The translations under genes were made by a program, and so were the position numbers. Of a DNA stretch of 54,535 bases, positions 1 through 54,535 are shown one piece after another. Source of the DNA: a virus. The stretch covers positions 1-54,535 of IMG/VR virus record IMGVR_UViG_3300020190_003475. One strand, written 5' to 3'. Each line of letters starts with the position of its first letter. Within the stretch, counting starts at the first letter, position 1. The notes below the pieces were generated by a model. That model saw only the letters and a list, made by a program, of their open reading frames with translations. It was not told the DNA's origin and did not search any database.

Positions 1-2
1 GA

Positions 3-836
3 GTAGACCCAGCAAAAAATATTCACGCAACCAGCACAGCAAAAGGTCATCGGGTAGTATGTGGATTTTGGGATGAACAATCTATAAGGAATCTGGATGA
101 CAGGCAATTTGATATAGTAGTGGCGCAAAATAGTTTTGCACACAACCCAGATCCACTTGCCTATCTTAAATTATTGCAACCGTTAATGAAACCCAATGGG
201 ATGTTTTTTGTTCAAACTAGTCAGGCCAACATGGTGAGAAACGGTGAATTTGACACTATCTATCACGAACATGTGAATTTTTACAACATTAATTCAATGA
301 ATCAATTGTGTCGACGAGCTGGTTGGGAATTGATAGATGTGGTTAAAACGCCTATTCATGGAACCAGTTATGTGTTTGTACTTACACCTAACCGTGTTCG
401 CAGAGAACATGTAGCTAATTTAATTAACATGGAAGCAGACTTGTTAAACAATGACACATATCGTGCATGGGCTGCTCGAGCGAGAAAAATTTCTAGTGAA
501 TTTAGTTCAAGAATCAATTTGTTTAGAGAACAAGGATATCACATTGTGGGATATGGCGCCGCAGCCAAAGGAATGACCTTGCTTAATTTTGCTGATGTAC
601 GTCTAGATTACATCATCGATGACAATCCAACCAAGCAAGACACATACAGTCCAGGGCAAGATATTCCTGTGGTGTCTATTGGTCATTTGTCTCTCTACAA
701 AGACGATGATAAAATTTTATTTGTTCCGTTGGCCTGGAACTTTTTTAAAGAAATCAAAGGTCGAATATTAAAACACAGGACTAACAGCAACGATCGTTTC
801 ATGCGATATTTTCCGGAGGTTGAAGTTGGAGTTTAA
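3..836 (+). CDS. SAM-dependent C-methyltransferase, C-terminal part (gene cut by window edge)
   Basis: The frame is open from base 3, so the N-terminus lies outside the window. The visible part matches the sugar C-methyltransferase family, in which an N-terminal zinc-binding region and a Rossmann methyltransferase domain are followed by a C-terminal domain. Seen here are a FDTIYHEHVNFYN stretch and, later, YGAAAKGMTLLNF, both hallmarks of TDP-4-keto-6-deoxyhexose 3-C-methyltransferase-like proteins. The likely role is methylation of a nucleotide sugar for glycan synthesis. It heads a run of overlapping genes for sugar-nucleotide and glycosyl transfer. The exact substrate cannot be told from sequence. 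Confidence 0.8.
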   Translation, partial: VDPAKNIHATSTAKGHRVVCGFWDEQSIRNLDDRQFDIVVAQNSFAHNPDPLAYLKLLQPLMKPNGMFFVQTSQANMVRNGEFDTIYHEHVNFYNINSMNQLCRRAGWELIDVVKTPIHGTSYVFVLTPNRVRREHVANLINMEADLLNNDTYRAWAARARKISSEFSSRINLFREQGYHIVGYGAAAKGMTLLNFADVRLDYIIDDNPTKQDTYSPGQDIPVVSIGHLSLYKDDDKILFVPLAWNFFKEIKGRILKHRTNSNDRFMRYFPEVEVGV

Positions 837-1179
837 GTTTCCTGTAATGGAATTGGTTGATAGATACACTATTGCACAAGTCAAACACAGTCGCACTGGT
901 GGAGCCAATCAGGCTGAATTGGACTTTTATGAACAACAAATGTTGGGAATAGATAAATCCTTGATTTGGCATGAACTACAGGCATTTAAAATTTTACATG
1001 ATAAAATTTGGAGCCTAGAAGATGATTTCAAAAAATGTCGAATTGATGGTACAGATTTAACCGAAGTTGGACGTCGTGCTTTGGAAATTAGAGATTACAA
1101 TAACTTTCGAGTACAATTAAAAAATACAGTGGCAGAAAAATTAAATGACCCAGTAAGAGAAGTAAAAACAAATGTATGA
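826..1179 (+). CDS. Hypothetical protein in glycan operon
   Basis: Small protein of about 117 residues, mostly helical and charged, with an opening FPVMELVDRYTIAQVKH segment. I do not assign a function, though the opening recalls small proteins of glycan clusters. An upstream in-frame TTG at 820 directly abuts a GGAGG sequence at 815-819; TTG at 826 lies six bases from it and is the better start. The start overlaps the end of the methyltransferase gene and its own end overlaps the next gene by 8 bases, so it is part of the same operon. Confidence 0.6.
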   Translation: MEFKFPVMELVDRYTIAQVKHSRTGGANQAELDFYEQQMLGIDKSLIWHELQAFKILHDKIWSLEDDFKKCRIDGTDLTEVGRRALEIRDYNNFRVQLKNTVAEKLNDPVREVKTNV

Positions 1180-2242
1180 TACTGGCGAATACGATATCCA
1201 TCTAGACATACCCTTAGACAATTACGTAGTTTGTAATTTGTTTCCTTCACATTTAGAAACAATAGTTGATTGTGTTAAACAAATTGCAGTCAAAGACAAA
1301 AATACGTTAATAATACTGTTGGGAGCATTTCAATGCATACAGGAAAGAGATTTTTGGATACTGCCGCTAGATGAATATTGTCGATCGATTGATAATCCAG
1401 TAATTGTTTTTACAGGGAAACTTACACAAGATGCAGACTATCAAAAACCCAACACAAAATTTGGTTATAAATCAATTGGGTTATTTGACTTAGTAAGCAA
1501 TCAGCATTGGTATCAACGAAAAGAAAATCAACAAAGGGTATGGGACAACGATTGCTATCGAGCAAGACCGTACAAATTTTATTGGGCTAGCAGCAAAGAT
1601 TGGTACACTCGAAGATACGTTCTTGCTGGGTTAATACACAATAATTTACTATCAAATAATTTAGTAAATTACAAATGTGTACACTCGGACATACCTGGAC
1701 TCTGGATTCAACATCGCATTGAATCAATTTGGGCAGCTCATATAGATCAAGAATGTCATTCCGTTGCCAATCAAATTCCTCTACCAGCTATAGACAACAC
1801 AGTGGAGTTTACACAGACCAACGTAAATTTTTATCTTGATAGTTGTTTGGGAATTGTTACAGATACTTTTTTTGATAATGGAATATTCTTCAGTGAAAAA
1901 ATTTTTAATGCCATCAATTATCAACAACTGTTTTTTTACATTGGATATCATAACAGTTTGGCATATTTAAGATCGCAAGGGTACAGCACCTTTGACGACA
2001 TTATTGACACCAGCTATGACAAGATTGAAGAACCAGGGTCAAGACTTGTGTGTGCTAGACGTAGTTTGCTTGAATTCTTGACGCAGTCCGCAAAAACAAT
2101 TAAACTAGCATACGAAAAAAGTGTTCCGTCTATAAAACACAATAAACAGTTATTACAACAACAAAGACCAGATTTGCAATTTACTGAATACATTCGAGAC
2201 TTTTTAAATGAAAATAGAACGACCTGTACAAATATTAGTTAG
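1172..2242 (+). CDS. Hypothetical protein, glycosyltransferase-like C-terminus
   Basis: A 356-residue protein without a clear catalytic signature. Its last third has a pattern around an SEKIFNAI segment followed by a YLRSQGYSTFDDIIDTSYD segment. The same layout (SEKIARPI, then FLKELGFQTFNIIIDETYD) occurs in the protein at 31363-32382, so the two look like distant paralogues. The SEKI..PI segment recalls the nucleotide-sugar-binding part of exostosin- and fucosyltransferase-like enzymes, and neighbours are glycan genes. Glycosyl transfer is an inference. The end overlaps the heptosyltransferase-like gene by 35 bases. Confidence 0.6.
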   Translation: MYDTGEYDIHLDIPLDNYVVCNLFPSHLETIVDCVKQIAVKDKNTLIILLGAFQCIQERDFWILPLDEYCRSIDNPVIVFTGKLTQDADYQKPNTKFGYKSIGLFDLVSNQHWYQRKENQQRVWDNDCYRARPYKFYWASSKDWYTRRYVLAGLIHNNLLSNNLVNYKCVHSDIPGLWIQHRIESIWAAHIDQECHSVANQIPLPAIDNTVEFTQTNVNFYLDSCLGIVTDTFFDNGIFFSEKIFNAINYQQLFFYIGYHNSLAYLRSQGYSTFDDIIDTSYDKIEEPGSRLVCARRSLLEFLTQSAKTIKLAYEKSVPSIKHNKQLLQQQRPDLQFTEYIRDFLNENRTTCTNIS

Positions 2243-3095
2243 ACGCAGAGCAGCACTCGGTGATGTGATTATGAGCACCGGTGTTGTGAGAGAATTAAAA
2301 AACAAGTACAACTGCTACATTGATGTAGCGACAGAATTTCCCAATGTTTATGCCAACAATCCACACGTCAGGGCGATATATCATACTGACGCTATGCCCG
2401 AGGCTAAAAATTATGATTTATATATTAACCTGGATGATGCCTACGAACATAGTCCTCTTAATCATTATGTGGACAGTTATTTCTATCGCGCTTTTGGCAC
2501 ATCAGATGTGGATAACAAATCGGTAGAACTGTTTGCTAATGAGTTTGATAAAGATGCGGTAAGCTTATTTTGCCAGGACAATGAGCTTGACAGTTTCATT
2601 GTGGTGCATATTCGACAATGGCATTGGCCATTAAAAAACATGGCTTGGGAAACTTGGTTTGCTGTTTTTGAACACCTGTTTACTGAACGTACGGATTTCA
2701 AAATAGTTTGTGTTGGCAGCGCAAGTGATGGGTATGTTGATCATCCATTGTTTGTGGATGCAAGAGAACAATTGAACATACAACAACAAAAACTCGTGAT
2801 GGATCGAGCTAGATGTTTTGTTGGCATAGACAGCGGGCCATTTCATGTAGCAGGTGCCAGCAAGACGCATATAATTGCACTACAGACACACCTGCTGCCA
2901 GAAAGAATACTGCCGTATAGAAGAGAAATGTTTGGACATAACACAACCGCAATTATGAGTGCAGTTGATTGTGTGGGATGTAATGACCATCAGGCTCGAC
3001 CAGTAAGGCAAGTAATTTGCAAACACGGTGATTATCGTTGCAAAGACAGTTTTGATGCCGAACGTATCGCAAACAATATTTCAGAAATACTATGA
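2208..3095 (+). CDS. ADP-heptose:LPS heptosyltransferase-like glycosyltransferase (GT9)
   Basis: A 295-residue protein with the GT9 layout: an N-terminal RRRAALGDVIMSTGVVREL loop (nucleotide-sugar transferase fold) and a C-terminal CFVGIDSGPFHVAGA segment typical of heptosyltransferases, where the conserved Asp and the Ser-Gly-Pro loop help bind ADP-heptose. A cysteine-rich stretch near the end (VDCVGCNDH, later CKHGDYRCKD) resembles that in other GT9 members. The family transfers heptose from ADP-heptose to a sugar acceptor. The kinase, nucleotidyltransferase and epimerase of ADP-heptose synthesis follow within 3 kb, which supports this role. Confidence 0.8.
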   Translation: MKIERPVQILVRRRAALGDVIMSTGVVRELKNKYNCYIDVATEFPNVYANNPHVRAIYHTDAMPEAKNYDLYINLDDAYEHSPLNHYVDSYFYRAFGTSDVDNKSVELFANEFDKDAVSLFCQDNELDSFIVVHIRQWHWPLKNMAWETWFAVFEHLFTERTDFKIVCVGSASDGYVDHPLFVDAREQLNIQQQKLVMDRARCFVGIDSGPFHVAGASKTHIIALQTHLLPERILPYRREMFGHNTTAIMSAVDCVGCNDHQARPVRQVICKHGDYRCKDSFDAERIANNISEIL

Positions 3096-3841
3096 TATAT
3101 AGACACTCAGGAACATTTGGCGATTTAATTTACAGTCTATCTGTAGTTAAAAAAATGGGTGGTGGCACATTTGCTATTCATCTTGAAAACATTGAAAAGT
3201 GTGTAGCACGATACGGATATAAACCCAACGAAGTAGATTCCGCACATCAGGGCAGATTCAAGATTGCTGATTTTGATTTGTTACGACCTTTGCTGTCCAG
3301 GCAGAGCTATATTGACCAAGTGACAGTTTGGTTAGGCGACCACGATGTTGATCTAGATCGATTTCGTGGCGTATTATTTAGAGGTTTTGAAGGTAACTAT
3401 GTTGAAGCGTATCATCGTACATTTAACCTACCATTTGAACCAGAAGTGTATAATGAAACATGGCTAGAGGCTGATGCAAAGCAAGTCGCACCTGTGGTCA
3501 TAAACAGAACATTTAGATACAGATGTCCTGAAGGTACAGGTACCTGGCAAGGCCTGCTAGAGCAAGCAAACATATCTCAGACAGGTGTGTTTGTTGGCAC
3601 TCAAGACGAGCATGAAGATTTTGAAAAAAGCACTGGCTTTCGTGTACAATATTACTGTGTTCAAGATTTCAAAGAGCTGGCGGATGTGATCGCTGGTGCA
3701 GATTTGTTCATGGGCAACCAGAGTGCTGCATACAGTTTAGCAATGGGTCTAGGCAAAAGCTCGGTATTAGAAACAATTAAGATTAAACCACTAGCAAACA
3801 ATGAGTGTTATTTTCCAAGATCAAACTGCCAATACTTCTAA
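3092..3841 (+). CDS. GT9-fold glycosyltransferase-like protein
   Basis: A 249-residue protein. The N-terminal GTFGDLIYSLSVVKK loop has the Gly-Asp pattern of GT9 enzymes, and a late ADLFMGNQSAAYSLAMGLG segment is equivalent to the conserved substrate loop, with Asn-Gln in place of the usual Ser-Gly-Pro. It may therefore be a diverged or altered-specificity member. Start ATG overlaps the previous stop by 4 bases, and its end overlaps the kinase gene by 41 bases, so translation is probably coupled. Confidence 0.65.
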   Translation: MIYRHSGTFGDLIYSLSVVKKMGGGTFAIHLENIEKCVARYGYKPNEVDSAHQGRFKIADFDLLRPLLSRQSYIDQVTVWLGDHDVDLDRFRGVLFRGFEGNYVEAYHRTFNLPFEPEVYNETWLEADAKQVAPVVINRTFRYRCPEGTGTWQGLLEQANISQTGVFVGTQDEHEDFEKSTGFRVQYYCVQDFKELADVIAGADLFMGNQSAAYSLAMGLGKSSVLETIKIKPLANNECYFPRSNCQYF

Positions 3842-4574
3842 GGTACGAATATTACTTGTAGGTGACAACGGTATTGATCAATATCAATATGGTACAGTTA
3901 CAAGAATTAGTCCTGAGGCTCCTGTGCCGGTAGTCAACTACACACATACAGAAATTAGACCTGGCATGGCCGCTAATGTAAAAGAGAATTTACAACGACT
4001 AGGATGCGAAGTAACTTTTGTACACGGCATAAAAACATGTATAAAGACTCGAGTAATTGATTCAAGGACCAAGCAACATCTAGTTAGAATAGATCAAGAT
4101 TCACCTAGTCGTGCCGTAAAAATTGACTACAACAACTTAGACCAGTATAATTGTATTATAGTAAGTGATTATAACAAAGGATCAGTAGAGTATGAAACCG
4201 TCGAAGAGCTTCGCCGGCGTTATTTGGGTCCAATATTTGTTGATACGAAGAAAAGCGACCTGGCCCGCTTCCAAGGTTGTTTCGTTAAAATTAATCAAGT
4301 GGAATATGAAGCGGCTCGAACATATCCTGCCGATCTTATTGTTACCCTTGGTAGAGATGGCGTAAAGTATAAAGAACATCGGTTTTCTACTCCACAAGTA
4401 GAGGCGTTTGATGTATGCGGGGCAGGCGATACATTTTTGTCTGCTCTCGCATACAACTACGTTTTATCAAATGACATCGCCGTGGCAATCAAATTTGCAG
4501 CTCGTGCAGCCAGTGTCACTGTTCAGCACATCGGAGTATACAGTCCCACCTTAGCGGAGATTGAGCAAGCATGA
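3801..4574 (+). CDS. hldE (kinase domain): D-glycero-beta-D-manno-heptose-7-phosphate kinase-like protein (PfkB family)
   Basis: A 257-residue protein equivalent to the N-terminal kinase domain of HldE/RfaE, which is about 310-320 residues in bacteria, so it is shortened. Seen: VRILLVGDNGIDQYQYG near residue 15, a substrate loop ISPEAPVPVV at about 36-45, and the PfkB signature DVCGAGDTF at 204-212 with the catalytic Asp at about 210. It should phosphorylate heptose-7-phosphate at C1. The nucleotidyltransferase half of HldE is encoded separately two genes downstream, as in split HldA/HldC systems. Confidence 0.82.
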   Translation: MSVIFQDQTANTSKVRILLVGDNGIDQYQYGTVTRISPEAPVPVVNYTHTEIRPGMAANVKENLQRLGCEVTFVHGIKTCIKTRVIDSRTKQHLVRIDQDSPSRAVKIDYNNLDQYNCIIVSDYNKGSVEYETVEELRRRYLGPIFVDTKKSDLARFQGCFVKINQVEYEAARTYPADLIVTLGRDGVKYKEHRFSTPQVEAFDVCGAGDTFLSALAYNYVLSNDIAVAIKFAARAASVTVQHIGVYSPTLAEIEQA

Positions 4575-4939
4575 CAAGATTATCAGGAAGAGTTGAAAAA
4601 GGTTGGGGGTTTGAAGAAATCTGGGCCACCAACGATAGATACTGTGGTAAGATGATGCACTTCAATATCGGTGCCAGATTTAGTATGCACTTCCATAGAG
4701 AAAAAGAAGAAACTTGGTACATACAATCTGGAAAATTCATTGTAAAATATATTGATACAAATACTGCTGCACAGATTGAACAAGAATTGAATGTGGGCGA
4801 TACTTGGCACAATCCACCTTGTATGCCACATCAATTAATTTGCCTAGAACAAGGCACAGTAGTAGAAGTTTCCACACCAGATTCCGTAGAGGACAATTAT
4901 CGTGTACAGCCCGGGGATAGCCAGAAGAGTAATAGTTAA
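4571..4939 (+). CDS. Cupin-domain protein (mannose-6-phosphate isomerase type II-like)
   Basis: A 122-residue single cupin. The metal-binding pattern is visible as MHFHREKEETWYI (His, His and Glu ligands), with a second conserved part at NPPCMPHQL. Small cupins of this type sit in glycan clusters as sugar isomerases or epimerases. The gene begins 4 bases inside the kinase gene and ends 38 bases inside the nucleotidyltransferase gene. The substrate is unknown. It could provide a sugar-phosphate isomerisation step for the same pathway, but this is inference. Confidence 0.75.
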   Translation: MTRLSGRVEKGWGFEEIWATNDRYCGKMMHFNIGARFSMHFHREKEETWYIQSGKFIVKYIDTNTAAQIEQELNVGDTWHNPPCMPHQLICLEQGTVVEVSTPDSVEDNYRVQPGDSQKSNS

Positions 4940-5321
4940 CGGGACCTTTGACATCCTGCATCGTGGGCACATTGAAATGCTCAACTTTGCAAAAAGTCAA
5001 GGAACCTATTTGTTGGTTGCAATAGATTCAGATCGTGAGGTGAGAGAGTTAAAAGGTGAACAGCGTCCTGTTAATAAACAGGAAGACCGCAAGTTTGCAT
5101 TGGACAATCTTAAATGTGTAGATGCTGTGTGGATTTTTGATACACAGGAAGAACTGGCACATATTTGTAAATTGTATAAACCTAGTTTAATGGTCAAAGG
5201 TTCAGACTATCGTGGTAAAAAAATTACCGGTGCTGAATACTGCGACAGTATTAAATATTACGATCTAGTACCCAATTATTCAACGAGTAAAATAATTGAA
5301 AATATTAATAACCGGAAGTAG
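4902..5321 (+). CDS. hldE (nucleotidyltransferase domain): Heptose-1-phosphate adenylyltransferase-like protein
   Basis: A 139-residue cytidylyltransferase-fold protein matching the C-terminal half of HldE. The HxGH nucleotide-binding motif is within GTFDILHRGH at 14-23. KGSDYRGKKITGAE and the terminal STSKIIENI also fit the family. It should transfer AMP to heptose-1-phosphate to give ADP-heptose. The GTG start at 4902 is chosen because no ATG occurs before the motif and a GAGG sequence lies upstream. It overlaps both neighbours. Confidence 0.82.
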   Translation: MYSPGIARRVIVNGTFDILHRGHIEMLNFAKSQGTYLLVAIDSDREVRELKGEQRPVNKQEDRKFALDNLKCVDAVWIFDTQEELAHICKLYKPSLMVKGSDYRGKKITGAEYCDSIKYYDLVPNYSTSKIIENINNRK

Positions 5322-6090
5322 AGGCTTTATTGGTAGCCACGCTGTAAGTCGTTGGCATAAAATTGGCGGCCATGAAATTGTCACATACGAATGGGACGAA
5401 AATCTATTACCGCGTATCGAAGGCCTGGATTGGGTTTTTCATTTTGGAGCCATAAGCAGTACCACTGAGCGTGATGTTGACAAAGTGATGCGTCAGAATT
5501 ATGACTTTAGCGTTTGGCTATATGAGGAGTGCAGACGACATGATGTCAATCTTCAATGGAGCAGCTCGGCTAGCGTGTATGGCATGGGCCGAGACTTTAC
5601 AGAGACCGCACCAGTTGATCCTAGAAGTCCATACGCATGGAGTAAATATCTATTCGAACACTACATCGAACACCATCCGACGCATGTTCGGTGCCAGGGA
5701 TTTAGATACTTTAATGTATATGGTGCGAACGAAACCCATAAAGGTAATCAAGCCAGCCCGCACTATCAGTTTGCTGTACAAGCTCAATCCACTGGTATTA
5801 TAAAAATATTCGAAGGCAGCGACCATTTTCAAAGAGACTTTGTTCCTGTTGAGCGTTTGTTAGATGTTCAATACGAATTTGTCCGGCGCAAAATTGATGA
5901 AAACGGTGTATGGAACATTGGTACAGGACAAGCACAATCATTCGCCGACATTGCGCGAGACAAAGCCAATCAATATGGAGCACTGATTCAGATAATACCT
6001 TTTCCTGAACATCTAGCGCATAGCTATCAAAAGTATACCTGTGCAGACTTAACAAAATTGCAACAAACTTTTGGCAAATACACGGGTTGA
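5296..6090 (+). CDS. hldD: ADP-L-glycero-D-manno-heptose 6-epimerase-like protein
   Basis: A 264-residue extended short-chain dehydrogenase. The NAD-binding GSRGFIG loop is at 7-13, SSTTE at 54-58 matches HldD closely, and the catalytic YxxxK pair is Tyr113/Lys117 in YAWSKYLFEHY. FRYFNVYGANETHKG and FEGSDHFQRDFVPV are also specific to HldD. The usual length is about 310, so the C-terminus is short. It should convert the D,D to the L,D epimer of ADP-heptose. The start is TTG at 5296, inside the previous gene. No GmhA or GmhB was seen here, so the host or upstream phage genes must supply them. Confidence 0.85.
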   Translation: MKILITGSRGFIGSHAVSRWHKIGGHEIVTYEWDENLLPRIEGLDWVFHFGAISSTTERDVDKVMRQNYDFSVWLYEECRRHDVNLQWSSSASVYGMGRDFTETAPVDPRSPYAWSKYLFEHYIEHHPTHVRCQGFRYFNVYGANETHKGNQASPHYQFAVQAQSTGIIKIFEGSDHFQRDFVPVERLLDVQYEFVRRKIDENGVWNIGTGQAQSFADIARDKANQYGALIQIIPFPEHLAHSYQKYTCADLTKLQQTFGKYTG

Positions 6091-6115
6091 CACATAACTA
6101 TATTTTGCATATACT
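6087..6115 (+). promoter_or_regulatory. Sigma70-type promoter, TTGACA-17-TATACT
   Basis: A perfect -35 (6087-6092) and a near-perfect -10 (6110-6115) are separated by 17 bp. The -35 overlaps the stop of hldD. The predicted start at about 6122 lies next to a hairpin at 6123-6142. It should drive the gene at 6167. Confidence 0.85.
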
Positions 6116-6122
6116 AAGATTC

Positions 6123-6142
6123 AGTAACTAATTCCAGTTACT
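6123..6142 (+). other. 5'-UTR stem-loop at predicted transcription start
   Basis: AGTAACT (6123-6129) pairs perfectly with AGTTACT (6136-6142) around a six-base loop. It begins within one base of the predicted +1 of the 6087 promoter. Such 5'-terminal hairpins can protect an mRNA from 5'-end-dependent decay. Confidence 0.7.
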
Positions 6143-6166
6143 ATTTACAATTGGAGAATTACCATC

Positions 6167-7330
6167 ATGTCAGCCCGGGTATCGCGGCCACTGATTGATG
6201 TTGTTAACGACGCTCGTCGTGACATCAAAGCGGCCCTCAAACTTTCAGACAAGCAATTTAATTCAATGATGCAGCAAATTAGAGCAAGAATGACTGCTCT
6301 AAATTTGAATTTTGCACGAGGCATGCATTATGAAGATGTTAATAACGTTTGGTTGGACTATGAAGTTCAACGCAACGTTATTATCAAGCACTTGATTGAC
6401 ATCATTAAAAAATTTGATATTAGAATTATTGAACCTGCTGCTACCGCCAACTTTATAGGCAAGGCCCTAACAAAAGAACCTTGGCGTCAAGACAAGTTGT
6501 TTGCATATAATGGTCAGCACCGTTGCGTTTTGTTAAGCCTACTAGGCTACACTAAAGTTCCGGTTATTATTAACGATACCGAAGATCTTGCGTTTCCTTC
6601 AGTTGCGTTTATCATCAACAACCACAGTGGTATCAAGAAAGTTGGAAAACCAGACCTGCACCAAAACTGGTTGTATCAACACAAGCTGGGTTTGAGCACG
6701 CAGGAAACTGAACTGGCTCGAAATCTACAAGATGCATTTGATAATGCCCGTGTACAATTAATTGAATCAACCAAAGCCAGAAACATCAACGATTATTGGT
6801 TTAGTCATTTTGACTATGCCTACAAATCTGCCAGCGTTGATAAAACGGCTGCTACTACTCGACAAATTCTTGACGCAATCACAATTGCTTGGCCAGCTGA
6901 TCAAGAAATTGATCAGGGCGTGTTTATTGGACTCTATTATATGAACAGTATTGTTAAAAGTTTAAACAAAAAGATGCCAAAGAATTGGATGCAGGATATC
7001 ACTGAAACTTGTGCAGTAAGTTTTTCGTCTAGTCACGACTGCCATACCGCTGCCAAGCGTCAATGGGACTTTTTTGTTGGCAGTGCTTGGTCTGCCCCGC
7101 AAGGAATGTTTAAGTTTATGCGAGAAGTGTACCTTATTAACGGTGGTAAATTAGCAATACCTAGTGAAAACTTAGACATCGGTGTACTGGGTAAGACCTG
7201 GTGCGAACCAAATCTTATCCCACAAGTGTCCATAGACTGTTTTAAATTAACGGGCGCCGACAAGACTTTTTTTGCAATACAAAACGGCACAACAATCGAA
7301 GGCAAAAAGTTTATGGAGATGAAGGCATAA
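6167..7330 (+). CDS. Hypothetical protein with DGQHR/ParB-like motif
   Basis: A 387-residue protein. The part around residues 105-135 (FAYNGQHRCVLLSLLGYTKVPVII) has the Gly-Gln-His-Arg motif and following helix of ParB/sulfiredoxin-fold and DGQHR-domain proteins. That fold binds nucleotides or cuts DNA in some members, but no further catalytic motif is seen here. It is the first gene after a consensus sigma70 promoter, with GGAG at 6153-6156, so it is probably an early gene. Function unknown. Confidence 0.65.
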   Translation: MSARVSRPLIDVVNDARRDIKAALKLSDKQFNSMMQQIRARMTALNLNFARGMHYEDVNNVWLDYEVQRNVIIKHLIDIIKKFDIRIIEPAATANFIGKALTKEPWRQDKLFAYNGQHRCVLLSLLGYTKVPVIINDTEDLAFPSVAFIINNHSGIKKVGKPDLHQNWLYQHKLGLSTQETELARNLQDAFDNARVQLIESTKARNINDYWFSHFDYAYKSASVDKTAATTRQILDAITIAWPADQEIDQGVFIGLYYMNSIVKSLNKKMPKNWMQDITETCAVSFSSSHDCHTAAKRQWDFFVGSAWSAPQGMFKFMREVYLINGGKLAIPSENLDIGVLGKTWCEPNLIPQVSIDCFKLTGADKTFFAIQNGTTIEGKKFMEMKA

Positions 7331-7331
7331 T

Positions 7332-7898
7332 ATGGCTAAATCCAAATTTCAGTCACTGGTTGAATCTTACCAACCCGTAGAATATCGCAAGGTCAAAAGA
7401 GATCAAGGTGCTTATGATCAAACCACGGAGTCAATAAGTCGTGAACTGACTCGTTTACTCAAAGAGTATAGCGGGTTGACAGAAATGAATCAAACAGCCA
7501 GACTGGTTCGAGATCGAATTGATGATGCGTTGAGGCGATCGCATGATTATAATATTGCCGGTAACATAAAAGCTCACTATCGAGAAAAAGGTTTACAAAA
7601 AAAGGACTACGACTTTGAGCACGTGATACCACAAAAAGTAATTCGCGATATGCTGATTCAAGGCGTGCTCACTGTTATTCAAGCAATGAATCCGCCGACC
7701 TGTCTGATTAAAAAAGTAAATCATGTGGCTTTAAAAAAAGCAGGCTGGGCTAGTAAAACACCCAGTGTGTATCATTTTTTTGATAGATACACTCAAGTGT
7801 TTACTACAGAAATTGAAACCTATAATGGACAATCAATAAATGATTTACATGCGTGGACTCTGGAAAAACATTATCAACATTTTGGAATACCAGTATGA
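7332..7898 (+). CDS. Hypothetical protein, possible HNH-like fold
   Basis: A 188-residue basic protein that begins one base after the preceding stop. KDYDFEHVIPQKVIRDML contains a Glu-His-Val-x-Pro segment similar to the start of the HNH/beta-beta-alpha metal motif, but I do not see a confident remaining His or Asn of the motif. Operon position with a DGQHR-like protein suggests an early host-modifying or DNA-related role. Unproven. Confidence 0.5.
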   Translation: MAKSKFQSLVESYQPVEYRKVKRDQGAYDQTTESISRELTRLLKEYSGLTEMNQTARLVRDRIDDALRRSHDYNIAGNIKAHYREKGLQKKDYDFEHVIPQKVIRDMLIQGVLTVIQAMNPPTCLIKKVNHVALKKAGWASKTPSVYHFFDRYTQVFTTEIETYNGQSINDLHAWTLEKHYQHFGIPV

Positions 7899-8371
7899 AA
7901 TACTTTGCTTATGGGATGAATACCAATAAGGATGAAATGAATCGACGCTGTCCAACGGCCGAATGTGTTGGACCTGCTTGGATTGACGATCATGAATTGG
8001 TATTTCGTACTCATGCAGATATTGCCCGATCACCGGGCAATATCTGCCATGGGGTGCTTTGGGATATATCCATGCAAGATTTACAAGCTCTTGATACCCT
8101 CGAAGGGTATCCATATTATTACACTAGATTTCTTGTAAAAGTCAACACCGGCAAAAGTTTTGTCTTTGCAATAACTTATCAAATGACGGATCAAACCTAC
8201 TTACAACAACCTGGTGTGGGCTATTTAGAAATGGTACGCGAAGGTTACGAACAAAATGGTGTGCCTGTTGATCAAATTGACCAGGCAATAAATATGGTAT
8301 GCTCTTCATTGACCGAGATGACGACGGAATATCCCACTTCATGGTTACCAACGATGCGGGACTTTGTTTGA
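7895..8371 (+). CDS. Gamma-glutamylcyclotransferase-like protein (GGCT/AIG2 fold)
   Basis: A 158-residue protein starting MKYFAYGMNTN, the typical FxYGxN phosphate-binding start of GGCT-fold proteins. VLWDISMQDLQALDTLEGYP has the catalytic-region Glu of the DxxEGYP pattern. Members release 5-oxoproline from gamma-glutamyl peptides or gamma-glutamylamines. The ATG at 7895 overlaps the previous TGA, and translation from the upstream in-frame start at 7853 would only add shadow sequence from the other gene. A role in glutathione or gamma-glutamyl turnover is inferred from the fold. Confidence 0.75.
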   Translation: MKYFAYGMNTNKDEMNRRCPTAECVGPAWIDDHELVFRTHADIARSPGNICHGVLWDISMQDLQALDTLEGYPYYYTRFLVKVNTGKSFVFAITYQMTDQTYLQQPGVGYLEMVREGYEQNGVPVDQIDQAINMVCSSLTEMTTEYPTSWLPTMRDFV

Positions 8372-8517
8372 TTAGAACTCGTAACAGAAAAATTGCCGAT
8401 TATGTAAATTATTACAGTTATGGTGCTCCGTTAGATGCACAACTAGCTGTAGGCGGTGATCGTAATCATCCTGAAATTGGTCCAATTTGGCGGTTTACTC
8501 GAAAAGTTTTAAAATAA
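8299..8517 (+). CDS. Small hypothetical protein
   Basis: 72 codons, overlapping the end of the GGCT-like gene by 73 bases. No family is recognised. A sequence AATAAATA at 8287-8294 lies 12 bases before the ATG at 8299, the same geometry as other late promoters with start codon at +1 in this window, so leaderless expression is possible. An internal ATG at 8341 is an alternative start. Confidence 0.4.
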   Translation: MLFIDRDDDGISHFMVTNDAGLCLIRTRNRKIADYVNYYSYGAPLDAQLAVGGDRNHPEIGPIWRFTRKVLK

Positions 8518-8521
8518 AAAA

Positions 8522-8550
8522 TTGACAAGCTTGACTATACAATATATACT
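8522..8550 (+). promoter_or_regulatory. Sigma70-type promoter, TTGACA-17-TATACT
   Basis: The -35 TTGACA at 8522-8527 and the -10 TATACT at 8545-8550 have a 17-bp spacer, identical in both hexamers to the promoter at 6087. The predicted start at about 8557 abuts a hairpin. It drives the aminotransferase gene at 8592. Confidence 0.85.
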
Positions 8551-8557
8551 ATCATGA

Positions 8558-8574
8558 TCTGGATTCGGTCCAGA
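8558..8574 (+). other. 5'-UTR stem-loop before aminotransferase
   Basis: TCTGGA (8558-8563) pairs with TCCAGA (8569-8574) around a TTCGG loop. It begins at the predicted +1. The AGGAGG Shine-Dalgarno at 8582-8587 is left free. Confidence 0.7.
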
Positions 8575-8591
8575 CCATTACAGGAGGCAAC

Positions 8592-9767
8592 ATGGCTGGA
8601 CGGAATTTTTTATTTGTGCCTGGACCTACCAATATACCAGATCGTGTATTGAGAGCTATGGTTGCAAGTATGGAAGACCATAGATCACCAGACTTCCCCG
8701 CGATTACCGATCAAATTACCCAAGGACTAAAACGGGTGTTCCGCACTGACGCAGGAACACCTTTTGTGTTTCCCAGTTCGGGCACCGGCTGTTGGGAAGC
8801 AGCACTCACCAATACACTATCACCCGGAGACCATGTTCTTGCTGCAAGGTTTGGACAGTTCAGTCACTTATGGATTGAAATGTGCGTCAAATTAGGTTTA
8901 GATGTAGAAGTTATAGATTGTGAGTGGGGCACCGGCGTTCCATTGGATCTATATCTTGATAGATTAGAAACAGACACCAATCATTCAATCAAAGCGGTAT
9001 TGGCTTGCCATAATGAAACAGCGACCGGAGTGACTTCTGATATTGAAGGAGTTCGTAGAGTATTGGACAACGCTAATCATCCGGCATTACTATTTGTAGA
9101 TTGTGTATCTAGTCTTGCCTCAATTGATTTGAGATTTGACGACTGGGGAGTAGACATGGCTGTATCAGGTTCACAGAAAGGTCTGATGCTACCAGCTGGT
9201 CTGGGTATACTATGTGCTAGTCCAAAGGCACTGGAGCAGCGTCATACAGCCAAACTAAAACGAGCATACTTTGATTTAGATGACATGCTTAAAAGTACTA
9301 GCACAGGCTACTATCCATACACACCAGCACTAAGTTTGTTATATGGCTTAATTGAATCGTTAAAAATGATTAACGAAGAAGGCCTCGACAACATCATACG
9401 CCGACATCACTATCTGGCCGCAGGTGTAAGAGCAGCAGTACAAGAAGGTTGGGGCCTAGAACTATGTGCTCAAGAGCCAAAATGGTATTCGGATACAGTA
9501 AGTGCCATCATGGTGCCCAATGGCATCAATGGTGCTGATGTAATTGCACGAGCATACAAGAGATATAACTTGAGCTTGGGTGCTGGCTTAAGCCGAATGG
9601 CAGGCAAGTTATTCCGTATTGGTCACCTGGGTGATATGAATGAAGTGCATCTTATGGCAGCAATTGCCGGAGCCGAAATGGCCATGTTGGATACAGGCAT
9701 AAAAGTTGAACCAGGCAGTGGTGTTGCAGCAGCCAGCGATTTCTGGCGTTATCAAGCATTGTTCTAA
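8592..9767 (+). CDS. Serine/alanine-glyoxylate aminotransferase (class V)
   Basis: A full-length 391-residue PLP enzyme. It begins FLFVPGPTNIPDRVLRAM, has the cofactor-lysine segment SGSQKGLMLPAG with Lys196, FVDCVSSLAS with Asp170, and ends with RIGHLGDMNE, all typical of SgaA-like serine-glyoxylate and alanine-glyoxylate aminotransferases. It should make glycine from glyoxylate using serine or alanine as amino donor in the cytoplasm. It stands alone under a consensus promoter with 5' hairpin and strong AGGAGG site, so high early expression is likely. An isocitrate lyase at 37226 could supply its glyoxylate. Confidence 0.88.
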   Translation: MAGRNFLFVPGPTNIPDRVLRAMVASMEDHRSPDFPAITDQITQGLKRVFRTDAGTPFVFPSSGTGCWEAALTNTLSPGDHVLAARFGQFSHLWIEMCVKLGLDVEVIDCEWGTGVPLDLYLDRLETDTNHSIKAVLACHNETATGVTSDIEGVRRVLDNANHPALLFVDCVSSLASIDLRFDDWGVDMAVSGSQKGLMLPAGLGILCASPKALEQRHTAKLKRAYFDLDDMLKSTSTGYYPYTPALSLLYGLIESLKMINEEGLDNIIRRHHYLAAGVRAAVQEGWGLELCAQEPKWYSDTVSAIMVPNGINGADVIARAYKRYNLSLGAGLSRMAGKLFRIGHLGDMNEVHLMAAIAGAEMAMLDTGIKVEPGSGVAAASDFWRYQALF

Positions 9768-9787
9768 TTGATTTGTTAGTGTATAAT
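9759..9787 (+). promoter_or_regulatory. Sigma70-type promoter placed for leaderless mRNA
   Basis: TTGTTC (9759-9764) and TATAAT (9782-9787) are 17 bp apart. The ATG at 9794 is seven bases beyond the -10, so the predicted +1 is the start codon itself. No Shine-Dalgarno is present. Confidence 0.65.
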
Positions 9788-9793
9788 AACAGT

Positions 9794-10057
9794 ATGAAAA
9801 AACAAACCGTGACAATGACTCCCGAAGGCGGTCGCTGGTGGCGTATGCGTGTGGTACATTGGACTATACTAGCCGTCCTGTTTCCGCCTATTTTTGTAAT
9901 CCTATGTATGTTTCTACTAAATCCACTTTGGTTTAGGGATGATTTGTTGATATGGTTTGAGAACAGGATCAACGAGTTTAGCGTATGGCGCAACAAATTG
10001 CTATATCGCATTTACCTGGGTGCGAATCCGGAAATTTGGCATGCGTTAAAAGATTAG
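9794..10057 (+). CDS. Small membrane protein
   Basis: An 87-residue protein with one or two hydrophobic spans (VVHWTILAVLFPPIFVILCM) and a basic C-terminal half. The ATG at 9794 is preferred to the TTG at 9773, because the latter lies upstream of the -10 element that appears to drive the gene. Family and function unknown. It may act at the inner membrane early in infection. Confidence 0.6.
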   Translation: MKKQTVTMTPEGGRWWRMRVVHWTILAVLFPPIFVILCMFLLNPLWFRDDLLIWFENRINEFSVWRNKLLYRIYLGANPEIWHALKD

Positions 10058-10125
10058 CAACATTACAAAGATAGCAACTGTTGCAAAGATACCAACTTTT
10101 GTTGCAAAAATAACAACCGTTGACC
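10058..10125 (+). repeat. CAAC-containing operator-like repeats upstream of promoter
   Basis: CAAC occurs at 10058, 10075, 10093 and 10114, spaced 17 to 21 bp. Three copies belong to inverted repeats: GCAACTGTTGC (10074-10084), a CCAAC...GTTGC version (10092-10105) and CAACCGTTG, which runs into the -35 box. This looks like a phased operator array for a DNA-binding regulator. The regulator is unknown. Confidence 0.55.
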
Positions 10126-10148
10126 ATAATTTACCATTTTGCTATAAT
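10120..10148 (+). promoter_or_regulatory. Sigma70-type promoter, TTGACC-17-TATAAT
   Basis: The -35 is at 10120-10125 and the -10 at 10143-10148, with an extended TGC before the -10. The 60 bp from here to the start codon resembles the promoter at 42927-42955 base for base over long stretches. Confidence 0.8.
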
Positions 10149-10180
10149 ATTGGTATAGTAACTAATAAGGAGCGTACCAA

Positions 10181-10372
10181 ATGATACATTACGGAATGAG
10201 TACCGATAACGGTAATCGTGTAGTGGATGGTGTTGTAATTGCTGCAAAACAACTACACTGGACTCTAACCGAAGTCACCGAAATCATGGATATGATTTCA
10301 ACTGCGCGTGGCTTACATGAAGCCGGCAATACCGGTGTTCGTGAGAGTGTAAACGCTGCAATTTTTAAATAA
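10181..10372 (+). CDS. Small hypothetical early protein
   Basis: A 63-residue protein, MIHYGMSTDN at the start, predicted mostly helical. No family recognised. It has its own promoter and a clear AAGGAG site at 10168-10173. TTGGTA (10150-10155) and TACCAA (10175-10180) could pair and enclose the ribosome site. Monocistronic early expression suggests a host-directed role, unproven. Confidence 0.6.
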   Translation: MIHYGMSTDNGNRVVDGVVIAAKQLHWTLTEVTEIMDMISTARGLHEAGNTGVRESVNAAIFK

Positions 10373-10388
10373 GGAGCAAAGTTAGTGC

Positions 10389-10417
10389 TTGACACTAATT
10401 CCGTTTTTTCGTATAAT
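10389..10417 (+). promoter_or_regulatory. Consensus sigma70 promoter, TTGACA-17-TATAAT
   Basis: Both hexamers match the consensus perfectly (10389-10394 and 10412-10417) with a 17-bp spacer. The predicted start is about 10424, upstream of the AAA+ ATPase gene. This is the strongest promoter by sequence in the window. Confidence 0.9.
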
Positions 10418-10458
10418 ACTTGAATAATAACAATACAACATCAACTACAGGAGCTGTT

Positions 10459-11496
10459 ATGAGTTTCGTAAGAATTCGATCCGGTGCATATCGCACCACC
10501 GATGTATCCAACCGTGTGTTCCAACTTGTAGAACAATACAAGGCCGGTGCCAAAGGTGGCTATGTCACAGTCAAGAACGGTGGCCAATTCCCTGGCTTCC
10601 CAGAAGATATCCGTGTCAAAGTTAATAGCATGAGTGATTACGAGTTCGTGAGTTCCGATGAGTTTGATGGCCAAGTGGTGGCAATGGATACAGATGTTGC
10701 TGCCGTAGTGAATGATTCGAAGTCGGATGAAGAGCGTATGGCTGAGATTGCCGGGCGTTTTGAGATTCTGACAGAGATGACTAAGGCTGCTACTACCGGT
10801 GACATCCGTGCTATGATCGTAAGCGGTCCTCCGGGTGTGGGCAAGAGTTATGGCGTAGAAGCCGAGATTGAAAAGGCGTGCTTGTTCGACCAAATCGCGG
10901 GCCGTCGTCTTAGAGCCGAAGTAGTAAAAGGTTCGGCCACTGCTATCGGCTTGTATCAAGCCTTATACAAGTATTCGGATCCAAACTGCGTGGTTGTGTT
11001 CGACGACTGCGACAGTATTTTACTTGATGATGTGTGCCTTAACTTGCTTAAAGGTGCTCTAGACTCGGGTAAGAAACGTAAGATATCATGGATCGCAGAA
11101 TCGCGTATCTTGCGTGACGAAGGTATTCCTAACAGTTTTGAATTTAAAGGTTCGGTTATCTTTATTACTAACCTCAAGTTCGACAAAATGAAGAGCCAGA
11201 AACTGCGTGATCACTTGGATGCACTGCAATCACGCTGCCATTACTTGGACCTTACACTAGACACCATGCGCGACAAGATCTTGCGTATCCGCCAAATCGC
11301 TCGCTCTGGTGAACTGTTTGCGGATCTTGAACTTGGTGATATTGCACAGGACGAGATCATTGAATTTATGAACGTTAACAAGAACAGTCTACGTGAAATG
11401 AGCTTGCGTATGGCTATAAAAATTGGTCAGCTGTACAAGAGTTTTCCTACCAAGTGGGTGGCACTTGCACAATCAACCTGTATGAAATCTGCGTAA
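10459..11496 (+). CDS. AAA+ ATPase
   Basis: A 345-residue protein. Walker A is GPPGVGKS at about 123-130, Walker B is VVVFDDCDS near 180, and VIFITNLKFD supplies a sensor-1 Asn. The N-terminal 100 residues are not recognised. The ATG at 10459 follows GGAG at 10450-10453; an in-frame TTG at 10420 lies before the predicted transcription start and is ruled out. Stand-alone AAA+ ATPases of this kind occur in T4-like phages; the remodelled substrate is unknown. It is followed by a strong terminator. Confidence 0.8.
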   Translation: MSFVRIRSGAYRTTDVSNRVFQLVEQYKAGAKGGYVTVKNGGQFPGFPEDIRVKVNSMSDYEFVSSDEFDGQVVAMDTDVAAVVNDSKSDEERMAEIAGRFEILTEMTKAATTGDIRAMIVSGPPGVGKSYGVEAEIEKACLFDQIAGRRLRAEVVKGSATAIGLYQALYKYSDPNCVVVFDDCDSILLDDVCLNLLKGALDSGKKRKISWIAESRILRDEGIPNSFEFKGSVIFITNLKFDKMKSQKLRDHLDALQSRCHYLDLTLDTMRDKILRIRQIARSGELFADLELGDIAQDEIIEFMNVNKNSLREMSLRMAIKIGQLYKSFPTKWVALAQSTCMKSA

Positions 11497-11542
11497 GCAG
11501 ATCGCCCGGGGTTTTTGATAGCTCCTTTTACTCCGGTTCTTT

Positions 11543-11567
11543 GCCCCGCTTAGGCGGGGGTTTTTTT
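11543..11567 (+). terminator. Rho-independent terminator after AAA+ gene
   Basis: CCCCGC (11544-11549) pairs with GCGGGG (11554-11559) around TTAG, followed by a run of T at 11561-11567. Confidence 0.9.
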
Positions 11568-11579
11568 GACTTTTACATT

Positions 11580-11587
11580 TATAAGTA
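11580..11587 (+). promoter_or_regulatory. T4-like late promoter variant TATAAGTA
   Basis: TATAAGTA lies 20 bases before the ATG at 11601, just after a terminator, so the next operon needs its own promoter here. One mismatch to TATAAATA. Confidence 0.5.
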
Positions 11588-11600
11588 TTACACTTACACT

Positions 11601-12752
11601 ATGAAAAAATTTCCGTCAGTTGAAGATTATATCGAAGTTATCAATGGTGATCGTGATATTGTGACTGGCAAGTTGTACGGCTTGTTTGATAGCCGTCCGC
11701 CCATAATTAGCCTTGCCAGATACGATGTTAAAATCTTAGACAGCATGAGTCAGGCTACACAAAGCGGGCGAGCTTTAACAGACAAACAGGCAGAGTTGGC
11801 AGTCAAGATTGTGCTCAAATATCGCAAACAGTTGGCTGCTCATTTGGTTGATGTTAGTCCTGTTGAAACTCCTACGTTTAGATTGGGCATAAGACAAATT
11901 GATCGACGTAGACTTTTGTACATCGATAACAACAGCATTATGTTAAAGTTTCCGTACGATACTACACTAATAAATGACTTGAGAGACTTGGCCATGGTCA
12001 GCCAAGGCAGTTGGAAATTTGATAGCCAAAATCGCAGCTGGGCATTGGCTTTGACTGAAATGAATGTGGTAGCGGCCAACGGCTTTGCACAAAATCACAA
12101 GTTTGAACTTGCACCAGAATTCGAACGTTACATACGGGCAGTTGAAGACTGTGAATCACAACAATATGAAATCAAATTGATCGCGGACACTAAAGAAAGT
12201 TACACTATCACAAACGCCGCTCGTACCTTGATTGAAGCTGTCAACGACTGGACTAATTTAGAGCATTTGATTGATCGTAGTGCTGTATACGGTTACACAG
12301 TGGATGAGCCGCTTGTTTTAGACATTGTTTCCAAGTACGGACCACGTGTGGCCAATCTTATGACTACTCAAGAAACCAAGTTTGCACCCACCAGTGATGA
12401 GACTGTGTTTCAAGATCTTGTCCGGTACGCAGACACAGTTGGCAGATATCCTATCTATGTTTATGAACCCGACATGAGCGAAAGACTGTATAACAATTTT
12501 GTAGCTAAATGCTTTGATAAAGATGATATTTATCGGACACAAAGTTTAAAACAAAAAGATCTTATCACTGACAAAAAAGTTGTTTACTTCAACAAGTTTA
12601 CTGCACTTTGGGATGAACCTATACCGTTATTGATTAGTGGCCAAGGCATGATGCATGGCGGTGACAAAACTATTTTGTTACAACGAGCAGAAAAGGTTGT
12701 ATACTTTGCTACAGAAGTGTATAATGTTGCAACTATGAAGCGTAAAAACTAA
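11601..12752 (+). CDS. Hypothetical protein, putative partner of UvsW helicase
   Basis: A 383-residue protein. The segment near residues 95-155 includes IMLKFPYDTTLINDLRDLAM followed by GSWKFDSQNRSWALAL. This recalls the small HARP-like region that precedes some SNF2/SF2 helicases (substrate-recognition Trp-x-Phe-Asp pattern). Its stop overlaps the UvsW start by one base (TAATG). I infer a DNA-binding accessory for the helicase, but there is no direct proof. The longer frame from 11454 reads through a terminator and is not used. Confidence 0.55.
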   Translation: MKKFPSVEDYIEVINGDRDIVTGKLYGLFDSRPPIISLARYDVKILDSMSQATQSGRALTDKQAELAVKIVLKYRKQLAAHLVDVSPVETPTFRLGIRQIDRRRLLYIDNNSIMLKFPYDTTLINDLRDLAMVSQGSWKFDSQNRSWALALTEMNVVAANGFAQNHKFELAPEFERYIRAVEDCESQQYEIKLIADTKESYTITNAARTLIEAVNDWTNLEHLIDRSAVYGYTVDEPLVLDIVSKYGPRVANLMTTQETKFAPTSDETVFQDLVRYADTVGRYPIYVYEPDMSERLYNNFVAKCFDKDDIYRTQSLKQKDLITDKKVVYFNKFTALWDEPIPLLISGQGMMHGGDKTILLQRAEKVVYFATEVYNVATMKRKN

Positions 12753-14206
12753 TGCAGGCTCGATTATTAATCAAAGACGAAGTCAATGTAAAAATTGAAG
12801 GCCTTGAACTTAACACAAGGACAGCCTTAGTAAAACGATACAAATATGAAATACCGGGCGCTCGTTATCAACCCAGTGTAAAACTTGGACGCTGGGATGG
12901 CAAGGTTCCTTTCTTCAATCTTGGCGGCACCACTTACATCAACTTGTTGCCAGAGATCCTGCCCTATCTTGATGAACAAGGCTACGATGTTGAGGTAGAG
13001 GATACAAGACAGTATCGCACCACGTTTGAATTTGTTCCGGTAGATGAAAACACTTATCAACACAAACAGTGGCCCCAAAATCATCCAAAGGCTGGCCAAC
13101 CTATAGTACTACGAGACTATCAACCAGAAATTATCAATAGATTTTTGGCCAATCCACAGTGTGTGCAGGAAGTAGCCACCGGTGCCGGTAAAACTATCAT
13201 CACAGCAGCACTGGCAGATTCTGTGAGCCAGTATGGGCGTACAATAGTTATTGTGCCTAACAAAAGTTTAGTGACACAGACAGAAGATGATTTTGTTAAT
13301 CTTGAATTAGATACCGGTGTGTATTTTGGAGATAGAAAAGAATACAATAGAACACATACTATATGTACTTGGCAAAGCTTAAACAATTTATTAAAGACGA
13401 CCAATAACGCCGAGGCTGATATCACTATAGGCGAGTTCTTGGAGGGTGTAGTAGCAGTTATAGTAGACGAGGTACATCAGGCCAAAGCCGATGCATTAAA
13501 AGCACTACTGAGCGGACCGTTTGCACAGGTTCCTATACGTTGGGGCTTGACTGGTACCATACCCAAAGAAGATTACGCAAGACAAAGCATCAACTGCATG
13601 CTGGGTCCTGTAGTAGGACAACTAAGCGCCAGCGAACTACAAGAAGCCGGACACTTGGCTCAGTGTCATGTCAATGTGGTACAGTTAGTGGACCACAAAG
13701 AATATAACAACTATCAAAGCGAACTAAAATATCTAATAGAAACTGCTGAAAGACTTGACTATATTGGTCGTTTGATAAGTACTATAGTTGATTCGGGCAA
13801 CACACTTATATTGGTAGATCGTATCAGCGCCGGACGGGCATTAGCCAAACGACTACCAGGCAGTGTGTTTGTTTCTGGGGCGACTAAAGCCGGGGAGCGC
13901 AAAGAGCACTATGACGAAGTGGCAGAGGCAACAAACAAAATCATCATCGCTACTTACGGCGTCGCAGCAGTTGGTATTAATATTCCCCGTATTTTTAATC
14001 TTGTTCTTATTGAGCCTGGGAAGTCTTTTATTAGAGTTATACAAAGCATTGGGCGGGGCATACGTCGAGCAGAAGATAAGGACTTTGTTCAAATCTGGGA
14101 CATCACCTCCACCTGTAAGTTCGCAAAACGACATTTAACAAAACGCAAAACTTTTTATAAAGAGGCTAATTATCCTTTCACTGTAGAAAAGGCAGAATGG
14201 CAATGA
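12752..14206 (+). CDS. uvsW: UvsW-like SF2 DNA helicase
   Basis: A 484-residue helicase. An N-terminal region (KYEIPGARYQPSVKLGRWDG) typical of UvsW is followed by the Q-like motif LRDYQ, Walker A ATGAGKT at about 142-148, a DExH-box VDEVH near 239-242, LTGTIP, and a C-terminal motif VI QSIGRGIRR. T4 UvsW unwinds branched DNA and R-loops, and helps switch from origin- to recombination-dependent replication. Length is close to T4 UvsW (about 500). Confidence 0.9.
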   Translation: MQARLLIKDEVNVKIEGLELNTRTALVKRYKYEIPGARYQPSVKLGRWDGKVPFFNLGGTTYINLLPEILPYLDEQGYDVEVEDTRQYRTTFEFVPVDENTYQHKQWPQNHPKAGQPIVLRDYQPEIINRFLANPQCVQEVATGAGKTIITAALADSVSQYGRTIVIVPNKSLVTQTEDDFVNLELDTGVYFGDRKEYNRTHTICTWQSLNNLLKTTNNAEADITIGEFLEGVVAVIVDEVHQAKADALKALLSGPFAQVPIRWGLTGTIPKEDYARQSINCMLGPVVGQLSASELQEAGHLAQCHVNVVQLVDHKEYNNYQSELKYLIETAERLDYIGRLISTIVDSGNTLILVDRISAGRALAKRLPGSVFVSGATKAGERKEHYDEVAEATNKIIIATYGVAAVGINIPRIFNLVLIEPGKSFIRVIQSIGRGIRRAEDKDFVQIWDITSTCKFAKRHLTKRKTFYKEANYPFTVEKAEWQ

Positions 14207-14325
14207 TATTTCAAATTGAAGATCGAGGCAATGGCATAAAATGGGTGCAGATAGATCGCACTGACATGCGTGATATTGCTCGTTGGTGGCAAGAAAAAGC
14301 AGCAATTTTACTTTTACAACAATGA
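14203..14325 (+). CDS. Small ORF, 40 residues
   Basis: ATG at 14203 overlaps the uvsW stop (ATGA), and its own TGA overlaps the next ATG at 14322. Translation: starts MIFQIEDRGNGIKWVQIDR and contains ARWWQEKAAILLL. The tight two-sided overlap fits a real coupled gene. Function unknown. Confidence 0.55.
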   Translation: MIFQIEDRGNGIKWVQIDRTDMRDIARWWQEKAAILLLQQ

Positions 14326-14825
14326 GAATACTAACACTTGACAATACAGCTTATGAGCTAAATGAAGTTCCGGACGAAATAGAGGATTTACGATTTGCTG
14401 TGCTAGATAATTCAGATTCTAGAACACCTGACTACTTTTATATTCCTCTTATCTTTTTAGAAAGTTTTAATAGCCCGGCTTTGGTATTACGTATAGGCGA
14501 TCACACAGTTAAAATGCCAGTGGATTGGCATGTGTTGATCGGCGAACCAGATCTAGGCGATCTAGAAGTGGTTCCTTTAACCAGTATTAATGATAGAGGC
14601 TTCAGTGTGTTTTGTTTTAACCCTATAACTAGCTTTAGACCAGAATTTGCTAAAATAGAAATAGTTGACATTTATCAAGATGTTAAATGGTATTTTCCAA
14701 AACTTAAACCAGGTCAACTGTTAGCAGTGCCATTGGAAACCGGTGTTGAAAAACCTTTGTGTGCCTACTTTGTTAAAGACATTTCAAGACAAAGCGAAGT
14801 AGTTGATTATTCAAAATGTTGGTGA
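14322..14825 (+). CDS. Hypothetical protein
   Basis: A 167-residue acidic protein starting MRILTLDNTAYELNEVPDEI. The ATG at 14322 overlaps the previous stop. Mixed beta-strand-rich sequence with no catalytic signature. It lies between UvsW and the clamp-loader-like gene, so a replication-associated role is possible but not shown. Confidence 0.55.
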   Translation: MRILTLDNTAYELNEVPDEIEDLRFAVLDNSDSRTPDYFYIPLIFLESFNSPALVLRIGDHTVKMPVDWHVLIGEPDLGDLEVVPLTSINDRGFSVFCFNPITSFRPEFAKIEIVDIYQDVKWYFPKLKPGQLLAVPLETGVEKPLCAYFVKDISRQSEVVDYSKCW

Positions 14826-14826
14826 T

Positions 14827-15102
14827 ATGAGCCAATTAGAACCTGGAGCTACTTACATATACGAACGTGCAGACGGTATAGTTTATGCACGTAAACTAGG
14901 AGACCCACCTTATCAAAGATTTGAGATTGGCAGGGATTATGATACAGAAAAAATGTTTTCAGAATTGCATGAAGAAAGGCTTTGGGAAAACATTCATCGT
15001 GCTGCAAAAACAAATGCCGCTTTACAAGATGCCTTAGATCGTGTTAAACTTATATATACGTTAAGCAATCAGGAAGACACAGTACCACACCATCCAGTAT
15101 GA
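14827..15102 (+). CDS. Hypothetical protein
   Basis: A 91-residue protein, MSQLEPGATYIYERADG at the start; small beta-rich N-terminus followed by a helical C-terminal half. Starts one base after the previous stop, and its end overlaps the next start (ATGA). The frame can be extended upstream to a TTG at 14803, but that lies within the previous gene. Function unknown. Confidence 0.6.
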   Translation: MSQLEPGATYIYERADGIVYARKLGDPPYQRFEIGRDYDTEKMFSELHEERLWENIHRAAKTNAALQDALDRVKLIYTLSNQEDTVPHHPV

Positions 15103-15563
15103 CAGACAAATTAAACATTGCCAACGAAATGCGAGCCTTTGATACTAAAGATCGAAACTTTTATCGTGATCTCACTGATGAAGAACGAAAGAAATTTAGC
15201 AATTACCTAATGATTAGATGGGGCAGCAGTGTACAGGGCAGTACAGAACTACAACAGTATTATTTACTTGCCTGCAACGAAAATTTTAACAAACACTTCT
15301 TTGAATTGAGTCGACATCCTGAATTACAATGGTTGTTGGCTACCACAGTCAGTCCTGGCATGGGTACATTTAGGCACGATTGGATCAAACAAAAAAAGCG
15401 TGAAGGTTCGAATAATAAAGCGGTAAAGTTTCTGCGACAAATATTCCCTGAGCGCAAAGAAGATGAATTAGAATTACTTGCCAAAATCAACGACACAGCA
15501 GATCTTAAACAACTTGCCAAGGAACACGGGTGGGATGACAGAAGAATCAAAGCCGAGCTATAA
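15099..15563 (+). CDS. Putative sliding-clamp loader small subunit (gp62-like)
   Basis: A 154-residue helical protein. The pattern FSNYLMIRWGSSVQG, QQYYLLACNENFNKHFF and RHDWIKQKK fits the phage clamp-loader A-subunit family represented by T4 gp62, which with gp44 loads the sliding clamp. Similarity is judged by eye and is moderate. Position among replication genes agrees. No gp44 or gp45 gene is in this window. Confidence 0.5.
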   Translation: MTDKLNIANEMRAFDTKDRNFYRDLTDEERKKFSNYLMIRWGSSVQGSTELQQYYLLACNENFNKHFFELSRHPELQWLLATTVSPGMGTFRHDWIKQKKREGSNNKAVKFLRQIFPERKEDELELLAKINDTADLKQLAKEHGWDDRRIKAEL

Positions 15564-16233
15564 GTGTAAATACTGTAATAAAAGTTACAGCAAAGAAAGT
15601 ACTCTTGCTGCACATCTTTGTACAGAAAAACGTCGTTGGCAACAGGAAACCGAAACAGGAGTTCAGTTTGGACTTAGAGCGTATCTACAATTTTATGAAA
15701 CCACACAAGGTAGCGCACAGCTTAAGAGTTATACAGACTTTGTTACAAGTCCGTATTACAATGCTTTTGTTAGGTTCGGCAGACACTTGGTTGCTATTCG
15801 CTGTGTTAACAGCAACAGCTATACAGCTTGGTTACTGAAGAACAACAAAAAATTAGACCATTGGTGTAAAGACAAATTTTACGAAGAATGGTTACATGAA
15901 TATGTTAGACGAGAAGCAGTGCAGGACGCACTCGAACGCGGCCTCAAACAAATGGAGGAATACTCCAATGGAGATAGTGGGCTTGCTAGTTACAGCCATT
16001 ATTTTAAGTACGGCAATCATAATAGGATTTGTCATCATATTACCACTGGTCGCGTTAGCCCTTGGCTTGTATATAACTGCAATAGTGGCATTGAGTTTCT
16101 TGAGTCTATTTCTACAGAGCATTTGGCCATTGTTCTTCCTTGGATTGATCCTGATTACTGGAATCGTAAGTTCAAGGATTACGTGGCCGATGTAGAATGG
16201 TGCAGACATGTGCTAAAGGAAGCTGGACTATGA
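15535..16233 (+). CDS. Zinc-finger-containing hypothetical protein
   Basis: A 232-residue protein from ATG 15535. A C2H2-like finger lies at residues 9-26 (YKCKYCNKSYSKES, then HLC). The rest is aromatic- and basic-rich helical sequence (WCRHVLKEAG at the end) without known family. The upstream start at 15478 would overlap the clamp-loader-like gene by 86 bases and is less likely. It may bind nucleic acid. Confidence 0.6.
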   Translation: MTEESKPSYKCKYCNKSYSKESTLAAHLCTEKRRWQQETETGVQFGLRAYLQFYETTQGSAQLKSYTDFVTSPYYNAFVRFGRHLVAIRCVNSNSYTAWLLKNNKKLDHWCKDKFYEEWLHEYVRREAVQDALERGLKQMEEYSNGDSGLASYSHYFKYGNHNRICHHITTGRVSPWLVYNCNSGIEFLESISTEHLAIVLPWIDPDYWNRKFKDYVADVEWCRHVLKEAGL

Positions 16234-16823
16234 AATTTTCCAGTGATATCGACATTGATGTAGCTGATAGAGATCAAGCATTGTCTTGCTTGAAACACAT
16301 AGCCGCAAGTATTGTACGCGACGAAAAAATCACAAAACACAATACAGGTGTTTACTTCACAGATATTCCTGTAGATCCTTACACTGGTCGCGCAAGTTTA
16401 GACTATGAAGCTGCCGAACAACGAGGGTACATCAAATTAGATATTCTTAATGTTGGGTTATATCAACAAATTAAAAATGATCAGCATTTACAGGAGTTAA
16501 TGAATCAAGAGCCCTTGTGGGATTTATTACAGGCCAGAGATTTTTGTAGTCAACTAATACACATTGGTTCACATTACGATACACTAGCAAAAATGCCCGA
16601 GCCCGTTGATAGTATTCCTAGATTGGCTATGTTTCTTGCAGTGATACGTCCAGCCAAGCGTCATTTGATTGGTAGAACATGGCAGGAAGTTGCAGAGTCA
16701 GTCTGGAAGCGTCCTGCAGATGACAGCTACTACTTCAAGAAGTCGCATTCAGTTGGATATGCACATCTGGTTGCGGTTAATATGAACTTAATATGCGAGC
16801 AAATCAGTTACAGTTATAGCTAA
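16230..16823 (+). CDS. Miniature DnaE-like protein (DNA polymerase III alpha motifs)
   Basis: A 197-residue protein. It carries, in the order found in DnaE, four motif-like segments: FSSDIDIDVADR (3-14, palm Asp pair), GYIKLDILNVG (66-76, third Asp), RLAMFLAVIRPAKRH (131-145) and FKKSHSVGYAHLVAV (169-183). E. coli DnaE is about 1160 residues, and these motifs span about 350 there. Missing parts are PHP, most of fingers and the beta-binding and OB domains. Function is unknown. It might be a DNA-binding relic, a decoy or a small polymerase-like factor. ATG overlaps the previous stop and follows AAAGGAAG. Confidence 0.55.
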   Translation: MKFSSDIDIDVADRDQALSCLKHIAASIVRDEKITKHNTGVYFTDIPVDPYTGRASLDYEAAEQRGYIKLDILNVGLYQQIKNDQHLQELMNQEPLWDLLQARDFCSQLIHIGSHYDTLAKMPEPVDSIPRLAMFLAVIRPAKRHLIGRTWQEVAESVWKRPADDSYYFKKSHSVGYAHLVAVNMNLICEQISYSYS

Positions 16824-17197
16824 CCTAATTTTCTAACTAGAGTAATACTTCTTCGCTTGCTACGTTTGGCGGCAATTTCTTTTAGGCTCACTTGCGGGCC
16901 GAACTTGATTTCCACATCTTTTGAATTCATTGTTTTAACCACAGTTCTAAACGGAGTCCATTCTGTTTTCAAGAACACATTGATAGGTATCAGCCTGTTG
17001 CTTTCCCACCACCAAGTCTCTGCCAGCTCTAGAAATTGTTGTTTTTGTTCTAGCGTTCTAAGCGCACCGTAGTCATAAATTGTAGTAATTACTTCATCTA
17101 GGTTTTGAATAACGCCTATGTATTCATTGCCACCATATACAAGGTAAGTCAAAAAGGGATATTTTTTTAATAACTGCTGGTAGTTGGGTTCGTCCAT
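16820..17197 (-). CDS. Hypothetical protein, only minus-strand gene
   Basis: A 125-residue protein starting MDEPNYQQLLKKYPFLTYLVYGG, with WWWESNRLIPINVFLKTEWTP in the middle and a basic C-terminus. Composition is that of a real protein, and no + strand gene covers the segment. It ends tail to tail with the DnaE-like gene (4-base overlap) and its start lies 20 bases from the divergent late gene at 17218. Function unknown. Confidence 0.65.
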   Translation of the reverse strand: MDEPNYQQLLKKYPFLTYLVYGGNEYIGVIQNLDEVITTIYDYGALRTLEQKQQFLELAETWWWESNRLIPINVFLKTEWTPFRTVVKTMNSKDVEIKFGPQVSLKEIAAKRSKRRSITLVRKLG

Positions 17198-17202
17198 TTT
17201 TC

Positions 17203-17210
17203 AATAAATA
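17203..17210 (+). promoter_or_regulatory. Late promoter AATAAATA, near-leaderless
   Basis: AATAAATA at 17203-17210 places +1 at about 17216, two bases before the ATG at 17218. No Shine-Dalgarno is present. Confidence 0.5.
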
Positions 17211-17217
17211 CAAGATA

Positions 17218-17706
17218 ATGCAAATTCTAGCTTATTTATATCCGAATACAGTCACGGTCCAATTATGGGATCCTGCTGTATTTTCACCAAGGAACAGAGT
17301 CGTGTACAGTCGCCCAATTAAAATCTATCAGGGAATAGACAATCCCTTACAAATTTCAATTTTGAATCAAGATCAAAAACCGGTCAATTTGACCGGATAT
17401 CAAGTACAAATGCAAATACAGGATCCTTTAATTCAAGGCGCCGTTGATGCTTTTACGGTATCAATGACTGATATCAGCAAAGGTCAAGGCACAGTAACTA
17501 TTCCTCGAGCTGTAACAGTTGCATTAGATCAAAGATTTTATAAATTAACACTAAAGTTAATCACTGTGGCGACCAATACTGAACGTCCACTTTATACAGA
17601 TGCAAATTATGGAGTTCCATTGGATTTAGAAGTGCTACCAGCATACTATGAATCTGATCCGTTGAACTTCAGTGCAAATGCTGTAATTGATGTAGGAACA
17701 ATATAA
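17218..17706 (+). CDS. Baseplate/virion protein, BppU-like
   Basis: A 162-residue beta-rich protein. IYQGIDNPLQISILNQDQK and VNLTGYQVQMQIQDP fit the N-terminal domain of BppU-like baseplate proteins, which link baseplates to receptor-binding proteins. The gene overlaps the long fibre gene by one base (TAATG), supporting a structural pair. Confidence 0.65.
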   Translation: MQILAYLYPNTVTVQLWDPAVFSPRNRVVYSRPIKIYQGIDNPLQISILNQDQKPVNLTGYQVQMQIQDPLIQGAVDAFTVSMTDISKGQGTVTIPRAVTVALDQRFYKLTLKLITVATNTERPLYTDANYGVPLDLEVLPAYYESDPLNFSANAVIDVGTI

Positions 17707-20207
17707 TGACTGCCAATGTAACTTTAACAAACTACTTACTATTAAAAAGAGCCAATACCAGTGTGAGTTCTACCTATACTGGGTTAGTGGGCGAAATTAC
17801 CATTGATACAGATTTAGATACTGTCAGGGTACACGATGGTGTTACTGCAGGCGGTCATGTATTGGCCAATGTTACACAAATTAATGACTCGGGTAATCTA
17901 AGCCCAGTGAATGCCAATGTTGCAGCAGCTAATGTACAAACTGACAGCCTAAGAGCCAACATCACTGCGGCCAATGTTGAAATAACCAGTCTAAAAGCCA
18001 ACGCAGCAGCGCAACAAATTCAAATAAACAATTTTGCAGCCAATACCGGATTTGCCACACTGGATCAATTGATTGCCAACATCAACACAATTAGTGCAAA
18101 TGTTGGTGCATTCCAGGTGTACAGCAATGCCAACGCAGGCACGCAGGCAACCAGTATTAATAATTTGAATGCTAATATTGGTGCATATCAAACTTTTGCC
18201 AACGCCAATGTTTTGGTCATACAGGCCAATTTAGGTGCCTATCAAACTTATGCAAATGCAAATGTAGTATCCATACAAGCCAATTTGGGTGCATATCAGA
18301 CTTATGCCAATGCCAATGCTGCTGCACAAACAAACGAAATCAATAATTTATTTTCTAATGCTGGAGTGCAAGCCACAAGTATAAATCTTGTAAATGCAAA
18401 TGTAACTGCTGCCAATGGTGCAATTACTGCACTGACTGCCAATGCTGCTACACAGGCTGGTCTAATTACTTCTGTTAATGCCAATGTAACTGCGGCCAAT
18501 ACGGCCATCGCTAGTTTACAGAGCAACGCCGCCGTACAACAAGGTGTGTTAGATGTATTGTCGGGAAATGCCGTAACACAAACTTTAGAATTACAACAGT
18601 TAACAAGCAACGCCGCAGTGCAAGCTGCTAACTTAACCGTTCTACTTGCAAATGCAGTCAGTCAAGAATCTAGTTTAACAGTTTTGGTTAGTAACGCTGC
18701 TGCTCAAAGCACCGCAATTGACAGCATCAATGCAAACATAGGTGCTTTTCAAACTTTTGCAAATGCCAATGCAGCAGCGCAGGCTACCTCAATCACAACT
18801 TTATTGAGTAACGCCGCTGTCCAGGCACAGTTTTTAGACAGTTTGACCACCAATGCTGCCGCACAAGGAGCATCTATTATCAATATAGATGCAAATTTAG
18901 GAACGGCGTCAACAAACATAACTGCCTTGCAGGCCAACGCAGGCACACAAGGTGCTGCAATTGACAGTATAAATGCCAATATAGGTGCTTATCAAACTTT
19001 TGCAAATGCCAATGCCGCAGTACAAGCTACTTCGTTAACTACTTTAATTGCAAATGCTGCTACGCAAGCACAATCATTAGATAGTCTCACAGCAAATGCA
19101 GCCACACAGGCCACAAGTATCAATTTGATCAATGCAAACATTGGTTTATATCAAACTTTTGCAAATGCCAATGTAGTTGCTATACAGGCAAATCTTGGTG
19201 CCTTCCAGACTTTCAGTAATGCCAATGCAGCATCACAAGCAACATCAATTAACACAATCAATGCATATCAAACTTTTGCAAATGCCAACGTAGTTGCTAT
19301 ACAGGCAAATCTTGGTGCCTTCCAGACTTTCAGTAATGCCAATGCAGCATCACAAGCAACATCAATTAACACAATCAATGCATATCAAACTTTTGCAAAT
19401 GCCAACGTAGTTGCTATACAGGCAAATCTTGGTGCCTATCAGTCATATGCAAACACTCAAGCTAGTCAAATGTACTTGCCTTCTGTCTCACGTTTAAGTG
19501 TGACAAACAGCGGTGCCTCGGGTTATCTGTTTGACCAATATTCTGGCAGTAATCCAACCATTTATGTAACCGGCGGTGAAACAATATCATTTGCTTTAAG
19601 TGTCAGTGGTCACCCGTTTATGATTCGTGTATCATCTGGTGGTTCAAATTACGACACAGGTCTGACTCATGTTGCAACAGATGGAACTGTTAGCACAGAT
19701 TCTAGTGCCCAAGGAAAAGTCAGTGGAACACTATATTGGAAAGTTCCTTTTGATTTAGTTGGTTCCACCTACGTGTATCAATGTTCCGTACACGGCGGTA
19801 TGGTTGGAAGCATCGTAATTTTACCACCCGCTACTTTTGTTTCTGCTAATCTTAGTGCCTATCAAACATATGCCAATGCCAATGCTGCCAGCCTTCAAAA
19901 TGATATCAATAACATAGTATCTCAAGCAAATGCAAATACCGCTGCCTATTTGACCACTTACACTGGCAATGTGCAGGCAGGTAATCTTATGGTCACAGGA
20001 AATATAAGAGCTGTCAGCAATGTTTTTGCAAAAACAACTATTACATCTCCTGCGGCATTTGATAGCCTCACAGCAGTGTCCGGAGCCAGGGCCTTTGTGT
20101 CAGATGGCAACATTACGGCCGCGGGCAACTTTGGTGCTACAATCAGTGGCGGTGGCTCAAATGTTGCCCCTGTATGGTCCGATGGGGTTTATTGGTATAT
20201 AGGATAA
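17706..20207 (+). CDS. Long tail fibre with Asn/Ala repeats and cupredoxin-like domain
   Basis: An 833-residue protein. The first 50 residues (YTGLVGEITIDTDLDTVRVHDG) resemble the virion-attachment domain of major-tropism-determinant proteins. Residues about 70-585 are short repeats around NANIGAYQTFANAN, a likely trimeric coiled coil. Residues about 587-708 form a cupredoxin-like domain with His636 and CSVHGGM at 693-699, where Cys693, His696 and Met699 match type-1 copper ligands. The C-terminus ends in a small tip (SDGVYWYIG). It is a host-recognition fibre. The repeat region contains identical 117-bp copies (separate entry). Confidence 0.8.
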   Translation: MTANVTLTNYLLLKRANTSVSSTYTGLVGEITIDTDLDTVRVHDGVTAGGHVLANVTQINDSGNLSPVNANVAAANVQTDSLRANITAANVEITSLKANAAAQQIQINNFAANTGFATLDQLIANINTISANVGAFQVYSNANAGTQATSINNLNANIGAYQTFANANVLVIQANLGAYQTYANANVVSIQANLGAYQTYANANAAAQTNEINNLFSNAGVQATSINLVNANVTAANGAITALTANAATQAGLITSVNANVTAANTAIASLQSNAAVQQGVLDVLSGNAVTQTLELQQLTSNAAVQAANLTVLLANAVSQESSLTVLVSNAAAQSTAIDSINANIGAFQTFANANAAAQATSITTLLSNAAVQAQFLDSLTTNAAAQGASIINIDANLGTASTNITALQANAGTQGAAIDSINANIGAYQTFANANAAVQATSLTTLIANAATQAQSLDSLTANAATQATSINLINANIGLYQTFANANVVAIQANLGAFQTFSNANAASQATSINTINAYQTFANANVVAIQANLGAFQTFSNANAASQATSINTINAYQTFANANVVAIQANLGAYQSYANTQASQMYLPSVSRLSVTNSGASGYLFDQYSGSNPTIYVTGGETISFALSVSGHPFMIRVSSGGSNYDTGLTHVATDGTVSTDSSAQGKVSGTLYWKVPFDLVGSTYVYQCSVHGGMVGSIVILPPATFVSANLSAYQTYANANAASLQNDINNIVSQANANTAAYLTTYTGNVQAGNLMVTGNIRAVSNVFAKTTITSPAAFDSLTAVSGARAFVSDGNITAAGNFGATISGGGSNVAPVWSDGVYWYIG
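19147..19440 (+). repeat. 117-bp tandem repeat in fibre gene
   Basis: Two full units (19147-19263, 19264-19380) and a partial third share near-identical DNA; each unit encodes 39 residues ending in TSINTINAYQTF. The near-identity of the DNA points to recent duplication or recombination, which would change fibre length in frame. Confidence 0.8.
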
Positions 20208-20228
20208 CTTGTGTGATAAGCGTAAATT

Positions 20229-20236
20229 AATAAGTA
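20229..20236 (+). promoter_or_regulatory. Late promoter variant AATAAGTA, leaderless
   Basis: AATAAGTA at 20229-20236 puts +1 at about 20242; the ATG is at 20241. No Shine-Dalgarno is visible. Confidence 0.45.
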
Positions 20237-20240
20237 TTAC

Positions 20241-20942
20241 ATGATCATACTATACACTTTTTTAGTCACACACATCACCATAGACTGTGTGACGCTATAC
20301 CTACATCGCAGTCAGGCACATAGAGCAGTGGAATTTCATCCCATGGTCAGTCATGCCATGCGTTTTTGGTTATGGTTAACTACAGGAATGGTCACTCGAC
20401 AGTGGGTGGCGGTTCATAGAAAGCATCATAGATTTTGCGAACAAGCAGAAGATCCACATAGTCCAGTACACTATGGTATCTGGCATGTTTTACTTAAAGG
20501 AGCATTGTTGTATCATGAGGCAAGCAAAGATAAAGACATGGTTAATACATACGGTGTTGGCACTCCTAATGATTGGATTGAGCATAAGTTATACACGCCT
20601 CACTCCAGACTTGGCATTACTATTCTCCTTGTGTTCAACATCTTACTATTCGGTTGGGTGGGCGCCATAATATGGGGTATACAAATGATCTGGATACCCT
20701 TCTGGGCAGCAGGAGTAATTAACGGTATTGGACATTTTTGGGGATATCGCAACGGTGAGACCAGAGACCAAAGTCGTAATATCGTGCCCATTGGTATATT
20801 AATTGGCGGCGAGGAATTACACAATAATCATCATTTGGATCCAGCTAGTCCTCGTTTAAGCCGTCGGTGGTTTGAATTTGATATTGGTTGGTTTTATATT
20901 CGAGTATTACAATCATTAAGATTGGCCGCTGTTAAAAATTAA
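20241..20942 (+). CDS. Fatty-acid desaturase (delta-9 type)
   Basis: A 233-residue membrane di-iron desaturase. The three histidine boxes are HRSQAH (HxxxxH), HRKHH (HxxHH) and HNNHH (HxxHH), and two hydrophobic hairpins lie between them. GHFWGYRNGETRDQSRN precedes the last box as in acyl-CoA/acyl-lipid desaturases. It should add a double bond to membrane fatty acids. It is shorter than bacterial members, lacking an N-terminal span. Desaturase genes are known from marine T4-like phages. It follows the fibre gene. Confidence 0.85.
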   Translation: MIILYTFLVTHITIDCVTLYLHRSQAHRAVEFHPMVSHAMRFWLWLTTGMVTRQWVAVHRKHHRFCEQAEDPHSPVHYGIWHVLLKGALLYHEASKDKDMVNTYGVGTPNDWIEHKLYTPHSRLGITILLVFNILLFGWVGAIIWGIQMIWIPFWAAGVINGIGHFWGYRNGETRDQSRNIVPIGILIGGEELHNNHHLDPASPRLSRRWFEFDIGWFYIRVLQSLRLAAVKN

Positions 20943-20950
20943 TATACAAT
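20922..20950 (+). promoter_or_regulatory. Sigma70-type promoter for leaderless primase mRNA
   Basis: TTGGCC (20922-20927), 17 bp, TACAAT (20945-20950). The ATG at 20957 is the seventh base after the -10. The -10 to ATG stretch resembles those at 9782 and 42594 (AACAGT/AGCAGT/ACCAGT before ATG). Confidence 0.5.
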
Positions 20951-20956
20951 AGCAGT

Positions 20957-21985
20957 ATGTTAGACTCTATCCAGCAATCAGTTTTGCAACTACTGCCTGC
21001 CCGTCGTAAAACGGGTCAGAATGGCTGGATATCATTCAATGCTGTATGCTGCCCGCACAATGGTGAATCGTCTGATGCTCGAGGTAGAGGTGGCATAAAA
21101 ACTAATGCAGGTGCGGTGTCGTATCATTGCTTCAACTGTGGCTACAAGGCCAGTTATGTGCCAGGAAGGCATCTTACATTTAAGTTTAGAAAATTACTCG
21201 CCTGGTTGGGTGCTGATGATTTAACAATAAGACGCTTGGTAATTGAGGCGGTAAGACTTAAAGAACTTGTAGCCCCTGAAGAGCTTGAGCAGGTACCAGA
21301 AGAAGAAATTCATTATGAGGCAAGAACATTACCTGAGCAAGCAAGGAATGTAGTTGAATTAGCTAATTTTTACAGCATAGGTGATTACAATAATGTGCCC
21401 GCAGAATTACTTGCTGCAATTGAATATGTACATCGTAGAAATATTGATATAGACAAATATAAATTCTACTGGACACCCGAAGAAGCATACAATTTGCATC
21501 GACGAATAATTATCCCGTTTTATTACAAGCAAAGTATAGTAGGATATACAGCAAGAGCTATCGTTGACGGTATTAAACCAAAATATTGGTCAAGTCATCC
21601 AGCAGATTTTGTGTTCAATTTAGATAATCAACTGCCAGATAGTCGATTTGTCATAGTATGTGAAGGTCCATTTGACGCTATGAGCGTGGATGGTGTGGCA
21701 CTTAATGGTTCCGAATTTTCAGATACGCAAGTTGAACAGATAGATAGGCTACAGCGTGAAGTTATAGTTGTGCCAGATACAGATCGTGCAGGAAGAAAGT
21801 TAGTAGATCGTGCGATTGAGGCAGGATGGACAGTAAGTTTTCCTGTATGGCAGGAAACCTGTAAAGATATCAATGACGCTGTAGTTCAATACGGCAAATT
21901 GTTTGTGTTAAAAAGCATATTAGCGTCAAGAGAAACAAGCAAGTTAAAAATTCAACTTAAAAAGAAAAAACTATATACAACATGA
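20957..21985 (+). CDS. DNA primase, gp61-like
   Basis: A 342-residue primase. A zinc-binding region is seen at residues 31-61 (CCPH, then CFNCG). A TOPRIM domain follows, with CEGPFDAMS at about 235-243 and DTDRAG near 274. These carry the conserved Glu and DxD metal ligands. It makes RNA primers for lagging-strand synthesis and works with the helicase encoded next, whose start overlaps by four bases. Length matches T4 gp61 (342). Confidence 0.88.
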   Translation: MLDSIQQSVLQLLPARRKTGQNGWISFNAVCCPHNGESSDARGRGGIKTNAGAVSYHCFNCGYKASYVPGRHLTFKFRKLLAWLGADDLTIRRLVIEAVRLKELVAPEELEQVPEEEIHYEARTLPEQARNVVELANFYSIGDYNNVPAELLAAIEYVHRRNIDIDKYKFYWTPEEAYNLHRRIIIPFYYKQSIVGYTARAIVDGIKPKYWSSHPADFVFNLDNQLPDSRFVIVCEGPFDAMSVDGVALNGSEFSDTQVEQIDRLQREVIVVPDTDRAGRKLVDRAIEAGWTVSFPVWQETCKDINDAVVQYGKLFVLKSILASRETSKLKIQLKKKKLYTT

Positions 21986-23409
21986 AAGATTATAATCCAG
22001 AAGTACAGAAATTATTTTTAGAAATGATGTTGGAAGACGCAGAAACTTATGTGCGTGTTCAGAACATTTACAATGCAGAAAATTTTGATAGAAGTTTACG
22101 GGAAGCTGCAAAGTTTATAAAAAAACACAGTGATGATCATAAAACCCTGCCTACTAGAGAACAGATACAGGCTGCAACTGGTATAGAATTACGATCTGTT
22201 CCTGATCTCAGAGACGGACACTATGATTGGTTTCTAGAGGAGTTTGAAGGATTTAGTCGCAAGCAAGAACTAGAGCGAGCTATTCTCAAAGCAGCGGACA
22301 TGATTGAACGAGGTGACTTCGATCCTGTAGAAAAACTGATAAAAGATGCTGTACAGATCAGTTTGACCAAAGACATGGGTACAGACTATTTTGCTGATCC
22401 GGCTACTCGTATCAACCGATATTTCAATTCAGGCGGGCAAGTGAGCACAGGATGGCCTAGTCTTGACAAGTTGCTATATGGTGGATTCAGTAGAGGAGAA
22501 CTGAACATCTTTGCCGGTGGATCAGGATCAGGTAAGTCGCTTGTTATGATGAACATTGCGCTAAACTGGCTACAAGCAGGATTGAACGGCGTTTATATTA
22601 CACTGGAACTGAGTGAAGAACTGACCAGCTTGCGTACTGATGCCATGTTGTCTAACATGAGTACTAAAGATATTCGTAAGGATATTGATACCACCACACT
22701 AAAAGTAAAAATGGTAGGAAAAAAAGCAGGAACTTATCAAGTTAAAGGCCTACCTGCCCAAAGCAATATCAATGATATACGTTCTTATCTTAAAGAATAT
22801 CAAATTCAAACAGGTCGACAGGTAGACTTTATTATGATTGACTACTTGGACTTGTTAATGCCAGTAAGCGCCAAGGTTAGTCCCAATGACTTGTTTGTAA
22901 AGGACAAGTATGTCAGTGAAGAACTACGCAATTTAGCCAAAGAACTAGGCATGTTAATGGTAACAGCAAGTCAATTAAATCGATCGGCAGTCGAAGAAGT
23001 AGAATTTGATCACAGTCATATATCAGGTGGTATCAGTAAAATTAATACAGCAGATAATGTGTTTGGTATTTTTACAAGTCGAGCCATGCGTGAGCGTGGT
23101 CGATATCAGATACAATGTATGAAAAGTCGTAGCAGTACTGGCGTAGGTATGAAAGTGGATTTAGAATACAATATCGAAACCATGCGTATTACCGATCCTG
23201 GACCGGATGCACAAAGTGAGAATGGCGGACAAGGTTTCCGTACAAGTAATCAGATACTTGATCAAATCAAAACATCTACCACAACAACCAGCCCCATGGT
23301 CGCAGCCCGACCCAAACCTGGACTTGACTTAGATAAATCAGCTCAGGCTACAGTTGACAGCTCGCGACTAAAAAGTATGCTGGCAAGCCTTAAAACAAAA
23401 ACCGAATGA
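21982..23409 (+). CDS. Replicative DNA helicase, gp41/DnaB-like
   Basis: A 475-residue RecA-fold helicase. Walker A is GGSGSGKS at about 179-186, a Walker B-like IMIDYLDLL follows, and a C-terminal QCMKSRSSTGVG arginine segment is seen. The N-terminal 140 residues are helical, as in DnaB. It unwinds the fork and associates with the primase encoded directly upstream. Length matches T4 gp41 (475). Confidence 0.9.
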   Translation: MKDYNPEVQKLFLEMMLEDAETYVRVQNIYNAENFDRSLREAAKFIKKHSDDHKTLPTREQIQAATGIELRSVPDLRDGHYDWFLEEFEGFSRKQELERAILKAADMIERGDFDPVEKLIKDAVQISLTKDMGTDYFADPATRINRYFNSGGQVSTGWPSLDKLLYGGFSRGELNIFAGGSGSGKSLVMMNIALNWLQAGLNGVYITLELSEELTSLRTDAMLSNMSTKDIRKDIDTTTLKVKMVGKKAGTYQVKGLPAQSNINDIRSYLKEYQIQTGRQVDFIMIDYLDLLMPVSAKVSPNDLFVKDKYVSEELRNLAKELGMLMVTASQLNRSAVEEVEFDHSHISGGISKINTADNVFGIFTSRAMRERGRYQIQCMKSRSSTGVGMKVDLEYNIETMRITDPGPDAQSENGGQGFRTSNQILDQIKTSTTTTSPMVAARPKPGLDLDKSAQATVDSSRLKSMLASLKTKTE

Positions 23410-24044
23410 TTTTATACAATCTTGGTGACAGCCACACATATAACAACGGAATATGGTGCCCAAGTATACAAGATCATTATTGGTACAAAATTTCTAAACT
23501 TTATGGGTGTACAGAAATAGTAAACGAAAGTTTACCCGGGCGTAGCAATGACATGATGCTTAAATTAGCAATGCAGCACTGCTTAGAAAACCCTAAATTA
23601 CCAGTGTTGTATATTTTAAATATTACTACAATATTTAGATTTGACTTGACTACACCACATAGTCATACGTTACACAATATATTAACGAAAGAAGCGATTG
23701 AAAAATTAGATTTTGAAACAATCGAGTGTACTTTATATGCACATATAATAGGCCTGATAGAATTTTTTAAAGCAAGAAACAAGCAATTTCTTATAATCAA
23801 TAACGGAAAAAATTTTAGCGATAATCAACTACCTATGCGAGATGCTTTTGTTAATTACGTTAAAAACGAACCCAGAATTTTAAATTGGTTTGATGATAGT
23901 AGAATATGGTTTCAGGAAAATATTACCGGTATAAAGCCAGTAGATTTTGATTTATGTGGATGGAACGGACATGATGGCCCGGCCGGGCATAGCATGTATT
24001 TTGATATGCTAGTCAACAAACTCAATTACCGTAACTTGTTATAA
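23406..24044 (+). CDS. SGNH-hydrolase-like protein
   Basis: A 212-residue protein. Block I is NLGDSHTYNNG with the nucleophile Ser in GDS, block II is LPGRSND, and the C-terminal HDGPAGHSMYFDML supplies a DxxxH-type Asp-His pair. SGNH enzymes cut ester or acetyl groups from glycans and lipids. A second member lies at 39585-40283. The ATG overlaps the helicase stop. The substrate is unknown. Confidence 0.65.
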   Translation: MILYNLGDSHTYNNGIWCPSIQDHYWYKISKLYGCTEIVNESLPGRSNDMMLKLAMQHCLENPKLPVLYILNITTIFRFDLTTPHSHTLHNILTKEAIEKLDFETIECTLYAHIIGLIEFFKARNKQFLIINNGKNFSDNQLPMRDAFVNYVKNEPRILNWFDDSRIWFQENITGIKPVDFDLCGWNGHDGPAGHSMYFDMLVNKLNYRNLL

Positions 24045-24061
24045 TACGGTAAATAACAAGT
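24034..24061 (+). other. Perfect 9-bp inverted repeat across a stop codon
   Basis: ACTTGTTAT (24034-24042) pairs with ATAACAAGT (24053-24061) around a 10-base loop. It spans the stop of the SGNH gene and ends just before the Shine-Dalgarno of the next. It may be a processing or attenuation site. Confidence 0.5.
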
Positions 24062-24074
24062 ATTGGAGTAGATT

Positions 24075-24323
24075 TTGCAAAAACGCACCCGCAGTATACT
24101 TGACGAACTAGCCCATATGCCCGTTGGTAAAGACAGGGAAAATTTAGTGGAAAGTCGTGCTGGACATGTGATACAGGGTGCTATCAATTTGATAAATTAT
24201 ATCAAAGAAAACTACGATGCAGAACAAGCAGCTGAATTAGAACGTAGGTTACTTAACAGCATTAGAGCACAAGATCCTGCCAAGTTTGCTCGCGGAGTCA
24301 GGAGATTTCGACGTGAAGATTAA
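24075..24323 (+). CDS. Small hypothetical protein
   Basis: An 82-residue basic helical protein. Start is TTG at 24075, with GGAG at 24065-24068 at good distance and no alternative ATG before MPVGKD. The end overlaps the next start by 11 bases. Function unknown; it opens a region of virion-type genes. Confidence 0.6.
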   Translation: MQKRTRSILDELAHMPVGKDRENLVESRAGHVIQGAINLINYIKENYDAEQAAELERRLLNSIRAQDPAKFARGVRRFRRED

Positions 24324-25068
24324 GGACATAATAGTTGAAGATGAAGTTCGAGTGAGAGACCCTTACGACAGATGGGATTTTGAAAAGGATCCAGAAACTG
24401 GTGAATACACTGGTAGAACTACCTCAGACAGTGGCCCAGGAATGTTTTCAAGAATGTTACAAAAACACTCAAGTGGCGTGCCCAGTTTCATGCCCACTGA
24501 TGAGTATCGACCTCAAGACAAACCATTGTCTCGTACAACGGTGCCGCAGGGCAAACGTCTGGTTGTGACCACTAGAGATCAAAGACTCTACTACAAGTAT
24601 CCTGCTTTACCGCAAGATGCTGATAAATCGGGACGTTGGACTGATGCCGGTAACAGACAAATAGCATCAGGCACATCGTTACAAGCACTTGAAAAACTAG
24701 CAAAACAAAATGGTAGATTTGAAGATTTAGCCCAACAAGCTAGAGGGCCAGAAACTCAGCCAGACCAGACTGTCGAACCAGCACAGCTTCCATCAAGAAC
24801 TCCGCCTGGCAGGACGATACCTGATGAACCAGAAGAACCTATTAACTTGGTTGACCAGCCAATGGCCGACAACGAGCGCATTGCAGTCGAAACACCAGCT
24901 GGTACGTTTTACAAATACCCAGACGGAAATTGGTATCAAATTCCTACCACAGGAGTACCTGTTAGAGCTAGATTCGACGACTACGCTGTACTAGATGATT
25001 ACGCTAACAAAGAAGGCAGTGTGGAAAATATACCACCGCCTCCTAAACCAAGGAGAGGTCGTAGATGA
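24313..25068 (+). CDS. Hypothetical protein with capsid-targeting-like N-terminus
   Basis: A 251-residue protein from GTG 24313, supported by GGAG at 24301-24304. It begins MKIKDIIVEDEV, similar to the T4 capsid-targeting sequence with an IxE cleavage-like site. Two short repeats, RLYYKYPA and TFYKYPDG, sit in small beta domains separated by Pro-rich linkers, and the C-terminus is PPPPKPRRGRR. Its stop overlaps the start of the nucleotidyltransferase-like gene. Possibly an internal head protein. Confidence 0.55.
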   Translation: MKIKDIIVEDEVRVRDPYDRWDFEKDPETGEYTGRTTSDSGPGMFSRMLQKHSSGVPSFMPTDEYRPQDKPLSRTTVPQGKRLVVTTRDQRLYYKYPALPQDADKSGRWTDAGNRQIASGTSLQALEKLAKQNGRFEDLAQQARGPETQPDQTVEPAQLPSRTPPGRTIPDEPEEPINLVDQPMADNERIAVETPAGTFYKYPDGNWYQIPTTGVPVRARFDDYAVLDDYANKEGSVENIPPPPKPRRGRR

Positions 25069-25901
25069 AAATAAACGAAGGCGGTAATGTTTTTAAACAG
25101 GCCGACAAAACTCCGTTGACAAGACGCATATTAACTAGCGAAATTGCCAGTACAATCTCTTGGCTAGAACAAATCACTGGATTAGATTTTACCTTAGATC
25201 GAGATGAAGAAAATGTGCCTATAAAATGGCTGGGGACAACTGGTCGTAAAAAAGGTACAGAAGAGCAACCAGGATCGTCGGGTGACTTAGATTTATCTGT
25301 AGATGAAACACAAGTTAGCAAAGAAGAATTAATATCAAAATTAGCAGCATGGTGTAGACAGCAAGGCATACCCGATGAACAAATTTCTAATACTGCAAAA
25401 GATAAAACAAATTGGATAGAAAAATCCGGAGACAATGTGCATTTTAAGACTCCCGTTAATGGTAATCCAGATAATGGGTATGCACAAACAGATTTTATGT
25501 TTAGCGGAGATCCAATATGGCAGCAATTTGCCATGCGTGGAGGCCGCGAAGGAAGTCAATTTACCGGTGAAAGTCGTGCTATACTGTTAGCAAGTATCGT
25601 TAGTACATTACACCCGGGATTAAAATACAGTTACAAACATGGATTGGTGGATCGTGCAACTAATACCACGGTTGAAAATGGAAAAAATCCTGCCACTATC
25701 AGCAAGTTAACCGGAATACCTGTAGCGAAGTTAAACACAGCCGATGATATACTAGATGCAGTTAGTAAAAGACCCAATTACGATCAGCTAGTAGCAGCGG
25801 CTAGAGAAACTCTAGCCAGAAGCGACATTCAATTGCCAGAAGCAGCACCTATGCCCGGAACCGCAGCATGGTTTAGAGAAACTTCTAACAAGTTTGTATA
25901 A
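25065..25901 (+). CDS. Pol-beta-type nucleotidyltransferase-like protein
   Basis: A 278-residue protein. GSSGDLDLSVDE at 70-81 gives the GS(x)GDxD core of the minimal nucleotidyltransferase fold with Asp74 and Asp76, and QTDFMF at 141-146 offers the third Asp (Asp143). Such enzymes transfer nucleotides to RNA, proteins or small molecules. It overlaps by one base with the ligase-like gene, so the two are likely coupled. It begins MKINE, a short IxE motif. Substrate unknown. Confidence 0.6.
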   Translation: MKINEGGNVFKQADKTPLTRRILTSEIASTISWLEQITGLDFTLDRDEENVPIKWLGTTGRKKGTEEQPGSSGDLDLSVDETQVSKEELISKLAAWCRQQGIPDEQISNTAKDKTNWIEKSGDNVHFKTPVNGNPDNGYAQTDFMFSGDPIWQQFAMRGGREGSQFTGESRAILLASIVSTLHPGLKYSYKHGLVDRATNTTVENGKNPATISKLTGIPVAKLNTADDILDAVSKRPNYDQLVAAARETLARSDIQLPEAAPMPGTAAWFRETSNKFV

Positions 25902-26998
25902 TGCTACTAGAATTTATTACAACACTTACCGAAGGCATAAGAACTCCGCATCCTGAAGATTTTATTCTTAACGGAAGCGCCGCAGCACAAGATGCTGTCA
26001 CAGGCATGCTCGCCGCGGTTTCTAACCCAACCATTGTTAGTATCAAATGGGACGGTAGCCCGGCTATTATATTTGGTCGTAGACCAGCCGATGGTCTGTT
26101 TACTATGAACTACAAAGAGTACATCGGCATGCCGGGCGGCCAAGTTACATCTGGACAAGAGTTATTAAACTTCTTTGCTCAGCATGGAAAAAACATGGAT
26201 GTGGGACAAAAACTAGCAGATATGTTTGATGCTGTGGCTAGCATAGTACCTGCAGGATTTAGCGGATTAGTCCAAGGGGATGTGATGTGGACTGAGCCGG
26301 TTAACCAAGAGCAAGGTTACTATGTTTTTCATGCCAATCCATATGGAGTCAAATACAAGGTAAAAACTGACAGCGAGTTAGGGAAAACGCAAATCAAAGG
26401 CAGACCTTTTGGGTTGGCGGTACACACTTACGGTAATGATGTAGAAAAAACAACCAAAGGCACTGAATTAACCAACAAAACTTCTTTAAAAGGTCTAGGC
26501 GGCTTGAGCGGTACCAATCAATATATTACTGTTTTAACTGGTGACATGGGCACGAAATTTGCACTCAGAGAACCAGTGAAACAAGTCAAAGCAGCACAAG
26601 CAGCGGTGCGAAATTTCCAAGCTTTGAATGGGGATGCGTTTTTAGGCAGTTTAACGCAATCCACTATCGCTAGACTACAGCAATATTATAACAGAAAGTA
26701 TACAGGACAAGCAGTAGATGCTGCTTGGTTACAAAATAACATTACCAAACCGCAATTGGCGATTGTAGCAGCAGAAGAAAATCGTCCTATTATGGAAGCA
26801 ATGGATACTGCGTATGGCGCAATTTACAACCTAAAATTAGCCATATTAGATCAATTAGAACCGCAAGTACAAGGCGTAGAGCAATATGTAAACGATGTAC
26901 CCAAAGGCGAAGGTTTTGTTATAAACACACCTAGTGGTTTTATAAAACTGGTAAATCGTGGAGTATTTTCCACTTCAAATGTGCAAGGAAGATTGTAA
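25901..26998 (+). CDS. Ligase/nucleotidyltransferase-like protein (KxDG motif)
   Basis: A 365-residue protein. IKWDGSPAIIFGR at 48-60 is a motif-I-like Lys49-x-Asp-Gly of the covalent nucleotidyltransferase superfamily (DNA and RNA ligases, capping enzymes). GLVQGDVMW near 122-130 and GVKYKVK near 149-155 look like motifs III/IV and V. This suggests a DNA or RNA ligase-like enzyme. N-terminus MLLEFITTLTEG includes an LxE site. It is paired with the nucleotidyltransferase encoded upstream. An RNA-repair role is inference. Confidence 0.6.
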   Translation: MLLEFITTLTEGIRTPHPEDFILNGSAAAQDAVTGMLAAVSNPTIVSIKWDGSPAIIFGRRPADGLFTMNYKEYIGMPGGQVTSGQELLNFFAQHGKNMDVGQKLADMFDAVASIVPAGFSGLVQGDVMWTEPVNQEQGYYVFHANPYGVKYKVKTDSELGKTQIKGRPFGLAVHTYGNDVEKTTKGTELTNKTSLKGLGGLSGTNQYITVLTGDMGTKFALREPVKQVKAAQAAVRNFQALNGDAFLGSLTQSTIARLQQYYNRKYTGQAVDAAWLQNNITKPQLAIVAAEENRPIMEAMDTAYGAIYNLKLAILDQLEPQVQGVEQYVNDVPKGEGFVINTPSGFIKLVNRGVFSTSNVQGRL

Positions 26999-27013
26999 TT
27001 TTGAATACTTTGA

Positions 27014-27021
27014 TATAAATA
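27014..27021 (+). promoter_or_regulatory. T4-like late promoter TATAAATA
   Basis: Exact TATAAATA; predicted +1 about 27027, where a small hairpin TGCG-GTAA-CGCA (27028-27039, GNRA loop) begins. Drives the gene at 27059. Confidence 0.75.
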
Positions 27022-27058
27022 TTAGCATGCGGTAACGCAAATAATTAAGGAGAAATAA

Positions 27059-27493
27059 ATGCCAATAGGAGCAACAAAAGTAAATGGCGACACAGGTGGC
27101 GTAAACAACGTTGATGGTGGACGTATTCTAACAAATGCAGCAATTATTAGTACTGGTGTTGTTGGTCCAGTCAATGCATACAACATTCAAGTTGTTGCAG
27201 GTAATCTTGCAGCTGAACTAAGTCGTGGCACAAATGGCACAGCAGGTGCAGTTGAAACACTGTTAAATGCTATTTCGTCAAACGCAACAGTTCTAGCATA
27301 TCAAGTTGATATTGGTGCAACTGCTGCTAACACGCAGTTAAGTGTTATCACTGAGCGTAGTTCATGGGCAAGTGCAGCAGCAATGCAAGTTGCATTACGT
27401 GCTACCCTATCAAGTAACATTGGTGCTAATGGCCCAGTTACAACAACTACCATGGATGTTCGTAATGTTGGTATTAAACTAGCAGCAAGTTAA
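27059..27493 (+). CDS. Small virion-type protein, cassette copy 1
   Basis: A 144-residue Ala/Asn/Thr/Gly-rich protein with MPIGATK start, without Cys. It is flanked by a strong late promoter, 5' hairpin, AAGGAG site and terminator, so it is monocistronic and likely abundant. The cassette is repeated for the next gene. Abundant, small and low-complexity proteins of this kind are often head decoration or other structural proteins; the assignment is inference. Confidence 0.6.
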   Translation: MPIGATKVNGDTGGVNNVDGGRILTNAAIISTGVVGPVNAYNIQVVAGNLAAELSRGTNGTAGAVETLLNAISSNATVLAYQVDIGATAANTQLSVITERSSWASAAAMQVALRATLSSNIGANGPVTTTTMDVRNVGIKLAAS

Positions 27494-27512
27494 TCGGTAT
27501 TTTTGTACCTTG

Positions 27513-27541
27513 AAAAAGCAGACTTTGGTCTGCTTTTTTTT
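27513..27541 (+). terminator. Terminator of cassette 1
   Basis: AAAAAGCAGAC (27513-27523) pairs with GTCTGCTTTTT (27528-27538) around TTTG, and the T run continues. The stem core is the same as at 28014-28040. Confidence 0.9.
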
Positions 27542-27549
27542 ATTACTGC

Positions 27550-27557
27550 CATAAATA
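27550..27557 (+). promoter_or_regulatory. Late promoter CATAAATA
   Basis: CATAAATA with +1 about 27563; TGCG (27564-27567) and CGCA (27574-27577) form a hairpin at that point, as in cassette 1. Confidence 0.7.
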
Positions 27558-27597
27558 TTATTATGCGGTAATACGCAAACATTTAAGGAGAAATAAA

Positions 27598-27993
27598 ATG
27601 CCAATAGGAGTTACTCGTAGTTCAGGTTATGCATTCGCTGGTGTAGTAGGCACATTAAATGGCACATCAGGTGCACAAGTTGGTCATAGCGTTAAATTAT
27701 ATCTAATCACTGCTAAAGATGCAAGTGCAAGTGCAGTTGATCTTCGTACAGAAGATGATGCAGTTAATGAAGCTTTTGAAGCAATTATACGCTCACTACC
27801 ACAAGGTGTGTTAGTATACTTTGCTGCAAACGCAGCTACTGGTGTTATTAGCGTAATTTGCGACGGTGTTAATGCACCAGCAGCAAGCGTGCTGCAAACT
27901 ACACTTCGTGCCTTAGGAACAGCAGTTGGCACTAACAGTGTTGATCTAAGTGGTACAACTGTAGCTGATGGTGCATCATTTACAGTAGCTTAA
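27598..27993 (+). CDS. Small virion-type protein, cassette copy 2
   Basis: A 131-residue protein starting MPIGVTR, rich in Ala, Val, Ser and Thr. The leader and first codons match cassette 1 closely, but the rest of the protein has diverged. It lies between its own late promoter and terminator. Probably an abundant late structural protein, by the same reasoning as for its neighbour. Confidence 0.6.
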   Translation: MPIGVTRSSGYAFAGVVGTLNGTSGAQVGHSVKLYLITAKDASASAVDLRTEDDAVNEAFEAIIRSLPQGVLVYFAANAATGVISVICDGVNAPAASVLQTTLRALGTAVGTNSVDLSGTTVADGASFTVA

Positions 27994-28013
27994 TTTTAAA
28001 TTTATTTAAAAAT

Positions 28014-28040
28014 AAAAAGCAGACTTCAGTCTGCTTTTTT
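28014..28040 (+). terminator. Terminator of cassette 2
   Basis: GCAGAC (28019-28024) pairs with GTCTGC (28029-28034) inside an A run and T run. Confidence 0.9.
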
Positions 28041-28046
28041 ATTGAT

Positions 28047-28054
28047 TATAAATA
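28047..28054 (+). promoter_or_regulatory. Late promoter TATAAATA, leaderless
   Basis: Exact TATAAATA. The predicted +1 is 28060, which is the A of the ATG of the next gene. It directly follows a terminator, so the gene must start from here. Confidence 0.75.
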
Positions 28055-28059
28055 TTTAT

Positions 28060-28494
28060 ATGGAATTTTATACTGGTGTAACCTTAGTTGATATAACTGC
28101 TACTGGAATAATAAGACATCGCGATGATGTAGAACTTGAGCGCAATCAACAACGTAATTGGGAAACAGTCTTGCAGTGTATTGGGTTACGAGCGCAACCT
28201 CAATTAATTGATGGTCCATATGTGCGTGACTTAGTGATTGACGAAACCTCATATTTTCCCGAAATATATTTTGGAAATCAACGCTGTTGGATTTTCAGTT
28301 TTGGTGTAGAACATGAAGACGTATTTTTGAAAGGATCCGACCCAGTTGGTACGCTCGATCAAGCATTTGCTAGGGTGCCTATTATCTGCGGTCTTGAAGA
28401 AACTGCAAGATTTATATTGCCTATTTTTTATCCATACGGCGCAATAAAAAACATATATTTTATAAAAGGCAGAATTAACTTAAATACTATTTAA
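28060..28494 (+). CDS. Hypothetical late protein from leaderless mRNA
   Basis: A 144-residue protein starting MEFYTGVTLVDITATGIIRHRDD. ERNQQRNWETVLQCIGLRAQP is a distinctive segment that I associate only with uncharacterised phage proteins. The start at 28060 coincides with the predicted transcription start. Earlier in-frame TTG at 28042 lies upstream of the promoter. Function unknown, perhaps virion-related from its late control. Confidence 0.65.
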   Translation: MEFYTGVTLVDITATGIIRHRDDVELERNQQRNWETVLQCIGLRAQPQLIDGPYVRDLVIDETSYFPEIYFGNQRCWIFSFGVEHEDVFLKGSDPVGTLDQAFARVPIICGLEETARFILPIFYPYGAIKNIYFIKGRINLNTI

Positions 28495-28577
28495 AGACAG
28501 GCACCTATTAGGCATCTTTTTATGGCACATTATCTAGGCACTAACTCAGAACCCTCTAACTTTTATGAAAGAGCGAT

Positions 28578-28844
28578 ATGGCAGCAAGCGAAAGAGCAAA
28601 CCTGGAGGCGCACGTGGATTTATGTGCTGAAAGATACCGGGCATTGGAAGAAAAACTAGATAAGTTAGAACAGCGTATGCATACAATGGAAGAACATATT
28701 GTAATTATACGCACGAAAATATCAGAGTCGGCTGCAGAAGCTACCAGTAAAAGTAGCGGGCAGTTGATCACTGTTGGCACAGCCTTTGGCGTAGCAATGC
28801 TCACAGGCTTAATTATGGTCATTGTACAACTTATTCTAAAATAA
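28578..28844 (+). CDS. Coiled-coil plus C-terminal membrane span protein
   Basis: An 88-residue protein. Residues about 5-50 are a charged coiled coil (heptads around YRALEEKLDKLEQRM), and residues about 64-87 are a single membrane span (AFGVAMLTGLIMVIVQLIL). The topology resembles small phage lysis or membrane-tether proteins, but no function can be assigned. The 84 bases before it (28495-28577) hold short repeated AGGCA-type sequences and no convincing promoter. Confidence 0.6.
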   Translation: MAASERANLEAHVDLCAERYRALEEKLDKLEQRMHTMEEHIVIIRTKISESAAEATSKSSGQLITVGTAFGVAMLTGLIMVIVQLILK

Positions 28845-28847
28845 AAA

Positions 28848-29054
28848 ATGAAGATAGTAGAACTTGTAAATAAAATAAGGATACCAATTACCAATGAAGA
28901 AGCAGATGTTTTAGGTCAAATTGAAGATGTCAAACAGATAGCTAAAGAAGACATGTCTGCAAGACAACATCTAATAGCTAATCAGTTGGTTAACAAAGAT
29001 ATTTTATTTAGAAAAAATCAAGATGGAAAAATCTATTACAGGAAAAAAAACTGA
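28848..29054 (+). CDS. Small hypothetical protein
   Basis: A 68-residue helical protein starting MKIVELVNKIRIPITNEEAD and ending in a basic RKNQDGKIYYRKKN. It is compact, charged and probably folds as a small winged-helix-like or helical bundle domain (guess). It starts three bases after the previous stop and overlaps the next gene by 32 bases. Confidence 0.55.
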   Translation: MKIVELVNKIRIPITNEEADVLGQIEDVKQIAKEDMSARQHLIANQLVNKDILFRKNQDGKIYYRKKN

Positions 29055-29538
29055 TTTTGAACAGGCTCAAAACGCATTTGCAGATTTTGGTATCAAATAT
29101 ATAAAAAGTTGGACCCAACAAGAACTTAAAAAATTTATTAACGAACCCGTGGTTATCCCCAATGGAAATCGCGGGTTTTTTGTTGGCCCCTATATTATCA
29201 CCGGGCATACAAAAAACTGCTGGCGAGTCATACAACGAGATGGTAGACATTTACACGATTTTGTTGCCAAATCTCATGCAATTTTATATTGTTTGAAATC
29301 TATAAAAAACAAATCAGATTACAATGAAGTGCTGGAATTGGACCGGCAGCTGGGTAAACTTGATAACGATATAGCATTTTATAAACACACAATTAATACT
29401 ACAAAAAACCAATTTCAAAGCAATATTGCATTAAATAGATATATTGACGCTACATTACAACGTCGTACCGTTTTGAACATTTTGAAAAAAACTTTGATTT
29501 CGGCTAAATACTTAAAATTTGGGAACACACCACTATGA
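29023..29538 (+). CDS. Hypothetical protein
   Basis: A 171-residue basic protein. The first half is mixed alpha/beta (VVIPNGNRGFFVGPYIITGH), and the second half a helical, coiled-coil-like stretch (LELDRQLGKLDNDIAFYKH). The end overlaps the next gene by four bases (ATGA). Located among virion-type genes; function unknown. Confidence 0.55.
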   Translation: MEKSITGKKTDFEQAQNAFADFGIKYIKSWTQQELKKFINEPVVIPNGNRGFFVGPYIITGHTKNCWRVIQRDGRHLHDFVAKSHAILYCLKSIKNKSDYNEVLELDRQLGKLDNDIAFYKHTINTTKNQFQSNIALNRYIDATLQRRTVLNILKKTLISAKYLKFGNTPL

Positions 29539-30218
29539 GATTAACAGAAATGGGCGTCAAGCCTTCCGCTAAAAAAATCAACAAAGTTATGGAAAGCCGC
29601 TTTGGCGTCAAAATTGATTATGACAATTTAAACTTTCCAAAAGCTTATGTGCTAGCTCAAGGCTTAACCGAAAATCTTGAAAAAATCAAGCACAGTCACG
29701 GAGTCCACGTAGCAGAACAAAATCCAAAGTACATGGAATTACTGATGATCCGTGAAGGTCTACACCGTTGGATGATCGAAAACAAGCAACAGCTGATCAT
29801 GGAAAGCGAAATGGGCAAGAGTCAAGCTATTTTGGCTGCCAAGGACATGGTTGATAGTATCCAAGACATGCTGGAAGATGTAAGCAAAATGCAAAACGAG
29901 CAAATGCCTGCACTGCTAGACACTATCCGTGATCAAATTGGCATGGAACAGGCTGAGGCATTTAAAGGTGCAGTTGAGCCGCTATTAGCTAATATGGTAC
30001 AACAATTAGGATCAGCAAGAAGCACAGCCGATGATGCGGCAAGAGCTTTAGCCGGTGAACAAGTGGCCGCTCCGATGGGAATGGACATGCCTGCACCTGG
30101 TGGCCCTATGCCAGACCAAATGCCTGCAACAGACATGACTGGCAACATGGAGACTGATAATTTTGCTGCAACAGATGCAGCAGCAGGCCCTAATGTAGTG
30201 GGCAGAGAAAAACGCTGA
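29535..30218 (+). CDS. Hypothetical virion-type protein, Met/Pro-rich C-terminus
   Basis: A 227-residue protein. It starts MRLTEMGVKPS and has a long helical, acidic middle (MVDSIQDMLEDVSKMQNEQ) followed by a low-complexity tail rich in Met, Pro and Gly (residues about 180-215). The layout is like scaffolding or internal head proteins. The LTE at the N-terminus fits the capsid-targeting-like pattern of its neighbours. Confidence 0.55.
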   Translation: MRLTEMGVKPSAKKINKVMESRFGVKIDYDNLNFPKAYVLAQGLTENLEKIKHSHGVHVAEQNPKYMELLMIREGLHRWMIENKQQLIMESEMGKSQAILAAKDMVDSIQDMLEDVSKMQNEQMPALLDTIRDQIGMEQAEAFKGAVEPLLANMVQQLGSARSTADDAARALAGEQVAAPMGMDMPAPGGPMPDQMPATDMTGNMETDNFAATDAAAGPNVVGREKR

Positions 30219-30643
30219 TGCGTATTCGTGAAGTTATTTCAGAGAACTTAGATCAATACTTGGATGAAGTGCTCGAAGATGAGGCAGACGGTCGTGGTGA
30301 TGCAAATTTGCTCACCACACTTGAATTCTTACGTCATAGAGCTCACGATACCCACATTCAACCTCGCATACGAGTAGACAGTCTGATCAACTTGGTTCAA
30401 GGCACAGGTGAACAACAGTTTAATTTGGAAAATTTGTTGGACGCTTACAAGAACAATCAAAACGTTAAAAATCTAATCAAAGATATCAAAGACGATCTTT
30501 CTGGAGTCAAGTATGTATATCTTGAACCTTTTGCAGATGATGCAGATGAAGAACCCGGGGTTACTGATTCAAAAGGTGTAAAAACAGCTCCTGAGCGTAC
30601 AGTTGACTCGATGGCAAAGTCGGCACTTGCAAAAAGATCTTAA
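30218..30643 (+). CDS. Hypothetical protein with capsid-targeting-like N-terminus
   Basis: A 141-residue acidic protein starting MRIREVISENLDQYLDEV, with an ISE cleavage-like site as in T4 head-targeting peptides. The rest is helical with an Asp/Glu-rich segment (FADDADEEPG) and a basic tail. Overlaps the previous stop by one base. Possibly an internal head protein; not proven. Confidence 0.55.
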   Translation: MRIREVISENLDQYLDEVLEDEADGRGDANLLTTLEFLRHRAHDTHIQPRIRVDSLINLVQGTGEQQFNLENLLDAYKNNQNVKNLIKDIKDDLSGVKYVYLEPFADDADEEPGVTDSKGVKTAPERTVDSMAKSALAKRS

Positions 30644-30672
30644 AAAGTTTATAATATCTCCAAGGAGAATGT

Positions 30673-31059
30673 ATGGCTTATTCAGGTCAGGTTTTGGATC
30701 ATTATGAAAATCCAAGAAATGTTGGAAAACTAGATAAAACAGACCCAAGCGTAGGCACTGGTTTAGTTGGTGCGCCAGCATGCGGCGATGTTTTGCAACT
30801 TCAAATTCGAGTAGAAGACAATGTTATCACCGATGCCAAATTTAAAACATACGGTTGCGGTTCGGCTATAGCAAGCTCGTCGTTGGTCACTACGTGGCTT
30901 AAAGGAAAAAGTCTTGATGAAGCGGATTCAATTAAGAATTCGGACATTGCGGAAGAACTCGCGTTACCTCCGGTTAAAATCCACTGTAGTATTTTAGCCG
31001 AAGATGCTATCAAAGCAGCACTGGCAGACTATCGATCAAAAAATGATACAGCTAACTGA
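30673..31059 (+). CDS. iscU: Iron-sulfur cluster scaffold IscU
   Basis: A full-length 128-residue IscU. The three cluster-binding Cys are present at 37 (PACGD), 62 (YGCGS) and 105 (IHCSI), with Asp39 and His104. The HscA-binding LPPVK motif is at 98-102. The sequence is very close to proteobacterial IscU. It assembles [2Fe-2S] and [4Fe-4S] clusters with host IscS and HscA/HscB, none of which is in the window. AAGGAG at 30661-30666 provides the ribosome site. Confidence 0.95.
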   Translation: MAYSGQVLDHYENPRNVGKLDKTDPSVGTGLVGAPACGDVLQLQIRVEDNVITDAKFKTYGCGSAIASSSLVTTWLKGKSLDEADSIKNSDIAEELALPPVKIHCSILAEDAIKAALADYRSKNDTAN

Positions 31060-31363
31060 ACTGGCAGCAAAAAAAGTAAGACAACAGCTTGACCGTAGAG
31101 GTCATGGTGCTGGTATTCTCATTGGAGTAAGAACCACAGGCTGTTCTGGACTGGCATACAAATTAGAATACATTGACAAACCCACAGATGAACAGGTCAA
31201 GTATGAATCAAATGGTGTTAGTGTATTTGTCAATCCCAAGGATCTTCCTTACATTGATGGCATGACCATGGATTACAAACGTCAAGGTCTTAACGAAGGC
31301 TTTGATTTTATAAACAGCAAGGAACGTGATCGCTGCGGCTGCGGCGAAAGCTTCCGTATATAA
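31043..31363 (+). CDS. iscA: A-type Fe-S carrier IscA/ErpA-like
   Basis: A 106-residue A-type carrier with all three ligands: Cys34 in TTGCSGLAY and Cys98/Cys100 in RCGCGESF. It delivers clusters or iron from the scaffold to apo-proteins. The ATG at 31043 overlaps the iscU end by 17 bases; an upstream start at 31004 would overlap by 56 bases and add non-family sequence. Sequence alone does not separate IscA from ErpA or SufA. Confidence 0.9.
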   Translation: MIQLTELAAKKVRQQLDRRGHGAGILIGVRTTGCSGLAYKLEYIDKPTDEQVKYESNGVSVFVNPKDLPYIDGMTMDYKRQGLNEGFDFINSKERDRCGCGESFRI

Positions 31364-32382
31364 TGTTGTTATATTATTCTCAAAAATTCTTCTTTGAACG
31401 ATGGTTTAAGGATGACTACGTAGATATAAAAAAATTCGAAATAACGCATGATTTAGACGAATTCATATCTTCAAACAAGAAATTTAAAGTATCATGTATT
31501 TTTCAGTGCGGAAGTGAATTTCCATCTATATTATACAATTTAAATACACATTCTACCTTAGTTTTTTATTTTGCAGATCATCCAAATTGGACAAATCATA
31601 TCAACCTTGAATTGTTTCGCAATGTTATATGGGTCTTACCAGGAAAATACTGTAAAACATATGAAACAAAAAATTTGTTTTGGAACGCTTGGATGCGGGA
31701 GATAGCTGCTACTTATAATAATTTAGGAATAAACAACCTTTTAAATGATATTTCACCCAATCAACCAAAGTCTAAATATTTTGATTGTTTGTTGGGATCT
31801 AATAGACCTCCTAGAGATCTTATATACGAGTTGATACCAAGGGAATTACTTGAAGATAAAATAATATTTACTTACGCAGGACATAATAAAAATCCTACTT
31901 ATTGGTATGATGATATCCAAAATAGATTTGATGCTACAGCTTTGTACAATGATGTAGAAATAGTTAACTATAAGTATGTTCCTGTACAACTTTACACACA
32001 AACTGCTTACACAATGGTTTCAGAAACTGTCAGTCAAAACGATCTTATTCTTGTAAGCGAAAAGATTGCAAGACCAATTTTGGCCAAACGATTGTTTGTA
32101 GTTTTTTCAAGTCCTGGTTATCTCAATTTTTTAAAAGAATTAGGTTTTCAAACTTTTAATATTATAATAGACGAGACCTATGATTCTATAGTCAACGAAA
32201 AGCAAAGATTTACAGCAGTAATGAAACAAGTTGTTTTTTTATGTAATCAAGATCAAGATAAAATACTAAATCAAATACAATCAATTGTTGAGCACAATTT
32301 TAATTTATTAACAAGTACCAATTATGATAAATTGTTAGCTGCTCAAATTAATAAAATTTTAGATGATTATTCAAAAATTTGA
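31363..32382 (+). CDS. Glycosyltransferase-like hypothetical protein
   Basis: A 339-residue protein. Its last third shares a layout with the protein at 1172-2242: SEKIARPI, then FLKELGFQTFNIIIDETYD. GSNRPPRDLIYELIPRELL near residue 145 is like the donor-binding core of exostosin/fucosyltransferase-like proteins. The base composition is more AT-rich than its neighbours, and it sits between Fe-S and nuclease genes, so it may be a later insertion. Confidence 0.55.
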   Translation: MLLYYSQKFFFERWFKDDYVDIKKFEITHDLDEFISSNKKFKVSCIFQCGSEFPSILYNLNTHSTLVFYFADHPNWTNHINLELFRNVIWVLPGKYCKTYETKNLFWNAWMREIAATYNNLGINNLLNDISPNQPKSKYFDCLLGSNRPPRDLIYELIPRELLEDKIIFTYAGHNKNPTYWYDDIQNRFDATALYNDVEIVNYKYVPVQLYTQTAYTMVSETVSQNDLILVSEKIARPILAKRLFVVFSSPGYLNFLKELGFQTFNIIIDETYDSIVNEKQRFTAVMKQVVFLCNQDQDKILNQIQSIVEHNFNLLTSTNYDKLLAAQINKILDDYSKI

Positions 32383-33061
32383 CTACAAGCCCCTTAACAG
32401 GACCACTGTTGAGGGCAAGCGACACTATTGTCTTCCTGATGGTAGCAAGGTACCCAGTGTAACAACCATACTGGATCGTACTAAGCCCGAAGAAGCCCGA
32501 CAAGCATTGCGCGAGTGGAAAGATCGTGTAGGTCATGAACGAGCGCAACAGATCACAACCGAAGCTGCCAATCGTGGTACCAGAATGCATACCTATCTAG
32601 AACGGTATATCAAGCACGATGACTTAGGCGATTTTCCTGCTAATCCCTATGCTCAACCCTCGTGGTTTATGGCAGCACAAGTTATATTGGAAGGATTAGG
32701 AAATGTTGATGAATATTGGGGTTGCGAGGTGCCTTTATACTATTCTGGGCTTTATGCTGGTACTACTGACTGTGTGGGCGTTTGGCGAGGACAGCCTGCG
32801 ATCATGGATTTTAAACAAACGAACAAGCCTAAGAAACGCGAATGGATCGACGATTATTTTTTACAGCTCGCGGCATATGCGGCGGCTCACAACGGCACAC
32901 ACGGAACAAGCATTACTACAGGTGTCATTCTTATGTGTGCTCTACCGGCTGATGAAAATTCAACCCCCCAGTATCAAGAATTTGTGCTAGAACCCAAGGA
33001 TTTCCAGTATTGGAGCGATCAATGGATGCGTAGAGTCGAACTGTACTACCTAACAAGCTAA
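32363..33061 (+). CDS. PD-(D/E)XK exonuclease, RecB-like
   Basis: A 232-residue nuclease. RGTRMHTYLE near 71-80, Glu122, Asp136 in GTTDCVGV, DFKQTNK with Asp149 and Lys151, and the helix FLQLAAYA form the RecB-type PD-(D/E)XK active site. Such phage enzymes act in recombination or degrade host DNA. Starts inside the previous gene by 20 bases. Confidence 0.78.
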   Translation: MIIQKFDYKPLNRTTVEGKRHYCLPDGSKVPSVTTILDRTKPEEARQALREWKDRVGHERAQQITTEAANRGTRMHTYLERYIKHDDLGDFPANPYAQPSWFMAAQVILEGLGNVDEYWGCEVPLYYSGLYAGTTDCVGVWRGQPAIMDFKQTNKPKKREWIDDYFLQLAAYAAAHNGTHGTSITTGVILMCALPADENSTPQYQEFVLEPKDFQYWSDQWMRRVELYYLTS

Positions 33062-33064
33062 ATA
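33057..33064 (+). promoter_or_regulatory. Late promoter variant GCTAAATA
   Basis: GCTAAATA across the preceding stop codon; +1 about 33070, then GAGG at 33075-33078 and ATG at 33086. Drives the tail-spike gene. Confidence 0.45.
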
Positions 33065-33085
33065 CACAATAATTGAGGATTTAGC

Positions 33086-34456
33086 ATGGCCGTTACGCAG
33101 ATAAGCAGAATTCAACATCGCAGGGGATTGGAGCAAGATCTTCCGCAACTTGCCTCAGCTGAGCTTGGCTGGAGCGTAGATACAAGACAATTATATATTG
33201 GTAATGGCACTCTGGCAGAAGGCGCCCCAATTGTGGGCATCACGCGGATTTTAACAGAACATGACATTTATGATTTAACTTCAAACGTTGCATTTTCTTC
33301 GTACACTTTTGTAGGCAATACTGCAGGTTATACAGCACAAACCGGTGCAAGTATAATGTCGCCTACTGTAAGGACCTACCAACAAAAATTAGATGACATT
33401 GTAAATGTAAAAGATTTTGGAGCAGTTGGTGATGGTACTACAGATGATACAGTAGCAATTAATCGTGCAATACAACAGATTTACCAATCAACAGTCAGTC
33501 CGACTGAACCTCGAGCCAGACGAACAATTTATTTTCCTGGCGGAACATACGCTATTAACAGCACCCTTTTAATTCCTCCATACACCAAACTGGTGGGTGA
33601 TGGATTATCTAGTACCGTAATAAAACAATCAATGGGCAATCAGTCTGTAGCTACAACATGCGACAGTTCTTTTCAGACAGCAGCAAGTATTGGAAGTGGT
33701 TCAGCTGTTTATCCTATAGATATAGAAGTTAACGGCATAAATTTCTTTAACAGTAATGCAAGCATTGTAACTCCGCTGGTTGTGATTGACAGTGCTAGTA
33801 ATGTAAAAATAACAAACAGCAAGTTTGTTTCAAATGCAAGCGCAGGTTTTTTTCCTAACATTGTTTCGGTTGCAAGTTCAGTAATTGGATCTAGTAAACT
33901 TACATTTGATACCTGTGTGTTTGTTGGTGGCGGCAACAGTATTGCTTTAACCGGTGCATCAATTACATCAGTAAGAGTTATGAACAGTAGTTTTACTGAT
34001 ATGAGCAATACAGCAGCTCATCTTGGTACTAGTACCGGGTTCGTAAGCATAGGCAATTACATAGGTGGAGCAACAAGCTTTGTTTCAAATGGAAGTAATT
34101 TTAATTTTGAACTTGGCAACTTTTACGACAGTGACAACAGAGTGAATTCAGGTTTATATTTAGGCAACTGTGTAATAAATCCTAGCCAACGATTTACTAT
34201 CACAACAACACCATCTGTTTTTGTCACGGCTGGCAACGCAGCAGGCATTGTTGATTATCAACTGAAAAGTAATAGTAATGTTAGAATAGGATCATTGACA
34301 CTGGCCACACAAGGCTCTACACTGACTTATACTGACAGCTACGTTGAAACGCCCACCGGAGTGGGTGCTAATATATCAGCTAATAACGACTGCATTCTTG
34401 TTTCTGTAAGCAGTGGAATCGCAACATATCAATTCACATATAGACAGTTCATTTGA
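33086..34456 (+). CDS. Tail spike with pectate-lyase-like beta-helix
   Basis: A 456-residue protein. The N-terminus (RIQHRRGLEQDLPQLASAEL) is a virion-attachment module like that of many phage fibres. From residue about 108, VNVKDFGAVGDGTTDDTVAIN starts a pectate-lyase-3-type right-handed beta-helix with YFPGGTYAIN. The helix rungs continue to a beta-rich C-terminus. It is likely a receptor-binding or glycan-degrading spike. Confidence 0.8.
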   Translation: MAVTQISRIQHRRGLEQDLPQLASAELGWSVDTRQLYIGNGTLAEGAPIVGITRILTEHDIYDLTSNVAFSSYTFVGNTAGYTAQTGASIMSPTVRTYQQKLDDIVNVKDFGAVGDGTTDDTVAINRAIQQIYQSTVSPTEPRARRTIYFPGGTYAINSTLLIPPYTKLVGDGLSSTVIKQSMGNQSVATTCDSSFQTAASIGSGSAVYPIDIEVNGINFFNSNASIVTPLVVIDSASNVKITNSKFVSNASAGFFPNIVSVASSVIGSSKLTFDTCVFVGGGNSIALTGASITSVRVMNSSFTDMSNTAAHLGTSTGFVSIGNYIGGATSFVSNGSNFNFELGNFYDSDNRVNSGLYLGNCVINPSQRFTITTTPSVFVTAGNAAGIVDYQLKSNSNVRIGSLTLATQGSTLTYTDSYVETPTGVGANISANNDCILVSVSSGIATYQFTYRQFI

Positions 34457-34905
34457 TGTTCAAATTATCAACCAGCGAGCGATTGCGGCGGTGGAAGTCT
34501 GTTAGGCAAAATTTCGACAATCTATCTTTAGTTGAAGCCATACATACGACTTTGGAATTATGGCATACTTGTCCTTTCAGTCCTTTTTACTTGGATTATG
34601 ACTCGCCATCCAATTGGCCAGATCCATGGCAGTTGTTACAAGAAAATACCTATTGTGACCTTGCTAAAGTGTTAGGAATCGTGTATACTTTACATCTTTC
34701 AGGTCATAAATCATTCTTAGAACCGGAAATTAGGATATATTACGATCGAAAGACCAGGTACAATTACCATATAGCATACTTGTGTGGCGGAAAATATGTT
34801 CTTAATTTGATTGAGGACGAGATTGTAAATAAAGAACACATTAATCAAGAATTAAAATTAAAATATCGCTACACAGCGGTTGACTTAAAATTAGAACAAT
34901 ACTAG
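34456..34905 (+). CDS. Hypothetical protein
   Basis: A 149-residue protein with a Trp/Pro-rich middle (SNWPDPWQLLQENTYCDLAKVLG). The ATG at 34456 overlaps the stop of the spike gene. It precedes nrdA by 8 bases. Function unknown. Confidence 0.6.
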   Translation: MFKLSTSERLRRWKSVRQNFDNLSLVEAIHTTLELWHTCPFSPFYLDYDSPSNWPDPWQLLQENTYCDLAKVLGIVYTLHLSGHKSFLEPEIRIYYDRKTRYNYHIAYLCGGKYVLNLIEDEIVNKEHINQELKLKYRYTAVDLKLEQY

Positions 34906-34913
34906 AGGCGTTA

Positions 34914-37217
34914 ATGACACAAATTCAAGTTACTAAAAGAGACGGACGTAAAGAATTACTAGATTTAGAAAAACTACACCGAGTTGTATTTTGGGCAACC
35001 GAAGGAATCACTGGTGTAAGCGCAAGCGAAGTAGAGATAAAAAGCCACATACAGTTTTATAACGGAATAAAAACAGCAGATATCCAAGAAACACTTATTA
35101 AATCTGCTGCTGATCTTATAAGCGAAGAAACTCCAAATTATCAATATGTAGCAGGAAGACTAATTAATTATCATTTACGCAAACAGGTATATGGTGATTA
35201 CAGTCCGTGGCCGTTGATTAAATTGGTACAGCAAAATGTGGAATCGGATTTTTATGATCAAGGTCTAATAGACGCATATACTGCTAGCGAATGGGATCGT
35301 CTGAACAGTTTTGTTCACCATGAAAGAGATAAACATTTTACTTATGTGGCCATGGAGCAATGGCGCGGCAAGTATCTAGTACAAAATAGAGTTACCAACG
35401 AAATATACGAAACTCCACAAGTGGCATATATACTGATAGCAGCTACACTGTTTCAAACGTATCCCCAAGAAACACGATTACAATGGATCAAGGACTACTA
35501 CGATGCTATCAGTTTACATGATATCAGTTTGCCTACTCCTGTCATGGCCGGTGTTCGCACACCGCAAAAGCAATTCTCTAGCTGTGTGCTTATTGAAACA
35601 GATGACAGTCTTGACAGTATCAATGCCACTACTAGCAGTATTGTCAAGTACGTCAGCCAAAAAGCCGGAATTGGAATTGGAGCAGGTCGAATACGAGCAC
35701 TTGGCAGCCCAATACGAAACGGAGATGCTTACCACACCGGGGTTATACCTTTTTACAAGTTGTTCCAAAGCGCAACGCGGAGTTGTAGCCAAGGGGGTGT
35801 ACGCAATGGCGCCGCTACACTGTACTACCCAATCTGGCACCTTGAGATCGAGGACCTGATTGTATTAAAGAACAACAAAGGCACAGAAGATAACCGTGTG
35901 CGCCATATGGATTACGGCGTGCAATTTAACAAGTTGATGTATGAAAGACTAATTACAGGCGGCGACATTACCTGTTTTAGTCCCAATGATGTACCTGAGC
36001 TGTACTCTGCTTTTTTCAACGATCAGGATCGATTCAAAGAGCTTTATGAGCGAGCAGAGCGTAATACCAAGCTGAGAAAGAAAACTTTCAAGGCTAGTGA
36101 TTTGTTTAGTAGATTCATGCAGGAACGCAAGGATACGGGAAGAATATATTTGCAGAATGTTGATCATGCCAATACCCACTCGCCGTTTGACGAAGCTGTG
36201 GCACCCATCAAGATGAGTAATCTTTGCGCGGAAATAGATTTACCAACTGTACCGTTACGAGACGTCAACGACGAGGATGGTAGGATCGCCCTGTGTACTC
36301 TATCAGCGATCAATTGGGGCAATGTAAAAAGCCCACATGACTTCGAGAAGATGTGTAGGTTGGCGGTAAGAGGATTGGATGCTTTATTAAGTTATCAAAA
36401 CTATCCAATTCGTGCAGCACAATTGGCTACGGAAGAATTTAGACCCTTGGGCATTGGTATTATCAATTTTGCCTACTTCTTGGCCAAAAATGATGTCAGT
36501 TATAGTGATCCTAAGGCATTGGCCTTGGTTGACGAGTATGCAGAAGCTTGGTCTTATTATTTGATCAAGACTTCTGCAGATCTCGCTGAAGAGCAAGGTG
36601 CTTGTACTCGTTGGCAAGATCTAAAGAGTGCAAAAGGGGTATTACCAATTGATACACGTAAGCGCGAGGTAGATGAATTAGTTCCATATACAGAACGGAT
36701 GCCATGGCAATCGCTACGCGAACAGATTCAGCGTACAGGTCAGCGTAACGCTACACTAATGGCACTAATGCCTGCAGAAACATCTGCACAAATTTCAAAT
36801 GCCACTAATGGTATAGAGCCACCACGATCATGTGTATCCGTGAAGCAAAGTAAACACGGTGCGTTAAGGCAAGTGGTTCCTGAATATCGTAGATTAAAAA
36901 ACAAGTATGAGTTACTTTGGGATCAGATCAGTCCCGAAGGTTATCTCAAAATTTGTGCGGTATTGCAAAAGTATATTGATCAAGGAATAAGCGTAAACAC
37001 CAGTTATAATCCACAACACTACGACGACGAGAAGATTCCTATGAGCGAAATGCTACAGCATTTATTAATGTGTTACAAATATGGATTAAAACAACTATAT
37101 TATTTTAATACATTTGATGGACAAGGTGAAGTAAACATAGACAAACTAGTTGAATTTCGACAAGTTGAAGAACAAGAATATACAAGTCAAGAAGACTGTG
37201 ATAGTTGCGTAATCTAG
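34914..37217 (+). CDS. nrdA: Ribonucleoside-diphosphate reductase alpha subunit, class Ia
   Basis: A full-length 767-residue alpha subunit. An ATP-cone starts at residue 1 ([16 protein letters not shown]). Catalytic-domain segments include [10 protein letters not shown] (active-site Cys), NLCAEIDLP (radical-site Cys with Glu) and [19 protein letters not shown]. The C-terminus is QEDCDSCVI with the redox-active CxxC pair. It reduces ribonucleotides to deoxyribonucleotides with NrdB. It is followed directly by isocitrate lyase and then nrdB, an unusual order. Confidence 0.95.
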
Positions 37218-37225
37218 GAAAAAAT

Positions 37226-38431
37226 ATGAAAAAAAGAAATTACAGTTTTGATACTGTAAGAAAATTGCAGGGATCTATTAGAGTAGACCATACCTTGGCC
37301 AGACTAGGCGCAGATAAGTTACGCACCCTGTTACAAAACGAACCTTACATCAATACACTAGGTGCCTATAATGGTCAACAGGCTGTACAACATGCCAAGG
37401 CAGGCCTAAAAGCAATTTATCTAAGCGGCTGGCAAGTTGCAGCAGCTAACAATACCGCAAATACTACCTATCCGGATCAAAGTTTGTATCCGGTAGATAG
37501 TGTGCCTCGAGTTGTACAGGGTATAAACAATGCTTTCCGTCGTGCAGATCAAATTGACTTTAGTGAAGGTCGAACAGATGTGGATTATTTCTTACCTATT
37601 GTGGCAGACGCTGAAGCAGGATTTGGTGGCGCACTCAATGCATATGAACTCATGATGGCCATGATTGAAGCAGGTGCCGCAGGTGTACACTTTGAAGATC
37701 AACTGAGCAGCGAAAAGAAGTGCGGGCATCTTGGAGGCAAGGTATTGATTCCAACCAGCCAGGCCATACGCAATCTAAATGCTGCAAGACTGGCCGCAGA
37801 TGTAGCCGGTGTGGATACCGTGATTATGGCTCGTACAGATGCAGAAGCGGCCACGCTGATTACATCAGATCATGATCCATTAGATAAGGATTTTATTGTA
37901 CATGAACGAACAGAAGAAGGCTTCTTCAAATTTCAAAATGGAATTGAGGCCTGTATCGCCAGAGGATTGGCCTATGCGCCGTATGCGGACCTACTCTGGT
38001 TTGAAACGAGCATGCCGGATATTAAGCAGGCGAAAAAATTTGCCGATGCTATTCACAGTGTTTATCCTGATCAAATGCTTGCTTATAACTGCTCTCCTAG
38101 TTTTAATTGGAGAAAGTTCCTGAGCGAAGAAGAATGCGAGACCTTTCAACGTGAACTTGGTGCATTAGGATACCGGTTTCAGTTTATTACACTAGCTGGA
38201 TTCCACAGTGTTAATCTTGCAACCTTTGAGCTGGCAGAGGCATACCGGCAACGTGGTATGGCTGGATATTCAGAAATGCAGGAGCGCGAGTTTGCAGCAC
38301 AGGATCGTGGATTTACAACGGTAAAACATCAACGAGAAGTTGGCGTTGGTTATTTTGATTTAATTAGCGAAGCTGTAGGTGCAAAGAGCACAGCGGCCAT
38401 GGCACACAGCACAGAGAAGGATCAATTTTAA
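37226..38431 (+). CDS. aceA: Isocitrate lyase
   Basis: A 401-residue isocitrate lyase with an intact active site: KKCGHLGG at 164-171 (catalytic Cys166), [10 protein letters not shown] at 67-76, [10 protein letters not shown] near 126, [16 protein letters not shown] and LAGFHS. All catalytic and substrate-binding segments of the family are present, at near-normal length (E. coli 434). It cleaves isocitrate to glyoxylate and succinate. The ATG at 37226 follows AGGAA. It lies between nrdA and nrdB and overlaps the nrdB start by one base, so it must be co-expressed with the reductase. No malate synthase is in the window. Confidence 0.95.
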
Positions 38432-39558
38432 TGAGCGTATTTAATATTAATAATAAGAACAAACACACCGAAGCATTGGCCTTTTTAGATGAGTCAGGCG
38501 CACAACCTATTCAAAGATACGACACACTAAAATATAGACAATTTGACAAATTAACAGATAAACAATTAGGTTTCTTTTGGCGACCAGAAGAAGTTGATGT
38601 ACTTCGAGACAGCAAGGATTTCAAAGAACTAACAGAACATGAACAACATATTTTTACAAGCAATCTTAAGCGACAGATCCTATTGGATAGTGTTCAAGGT
38701 CGTAGTCCTAACCTTGCTTTTCTTCCCGTCGCTACTATTCCTGAGCTGGAAACTTGGATACAAACTTGGGCCTTTAATGAAACGATTCATAGCCGTAGCT
38801 ATACTCATATTATCAGGAACGTTTATAGTGACCCTAGCATTATATTTGATGAGCTCACGGACATAAAAGAAATTGTAGACTGTGCCCGAGACATTAGCAA
38901 ATATTATGATGATTTAATCAAATCGGTGCAATACTACAATCTATTAGGGGTAGGAGAACATACCGTTAACGGAGAAGCCGTCACGGTTGATATGTATGAA
39001 CTCAAAAAGAAATTGTGGTTGTGTTTGAATAGTGTCAATGCACTTGAAGGTATTAGATTTTATGTCAGCTTTGCTTGCTCATGGGCCTTTGCTGAACTGA
39101 AGAAAATGGAAGGCAATGCCAAGATTATCAAATTAATTGCGCGAGACGAAAATGTTCATTTAGGGTCAACGCAGACCCTTCTCAAATTGTTGCCACAGGA
39201 TGATCCTTCTTATGCTTCTATAAAAGAAGAAACTCGTGCAGAATGCAATCAAATGTTTTTAGCCGCCGCAGCACAAGAAAAAGCCTGGGCACATTATTTG
39301 TTTCAAAACGGATCCATGATTGGGCTTAATCAACAATTATTGTGTCACTATGTAGATTGGTTGACCTGCAAGCGCATGACAGCAGTAGGACTAGACTGTG
39401 GAATGAAACCAGGATCAAATCCCTTACCATGGACAGCCAAATGGATTGCCGGCGCCGAAGTGCAAGTTGCTCCACAAGAAACAGAAATTTCAAGTTATGT
39501 AATTGGTGGCACGAAACAAGATGTTGATAATAATACATTTCGAGGATTTAGTTTATAA
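38431..39558 (+). CDS. nrdB: Ribonucleoside-diphosphate reductase beta subunit
   Basis: A 375-residue class Ia beta subunit. Iron ligands are Asp86, Glu117, His120, Glu206, Glu240 and His243, and the radical Tyr is Tyr124 in ETIHSRSY. Length matches E. coli NrdB (376). The C-terminus (NNTFRGFSL) should dock on NrdA. Begins in the stop of aceA (TAATG). Confidence 0.95.
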
Positions 39559-39584
39559 ATGTCGGAAATTGCACAAGTAATACA

Positions 39585-40283
39585 ATGATTTTTTTAACTT
39601 CAGGTTGTAGTTTCACCGGACAACAAAATCTAAAAAACGGATGGCCTGTGTGGTTAAAAGACTTTGGTGCTGTTCGTAATCTTGGTATGCCTGGCGCAGG
39701 TAACCAATATATAAGTGACAGTATAATTTTAGAACTAATTTATTCAAATTTTGATTATGATTGTGTAATAGTTATGTGGTCCGGACTACAAAGAATAGAT
39801 TTAATAGTTGATGAACTAGTTGTTGACAACAAAAGACAAGCTTTAGATAACATATTTTTTGAGTTCAGTGGTGATGTACTAAGCCAAAATTCAATTTACC
39901 AAGAACTTATTAAAAAAGGAAACGAGTTAACTAGAGGCATTAGAAGTTTATTTGAAATGATTAAATTGCAAAATTTTTTAAAAAGTAAAGGCATAAAATA
40001 TTATTTCATGACTTACGTAAATTATTGGAACCACAAAGATTATGTAAAAAATAGAAATTTTGGAGTTTATAAATATCAAGAATTAAAAAATATATGCAAG
40101 GAAATTGATTTTGAAAACTTTATTTTTGCAGAAAATAATGATTGTATATATGAAACATCGCTAAATTGCAATGGTTTAGAATCAGATGACTTTCATCCTT
40201 CGACTGTTGGATATGATAATTGGATGAGGAGTTATGTTTATCCAAGATTAATTAAAGATAAAATAATAAAATTTAACTCGTAA
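39585..40283 (+). CDS. SGNH-hydrolase-like protein
   Basis: A 232-residue protein with SGCSFTG (block I Ser), MPGAGNQYI (block II/III) and SDDFHPSTVGY giving the Asp-His pair. Likely an esterase acting on glycan or lipid groups. It is much more AT-rich than neighbouring genes and has no clear Shine-Dalgarno, suggesting separate acquisition into the nrd region. Confidence 0.6.
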   Translation: MIFLTSGCSFTGQQNLKNGWPVWLKDFGAVRNLGMPGAGNQYISDSIILELIYSNFDYDCVIVMWSGLQRIDLIVDELVVDNKRQALDNIFFEFSGDVLSQNSIYQELIKKGNELTRGIRSLFEMIKLQNFLKSKGIKYYFMTYVNYWNHKDYVKNRNFGVYKYQELKNICKEIDFENFIFAENNDCIYETSLNCNGLESDDFHPSTVGYDNWMRSYVYPRLIKDKIIKFNS

Positions 40284-40289
40284 AATATT

Positions 40290-40373
40290 ATGAATATACT
40301 AGTAGCAGGATGCAGTTTTTGTTTGGAATTAGGGCCATTACTAGCAAGATGTAAAGAAGATAAAATAATTTAG
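40290..40373 (+). pseudogene. Truncated SGNH-hydrolase start (27 residues)
   Basis: ATG at 40290 encodes MNILVAGCSFCLELG and stops after 27 residues. The MNILVAGCSF opening parallels the MIFLTSGCSF start of the preceding gene. It looks like the remains of a second SGNH gene removed by deletion. Alternatively it is a chance ORF. Confidence 0.4.
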
Positions 40374-40381
40374 GAAAAGAC

Positions 40382-40624
40382 ATGATTACTATCTATTCAA
40401 AAAATAATTGCCCATTTTGTGATAGAGCAAAACAATTGTTAGAAAGCAAAGGCGTCAAATACAATGAAATTAACATAGAGTATGACCCAGAATCGCGGCA
40501 GATGCTAGTAGATAAAGGTCTACGAAGTGTGCCACAGATATTTCATGGATATGAACTTATTCCAGGCGGCTTCGATGGACTTCAAAAACAACCAAATGAA
40601 TTTTTTGAAAAGGTAAAAAATTAA
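40382..40624 (+). CDS. Glutaredoxin
   Basis: An 80-residue glutaredoxin with the CPFC active site at 11-14 (KNNCPFCDRA), the cis-Pro segment SVPQIF and a GGFDGL glutathione-binding loop. It should supply electrons to NrdA for each catalytic round. Overlaps the next gene by one base. AGGAAAAG lies upstream. Confidence 0.92.
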   Translation: MITIYSKNNCPFCDRAKQLLESKGVKYNEINIEYDPESRQMLVDKGLRSVPQIFHGYELIPGGFDGLQKQPNEFFEKVKN

Positions 40625-40935
40625 TGTTAGTTTCAAAGATTTATTCCACAGGGGATATTGTGAGTTTCAAATTGGTAACCGGGGACGAAATTGTTGCTCG
40701 AGTTGAATTGATATCGGACGATTACTTAGAAATCTCTAAACCATGCACTGTGATGCCCAGCCCTCAAGGCATGGGACTTATTCAAAGCCTGTTCACAGCC
40801 GATGCTGATGTGAATGTTCGACTGCAAAAACAACATATAGTTATGCATGCACCCAGTATTGACCAAATGAAAAAACATTATATCAAAACAACCACAGGTA
40901 TTGAACCTGTTACCATAGGAAGTATTATTACCTAG
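40624..40935 (+). CDS. Small Sm-like (Lsm-fold) hypothetical protein
   Basis: A 103-residue protein. DIVSFKLVTGDEIVARVELISDD has the strand-turn-strand pattern and conserved Gly-Asp of Sm-type folds, followed by YLEISKPCTV. It may bind RNA, but this is a fold guess. It overlaps the glutaredoxin stop and is followed by the PAAR gene. Confidence 0.5.
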   Translation: MLVSKIYSTGDIVSFKLVTGDEIVARVELISDDYLEISKPCTVMPSPQGMGLIQSLFTADADVNVRLQKQHIVMHAPSIDQMKKHYIKTTTGIEPVTIGSIIT

Positions 40936-40944
40936 GAAAATATC

Positions 40945-41205
40945 ATGCGTGGTGCAGCTCGTAAAGGTCAAGATGTAGCAGGCGGTCTAATCATTGCAGG
41001 TAGTCCTGATGTGATAGTAAATGGCACTCCCCAGGCTAGAATTGGCGACGCGGTCCAAGGGCATGGACCCGGAGTACATGCTGGACCAGTGATGGCTCAA
41101 GGTTCATCTGATGTAATTGTTAATGGGATTCCGGCCTGTAGACTAGGTGATCCAGCCACTTGCGGTCACACAACATCTGGCAGTCCTGATGTTTTTATTA
41201 ATTAA
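40945..41205 (+). CDS. PAAR-repeat spike-tip protein
   Basis: An 86-residue PAAR protein with two repeats: GSPDVIVNGTPQARIGD and SSDVIVNGIPACRLGD, then CGHTTSGSPDVFIN. Conserved Cys and His residues are present to bind the metal ion at the tip. It caps the central spike of the baseplate and helps pierce the outer membrane. AGGAAA at 40934-40939 provides a ribosome site. Confidence 0.9.
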   Translation: MRGAARKGQDVAGGLIIAGSPDVIVNGTPQARIGDAVQGHGPGVHAGPVMAQGSSDVIVNGIPACRLGDPATCGHTTSGSPDVFIN

Positions 41206-41241
41206 TGTAAAATAAAAATACACATTAACTGCCCATATTAC

Positions 41242-41270
41242 TTGTAAAAAATCAGAAAAAATGCTATAAT
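41242..41270 (+). promoter_or_regulatory. Sigma70-type promoter, TTGTAA-17-TATAAT
   Basis: Hexamers at 41242-41247 and 41265-41270, with TGC before the -10. Lies in the 150-bp gap after the PAAR gene and drives the lysis-type gene at 41357, with about 80 bases of leader. Confidence 0.7.
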
Positions 41271-41356
41271 GTACCCGTATTATGGGGTTAAAGCAGTTGT
41301 TTTCTCAAAAAATATGAAGTTATATAAAACTACAACCTTAAGAAGGAGGAAAAAAG

Positions 41357-41911
41357 ATGAGACAATATTTGCCCAACGTAGCAAAATTTGTATCAATCGT
41401 TTTTGGTATGTGGCTAGCCACATACACCTTGGTAGAGGTCACCAAAAACAAATTTGAATTACTCAAGGCCGAGAAGGCCGAAATGGCTGCTGTGCATCCT
41501 GTTACTGGAGAAGAAAGATCTCGCCAGCTACGATGCCTGACGCAGAACATTTATTGGGAAGCCGCCAGCGAACCATTTGAAGGTAAAGTAGCTGTGGCTC
41601 AAGTAACAATCAATCGCACTAATAGTAGCCAGTTTCCCAATGACATCTGTGCAGTCGTGTATCAAAAAAATGTAATCTATTCTCGAGTGGTTTGCCAGTT
41701 TTCGTGGTACTGTGAAGGAACTCATAGAGTACGTCCTGTTTATCAACCCTTGTACAATGAAAGTGCAGAAGTTGCTAAAAAAGTATTGCTAGAAAACTTT
41801 AGATTACCCAGTCTCAAAAATGCCATGTATTATCATGCAGACTATGTTCGACCAGGATGGGGTAAAAAGCCCATTGCCAAGATTGGCCGCCATATTTTCT
41901 ATAATAGTTGA
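41357..41911 (+). CDS. Membrane-anchored cell-wall hydrolase (SleB-like)
   Basis: A 184-residue enzyme. Residues about 8-27 are a hydrophobic signal anchor (VSIVFGMWLATYTLVEV). The domain from NIYWEAASEPFEGKVAVAQ through NRTNS and CQFSWYCEG fits the cell-wall hydrolase family (Hydrolase_2/SleB), with the conserved Glu in YWEA. It should cut peptidoglycan; the N-terminal anchor suggests export by the host Sec machinery, as for SAR endolysins. A strong AGGAGG site precedes it, and a holin candidate follows. Confidence 0.8.
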   Translation: MRQYLPNVAKFVSIVFGMWLATYTLVEVTKNKFELLKAEKAEMAAVHPVTGEERSRQLRCLTQNIYWEAASEPFEGKVAVAQVTINRTNSSQFPNDICAVVYQKNVIYSRVVCQFSWYCEGTHRVRPVYQPLYNESAEVAKKVLLENFRLPSLKNAMYYHADYVRPGWGKKPIAKIGRHIFYNS

Positions 41912-41926
41912 GCGTGATAATTAATA

Positions 41927-42304
41927 ATGCCAATTTTGTATTCAACACCAAAATCTAAACTAATGGACACTTCAAACAAAACTGATTCAAGAAAAATTGA
42001 TTTTGACCGCATCAAGTCAAGTGTGATTGATTTTTTTTCTTCGCACTTTAGCAAAATATCGGCAGAGACCATGGGATGGTTGGCAGCTATTGCACTTCAT
42101 GCTGCCACCGTTCCCACTTTACTGGCTCTCTTGACTGGATTGACAGATTCAACACCCAGCGTGGATGTTGTGCTGTTTATGTGGTTGGGACTCGTGCTGT
42201 TGTTTGGTCGTGCTGTTATCTTAAAGGACTTGCTTAATATTGTAACAATAGGCTTGGGCTTTGTGATTCAAGCTGTTCTCATGGCACTTATCCTATTCAA
42301 GTAA
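41927..42304 (+). CDS. Membrane protein, holin candidate
   Basis: A 125-residue protein with a charged N-terminus and about three membrane spans (residues about 50-70, 80-97, 105-124: WLAAIALHAATVPTLLALL and others). Its position next to the cell-wall hydrolase and its size suggest a holin, but no specific signature supports this. An alternative start is ATG 41963. Confidence 0.5.
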   Translation: MPILYSTPKSKLMDTSNKTDSRKIDFDRIKSSVIDFFSSHFSKISAETMGWLAAIALHAATVPTLLALLTGLTDSTPSVDVVLFMWLGLVLLFGRAVILKDLLNIVTIGLGFVIQAVLMALILFK

Positions 42305-42306
42305 GC

Positions 42307-42314
42307 TATAAATA
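42307..42314 (+). promoter_or_regulatory. T4-like late promoter TATAAATA
   Basis: Exact TATAAATA. +1 about 42320; AGGAGG at 42323-42328 and GTG at 42334 follow. Confidence 0.75.
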
Positions 42315-42333
42315 CTAAAAATAGGAGGCAGCC

Positions 42334-42558
42334 GTGAGCAAACGCCTGGAATTAACAGTCGAAGATGCTGTTCAAGAATACGACGATGAAATTGGGGCTG
42401 AAGATTATGGTTTTATCTTTGACGCAGAGGGAAATTTAAAGTACGCATTTATACCAGAATTTCCGCCTGATAAACCACCCAAAAATATACAAAAAATTAT
42501 GAAGCTGTTGGGCGTTATTGATCTTTCCCAGTTCAACGAAGACTTAACAATTCATTAA
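42334..42558 (+). CDS. Small hypothetical late protein
   Basis: A 74-residue acidic protein starting MSKRLELTVEDAVQEYDDEIG, with a Pro-rich EFPPDKPPKN middle and helical C-terminus. The GTG start is set by AGGAGG six bases upstream. Late promoter control suggests a structural or late role. Function unknown. Confidence 0.65.
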   Translation: MSKRLELTVEDAVQEYDDEIGAEDYGFIFDAEGNLKYAFIPEFPPDKPPKNIQKIMKLLGVIDLSQFNEDLTIH

Positions 42559-42570
42559 TATTTTGTTAAC

Positions 42571-42599
42571 TTCAGCATAATGATCCTTTTTGCTATAAT
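42571..42599 (+). promoter_or_regulatory. Sigma70-type extended -10 promoter, leaderless
   Basis: TATAAT at 42594-42599 preceded by TGC (extended -10), weak -35 TTCAGC. The ATG at 42606 is seven bases from the -10. The -10-to-ATG sequence is nearly the same as that at 9782-9796. Confidence 0.6.
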
Positions 42600-42605
42600 A
42601 CCAGT

Positions 42606-42833
42606 ATGAAAAAGGACACGACATTTTATTTCAAGTGGCTTGCAACTTTTGTAACAATCGTTGGGGCTATTTGCACTTCTATTAACATTTATCCACTTGG
42701 ACCAGGCCTACTAAATGTAGGGGCATTTTTGTGGCTGATTGTAGCCGTAAAGTGGCGCGAGTGGAGTCTTATTGTTATAAATGCAACACTGTTGCTGATC
42801 TATACAGCGGGACTTGTTATTAAATTGCTATGA
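42606..42833 (+). CDS. Small membrane protein
   Basis: A 75-residue protein with two membrane spans (WLATFVTIVGAICTSINI and LIVINATLLLIYTAGLVI). Starts at the predicted +1 of its promoter, so its mRNA would be leaderless. Early expression is likely. Function unknown. Confidence 0.65.
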   Translation: MKKDTTFYFKWLATFVTIVGAICTSINIYPLGPGLLNVGAFLWLIVAVKWREWSLIVINATLLLIYTAGLVIKLL

Positions 42834-42907
42834 TATGGTTTGTTATTGTTTTGTTAATTGCTGTATGGGCTTATTTGGCCCATAACAACGACAACGATCA
42901 TTGCTAA
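42830..42907 (+). CDS. Membrane micropeptide (25 residues)
   Basis: ATG at 42830 overlaps the stop of the preceding gene (ATGA). It encodes MIWFVIVLLIAVWAYLAH, one membrane span, then NNDNDHC. The coupled start and clean membrane span suggest a real small gene, but it may be chance. Confidence 0.4.
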   Translation: MIWFVIVLLIAVWAYLAHNNDNDHC

Positions 42908-42926
42908 AATAGCAACACAATTTTGG

Positions 42927-42955
42927 TAGACCATAATGGCCCATTTTGCTATAAT
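42927..42955 (+). promoter_or_regulatory. Sigma70-type promoter, TAGACC-17-TATAAT (twin of 10120)
   Basis: TAGACC at 42927-42932, TATAAT at 42950-42955, with TGC before the -10. Upstream TTGCT (42901-42905) and AGCAA (42911-42915) form an inverted repeat. From ACCATAAT to AAGGAGC the sequence parallels that at 10120-10172. Confidence 0.75.
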
Positions 42956-42985
42956 CACTGTATAGTAATTAACAAGGAGCCCAAA

Positions 42986-43267
42986 ATGACTACAGCAACT
43001 TACCAAGCACTTACAGAACAACAAAAGCGTGAAGTCCGTATGTATGGCTGCACCGAAGCCCAGATGCGTGAAGCAGTCGAATCGAGCATTACAATGAAGT
43101 TTAGCGGCCCGGCCATGATTGTTGCCAGCATGATGTCGGATGCACAAGAAATGGTCAATACTGAATACGGCGAAGTTGACTTTATGCGAGCCGAAGACGC
43201 ACGCCAGCAGTTGAACCGTGCCAAGTGGGTTTTGTTTACTTACATTATGGATCGCGACGATAGTTAG
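42986..43267 (+). CDS. Small early protein
   Basis: A 93-residue protein starting MTTATYQALTEQQKREV, helical. AAGGAG at 42974-42979 sets the ATG at 42986; the longer frame from 42923 begins before the promoter. Shares its promoter type with the gene at 10181. Function unknown. Confidence 0.6.
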   Translation: MTTATYQALTEQQKREVRMYGCTEAQMREAVESSITMKFSGPAMIVASMMSDAQEMVNTEYGEVDFMRAEDARQQLNRAKWVLFTYIMDRDDS

Positions 43268-43291
43268 TCGCTGCTATGAAAGGGTAATATC

Positions 43292-43441
43292 ATGGGTGAC
43301 CAGAAACTTATAGATGTGTTATACGAAGAATTGGTACACTTGGATGAGCAGGCAGGTTGCTTTGACGAGGACACTAATGCTGCCATTGATAAACAGCGTT
43401 GGGCACTTTACAAACAAATCCAAGAATTGGAGGCAGAATGA
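43292..43441 (+). CDS. Small ORF, 49 residues
   Basis: ATG at 43292 encodes MGDQKLIDVLYEELVHLDEQ and ends KQIQELEAE; acidic and helical. Its TGA overlaps the next ATG at 43438. AAAGGG at 43279-43284 is a possible ribosome site. Fills a gap with otherwise no gene. Confidence 0.6.
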   Translation: MGDQKLIDVLYEELVHLDEQAGCFDEDTNAAIDKQRWALYKQIQELEAE

Positions 43442-43632
43442 ACGATAGAATCCAAGAACTTGCTGAACAAGCCCAAGACTGGGTAGACCAACAGAGGCCT
43501 TACGCCAGCGAAGAGCATGAATACTTTGTTGAAAAGTTCGCCGAATTGATTGTGCGGGAATGTGCCTATGCTGCTTGGATCAACGGTATGGACGAGTATA
43601 AAAAAATATTAAAACATTTTGGAGTAGAATAA
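43438..43632 (+). CDS. Small hypothetical protein
   Basis: A 64-residue protein, MNDRIQELAEQAQDWVDQQ with FAELIVRECA, a pattern I associate with short proteins found widely in marine T4-like phages. GGAGG at 43428-43432 precedes the ATG. Overlaps both neighbours. Confidence 0.65.
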   Translation: MNDRIQELAEQAQDWVDQQRPYASEEHEYFVEKFAELIVRECAYAAWINGMDEYKKILKHFGVE

Positions 43633-44024
43633 TGTTCGATCATTCTGTAAATTTTGTTACACGTACCGACGGTCGAGGCCATTGGAGTACTGAGGTCAAA
43701 ACTGTACGGATCAATCGTGTGTGCCTGGCTTACATAGATCAAGACACCGGTGATTTTGGAGAGCTTAGAGCTTACTTTGATCGTTCAGAATGGGATGTTG
43801 ACGACGATGGCTTGATCTATACCGACATGCTGTGGAAACATTCGTTTCTGACTTGTATGGAAAATCATTTTGGTTTAAGTCCGGACGCCGTTCTCGATGT
43901 CAGCTACAGTGAACAAGGCATGCAGGGCGATAACTATGTGAGCATGGATGTGGGTCCACAGTTTATCATGGAGTGCAATGCCCTGTACCGTTTTATTGTA
44001 CATAGAGAAGCAGTAAATATATAA
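43632..44024 (+). CDS. Hypothetical protein
   Basis: A 130-residue mixed alpha/beta protein with an acidic DRSEWDVDDDGLIYTD segment. Begins in the stop of the previous gene (TAATG). No recognised family. Confidence 0.6.
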   Translation: MFDHSVNFVTRTDGRGHWSTEVKTVRINRVCLAYIDQDTGDFGELRAYFDRSEWDVDDDGLIYTDMLWKHSFLTCMENHFGLSPDAVLDVSYSEQGMQGDNYVSMDVGPQFIMECNALYRFIVHREAVNI

Positions 44025-44026
44025 TC

Positions 44027-44173
44027 ATGAAAAAGATAGTGAAAGTACCGTACCAACAAACCCGAGCACATTGTGTGTTGTTTGAGGCTGGCTCGCCATT
44101 CCGAACTCGTACAGTGGAAAACAAACGGCAGTTCAAGCGACAGCTTAAACATCGTAAACAGGAGGATCTATGA
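44027..44173 (+). CDS. Small basic ORF, 48 residues
   Basis: ATG at 44027 encodes MKKIVKVPYQQTRAHCVLFE, then a strongly basic C-terminus (KRQFKRQLKHRKQ). Its stop overlaps the next ATG at 44170. Could bind nucleic acid; untested. Confidence 0.55.
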   Translation: MKKIVKVPYQQTRAHCVLFEAGSPFRTRTVENKRQFKRQLKHRKQEDL

Positions 44174-44373
44174 CCAGCTGGATTCTTGTAGTAATGATTT
44201 ACACCACCAGTGGACAGTTTGTAGAAAAAGTTGCAGTGGGACCATATGCTAGTAAACAGCAGTGCCAAGCAGCTAGGTTTGATGGACTCAAGCGTTTTCG
44301 ACTGGAAACAGTTTGTGTAACACGAGCACACTATGAAGGTCGAACTGTTGACCCAGGTGTAGCACCCGACTAA
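44170..44373 (+). CDS. Small hypothetical protein
   Basis: A 67-residue protein with a short hydrophobic start (MTSWILVVMIYTTSGQ) and two Cys (QQCQAA, ETVCVT). AGGAGG at 44161-44165 precedes it. Possibly exported. No family assigned. Confidence 0.55.
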   Translation: MTSWILVVMIYTTSGQFVEKVAVGPYASKQQCQAARFDGLKRFRLETVCVTRAHYEGRTVDPGVAPD

Positions 44374-44382
44374 GGAAAACAC

Positions 44383-44580
44383 ATGAATCCCAATTACAGC
44401 AACAGTTCATATGGCCCGATCAAGTACAGCCTTAACCGCAAGCGGCAAATCATCAACGCACATCTCGAAGAACTGCATGCCATGCACATGAGCATGATAG
44501 AAGCGGCTGTACAAATAAAAGAGCATGAAGGCTTTCCTGAAGCTGCCCAGGTTATCAACCATGTTCGAGGTCTGGCATGA
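44383..44580 (+). CDS. Small hypothetical protein
   Basis: A 65-residue helical protein with His/Met-rich middle (HLEELHAMHMSMIEAAVQ). AAGGAAAAC lies upstream. Overlaps the next gene by four bases. Function unknown. Confidence 0.55.
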   Translation: MNPNYSNSSYGPIKYSLNRKRQIINAHLEELHAMHMSMIEAAVQIKEHEGFPEAAQVINHVRGLA

Positions 44581-44861
44581 ATGTAGAAAATTTAGTAGAT
44601 GATATTCTCGCTGATCGTGTGGCAATTAAAGAACTGGACATGCAACAAATGGAAGCACTGGTAGACTACATGCGTGAAAGTATCAGCACAATAGACAACG
44701 ATGAGTGTCGTGAGGCCTTACTAGTACTAGTAAACGCAATTGAAATAGCAGCTGAGAACAGATTTGGCAATGAGGCAGCAGGTGATTGGGATGATACCAT
44801 TGAGGCTAGTATTGCTCGTGGCAACACTTATTTTGAATTGGAAAATCCGGTAGTGCAGTAG
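44577..44861 (+). CDS. Small acidic hypothetical protein
   Basis: A 94-residue acidic, helical protein starting MNVENLVDDILADRVAIKEL. Last gene of the small-gene operon, followed by a terminator. Acidic early phage proteins often inhibit host enzymes, but nothing here proves it. Confidence 0.6.
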   Translation: MNVENLVDDILADRVAIKELDMQQMEALVDYMRESISTIDNDECREALLVLVNAIEIAAENRFGNEAAGDWDDTIEASIARGNTYFELENPVVQ

Positions 44862-44897
44862 CGATGTAATATATCCATAAAAAAGGCAGTAATTTAG

Positions 44898-44921
44898 ACC
44901 CGCTTCGGCGGGTTTCTTTTT
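44898..44921 (+). terminator. Rho-independent terminator
   Basis: ACCCGC (44898-44903) pairs with GCGGGT (44908-44913) around a TTCG tetraloop, followed by TTCTTTTT. Confidence 0.9.
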
Positions 44922-44926
44922 GGGTT

Positions 44927-44934
44927 GATAAATA
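44927..44934 (+). promoter_or_regulatory. Late promoter GATAAATA, leaderless
   Basis: GATAAATA directly after the terminator; the predicted +1 (44940) is the A of the ATG of the next gene. Confidence 0.7.
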
Positions 44935-44939
44935 ATTAT

Positions 44940-45176
44940 ATGTCAGCCAATGGAATAGCACAATTAGCTCTAAAAAGAGACAGGCAAGATCAGAAATTAA
45001 CCCTTGCAGGAACAGACAGGGCTGACCGTAATTTAGTTCAACCCGGTAGATACGCAGATACTTCAGCCGATGCTACACAATTGCCTACACGCTACAATGC
45101 GTCAAGTAACACCGGTTCATTGGTGGATAATCCGAACACCGGTGGCCTTAAAAAAGGCAGGCCCTGGGCGTCATAA
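44940..45176 (+). CDS. Small hypothetical late protein
   Basis: A 78-residue polar protein starting MSANGIAQLALKRDRQDQ, with Asn, Thr, Gly and Asp richness and no membrane span. The ATG at 44940 coincides with the predicted late transcription start; the TTG at 44925 lies upstream of the promoter. Possibly a virion component. Confidence 0.6.
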   Translation: MSANGIAQLALKRDRQDQKLTLAGTDRADRNLVQPGRYADTSADATQLPTRYNASSNTGSLVDNPNTGGLKKGRPWAS

Positions 45177-45192
45177 ATGACATATTAATTAG

Positions 45193-45221
45193 TTGACGTC
45201 ATTCCGTTAGTATAATATACT
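45193..45221 (+). promoter_or_regulatory. Sigma70-type promoter, TTGACG-17-TATACT
   Basis: -35 at 45193-45198 and -10 at 45216-45221. A late promoter follows at 45235, so the next gene may be expressed both early and late. Confidence 0.7.
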
Positions 45222-45234
45222 AGCCATACAATTC

Positions 45235-45242
45235 TATAAATA
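45235..45242 (+). promoter_or_regulatory. T4-like late promoter TATAAATA, leaderless
   Basis: Exact TATAAATA; predicted +1 is 45248, one base before the ATG at 45249. Confidence 0.7.
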
Positions 45243-45248
45243 CACGCT

Positions 45249-46880
45249 ATGTTATTTGGATCACTAATCATGTTAGTGGCTGTGACCATTTCGGCAATCG
45301 CTGCATGGTATTCGGTCGAAGGTCTCACTGCTATATTCAGTGCCGCAGTCATACCTGTTATCATTATGGGCGGCGCACTTGAAGCCGGCAAATTGGTTGC
45401 CACAGTTTGGTTACACAACAACTGGCAACGAGCCGGATGGGTATTCAAGGCCTATCTTGTTCCTGCTATCGTATTCCTAATGCTACTAACCAGTATGGGT
45501 ATCTTTGGTTTCTTAAGCAAAGCACACAGTGATCAAAGTTTGGTTTCCGGCGATGCTACCAGTAAGGTTGCTATATATGATGAAAAAATTAACACAGAAA
45601 GAGAAAACATAGCACAGGCCAAAAAGGCCATTGAGCAAATGAATGCCCAAGTAGATCAAATGCTAGGAAGAACAGATTCAGAACGAGGCACCGATAAAGC
45701 AGTTATTATTCGTAAGCAACAGGCCAAAGAACGAGCCGCATTACAATCAGAAATCACACGAAGTCAAAAAACAATTCAACAATTACAAGCCGAGCGAGCC
45801 CCATTGGCCGCAGAGGCTAGAAAGGTAGAGGCAGAAGTTGGACCTATCAAATATATTGCTGCTCTTATATACGGCGACAATCCCGATCAAAATATTCTTG
45901 AGCGGGCTGTACGTTGGGTTATTATACTTATTGTTATTGTATTTGATCCGCTAGCACTAACACTTATCCTCGCTGCCAACAAACAATTTGAATGGGCAAG
46001 ACAGGGTCGTGGTGGTTGGATTCATGACGACGATGCCGCCGCTATGGCTACCAATCCCAATCCGCCAGGCGTAGAACAACGACCTTGGACTGAGGCAGAG
46101 ATTGCTGCGTTGAATCGGTTGGATGAAAAAATAAATCCCGATCGGGAGGCAGATGAATTTTTTGAACGAGCGCACCTAGCAGCACAAGCAGCAGATATGT
46201 TAGATGAGCAACATCGTGCTGAACAAGCAAATACCGAGGCAGACCAAATTAAACAGGACGAAGATTTAAATATACCCGTTCTCGAAAATGAAGAAATGTG
46301 GGCACAACGAGTGATCGACGAACAGCCAAAATATCCAGCCGACGATGGTGCTTTGACTGACAATCAAATTGCTCAGATTCGATCATTTATAGAGGAAGAA
46401 CAAACGGTTCCAGCAGCTACCGCAACAGAGGAACCCACGGAAGAGTTGCCACCACCTGTAGATGAATTTAATACGCCCGTCAGACGCGGTGCAGACTATG
46501 CTGTGCGTTACAAAGGCAAAGTGTACAACCTAGATGCATTTAACAAACTGTATCCGGGCATGTCCATACAGGCCGACAATGACAAATTGCAAGCAGCCAG
46601 TCAGTGCGGTTTTGGAGAACGATTCCCAGATACGCCCATGAAGGGTGATATGTTTATTAGAACAGATTATCTTCCTGACCGACTGTTTAAATGGAATGGT
46701 CAAAAATGGATCGAAGTAGATAAAAACTCCACTGACAGTTACACTTACAATCAGGCTTACATTCAGCATCTGATTGAAAAGCTTGAAGCCGGCGAATATG
46801 AAATTGAAGACCTCAGCGACGCCGAACAAGCTCAAGTTGAACAACAGATCGAAGAAATATTGAAAGGCAAGCGTGGATAG
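45249..46880 (+). CDS. Large membrane protein with coiled coil
   Basis: A 543-residue protein. Three N-terminal membrane spans are seen (residues about 3-22, 28-50 and 68-90), then a coiled coil at about 105-195 (YDEKINTERENIAQAKKAIEQ), a fourth span at about 215-240 (VIILIVIVFDPLALTLIL) and a long acidic cytoplasmic tail with a short SH3-like domain near 410-425 (YAVRYKGKVYNL). The N-terminus has no ribosome site, as expected from leaderless mRNA. Family function unknown; it may reshape the host membrane. Confidence 0.65.
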   Translation: MLFGSLIMLVAVTISAIAAWYSVEGLTAIFSAAVIPVIIMGGALEAGKLVATVWLHNNWQRAGWVFKAYLVPAIVFLMLLTSMGIFGFLSKAHSDQSLVSGDATSKVAIYDEKINTERENIAQAKKAIEQMNAQVDQMLGRTDSERGTDKAVIIRKQQAKERAALQSEITRSQKTIQQLQAERAPLAAEARKVEAEVGPIKYIAALIYGDNPDQNILERAVRWVIILIVIVFDPLALTLILAANKQFEWARQGRGGWIHDDDAAAMATNPNPPGVEQRPWTEAEIAALNRLDEKINPDREADEFFERAHLAAQAADMLDEQHRAEQANTEADQIKQDEDLNIPVLENEEMWAQRVIDEQPKYPADDGALTDNQIAQIRSFIEEEQTVPAATATEEPTEELPPPVDEFNTPVRRGADYAVRYKGKVYNLDAFNKLYPGMSIQADNDKLQAASQCGFGERFPDTPMKGDMFIRTDYLPDRLFKWNGQKWIEVDKNSTDSYTYNQAYIQHLIEKLEAGEYEIEDLSDAEQAQVEQQIEEILKGKRG

Positions 46881-47223
46881 TAATTTAGTTACCCCGCCCG
46901 ACATTATACACAACGGGTTGTATTCAGTGTTATTAGTTGACCTAGACCAAATTGATTTGGATGCAGTTATAAGATTTTGCCAATATTCTGCAGATGCTTA
47001 TAACGTGTATGCGTATACTCCTAACATGAATAACAATCATTGGTTACAACAAGCAGTGGAAGCATGCGATACTATTATTGTGAATTCTAGACTGGACCAG
47101 TTCAAATCATTGTGTCTACTTGATAAAACATACTATTATGGCGATAAGTTTTACATAGAAAATCCTCGACGCATAACTGATCCTGTACACTTTTTTGCAG
47201 CACAAGCCCACGAAAATAAATAA
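46873..47223 (+). CDS. Hypothetical protein
   Basis: A 116-residue protein from GTG 46873, starting MDSNLVTPPDIIHNGLYSVLLVDLDQIDL. Rossmann-like alternation of strands and helices (LLVDLD, NVYAYTP, DTIIVN). Overlaps the end of the membrane protein gene by 8 bases. Function unknown. Confidence 0.6.
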   Translation: MDSNLVTPPDIIHNGLYSVLLVDLDQIDLDAVIRFCQYSADAYNVYAYTPNMNNNHWLQQAVEACDTIIVNSRLDQFKSLCLLDKTYYYGDKFYIENPRRITDPVHFFAAQAHENK

Positions 47224-47227
47224 TCTT

Positions 47228-47464
47228 ATGTATGAAAAATCAAACAAAGTAATAGGTAATTTGGTGGTAGTTACACACGACAATGTAGAAAAGGCTTTAC
47301 GCAAATTCAAGAAAAAAGTGGCCGAAAGTGGCCTTTTGCAGAATTTACGTGAACGCGAAACCTATGAAAAACCAACTACTCGTCGCAAGAAAGCAAAAGC
47401 AGCAGCACGCCGACGTTGGCAAAAGAGATTGGCCGACGAGCAATTACCCAAAAAACTGTACTGA
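47228..47464 (+). CDS. rpsU: Ribosomal protein bS21 homologue
   Basis: A 78-residue bS21-like protein. After a phage-specific start (MYEKSNKVIGNLVVVTHDN) the core VEKALRKFKKKVAESGLL, RERETYEKPTTRRKKAKA and a basic tail match bacterial S21 in sequence and order. bS21 sits on the 30S platform next to the anti-Shine-Dalgarno and helps initiation. A phage copy could replace the host protein and alter mRNA choice. The ATG at 47228 is preferred to the upstream TTG at 47195. Overlaps the next gene by one base. Confidence 0.88.
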   Translation: MYEKSNKVIGNLVVVTHDNVEKALRKFKKKVAESGLLQNLRERETYEKPTTRRKKAKAAARRRWQKRLADEQLPKKLY

Positions 47465-47709
47465 TGTACATAGAGTTTCGCTTGCCAATGGGTGCCGGCG
47501 GAGCAGCAGCAGGCGCGGCACTTGCTCAAATTAGAAAAGACCTAGATACATGGGCAACCAGGTACCAGATTGCTGCTTATAGAACCAAAATACACAAGTA
47601 TACATATCGGTTAAGTTTTGACAACAACAAAGATTACACACAATTTGCACTTACATGGAATCCTAGATATACAGTCAGTAATAATTTTGTTCTAATCAAC
47701 CCAAAATAA
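47464..47709 (+). CDS. Small hypothetical protein
   Basis: An 81-residue protein starting MYIEFRLPMGAGGAAAGAAL. After an Ala/Gly-rich stretch it is basic and aromatic (RTKIHKYTYRLSFDNN). It begins in the stop of bS21, so may be co-translated. Function unknown. Confidence 0.55.
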   Translation: MYIEFRLPMGAGGAAAGAALAQIRKDLDTWATRYQIAAYRTKIHKYTYRLSFDNNKDYTQFALTWNPRYTVSNNFVLINPK

Positions 47710-47738
47710 TTGTAGCACACTGTGAAATTTAGTATAAT
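47710..47738 (+). promoter_or_regulatory. Sigma70-type promoter, TTGTAG-17-TATAAT
   Basis: Hexamers at 47710-47715 and 47733-47738, upstream of dnaK. A late promoter follows, so dnaK has early and late control. Confidence 0.65.
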
Positions 47739-47743
47739 TGATG

Positions 47744-47751
47744 TATAAATA
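47744..47751 (+). promoter_or_regulatory. T4-like late promoter TATAAATA before dnaK
   Basis: Exact TATAAATA. The predicted +1 (47757) is the first base of a GC-rich stem-loop: GT(A)GGGT at 47757-47763 pairs with GCCCAC at 47771-47776. Confidence 0.7.
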
Positions 47752-47783
47752 ATTGTGTAGGGTGCTTCGGGCCCACAAAATAC

Positions 47784-47799
47784 TTGCTTAATTAAGGAG
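47784..47799 (+). promoter_or_regulatory. ROSE-like hairpin over dnaK ribosome site
   Basis: CTTGCTT (47783-47789) can pair with AAGGAG (47794-47799) as CTT/AAG plus CTT/GAG, leaving one bulged G and an AATT loop. This masks the Shine-Dalgarno, as in ROSE RNA thermometers with their UUGCU motif. The same design precedes hsp20. Confidence 0.6.
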
Positions 47800-47807
47800 A
47801 AAAATAA

Positions 47808-49694
47808 ATGAGTACTATCATTGGTATTGATCTTGGTACCACCAATAGCTGCGTAGCAGTTGTCGAAAACGGAATCCCTAAAATAATTGAAAATTCAGAA
47901 GGCGCACGTACTACGCCCAGCATTGTGGCCTATACCTCAGACGAAGTTCTGGTAGGCGCTGGCGCCAAACGTCAGGCTGTAACCAATCCCAAGAACACTA
48001 TCTATGCTGCCAAGCGACTGATCGGACGCAAGTTCATGGAGCAGGCTGTACAAAAAGACATCAATCTCATGCCCTATGAAATCATGGAGAGCAAGAACGG
48101 TGATGCTTGGGTACAGGCCAACGGCCAAGAACTGGCGCCTCCGCAAATCTCAGCTGAAGTGCTACGCAAGATGAAAAAGACCGCTGAAGACTATCTTGGG
48201 CACGAAGTAACACGAGCAGTAATTACAGTCCCTGCATATTTCAATGATAGCCAGCGTCAGGCCACCAAAGATGCGGGTGCTATTGCTGGACTTGAGGTAT
48301 TACGTATAATCAACGAGCCAACGGCAGCAGCCCTGGCATATGGAGCAGACAAGAGTGACAAAAAAGACCGTAAAATTGCTGTGTATGATCTTGGTGGCGG
48401 TACCTTTGATATATCTATTATCGACATCGCTGATGTGGATGGTGATAAACAATTCGAAGTACTTAGCACCAATGGGGATACATTCCTAGGAGGCGAAGAT
48501 TTTGATCAACGCATTATGGATTACCTTATTACTGAATTTAAGAAGGAATCTGGAGTTAATCTCGGCCGAGACGTAATGGCGCTACAGCGACTAAAAGAAG
48601 CTGCCGAGCGTACCAAGATTGAGTTGTCCAACAACACACAAACAGATGTAAACTTACCTTACATCACTGCTGATGCCACTGGTCCAAAACATCTTAACAT
48701 TAAAATTACTCGAGCCAAATTAGAAAGTCTAGTTGATGATCTAATTCAGCGTACCATCGAACCATGCCGTACAGCAATGCAAGATGCTGGAGTAACTGCC
48801 GGCGATATAGATGAGATTATTTTAGTTGGTGGCCAAACACGTATGCCCAAAGTGCAAGAAGCGGTTGAACAGTTATTCGGACGAGCACCACGTCGTGATG
48901 TTAATCCAGATGAAGCAGTAGCAGCCGGAGCAGCAGTACAAGGTGCTGTACTAGGTGGTGATCGTAAAGATGTGCTATTACTTGATGTTACCCCACTGAG
49001 CCTAGGTATTGAAACCATGGGCGGAGTGATGACCAAACTAATACCAAAGAATACAACTATTCCTACCAAGCATAGTCAAGTGTTCAGCACAGCTGAAGAC
49101 AATCAGCCTGCAGTTACTATCAAAGTCTATCAAGGTGAACGTGAACTAGTACAGCACAACAAACTGCTAGGCGAATTTAATTTAGAAGGTATCGATCCTG
49201 CACCTAGAGGTATGCCCCAAATTGAAGTTGTTCTAGATGTAGATGCAAATGGCATTCTTAAAGTAAGTGCTCGAGACAAAAAAACTGGCAAAGAAAATCG
49301 GATTACCATTAAATCTGATAGTGGTCTAAGTCAAGAACAGATTGAGGCGATGATTCGCGATGCTGAAACAAATGCCGCTGCGGATCGAAAGCAACTAGAG
49401 CTCATTGAAACTCGTAACCAAGCGGATTCAGTGATCCACCAAGTAAGAACTGATCTGAAAGAAGTTGGGGGCAAACTCGCAGAAGATCAGACGAAGACAA
49501 TAAACGATAAAATAAGTGAACTAGAACAAGCCATTGCAGGCACAGACCGAGAAGCAATTACAACAAAATTGACTGAATTGTTTGTTGCCTCAAATGCAAT
49601 CAACGAAGCAAAACAGCCGTCAACTACAGAGCAATCTGTAAAGCCCACTGCAGATGACAATGTAGTAGATGCTGAGTTTACAGAAAAGCCGTAA
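47808..49694 (+). CDS. dnaK: Molecular chaperone DnaK (Hsp70)
   Basis: A full-length 628-residue Hsp70. The ATPase domain has [13 protein letters not shown] at 4-16, [12 protein letters not shown], and LVGGQTRMP. The substrate-binding domain follows ([17 protein letters not shown] linker start), then a helical lid and a C-terminus ending [10 protein letters not shown], which is the conserved DnaK tail. Very close to betaproteobacterial DnaK by eye. DnaJ and GrpE are not in the window, so it would use host co-chaperones. It may fold virion proteins. Confidence 0.95.
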
Positions 49695-49704
49695 AGAATA
49701 TGCG

Positions 49705-49731
49705 GTGTAGATGCCCGGGTGGGGTCTACAC
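49705..49731 (+). other. Stem-loop in hsp20 leader
   Basis: GTGTAGA (49705-49711) pairs perfectly with TCTACAC (49725-49731); CCC and GGG inside the loop can extend the stem. It lies upstream of the ribosome-site hairpin, like the 5' hairpins of ROSE leaders. It could also act as a weak terminator for dnaK, but no T run follows. Confidence 0.6.
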
Positions 49732-49745
49732 TCATATGTCATAAC

Positions 49746-49762
49746 TTGCTTATAGAAAGGAG
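49746..49762 (+). promoter_or_regulatory. ROSE-like hairpin over hsp20 ribosome site
   Basis: CTTGCTT (49745-49751) can pair with AAGGAG (49757-49762) in the same pattern as in dnaK, with one bulged G and a different loop (ATAGA). The stem is preserved and the loop varies, which fits a selected structure. Confidence 0.6.
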
Positions 49763-49770
49763 AACGTATT

Positions 49771-50208
49771 ATGACAACTTATACAATTAGCACTTTTGAT
49801 TTACCAACACTTCATCGCCATGCTGTAGGCTTTGATAGATTGTTCAACGAACTAGGACGCACTTTTGCCAATAGTAAAGCCGACAACTATCCGCCTCACA
49901 ACATTGTTCGAATTGACGAAAATCACTATGCCATCCAACTAGCGGTTGCTGGCTTCAGTGAAGATGAACTTGATATTGAATACAAAGAAAATGTTCTAAC
50001 GATTCGAGGCGAACAAAAGCAAAAAGATGAATACGAATACTTGCACCGTGGCATCAGTGCAAGAACTTTCACTCGTCATTTTACTTTAGCTGACAATGTG
50101 GAAGTTAAAGGCGCTACAGTAATTAATGGTATTTTGGCAGTTAGTTTGGAGCATATTGTTCCCGAAGAACAAAAGCCCAAGAAGATTGCAATTACATTCG
50201 CTAAGTAG
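49771..50208 (+). CDS. Small heat-shock protein Hsp20 (IbpA-like)
   Basis: A 145-residue sHSP. AVGFDRLFNELG near residue 19 resembles IbpA. The alpha-crystallin domain runs from about 40 to 125 (HYAIQLAVAGFSEDELDIEY, NGILAVSLEH), followed by the PKKIAI tail with the IxI oligomerisation motif. It holds unfolded proteins for later refolding by DnaK. Such sHSPs occur in T4-like marine phages. The leader carries a ROSE-like thermosensor. Confidence 0.9.
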   Translation: MTTYTISTFDLPTLHRHAVGFDRLFNELGRTFANSKADNYPPHNIVRIDENHYAIQLAVAGFSEDELDIEYKENVLTIRGEQKQKDEYEYLHRGISARTFTRHFTLADNVEVKGATVINGILAVSLEHIVPEEQKPKKIAITFAK

Positions 50209-50214
50209 TATAAT
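50186..50214 (+). promoter_or_regulatory. Sigma70-type promoter, TTGCAA-17-TATAAT
   Basis: TTGCAA (50186-50191) lies in the end of hsp20 and TATAAT (50209-50214) overlaps its stop. Predicted +1 about 50221, inside the first arm of a hairpin. Drives clpS. Confidence 0.65.
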
Positions 50215-50218
50215 AACA

Positions 50219-50240
50219 GTAGGGGGATACATCCCCCTAC
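50219..50240 (+). other. 5'-terminal stem-loop before clpS
   Basis: GTAGGGGGA (50219-50227) pairs perfectly with TCCCCCTAC (50232-50240) around a TACA loop: nine base pairs beginning at the predicted +1. No T run follows, so an mRNA-stabilising element is more likely than a terminator. Confidence 0.7.
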
Positions 50241-50256
50241 TTAAACCTACAAGACC

Positions 50257-50568
50257 ATGAGCAAAACAGATATTGTAGTCAAACCTAGGATTCAAATCAA
50301 AACAAACATCCAGCCACCCAGTTTGTTTAATGTAATATATCTAAACGATAATGTAACAACTATGGAATTTGTTGTAGAATCTCTCAAAACAATTTTCCAT
50401 CATTCAGAGCAAACTGCACATGAAATAACTTTGAAAATTCATCAAGAAGGATCTAGCGTGGTTAGTACTTTACCTTATGAAATAGCTGAACAAAAAGGTG
50501 TAGAAGCAACTCTTCTTGCTCGTAACAACGGCTTTCCTCTCAACGTAAAATTAGAACCAGCTAATTGA
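50257..50568 (+). CDS. clpS: ClpS-like adaptor
   Basis: A 103-residue ClpS. SLFNVIYLNDNVTTMEFVVESLKTIF contains the N-degron pocket segment (LNDN and MEFV), followed by AHEITLKIHQEGSSVV with the conserved His. ClpS gives N-end-rule substrates to ClpAP. A phage copy might steer the host protease. It lies between chaperone and nucleotidyltransferase genes. Confidence 0.85.
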   Translation: MSKTDIVVKPRIQIKTNIQPPSLFNVIYLNDNVTTMEFVVESLKTIFHHSEQTAHEITLKIHQEGSSVVSTLPYEIAEQKGVEATLLARNNGFPLNVKLEPAN

Positions 50569-51045
50569 ATGATATTCAATAAAATACGAGAACTTAAGGA
50601 TAAGGGACTTAAGATTGGGATTACTTTTTCGACTTTTGATTTATGCCACGCCGGTCATATTGCAATGTTGGCAGAGGCTAAGAATCACTGCGATTATCTT
50701 ATCGCCGGGCTGCAAACCGACCCCACAATTGACCGTCCGGATATAAAAAATCCACCCGTACAGAGTGTCGTGGAGCGACAGATTCAATTGGCGGCATGTC
50801 GCTATGTGGATGAAGTGGTTGTATATCAGACTGAGCAAGATTTAGTTGACATTCTTTTGACCCTGCCTATTGATGTGCGTATACTGGGTATAGAATACGC
50901 AGAAAAAGATTTTACTGGTGCACAAGAATGTTACAATCGTCGAATTGAATTGGTGTTTAACCAACGCGATCATTCGTTCAGTTCCAGTAGTCTGCGTAGA
51001 CGTGTAGCAGCAGCCGAAGCTGATAGAGCCCTCAGGAGTCAATGA
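50569..51045 (+). CDS. Cytidylyltransferase-like protein (TagD/RfaE fold)
   Basis: A 158-residue nucleotidyltransferase. GITFSTFDLCHAGHIAMLAEAK has the HxGH motif, LIAGLQTDPTID and SSSSLRRRV fit the family. Such enzymes activate glycerol-3-phosphate or other alcohol phosphates with CTP. Starts immediately after clpS. Substrate unknown. It is a second, distinct member besides the heptose enzyme at 4902. Confidence 0.75.
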   Translation: MIFNKIRELKDKGLKIGITFSTFDLCHAGHIAMLAEAKNHCDYLIAGLQTDPTIDRPDIKNPPVQSVVERQIQLAACRYVDEVVVYQTEQDLVDILLTLPIDVRILGIEYAEKDFTGAQECYNRRIELVFNQRDHSFSSSSLRRRVAAAEADRALRSQ

Positions 51046-51578
51046 TGGATGTAATGCTGGATCTTGAAACGCTGAGCACAAGACCATGGTCAGTTATTTT
51101 AACTTTCGGCGCAGTCAAGTTTAGCCCCTGGGAGTCGGATGTTGATCAAGGTCAAGGCCTATACTTAAAACCAGATGTTGACGAACAACTATCTATGGAC
51201 CGACACGTTCAAGACGAAACAGTTGCCTGGTGGGGAACACAAACTGAAGAAGTAAGAGAAGAAGCTATGGGCATGGATGGTCGCATAAGTGTAAATGATA
51301 TGTTGGATCAGCTCAATCGCTTTTTGGTTGGTGCAGATAATATTTGGTGTCAAGGACCTGCTTTTGACATTGTTATACTAGAAGATCTATATAGACAAGT
51401 TGGTCGTCCGACTCCGTGGCAATTTTGGCAGATAAGAGACAGCCGTACATTGTTTAGTGTTCATGGTGATCCAAGAGAAAAAAACAGACACGGTGCTCAC
51501 AATGCATTGATTGATTGTTATTATCAGGCTAGAGCTGTACAGCATATATACAAAATAGTAGGAGTAAAAAAACGATAA
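51042..51578 (+). CDS. 3'-5' exonuclease, DexA-like
   Basis: A 178-residue DnaQ-fold exonuclease. MLDLETLST gives the first Asp-x-Glu at 7-9, GPAFDIVILEDLY the second Asp region, and HNALIDCYYQA the last His and Asp. It resembles T4 exonuclease A. Overlaps the previous gene by four bases. Possible roles are degradation of host DNA or RNA, or repair. Confidence 0.82.
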   Translation: MMDVMLDLETLSTRPWSVILTFGAVKFSPWESDVDQGQGLYLKPDVDEQLSMDRHVQDETVAWWGTQTEEVREEAMGMDGRISVNDMLDQLNRFLVGADNIWCQGPAFDIVILEDLYRQVGRPTPWQFWQIRDSRTLFSVHGDPREKNRHGAHNALIDCYYQARAVQHIYKIVGVKKR

Positions 51579-51892
51579 TGGATATTATTTTTAATAGACA
51601 AATAGCAGAAGAATTAAGTGAAAGATACACTGTTCTTGAACTAGAACCACACGATGTAGAAGGACAAATATTAGAAACATTTTGTGTAGTGCCCGGAGAT
51701 CAAATTCCGTTAGAAGAAGTTGTTAAACTGGATCACTGGAAAAAGCTACACAATACATTTGTACAGGCCAACAAAGACAAAAACGCAAAACTGTGCTACG
51801 ACTTACGTCCATATCTCAAAGGCAAGTGGGGCGGCGAACTAGACGAATTTTATGACATAGTTTGCGGCAGATTTGATCATCAAGAAACATAA
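51578..51892 (+). CDS. Hypothetical protein
   Basis: A 104-residue protein starting MDIIFNRQIAEELSERYTVLELE, with CYDLRPYLKGKWGGELDEFYDIV. Acidic, mixed alpha/beta. Starts in the stop of the exonuclease. I do not recognise the function, though the pattern is familiar from uncharacterised T4-like phage proteins. Confidence 0.6.
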   Translation: MDIIFNRQIAEELSERYTVLELEPHDVEGQILETFCVVPGDQIPLEEVVKLDHWKKLHNTFVQANKDKNAKLCYDLRPYLKGKWGGELDEFYDIVCGRFDHQET

Positions 51893-51934
51893 TATTGGTA
51901 TTTTATCATGCCACGGTGTTATGATATATACTGT

Positions 51935-52294
51935 ATGAACAAAATTTTAGCAGTCATCTTACTGGTCACTCTAGCCACAGCAGCCACAGCAGCCACAGCA
52001 GCTACAGCAGAACCTAGGTTTAGAAAAATTCAATTGATGTGTGGCAGCTTTGAAGATGTTGAAATTACCATGGAACGATATGGTGAAAAACTAATCATGG
52101 CTACTCAAGCACCCAATGAACAGACAGTAAATTTGGTATACGCTAATTTTGAAACGGAAACCACCAGCTGGTTTATTCATGATTTGAATACCAATGAATA
52201 TTGCATGATGGGAGTTGGTAAACGAATACATATACCAGATACTAGTCCACTTAAACAAGGAACTGGATTAGGAACCAAAATTAATTACAAATAA
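51935..52294 (+). CDS. Small secreted protein
   Basis: A 119-residue protein with a signal peptide (MNKILAVILLVTLATAATAA) and an Ala-Thr repeat up to the AEP cleavage region. Two Cys (LMCGSFED, EYCMMG) could form a disulfide in the periplasm. The ATG at 51935 gives a proper signal peptide; the upstream ATG at 51908 would add seven polar residues and an isolated Cys. Function unknown. It is expressed before the autotransporter-like gene and ends at a terminator. Confidence 0.6.
   Translation: MNKILAVILLVTLATAATAATAATAEPRFRKIQLMCGSFEDVEITMERYGEKLIMATQAPNEQTVNLVYANFETETTSWFIHDLNTNEYCMMGVGKRIHIPDTSPLKQGTGLGTKINYK
51974..52009 (+). repeat. 9-bp tandem repeat in signal peptide
   Basis: Four units of GCCACAGCA (last GCTACAGCA) encode Ala-Thr-Ala. 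Slippage would change the signal peptide by three residues without a frameshift. Confidence 0.75.
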
Positions 52295-52318
52295 CCTGGA
52301 AAATTTCCAGGTTTTTTT
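52295..52318 (+). terminator. Rho-independent terminator
   Basis: CCTGGAAA (52295-52302) pairs with TTTCCAGG (52304-52311), followed by seven T. Confidence 0.85.
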
Positions 52319-52340
52319 GTGTCATAAAAAGGAGACAACT

Positions 52341-52415
52341 ATGAGTTGGTTTGCACATCGTCCTGTCAAAAATCCTCCACAACCTGCACCTGTCACTCCA
52401 CCGCATAGAATGTAG
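52341..52415 (+). CDS. Proline-rich micropeptide (24 residues)
   Basis: ATG at 52341, preceded by AAAGGAGA at 52328-52335. Encodes MSWFAHRPVKNPPQPAP and a short PVTPPHRM end. The strong ribosome site in an otherwise empty gap supports a real gene. Function unknown. Confidence 0.5.
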   Translation: MSWFAHRPVKNPPQPAPVTPPHRM

Positions 52416-52441
52416 TGCCACATAATCATTAGGTTTTTTGT

Positions 52442-52449
52442 TGTAAATA
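52442..52449 (+). promoter_or_regulatory. Late promoter variant TGTAAATA with 5' hairpin
   Basis: TGTAAATA with +1 about 52455. GTAGAC (52454-52459) pairs with GTCTAC (52477-52482) around an A/C-only loop, leaving AAAGGAG at 52484-52490 free. Confidence 0.6.
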
Positions 52450-52499
52450 CTTGGTAGACACAAACAAAAACAACAAGTCTACTAAAGGAGCTAAAAAAA

Positions 52500-54518
52500 A
52501 TGAAATATTGGGGCAAGATCATTGCGATCATGGCCGCCATGTGTTTCAATTCAGTAAATGCTTTCGAGTCAGGCACAGATTACAATAGTGCAAACATGTC
52601 GTATATGGCAAACAGCACTATCAGTCAAATAGTAGTTTTCGATTCAACAATGCAAAATGGAGGAACTTTAACATTTACCGTTGAGGCGCATGCTGGCGGA
52701 GGAAGACCATTACAACACGATACTGGTCAACTTAAATTAGAGTTTTACAATTCTAGTAATACACTATTAGGATCAAGTCAAACAAGTTATGCCACAGGTA
52801 ACTTGTTACAAATGAATGCATGGAGTTCGGTACCGGGCGATAACAGTGAACCATGGACCACACTAAGTTTAACATCTACCAACTGTGGATCAGCAGGCAG
52901 TTGTAGTAGTGTTGCTTATGTAAAAGTAGTCATGATTGGTACTGACACTAGTTGGTGGGCAGGTAACTATGGTCCACAATGGCGTGTACCGACTGTTACA
53001 TTTACACCCACAGGTGGTACAGCAGGCAATAATATACTTTACAATCCAGAATTTGGTCTAGATCCCGGCGGCGTCTTTGCACAAGGTTGGACCAGTTCTA
53101 CCAGCTGGGGTGCTTGCGGTACGACCAGCGGAAGTGTAATGTGTACAACCACAGCCACAGGTGTAACTGCCAACATGAGCGGCGGAGGCTATGATGCCAA
53201 TGGTGGCACCACAGCAGCCACTCCAGGAGGTTATAGCGGTACACTTACCACAGCCAACTTTAGTGGTAGTAGCGGAGGTGGCTCGCCCACTGTGGTATCA
53301 ACAGCACCTGGTACACCTATAGTGTATACTAGTTCATCCACAGGCGCCACTACAACTACAGTTGTTGATACACCAGGTGCCACTACTGTAGTAGAAACTG
53401 TTACTGACACTAGAGGAGCCGGTACAGCAAAATCTTTGACTGTGACAAGAAATATCACCATTGTGGCTACCACACCAGTTACACGGGTGACAACAGATAC
53501 AACTCCAGTGACTACAACCACTGTGACAACTCCTACCACTGTAACCACATACAGCGATGGATCCACTGTCACAACAAATGGTACCCCGGTTACTACAACT
53601 AGTACCGTCAATCAAACAGTAACAACTACAACCACATTTGATCAAGTGGTCACAACCGGCACCAGTCAAGATTATGCAACAAGAATTGATCAGCTGGCAC
53701 AATTAGACTCAGCAAACACCAGATTGAACATGACGCTAGACAGCAATGTGCTCAGTCGTCATCGCAGCACAGGCGGGGGCCTAACCAGCCGAACTCGCAA
53801 TGCCGGCAGCGATGAAAAAGGCTGGTGGTATTTGACCACAGAAAGCGGTGCTACTAATACCTATGACACCTACTCGTTAACCAATCGTCGCCTTGGTGTT
53901 GGGCATGAAAAACAGATCAAGGGCAACTGGGTAGTGGGTCTACAGTACAATCATGTGCGCGGTACACTGAGTGGACAAGATGCAGGTGGATCACTAATCA
54001 AAGATCATGTGGGTATCTACAGCCTGTACAACCATAACAATTGGCTGTGGAAAACTGATGTAGGTTATGCTCAGAACAGTTTTACCAACTATCACCTGTT
54101 GCCAGAACTAGGTTATTCAAACTCTGGTAAAACCACAGGTGCAGATGCATGGATCAGCAACAGACTGTACACACCAGACTGGCGTGGCTTTAGGCCGTTT
54201 GGTGGTATTCGTGTTGAGCAAAACAAGCGCAATGCTCTGATAGAGTCTGGTGATGCTATCACAGCCATGTCATTTGACAGTGTTAATCGTACTCGCACAG
54301 TGAGTGAACTGGGCCTACGCTATGACACCGTGATCAAAGACGCTGTGAATTTCATGGTGGAAGCCAGTCATACTGATACCAACATCAGTACTGTGCGAGC
54401 AGGGGTGAATTTTGCCCCTCGACAAAACATCGTGGGTGGCATCACAATTGGACAACAGTATCAAAACGGAATAACAAATTTGACAGTTCAAGCAAGCATG
54501 AAATGGCACTTTAACTAA
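52500..54518 (+). CDS. Autotransporter-like outer-membrane protein
   Basis: A 672-residue protein. Residues about 1-21 are a signal peptide (MKYWGKIIAIMAAMCFNSVNA). Residues about 25-265 form a Gly/Ser-rich beta-type passenger with two Cys pairs. Residues about 265-390 are a Thr/Val-rich low-complexity stalk. From about 430 to the end, alternating aromatic strands (WWYLTTESG, WVVGLQYNHVRG, WKTDVGYAQNSF, FRPFGGIRVEQ, LTVQASMKWHF) form an autotransporter-type beta-barrel. It should sit in the host outer membrane with the passenger outside. Possible roles are receptor masking or superinfection exclusion (inference). Confidence 0.75.
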   Translation: MKYWGKIIAIMAAMCFNSVNAFESGTDYNSANMSYMANSTISQIVVFDSTMQNGGTLTFTVEAHAGGGRPLQHDTGQLKLEFYNSSNTLLGSSQTSYATGNLLQMNAWSSVPGDNSEPWTTLSLTSTNCGSAGSCSSVAYVKVVMIGTDTSWWAGNYGPQWRVPTVTFTPTGGTAGNNILYNPEFGLDPGGVFAQGWTSSTSWGACGTTSGSVMCTTTATGVTANMSGGGYDANGGTTAATPGGYSGTLTTANFSGSSGGGSPTVVSTAPGTPIVYTSSSTGATTTTVVDTPGATTVVETVTDTRGAGTAKSLTVTRNITIVATTPVTRVTTDTTPVTTTTVTTPTTVTTYSDGSTVTTNGTPVTTTSTVNQTVTTTTTFDQVVTTGTSQDYATRIDQLAQLDSANTRLNMTLDSNVLSRHRSTGGGLTSRTRNAGSDEKGWWYLTTESGATNTYDTYSLTNRRLGVGHEKQIKGNWVVGLQYNHVRGTLSGQDAGGSLIKDHVGIYSLYNHNNWLWKTDVGYAQNSFTNYHLLPELGYSNSGKTTGADAWISNRLYTPDWRGFRPFGGIRVEQNKRNALIESGDAITAMSFDSVNRTRTVSELGLRYDTVIKDAVNFMVEASHTDTNISTVRAGVNFAPRQNIVGGITIGQQYQNGITNLTVQASMKWHFN

Positions 54519-54535
54519 AACAACTATATTCAATG

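Follow-up and report, generated by a model that had tools for sequence, protein, structure and literature searches.

Isocitrate lyase (ICL) is already known as a viral enzyme. Ocean viromes contain viral aceA and aceB (PMC4053976), and the 179-kb genome TARA_ERS478052_N000008, which has T4-like structural genes, contains an aceBA operon (PMC5332604). ICL is also encoded by ice-shelf viruses (PMC10721903). Viruses from Qiangyong proglacial-lake sediment have aceA and nrdA listed as auxiliary metabolic genes of non-host origin; the accessible part of that report names both genes, as found here, and does not state whether they are adjacent (PMC12783922). The gap between nrdA and nrdB, which encode the two subunits of class Ia ribonucleotide reductase, is occupied in phage T4. 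The gene there, mobE, is a promoterless cassette with overlapping codons that is transcribed from upstream promoters (PMC2988022).

We found that a 54,535-base virus record, itself a genome fragment (the whole stretch analyzed, referred to below as the window) contains a complete aceA between nrdA and nrdB. The initial annotation had described a 401-residue ICL with an intact KKCGH active site and a one-base overlap with nrdB, and our analysis confirmed this description and the gene positions. The relevant features of the window are as follows.

20241-20942: fatty-acid desaturase (PF00487), same family as the desaturase that adjoins aceA in other loci
30673-31363: NifU/IscU-like and IscA-like Fe-S assembly genes, open reading frames overlapping by about 55 bases
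32363-33061, + strand: PD-(D/E)XK-nuclease-like gene, conserved on the upstream side of the nrd locus (Pfam score slightly under the curated cut-off)
34453-34905, + strand: conserved hypothetical gene immediately 5' of nrdA (family c8, 34 loci)
34914-37217, + strand: nrdA, class Ia ribonucleotide reductase alpha subunit of the T4-like type, 767 aa (PRK09103.1)
37215-37225, + strand: nrdA stop codon TAG and Shine-Dalgarno-like AGGA ahead of aceA, 8-nt spacer (sequence, junction comparison)
37226-38431, + strand: aceA, phage-type ICL, 401 aa, ATG start (PRK15063.1)
38429-38433, + strand: TAATG, the aceA stop and nrdB start with a 1-base overlap; AAGGA lies upstream, inside aceA (sequence)
38431-39558, + strand: nrdB, class Ia ribonucleotide reductase beta subunit, 375 aa (PRK09101.1)
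40382-40624, + strand: nrdC-like glutaredoxin, conserved in the downstream part of the nrd locus (family present in 57 aceA loci)

All three central genes are full length and score above the cut-offs of curated equivalog models. NrdA has the ATP cone and barrel domains and matched PRK09103.1 with 1180 bits; the nearest NrdA from an isolated phage is 61% identical. NrdB matched PRK09101.1 with 533 bits. An alternative in-frame TTG at 37205 would add seven residues to the ICL. Promoter and terminator scans of the nrdA-aceA-nrdB operon gave counts like those of shuffled sequences. Elsewhere, the window encodes a T4-like baseplate wedge protein, a UvsW-like helicase and a DnaB-like helicase, and its first 25 kb had no nucleotide match among deposited phages. 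The window also encodes a nearly full-length Hsp70/DnaK (47808-49694; 628 aa; PF00012, 855 bits).

Like the ICLs of the ocean viromes (PMC4053976) and of TARA_ERS478052_N000008 (PMC5332604), the aceA in the window is an auxiliary metabolic gene: it is in a genuine phage genome and has conserved phage genes as flanks in viral contigs. In contrast to those ICLs, which are paired with malate synthase and for which no nrd context is described, it stands alone and inside an nrd operon. Among deposited phage genomes, the nearest ICL (64% identity) is from phage C48C1 (OQ984149, Kyanoviridae), where CDS0055 (OQ984149.1, L001 12001-13242) is annotated as 'hypothetical protein' and is an isocitrate lyase. 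The C48C1 gene is about 28 kb from its nrdA, whereas that of the window is between nrdA and nrdB. The T4 gene mobE shares the promoterless position in the gap but is a selfish nuclease and not a metabolic enzyme (PMC2988022). Our literature searches, in which subscription journals were thinly covered, found no paper describing nrdA-aceA-nrdB, in agreement with the initial annotation, whose author knew of no such phage system. As far as we searched, the nrd operon is a new context for a known kind of viral gene.

The arrangement itself proved to be common in uncultivated phages, contrary to the rarity that had been implied. Scanning IMG/VR viral contigs with the window ICL gave 186 contigs, and we analyzed the best 80 of these, all at least 85% identical. 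The order was nrdA-aceA-nrdB in 50 of the best 80 loci and nrdA-nrdB-aceA in 7; a few others were cut by contig ends. Because the 50 loci came from 35 IMG data sets (counted from contig names) with identical order, an assembly chimera is excluded. With dozens of related metagenomic viruses sharing it, the arrangement is a real, long-kept trait and not an assembly error. In one locus (L006, 3703-6870), nrdA is split by a 235-aa GIY-YIG-like open reading frame, a homing-type insertion within the reductase gene.

The aceA loci fall into two nrd alleles, one similar to that of the window (at least 84% identity) and one divergent (40-49%). In both groups, the identity of aceA is 85-92%, except for one contig identical to the window. 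Synonymous sites are near saturation between the allele groups, which excludes recent transfer of aceA between nrd types and points to ancient shared inheritance under constraint. Comparison of the window aceA with its relatives gave a dN/dS of 0.04-0.05, which together with the near-saturated synonymous sites indicates that aceA is old and constrained, and its GC3 is the same as that of the phage genes. Among long contigs of the window group that hold both genes, aceA was inside the nrd locus in 18 of 25 (binomial 3e-17 relative to random placement, with contigs counted as independent despite their kinship). In contrast, none of 10 long contigs with the other, C48C1-like group of phage ICLs had aceA linked to nrd.

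We found that the gap between nrdA and nrdB is a general and recurrent cargo site. In close relatives that lack aceA, nrdA and nrdB are separated by 13-16 nt, indicating that aceA is a clean insertion of a coding sequence. We also sampled 160 loci using nrdB as the seed, which avoids the bias of seeding with aceA. The gap was empty in 69 of the 160 and contained other cargo in 65 (41%). It contained aceA in 9, and in 4 more contigs that were cut off aceA preceded nrdB (9 to 13 of 160, ~8% with the cut-off contigs). The other cargo, named partly by Pfam and for the remainder by reading of the sequences, included class II aldolase, IscA/IscU, methyltransferases, iron superoxide dismutase (FeSOD), a DadA-like dehydrogenase, an aminotransferase, and HNH or GIY-YIG nuclease genes. 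The aceA insertion does not match a homing-endonuclease-type mobile cassette: no nuclease gene was present in the gap among the open reading frames of the window, and only a few relatives have one there.

Several results indicate that the enzyme is an intact ICL (EC 4.1.3.1) of the prokaryotic type. It matched the NCBIfam equivalog PRK15063.1 with 684 bits (cut-off 562; E 7e-206) and the Pfam ICL model with an E value of 1e-104. Methylisocitrate lyase or PEP mutase is rejected, as the prpB models gave only 92-110 bits against cut-offs of about 353. Homology to many crystallized ICLs extends over the full length, with 58-63% identity to prokaryotic ones; at the N-terminus, longer bacterial ICLs have 20-33 residues that the phage protein does not have. 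In alignments, S67, G68, W69, D84, D128, E130, H155, E157, K164-H168 (residues 164-168 are the KKCGH signature), R203, E260, N288, S290, S292 and T322 are invariant among phage and bacterial ICLs. We take these to be the metal-binding, substrate-binding and catalytic residues of known ICL structures. An AlphaFold2 model made from a shallow alignment was of moderate confidence (pLDDT 74, pTM 0.78). All 50 Foldseek matches listed for it were ICLs (query-normalized TM 0.71-0.90), and the top match was the E. coli AceA model (TM 0.90, rmsd 3.3). The catalytic loop (162-170) and the C-terminus were badly placed. ICL subunits exchange their C-terminal helices, so this misplacement is expected in a monomer model. 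We predict that the phage ICL is very likely enzymatically active.

The initial annotation had proposed an aceA tree to find the donor. The tree placed window-type ICLs in one clade (support 100/99) and C48C1-type phage ICLs in a clade with eight sequences (seven distinct) from small-genome gammaproteobacteria (100/100). Both phage-ICL clades together were separate from 25 other bacterial ICLs (100/99). The cellular members, probably marine and SAR86-like, have aceBA operons wherever the contig shows the flanks (L133, from a MED656 MAG, 3400-6203; L483-L489). They have the short ICL, and seven genomes related to L133 have the same ICL type, mostly with aceB alongside. We considered whether L133 is a misbinned virus, and this is excluded because its aceBA operon is among cellular genes; L482 does look viral, with aceA adjoining an alternative oxidase and a phage family. 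The MED656-type aceA differs from that of the window in being cellular, adjoining malate synthase, and grouping with the C48C1-like branch. Exact phage ICL peptides matched 28 stretches in bacterial genomes, none of which encodes an ICL; the survey of bacterial genomes with generic motifs covered the matches listed. The tree thus found cellular relatives of the phage enzyme, in a few aceBA operons. Because phage and cellular genes share a clade, transfer between them is a candidate explanation, and its direction could be either phage to cell or cell to phage.

None of 49 ICL-bearing viral records, many of them fragments, had a malate synthase gene (PF01274), and hence none had a complete glyoxylate shunt (aceA and aceB). 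The window record, itself a fragment, was left out of this set, and a record 100% identical to it over the locus (L002) was included. Since these phages lack malate synthase, the host must complete the shunt. On balance, we lean toward a model in which a promoterless aceA, coexpressed with the nrd genes, opens the glyoxylate branch of the host and saves carbon for nucleotides. In this model, aceA would have entered the nrdA-nrdB gap of a T4-like myovirus as a coding sequence with no promoter of its own, a landing place explained by the recurrent cargo site. It would share a transcript with the reductase genes, and its translation would be coupled to that of nrdB. Given the clean insertion and the precedent of mobE, which is promoterless in the same gap, coexpression is very plausible. 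During infection, the phage ICL would split host isocitrate into glyoxylate and succinate, and host enzymes would take up the glyoxylate, either by malate synthase or by transamination to glycine. The shunt would avoid both steps at which the TCA cycle loses CO2, and carbon would return as C4 acids. Oxaloacetate could then supply aspartate and pyrimidines, and PEP could supply ribose, along with some glycine, during phage dNTP synthesis. In Pseudoalteromonas infected by phage HP1, host aceA and aceB were the top-induced TCA-cycle genes (about threefold; PMC7082346), an independent hint that glyoxylate flux helps infection.

A role in nucleotide supply had been suggested in the initial annotation. 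Our results support its basis: a complete, constrained ICL that is very probably cotranscribed with the reductase genes and tied to nrd (18 of 25 contigs) well beyond random placement. Location alone is not proof, because unrelated genes fill the same gap; linkage to nrd may mean merely that this is a good site for early or middle expression. The unlinked aceA of the C48C1-like relatives also counts against it. Isocitrate dehydrogenase is a source of NADPH in many bacteria and ICL competes with it, a competition that could work against supply of the reductase. The initial annotation had further suggested that glyoxylate can become glycine, a purine precursor. In this route, glycine would enter purine rings and provide folate one-carbon units for dNTPs, with succinate as a by-product. 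The absence of malate synthase fits, as do genes near aceA in particular loci: serine hydroxymethyltransferase (SHMT) is 8 nt downstream in L066, and in L073 (9219-13077) aceA is followed by a PaaA/PaaC-family (phenylacetate/BoxB-like) oxygenase, a class II aldolase, an SGNH-like gene and then SHMT. A class IV aminotransferase (L043 alone) or a DadA-like amino-acid dehydrogenase (L050 alone) lies between aceA and nrdB, and ThyX is near aceA in two C48C1-like loci. However, SHMT was in 2 of 49 ICL records and 0 of 46 controls (p = 0.5), no glyoxylate aminotransferase is a regular neighbor of aceA, and elsewhere ICL is beside a desaturase or an alternative oxidase. Serine is in any case the usual source of glycine in most hosts. 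Malate synthase is dispensable in Acinetobacter oleivorans, and there lactate dehydrogenase reportedly converts glyoxylate to oxalate and not to glycine (PMC6779741). We consider the glycine route possible but unlikely, and our results do not support it in the form given in the initial annotation.

The other neighbors of aceA bring in respiration and iron. An alternative oxidase (PF01786) is within 1.5 kb of aceA in 17 C48C1-like loci (e.g., L230 2789-3364), some of which also have cytochrome c, an FAD/NAD-binding (flavin) oxidoreductase or peroxiredoxin nearby. IscU and IscA genes are between nrdA and aceA in L038, L041 and L060, with IscA alone in L048, and the window has both genes outside the gap. 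Iron limitation induces the glyoxylate shunt in marine bacteria (PMC11069385). The ICL could therefore route carbon through succinate and succinate dehydrogenase, skipping NADH-yielding steps and the iron-rich Complex I, which would keep infected cells energized in stress or low iron. We think this quite improbable: in the window lineage, the immediate neighbors of aceA are nucleotide genes and not oxidases, and the frequency of IscU did not differ significantly. IscU was in 16 of 27 ICL-containing and 8 of 22 ICL-lacking phages (p = 0.15). In about 15 window-group loci a fatty-acid desaturase adjoins aceA instead of nrd genes, and its co-occurrence with ICL was likewise not significant (15/27 compared to 7/22). 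These neighbors also allow a broader conjecture, a long shot in our estimation: a phage program would repeatedly couple ICL to diiron enzymes that depend on O2 (class Ia NrdB, fatty-acid desaturase, alternative oxidase, phenylacetate/BoxB-like oxygenase) and to Fe-S assembly genes, rewiring respiration and iron use of the host. If so, the linkage to nrd would be one instance of this program. Finally, the gap might be a hotspot for insertions that homing endonucleases and recombination keep open, with aceA having a function unrelated to the reductase. The contents of the gap, nuclease genes, methyltransferases, aldolases and FeSOD among them, and mobE in the same site are consistent with this. 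On the other side, aceA directly follows nrdB within the operon in 7 further loci. A useless passenger is ruled out by the strong purifying selection on aceA and by its long co-inheritance with nrdA and nrdB, and we regard a link to location only as very unlikely.

Our results indicate that the phage-type ICL family is present in hundreds of IMG/VR contigs, linked to dNTP genes in one large branch and located beside respiratory or lipid enzymes in others. The nrd-aceA locus is a widespread operon context for viral carbon metabolism, undescribed as far as we searched. ICL acts at the branch point of the glyoxylate shunt, and because it is encoded together with the reductase, the question of where phage DNA obtains its carbon becomes directly testable by isotope tracing.

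What the first reader, a model, noticed from the sequence alone, without database searches (positions are those of the whole stretch)
52500..54518. Autotransporter-like outer-membrane protein carried by a phage
Signal peptide, beta-rich passenger, Thr-rich stalk and C-terminal beta-barrel strands are all visible in one phage gene with its own late-type promoter. Expressed in the infected cell it would place a phage protein on the host surface. This could hide receptors, block other phages or change adhesion. The C-terminal residues (WHFN) are close to the barrel-assembly signal that ends in an aromatic residue.
Basis: partly seen in the sequence, partly recalled or inferred. Interest (0 to 1): 0.76.

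Follow-up and report, generated by a model that had tools for sequence, protein, structure and literature searches.

The report
Phage-encoded surface lectin on autotransporter barrel
A freshwater-type phage carries a gene whose protein is predicted to leave the cell, anchor in the infected bacterium's outer membrane and hold out a sugar-binding domain; related phages display the same domain on curli fibres or membrane helices, suggesting that phages re-coat the cells they infect with a lectin.

Summary
ORF 52500-54518 (672 aa) has a signal peptide, a conserved beta-sandwich domain, a Thr-rich stalk and a 12-strand C-terminal barrel with a plug helix. AlphaFold2 gives the barrel pLDDT of about 85-95, and Foldseek matches it to the NalP, EstA, EspP and AIDA-I translocators. 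Close relatives pass Pfam's Autotransporter cut-off.

The passenger is not generic. Profile search, fold search and a bacterial bridge protein all identify an FBA (Fbs1/FBXO2-type sugar-binding) domain that keeps the substrate-binding aromatic pair.

Related phages carry this domain, after a signal peptide, on three anchors: autotransporter-type barrels, curlin repeats (CsgG 2.0-2.7 kb upstream in 19 of 19 testable loci), and C-terminal transmembrane helices (actinophage-type). Barrels and passengers are shuffled. Three contigs are 99.98% identical to the window up to the stalk/barrel junction and then carry a different barrel; two others carry the window's barrel under a different, F5/8C, passenger.

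Best reading: a late phage gene that displays a lectin on the infected cell, most likely for adhesion/aggregation, with receptor masking the main rival. Surface display is well supported computationally. Ligand and function are inferred.

The parts
52500..54518 (+). Gene: signal peptide, FBA-like domain, Thr-rich stalk, 12-strand barrel (672 aa)
52442..52449 (+). T4-late-promoter-like TGTAAATA(CTT), 51-58 bases before the start codon
   Evidence: modest
52484..52490 (+). Ribosome-binding site AAAGGAG
   Evidence: read directly from sequence
52293..52320 (+). Terminator-like stem and T-run after the upstream gene; suggests the gene is its own unit
   Evidence: consensus match
52500..52562 (+). 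Signal peptide, aa 1-21 (VNA|FE)
52563..53249 (+). Conserved N-terminal domain aa 22-250; its beta-sandwich core (aa ~30-170) is FBA/Fbs1-type
52953..52958 (+). Trp152-Trp153, aligned with Tyr279-Trp280 of FBXO2; the second Trp is invariant in the family alignment
   Evidence: PMC12904710
53250..53690 (+). Low-confidence linker (to aa ~282) and Thr-rich stalk, aa 251-397, long predicted beta strands
53657..53693 (+). Recombination junction: 99.98% identity to L005-L007 ends here; similarity to the L104/L105 barrel starts at 53644
53691..53735 (+). Helix aa 398-412, predicted plug helix of the translocator
53820..54506 (+). 12-strand outer-membrane barrel, aa 441-669
54498..54515 (+). C-terminal MKWHFN, barrel-assembly-like signal
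51935..52294 (+). Small exported protein just upstream (signal peptide), conserved in L010; possible partner, function unknown

Best explanation
The gene encodes a phage-made cell-surface lectin. The protein is exported by Sec. Its C-terminal 12-strand barrel inserts in the host outer membrane, and the N-terminal FBA-type domain is carried through or past the barrel and held away from the membrane on the Thr-rich stalk, staying attached. It is probably made late in infection. The lectin binds a glycan on neighbouring cells, particles or the cell envelope. The role I consider most likely is adhesion/aggregation of the infected cell, so that progeny are released next to new hosts (the 'sibling capture' idea proposed for phage curli). 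Supported by computation: gene, export signal, fold of both domains, alternative surface anchors in relatives, module shuffling. Inferred: passenger translocation, lack of cleavage, sugar binding, timing, adhesive role. The confidence given is for a surface-displayed FBA-type protein; adhesion as its main role I put at about 0.4.
For: Barrel: AF2; Foldseek NalP/EstA/AaaA/Hbp/BrkA/EspP/AIDA-I; Pfam Autotransporter in L008 (6.5e-10) and L010 (1e-13); EstA is the only PDB profile match, E 0.046. The more distant barrels L012/L044 are homologous (hhalign 98%). Lectin: profile matches to FBXO44/FBXO2/FBXO6 with E down to 0.01; Foldseek top five matches all FBXO44/FBXO2, E from 5.9e-6; the Flavobacteriales bridge L092 matches the phage domain (E 4e-5) and Pfam FBA (6.3e-30); aromatic pair aligned. 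Surface display by other routes: curlin-type relatives with CsgG 2.0-2.7 kb upstream in 19/19 testable loci versus 0/16 barrel-type; transmembrane-anchored actinophage-type members; T9SS sorting domain on L092. Other passengers in the system are also carbohydrate-binding types: F5/8C, PA14 on the HTVC008M curlin. The lectin domain is the conserved part (84-100% among close relatives, versus 34-55% for most barrel pairs).
Against: No experiment shows localisation, glycan binding or aggregation. The window protein itself has no Pfam hit. FBA profile E-values are marginal (0.01-0.12), TM-scores are about 0.35-0.4 by query, and FBXO44, the best match, is recalled (my own knowledge) as a poor sugar binder. 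In Melnitz, which has phage curli genes, no clumping was seen (PMC9004378). The adhesive role rests on analogy.
Confidence: 0.7

Rival explanations
1. Receptor masking: the surface lectin binds the host's own LPS or capsule in cis late in infection, blocking superinfecting phages or stopping progeny from sticking to debris, in the way T5 Llp blocks FhuA (my own knowledge).
For: Outer-membrane location and late-type promoter; carbohydrate-type passengers; envelope-related neighbours downstream in relatives (D-Ala-D-Ala carboxypeptidase, UDP-sugar dehydrogenase).
Against: The long stalks, and the curli-fibre and long-linker transmembrane versions, hold the domain far from the membrane, which suits binding in trans better.
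Confidence: 0.3
2. Lysis factor: the barrel disrupts or primes the outer membrane at the end of infection.
For: In Synechococcus phages DSL-LC03 and DSL-LC02 the homologous barrel gene directly follows endolysin/lysozyme genes; a related idea was proposed for phage CsgG (PMC9004378).
Against: No lysis gene was recognised next to it in the window, L008 or L010; the lectin, not the barrel, is the conserved part.
Confidence: 0.07
3. Virion protein: a tail fibre or head decoration that happens to be beta-rich.
For: Jelly-roll carbohydrate domains occur in phage tails; weaker Foldseek matches to a K2-2 tailspike and the phi812 baseplate.
Against: Signal peptide in the window protein and 44/48 relatives, autotransporter barrel, CsgG-linked and transmembrane versions.
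Confidence: 0.04
4. The barrel end of this contig is an assembly chimera: the assembler joined the lectin/stalk of one phage to the barrel of another.
For: The contig ends 17 bases after the stop; identity to L005-L007 stops at 53693; barrel GC3 is 0.46 versus 0.27-0.35 in the sister barrels; no other contig holds the junction.
Against: Two SNPs (53657, 53663) precede the break and similarity to L104 starts at 53644, as expected of a real crossover; L005-L007 show the same architecture with their own barrel, and L104/L105 show the same barrel with another passenger, so swaps occur in nature.
Confidence: 0.15

Closest known systems
Type Va (classical) autotransporters: NalP, EstA, EspP, AIDA-I
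   Same: Signal peptide, N-terminal passenger, plug helix, 12-strand C-terminal barrel, near-terminal aromatic
   Different: Phage-borne; lectin passenger of FBA type; no cleavage motif recognised; the window sequence itself is below Pfam detection
FBA / Fbs1 (FBXO2) sugar-binding domain, PF04300
   Same: Fold, D-x-x-[YWF]-W-x-G-x-[YF]-G motif, aromatic pair
   Different: No F-box; exported; in phages; ligand unknown
Phage-encoded curli (T8SS) of pelagiphages and Melnitz (PMC7029224, PMC9004378, PMC9599517)
   Same: Phage system that puts adhesin-like proteins on the infected cell; relatives of our domain are fused to curlin repeats in csgF-csgG-curlin-FecR operons (L048)
   Different: Window contig has no CsgG and no curlin repeats; barrel anchor instead; the HTVC008M curlin carries PA14, not FBA
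'Autotransporter' annotations in phage records: WJZ47857 (Synechococcus phage DSL-LC03), A0A6J5L9T3 (uncultured Caudovirales phage)
   Same: Same barrel family or fold
   Different: Apparently automatic labels; the DSL-LC paper (PMC10611076) does not mention the protein; the DSL-LC03 passenger is different

Membership tests
Type Va autotransporter | N-terminal Sec signal peptide | tested here: met
   (rule-based, not SignalP)
Type Va autotransporter | C-terminal 12-strand barrel with helix leading into the pore | tested here: met
   predicted:
Type Va autotransporter | Sequence match to PF03797 | tested here: inconclusive
   window no hit; homologues L008 and L010 match above the cut-off, three of 33 members in all
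Type Va autotransporter | C-terminal aromatic residue for barrel assembly | tested here: inconclusive
   window WHFN, F one before the end; relatives end in F
Type Va autotransporter | Passenger crosses the outer membrane by way of its own barrel | not testable with these tools
   needs surface labelling or protease shaving
FBA sugar-binding domain | Fbs1-type beta-sandwich fold | tested here: met
FBA sugar-binding domain | Sequence match to PF04300 or known FBA proteins | tested here: inconclusive
   no direct Pfam hit; marginal profile hits to FBXO2/6/44; linked through L092
FBA sugar-binding domain | Substrate-binding aromatic pair (Y279/W280 in FBXO2) | tested here: met
   W152/W153; PMC12904710
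FBA sugar-binding domain | Binds glycans | not testable with these tools
   needs a binding assay
Curli (type VIII) system | Curlin repeats in the protein and CsgG nearby | tested here: not met
   window: no Curlin_rpt, no CsgG on the contig; met only in relatives
Trimeric autotransporter (YadA type Vc) | Short 4-strand anchor, PF03895 | tested here: not met
   no Pfam hit; single-chain 12-strand barrel

The most novel reading that the evidence does not exclude
Phages of different bacterial lineages share a surface-lectin programme: one FBA-type glycan-binding domain is displayed on the infected cell by whichever anchor fits the envelope (autotransporter barrel, curli fibre, transmembrane helix), with passengers and barrels exchanged by recombination, to glue infected cells to new hosts or shield them.
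Probability: 0.5. Interest if true: 0.86.

Novelty: new variant of a known kind. Interest (0 to 1): 0.72.

Why it matters
Phage curli operons are a published puzzle without a known target. A conserved lectin domain fused to phage curlin, and moved onto an autotransporter barrel in other phages, gives a concrete binding module to test. It would mean that phages re-engineer what their host sticks to during infection. It also places an FBA-type domain, best known to me from animal ubiquitin ligases, in phages and in a Flavobacteriales surface protein.

Tried and rejected
Direct Pfam and PHROG searches of the window protein gave nothing. The barrel alignment A3 was too variable for a contig scan. 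TATAAATA with one mismatch is not enriched, so the promoter claim rests only on the strand-biased TAAATAC. A silent second barrel cassette or inversion switch was looked for: no second copy of the window barrel within locus L005 and one barrel match per record; rejected for these contigs. CsgG in the window: absent. A second lectin-domain gene in barrel-type phages that also have curli (L032, L034, L040): none. FBA domain in the fetched curli or barrel regions of HTVC008M, Melnitz, DSL-LC02 and DSL-LC03: none. Literature searches found no paper describing this protein family.

Full report
OBSERVATION. The ORF at 52500-54518 is intact. It starts with a signal peptide; only 3 of 76 start sites tested in the window pass the same simple rule. 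The window is an IMG/VR virus record of 54,535 bases. It has phage replication and tail genes: DNA primase, a DnaB-like helicase closest to jumbo phages such as PA5oct (49% identity), a baseplate-wedge protein related to cyanophage ones, and tailspike-like and ribonucleotide reductase proteins. The gene is therefore phage-borne.

BARREL. AF2 on the window protein plus 32 relatives gives a helix (398-412) and twelve strands (441-669) with pLDDT of about 85-95. Against the PDB the best matches are NalP (E 5.4e-12, TM 0.77 by target), EstA, AaaA, Hbp, BrkA, EspP and AIDA-I. The sequence profile independently finds EstA only, weakly (E 0.046). Homologues L008 and L010 pass Pfam's Autotransporter cut-off. 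More divergent barrels (L012, L013, L038-L044) are homologous by profile comparison (98%, E 7.7e-14). In the viral structure library the best three matches are already labelled autotransporter beta-domain proteins of uncultured Caudovirales, so the presence of such barrels in phages is in the databases, though I found no paper on them.

PASSENGER. A scan for the N-terminal domain gave 70 loci in viral contigs but only one weak bacterial match. A profile of the domain hits FBXO44, FBXO2 and FBXO6 at E 0.01-0.12. An AF2 model of the domain alone (pTM 0.78) has FBXO44 and FBXO2 structures as its five best Foldseek matches (E from 5.9e-6). The one bacterial match, a Flavobacteriales protein, carries Pfam FBA at 6.3e-30 and a type IX sorting domain. 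Three lines therefore agree on FBA. FBA is a lectin domain in several FBXO proteins (PMC3210139). The residues whose mutation abolishes FBXO2 substrate binding, Y279/W280 (PMC12904710), align with W152/W153 here, and the second is invariant.

ONE DOMAIN, SEVERAL ANCHORS. In nearly all relatives the domain lies near the N-terminus, but what follows differs. (a) Autotransporter-type barrels ending in F or Y. (b) Curlin repeats, often with an F5/8C domain between: all 19 loci with enough upstream DNA have CsgG on the same strand 2.0-2.7 kb upstream, and the three without it lie close to a contig end on their upstream side; 0 of 16 barrel-type records have CsgG that near. Many of these loci are related, so this is not 19 independent events. 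L048 holds csgF, csgG, a curlin, FecR and the FBA-F5/8C-curlin protein in a row. (c) Long acidic Thr-rich linkers ending in a transmembrane helix, as in Actinomycetia phage DSL-LC01 and most of L067-L090. Three barrel-type phages (L032, L034, L040) also have CsgG 21-23 kb away; the one inspected (L034, read as L103) has a full curli operon whose curlins lack the FBA domain.

MODULE SHUFFLING. Contigs L005-L007 match window 44500-53692 at 99.98%; the only two differences are at 53657 and 53663, and identity then stops at 53693, at the start of the plug helix. Their barrel is 36% identical to the window's while signal peptide, lectin and stalk are 100% identical. Conversely, L104 and L105 carry the window's barrel (84% DNA identity from 53644 on) under an unrelated N-terminus with an F5/8C domain. 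Synechococcus phages DSL-LC02/03 carry the barrel family under yet another passenger. The window barrel also has a different codon bias (GC3 0.46 against 0.27-0.35 in the other barrels), which fits recent import. An assembly chimera at this exact junction cannot be fully excluded, because the contig ends 17 bases after the stop and no other contig holds the junction. L005-L007 show the architecture independently of that doubt.

MECHANISM. Most likely the protein is exported, its barrel inserts in the host outer membrane and the lectin is held out on the stalk. The promoter suggests late expression, weakly. For function, the long spacers and the fibre versions favour binding in trans, that is adhesion or aggregation, as proposed for phage curli ('sibling capture', PMC7029224; PMC9599517). 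Masking of receptors in cis is the main rival. In Melnitz no clumping was seen (PMC9004378), so adhesion is far from established.

NOVELTY. Autotransporters, FBA lectins and phage curli are all known. What I did not find described is an FBA-type lectin as a phage surface module that moves between a barrel, curli and membrane anchors. I therefore call it a new variant of a known kind. Confidence: about 0.85 for fold and surface display, about 0.75 for the FBA assignment, about 0.4 for adhesion as the main role.

Noticed in passing
L048:2522-7860: Apparently complete phage curli operon: csgF, csgG, curlin, FecR, then a signal-peptide + FBA-like + F5/8C + curlin protein. CsgG lies 2.0-2.7 kb upstream of the FBA-curlin gene in 19 loci.
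   Followed up: partly
L101:4698-6023 (Pelagibacter phage HTVC008M, AGE60352.1): 'Hypothetical protein' in the curli cluster has a PA14 domain (E 2.7e-6) before curlin repeats: a carbohydrate-binding-type module on a pelagiphage curlin.
   Followed up: partly
L104:5796-8144 (-), L105: Same barrel as the window under an unrelated passenger with an F5/8C domain.
   Followed up: yes
L067-L090, L004:5815-8649: Actinophage-type proteins with the same domain, long acidic Thr-rich linker and (in most) a C-terminal transmembrane helix, up to 1307 aa.
   Followed up: partly
L092:5683-7473: Flavobacteriales MAG protein with Pfam FBA (6.3e-30) and a type IX secretion sorting domain: a likely bacterial surface FBA lectin.
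   Followed up: partly
window 51935-52294: Small exported protein just upstream, conserved in L010 (6308-6649), no family.
   Followed up: no
L005 ~11379-12143, L008:11264-12022, L010:10230-10985: Downstream phage-encoded D-Ala-D-Ala carboxypeptidase-like protein (Peptidase_S11, tested in L008), and a UDP-sugar dehydrogenase (L010): possible envelope-modification cassette.
   Followed up: partly
window 47808-50568: DnaK (HSP70), an Hsp20-looking protein and ClpS in a row in a phage genome; DnaK and ClpS confirmed by Pfam, Hsp20 by eye only.
   Followed up: no
window 45249-46880: 543-aa protein with N-terminal hydrophobic segments by eye, weak DUF4407 match.
   Followed up: no
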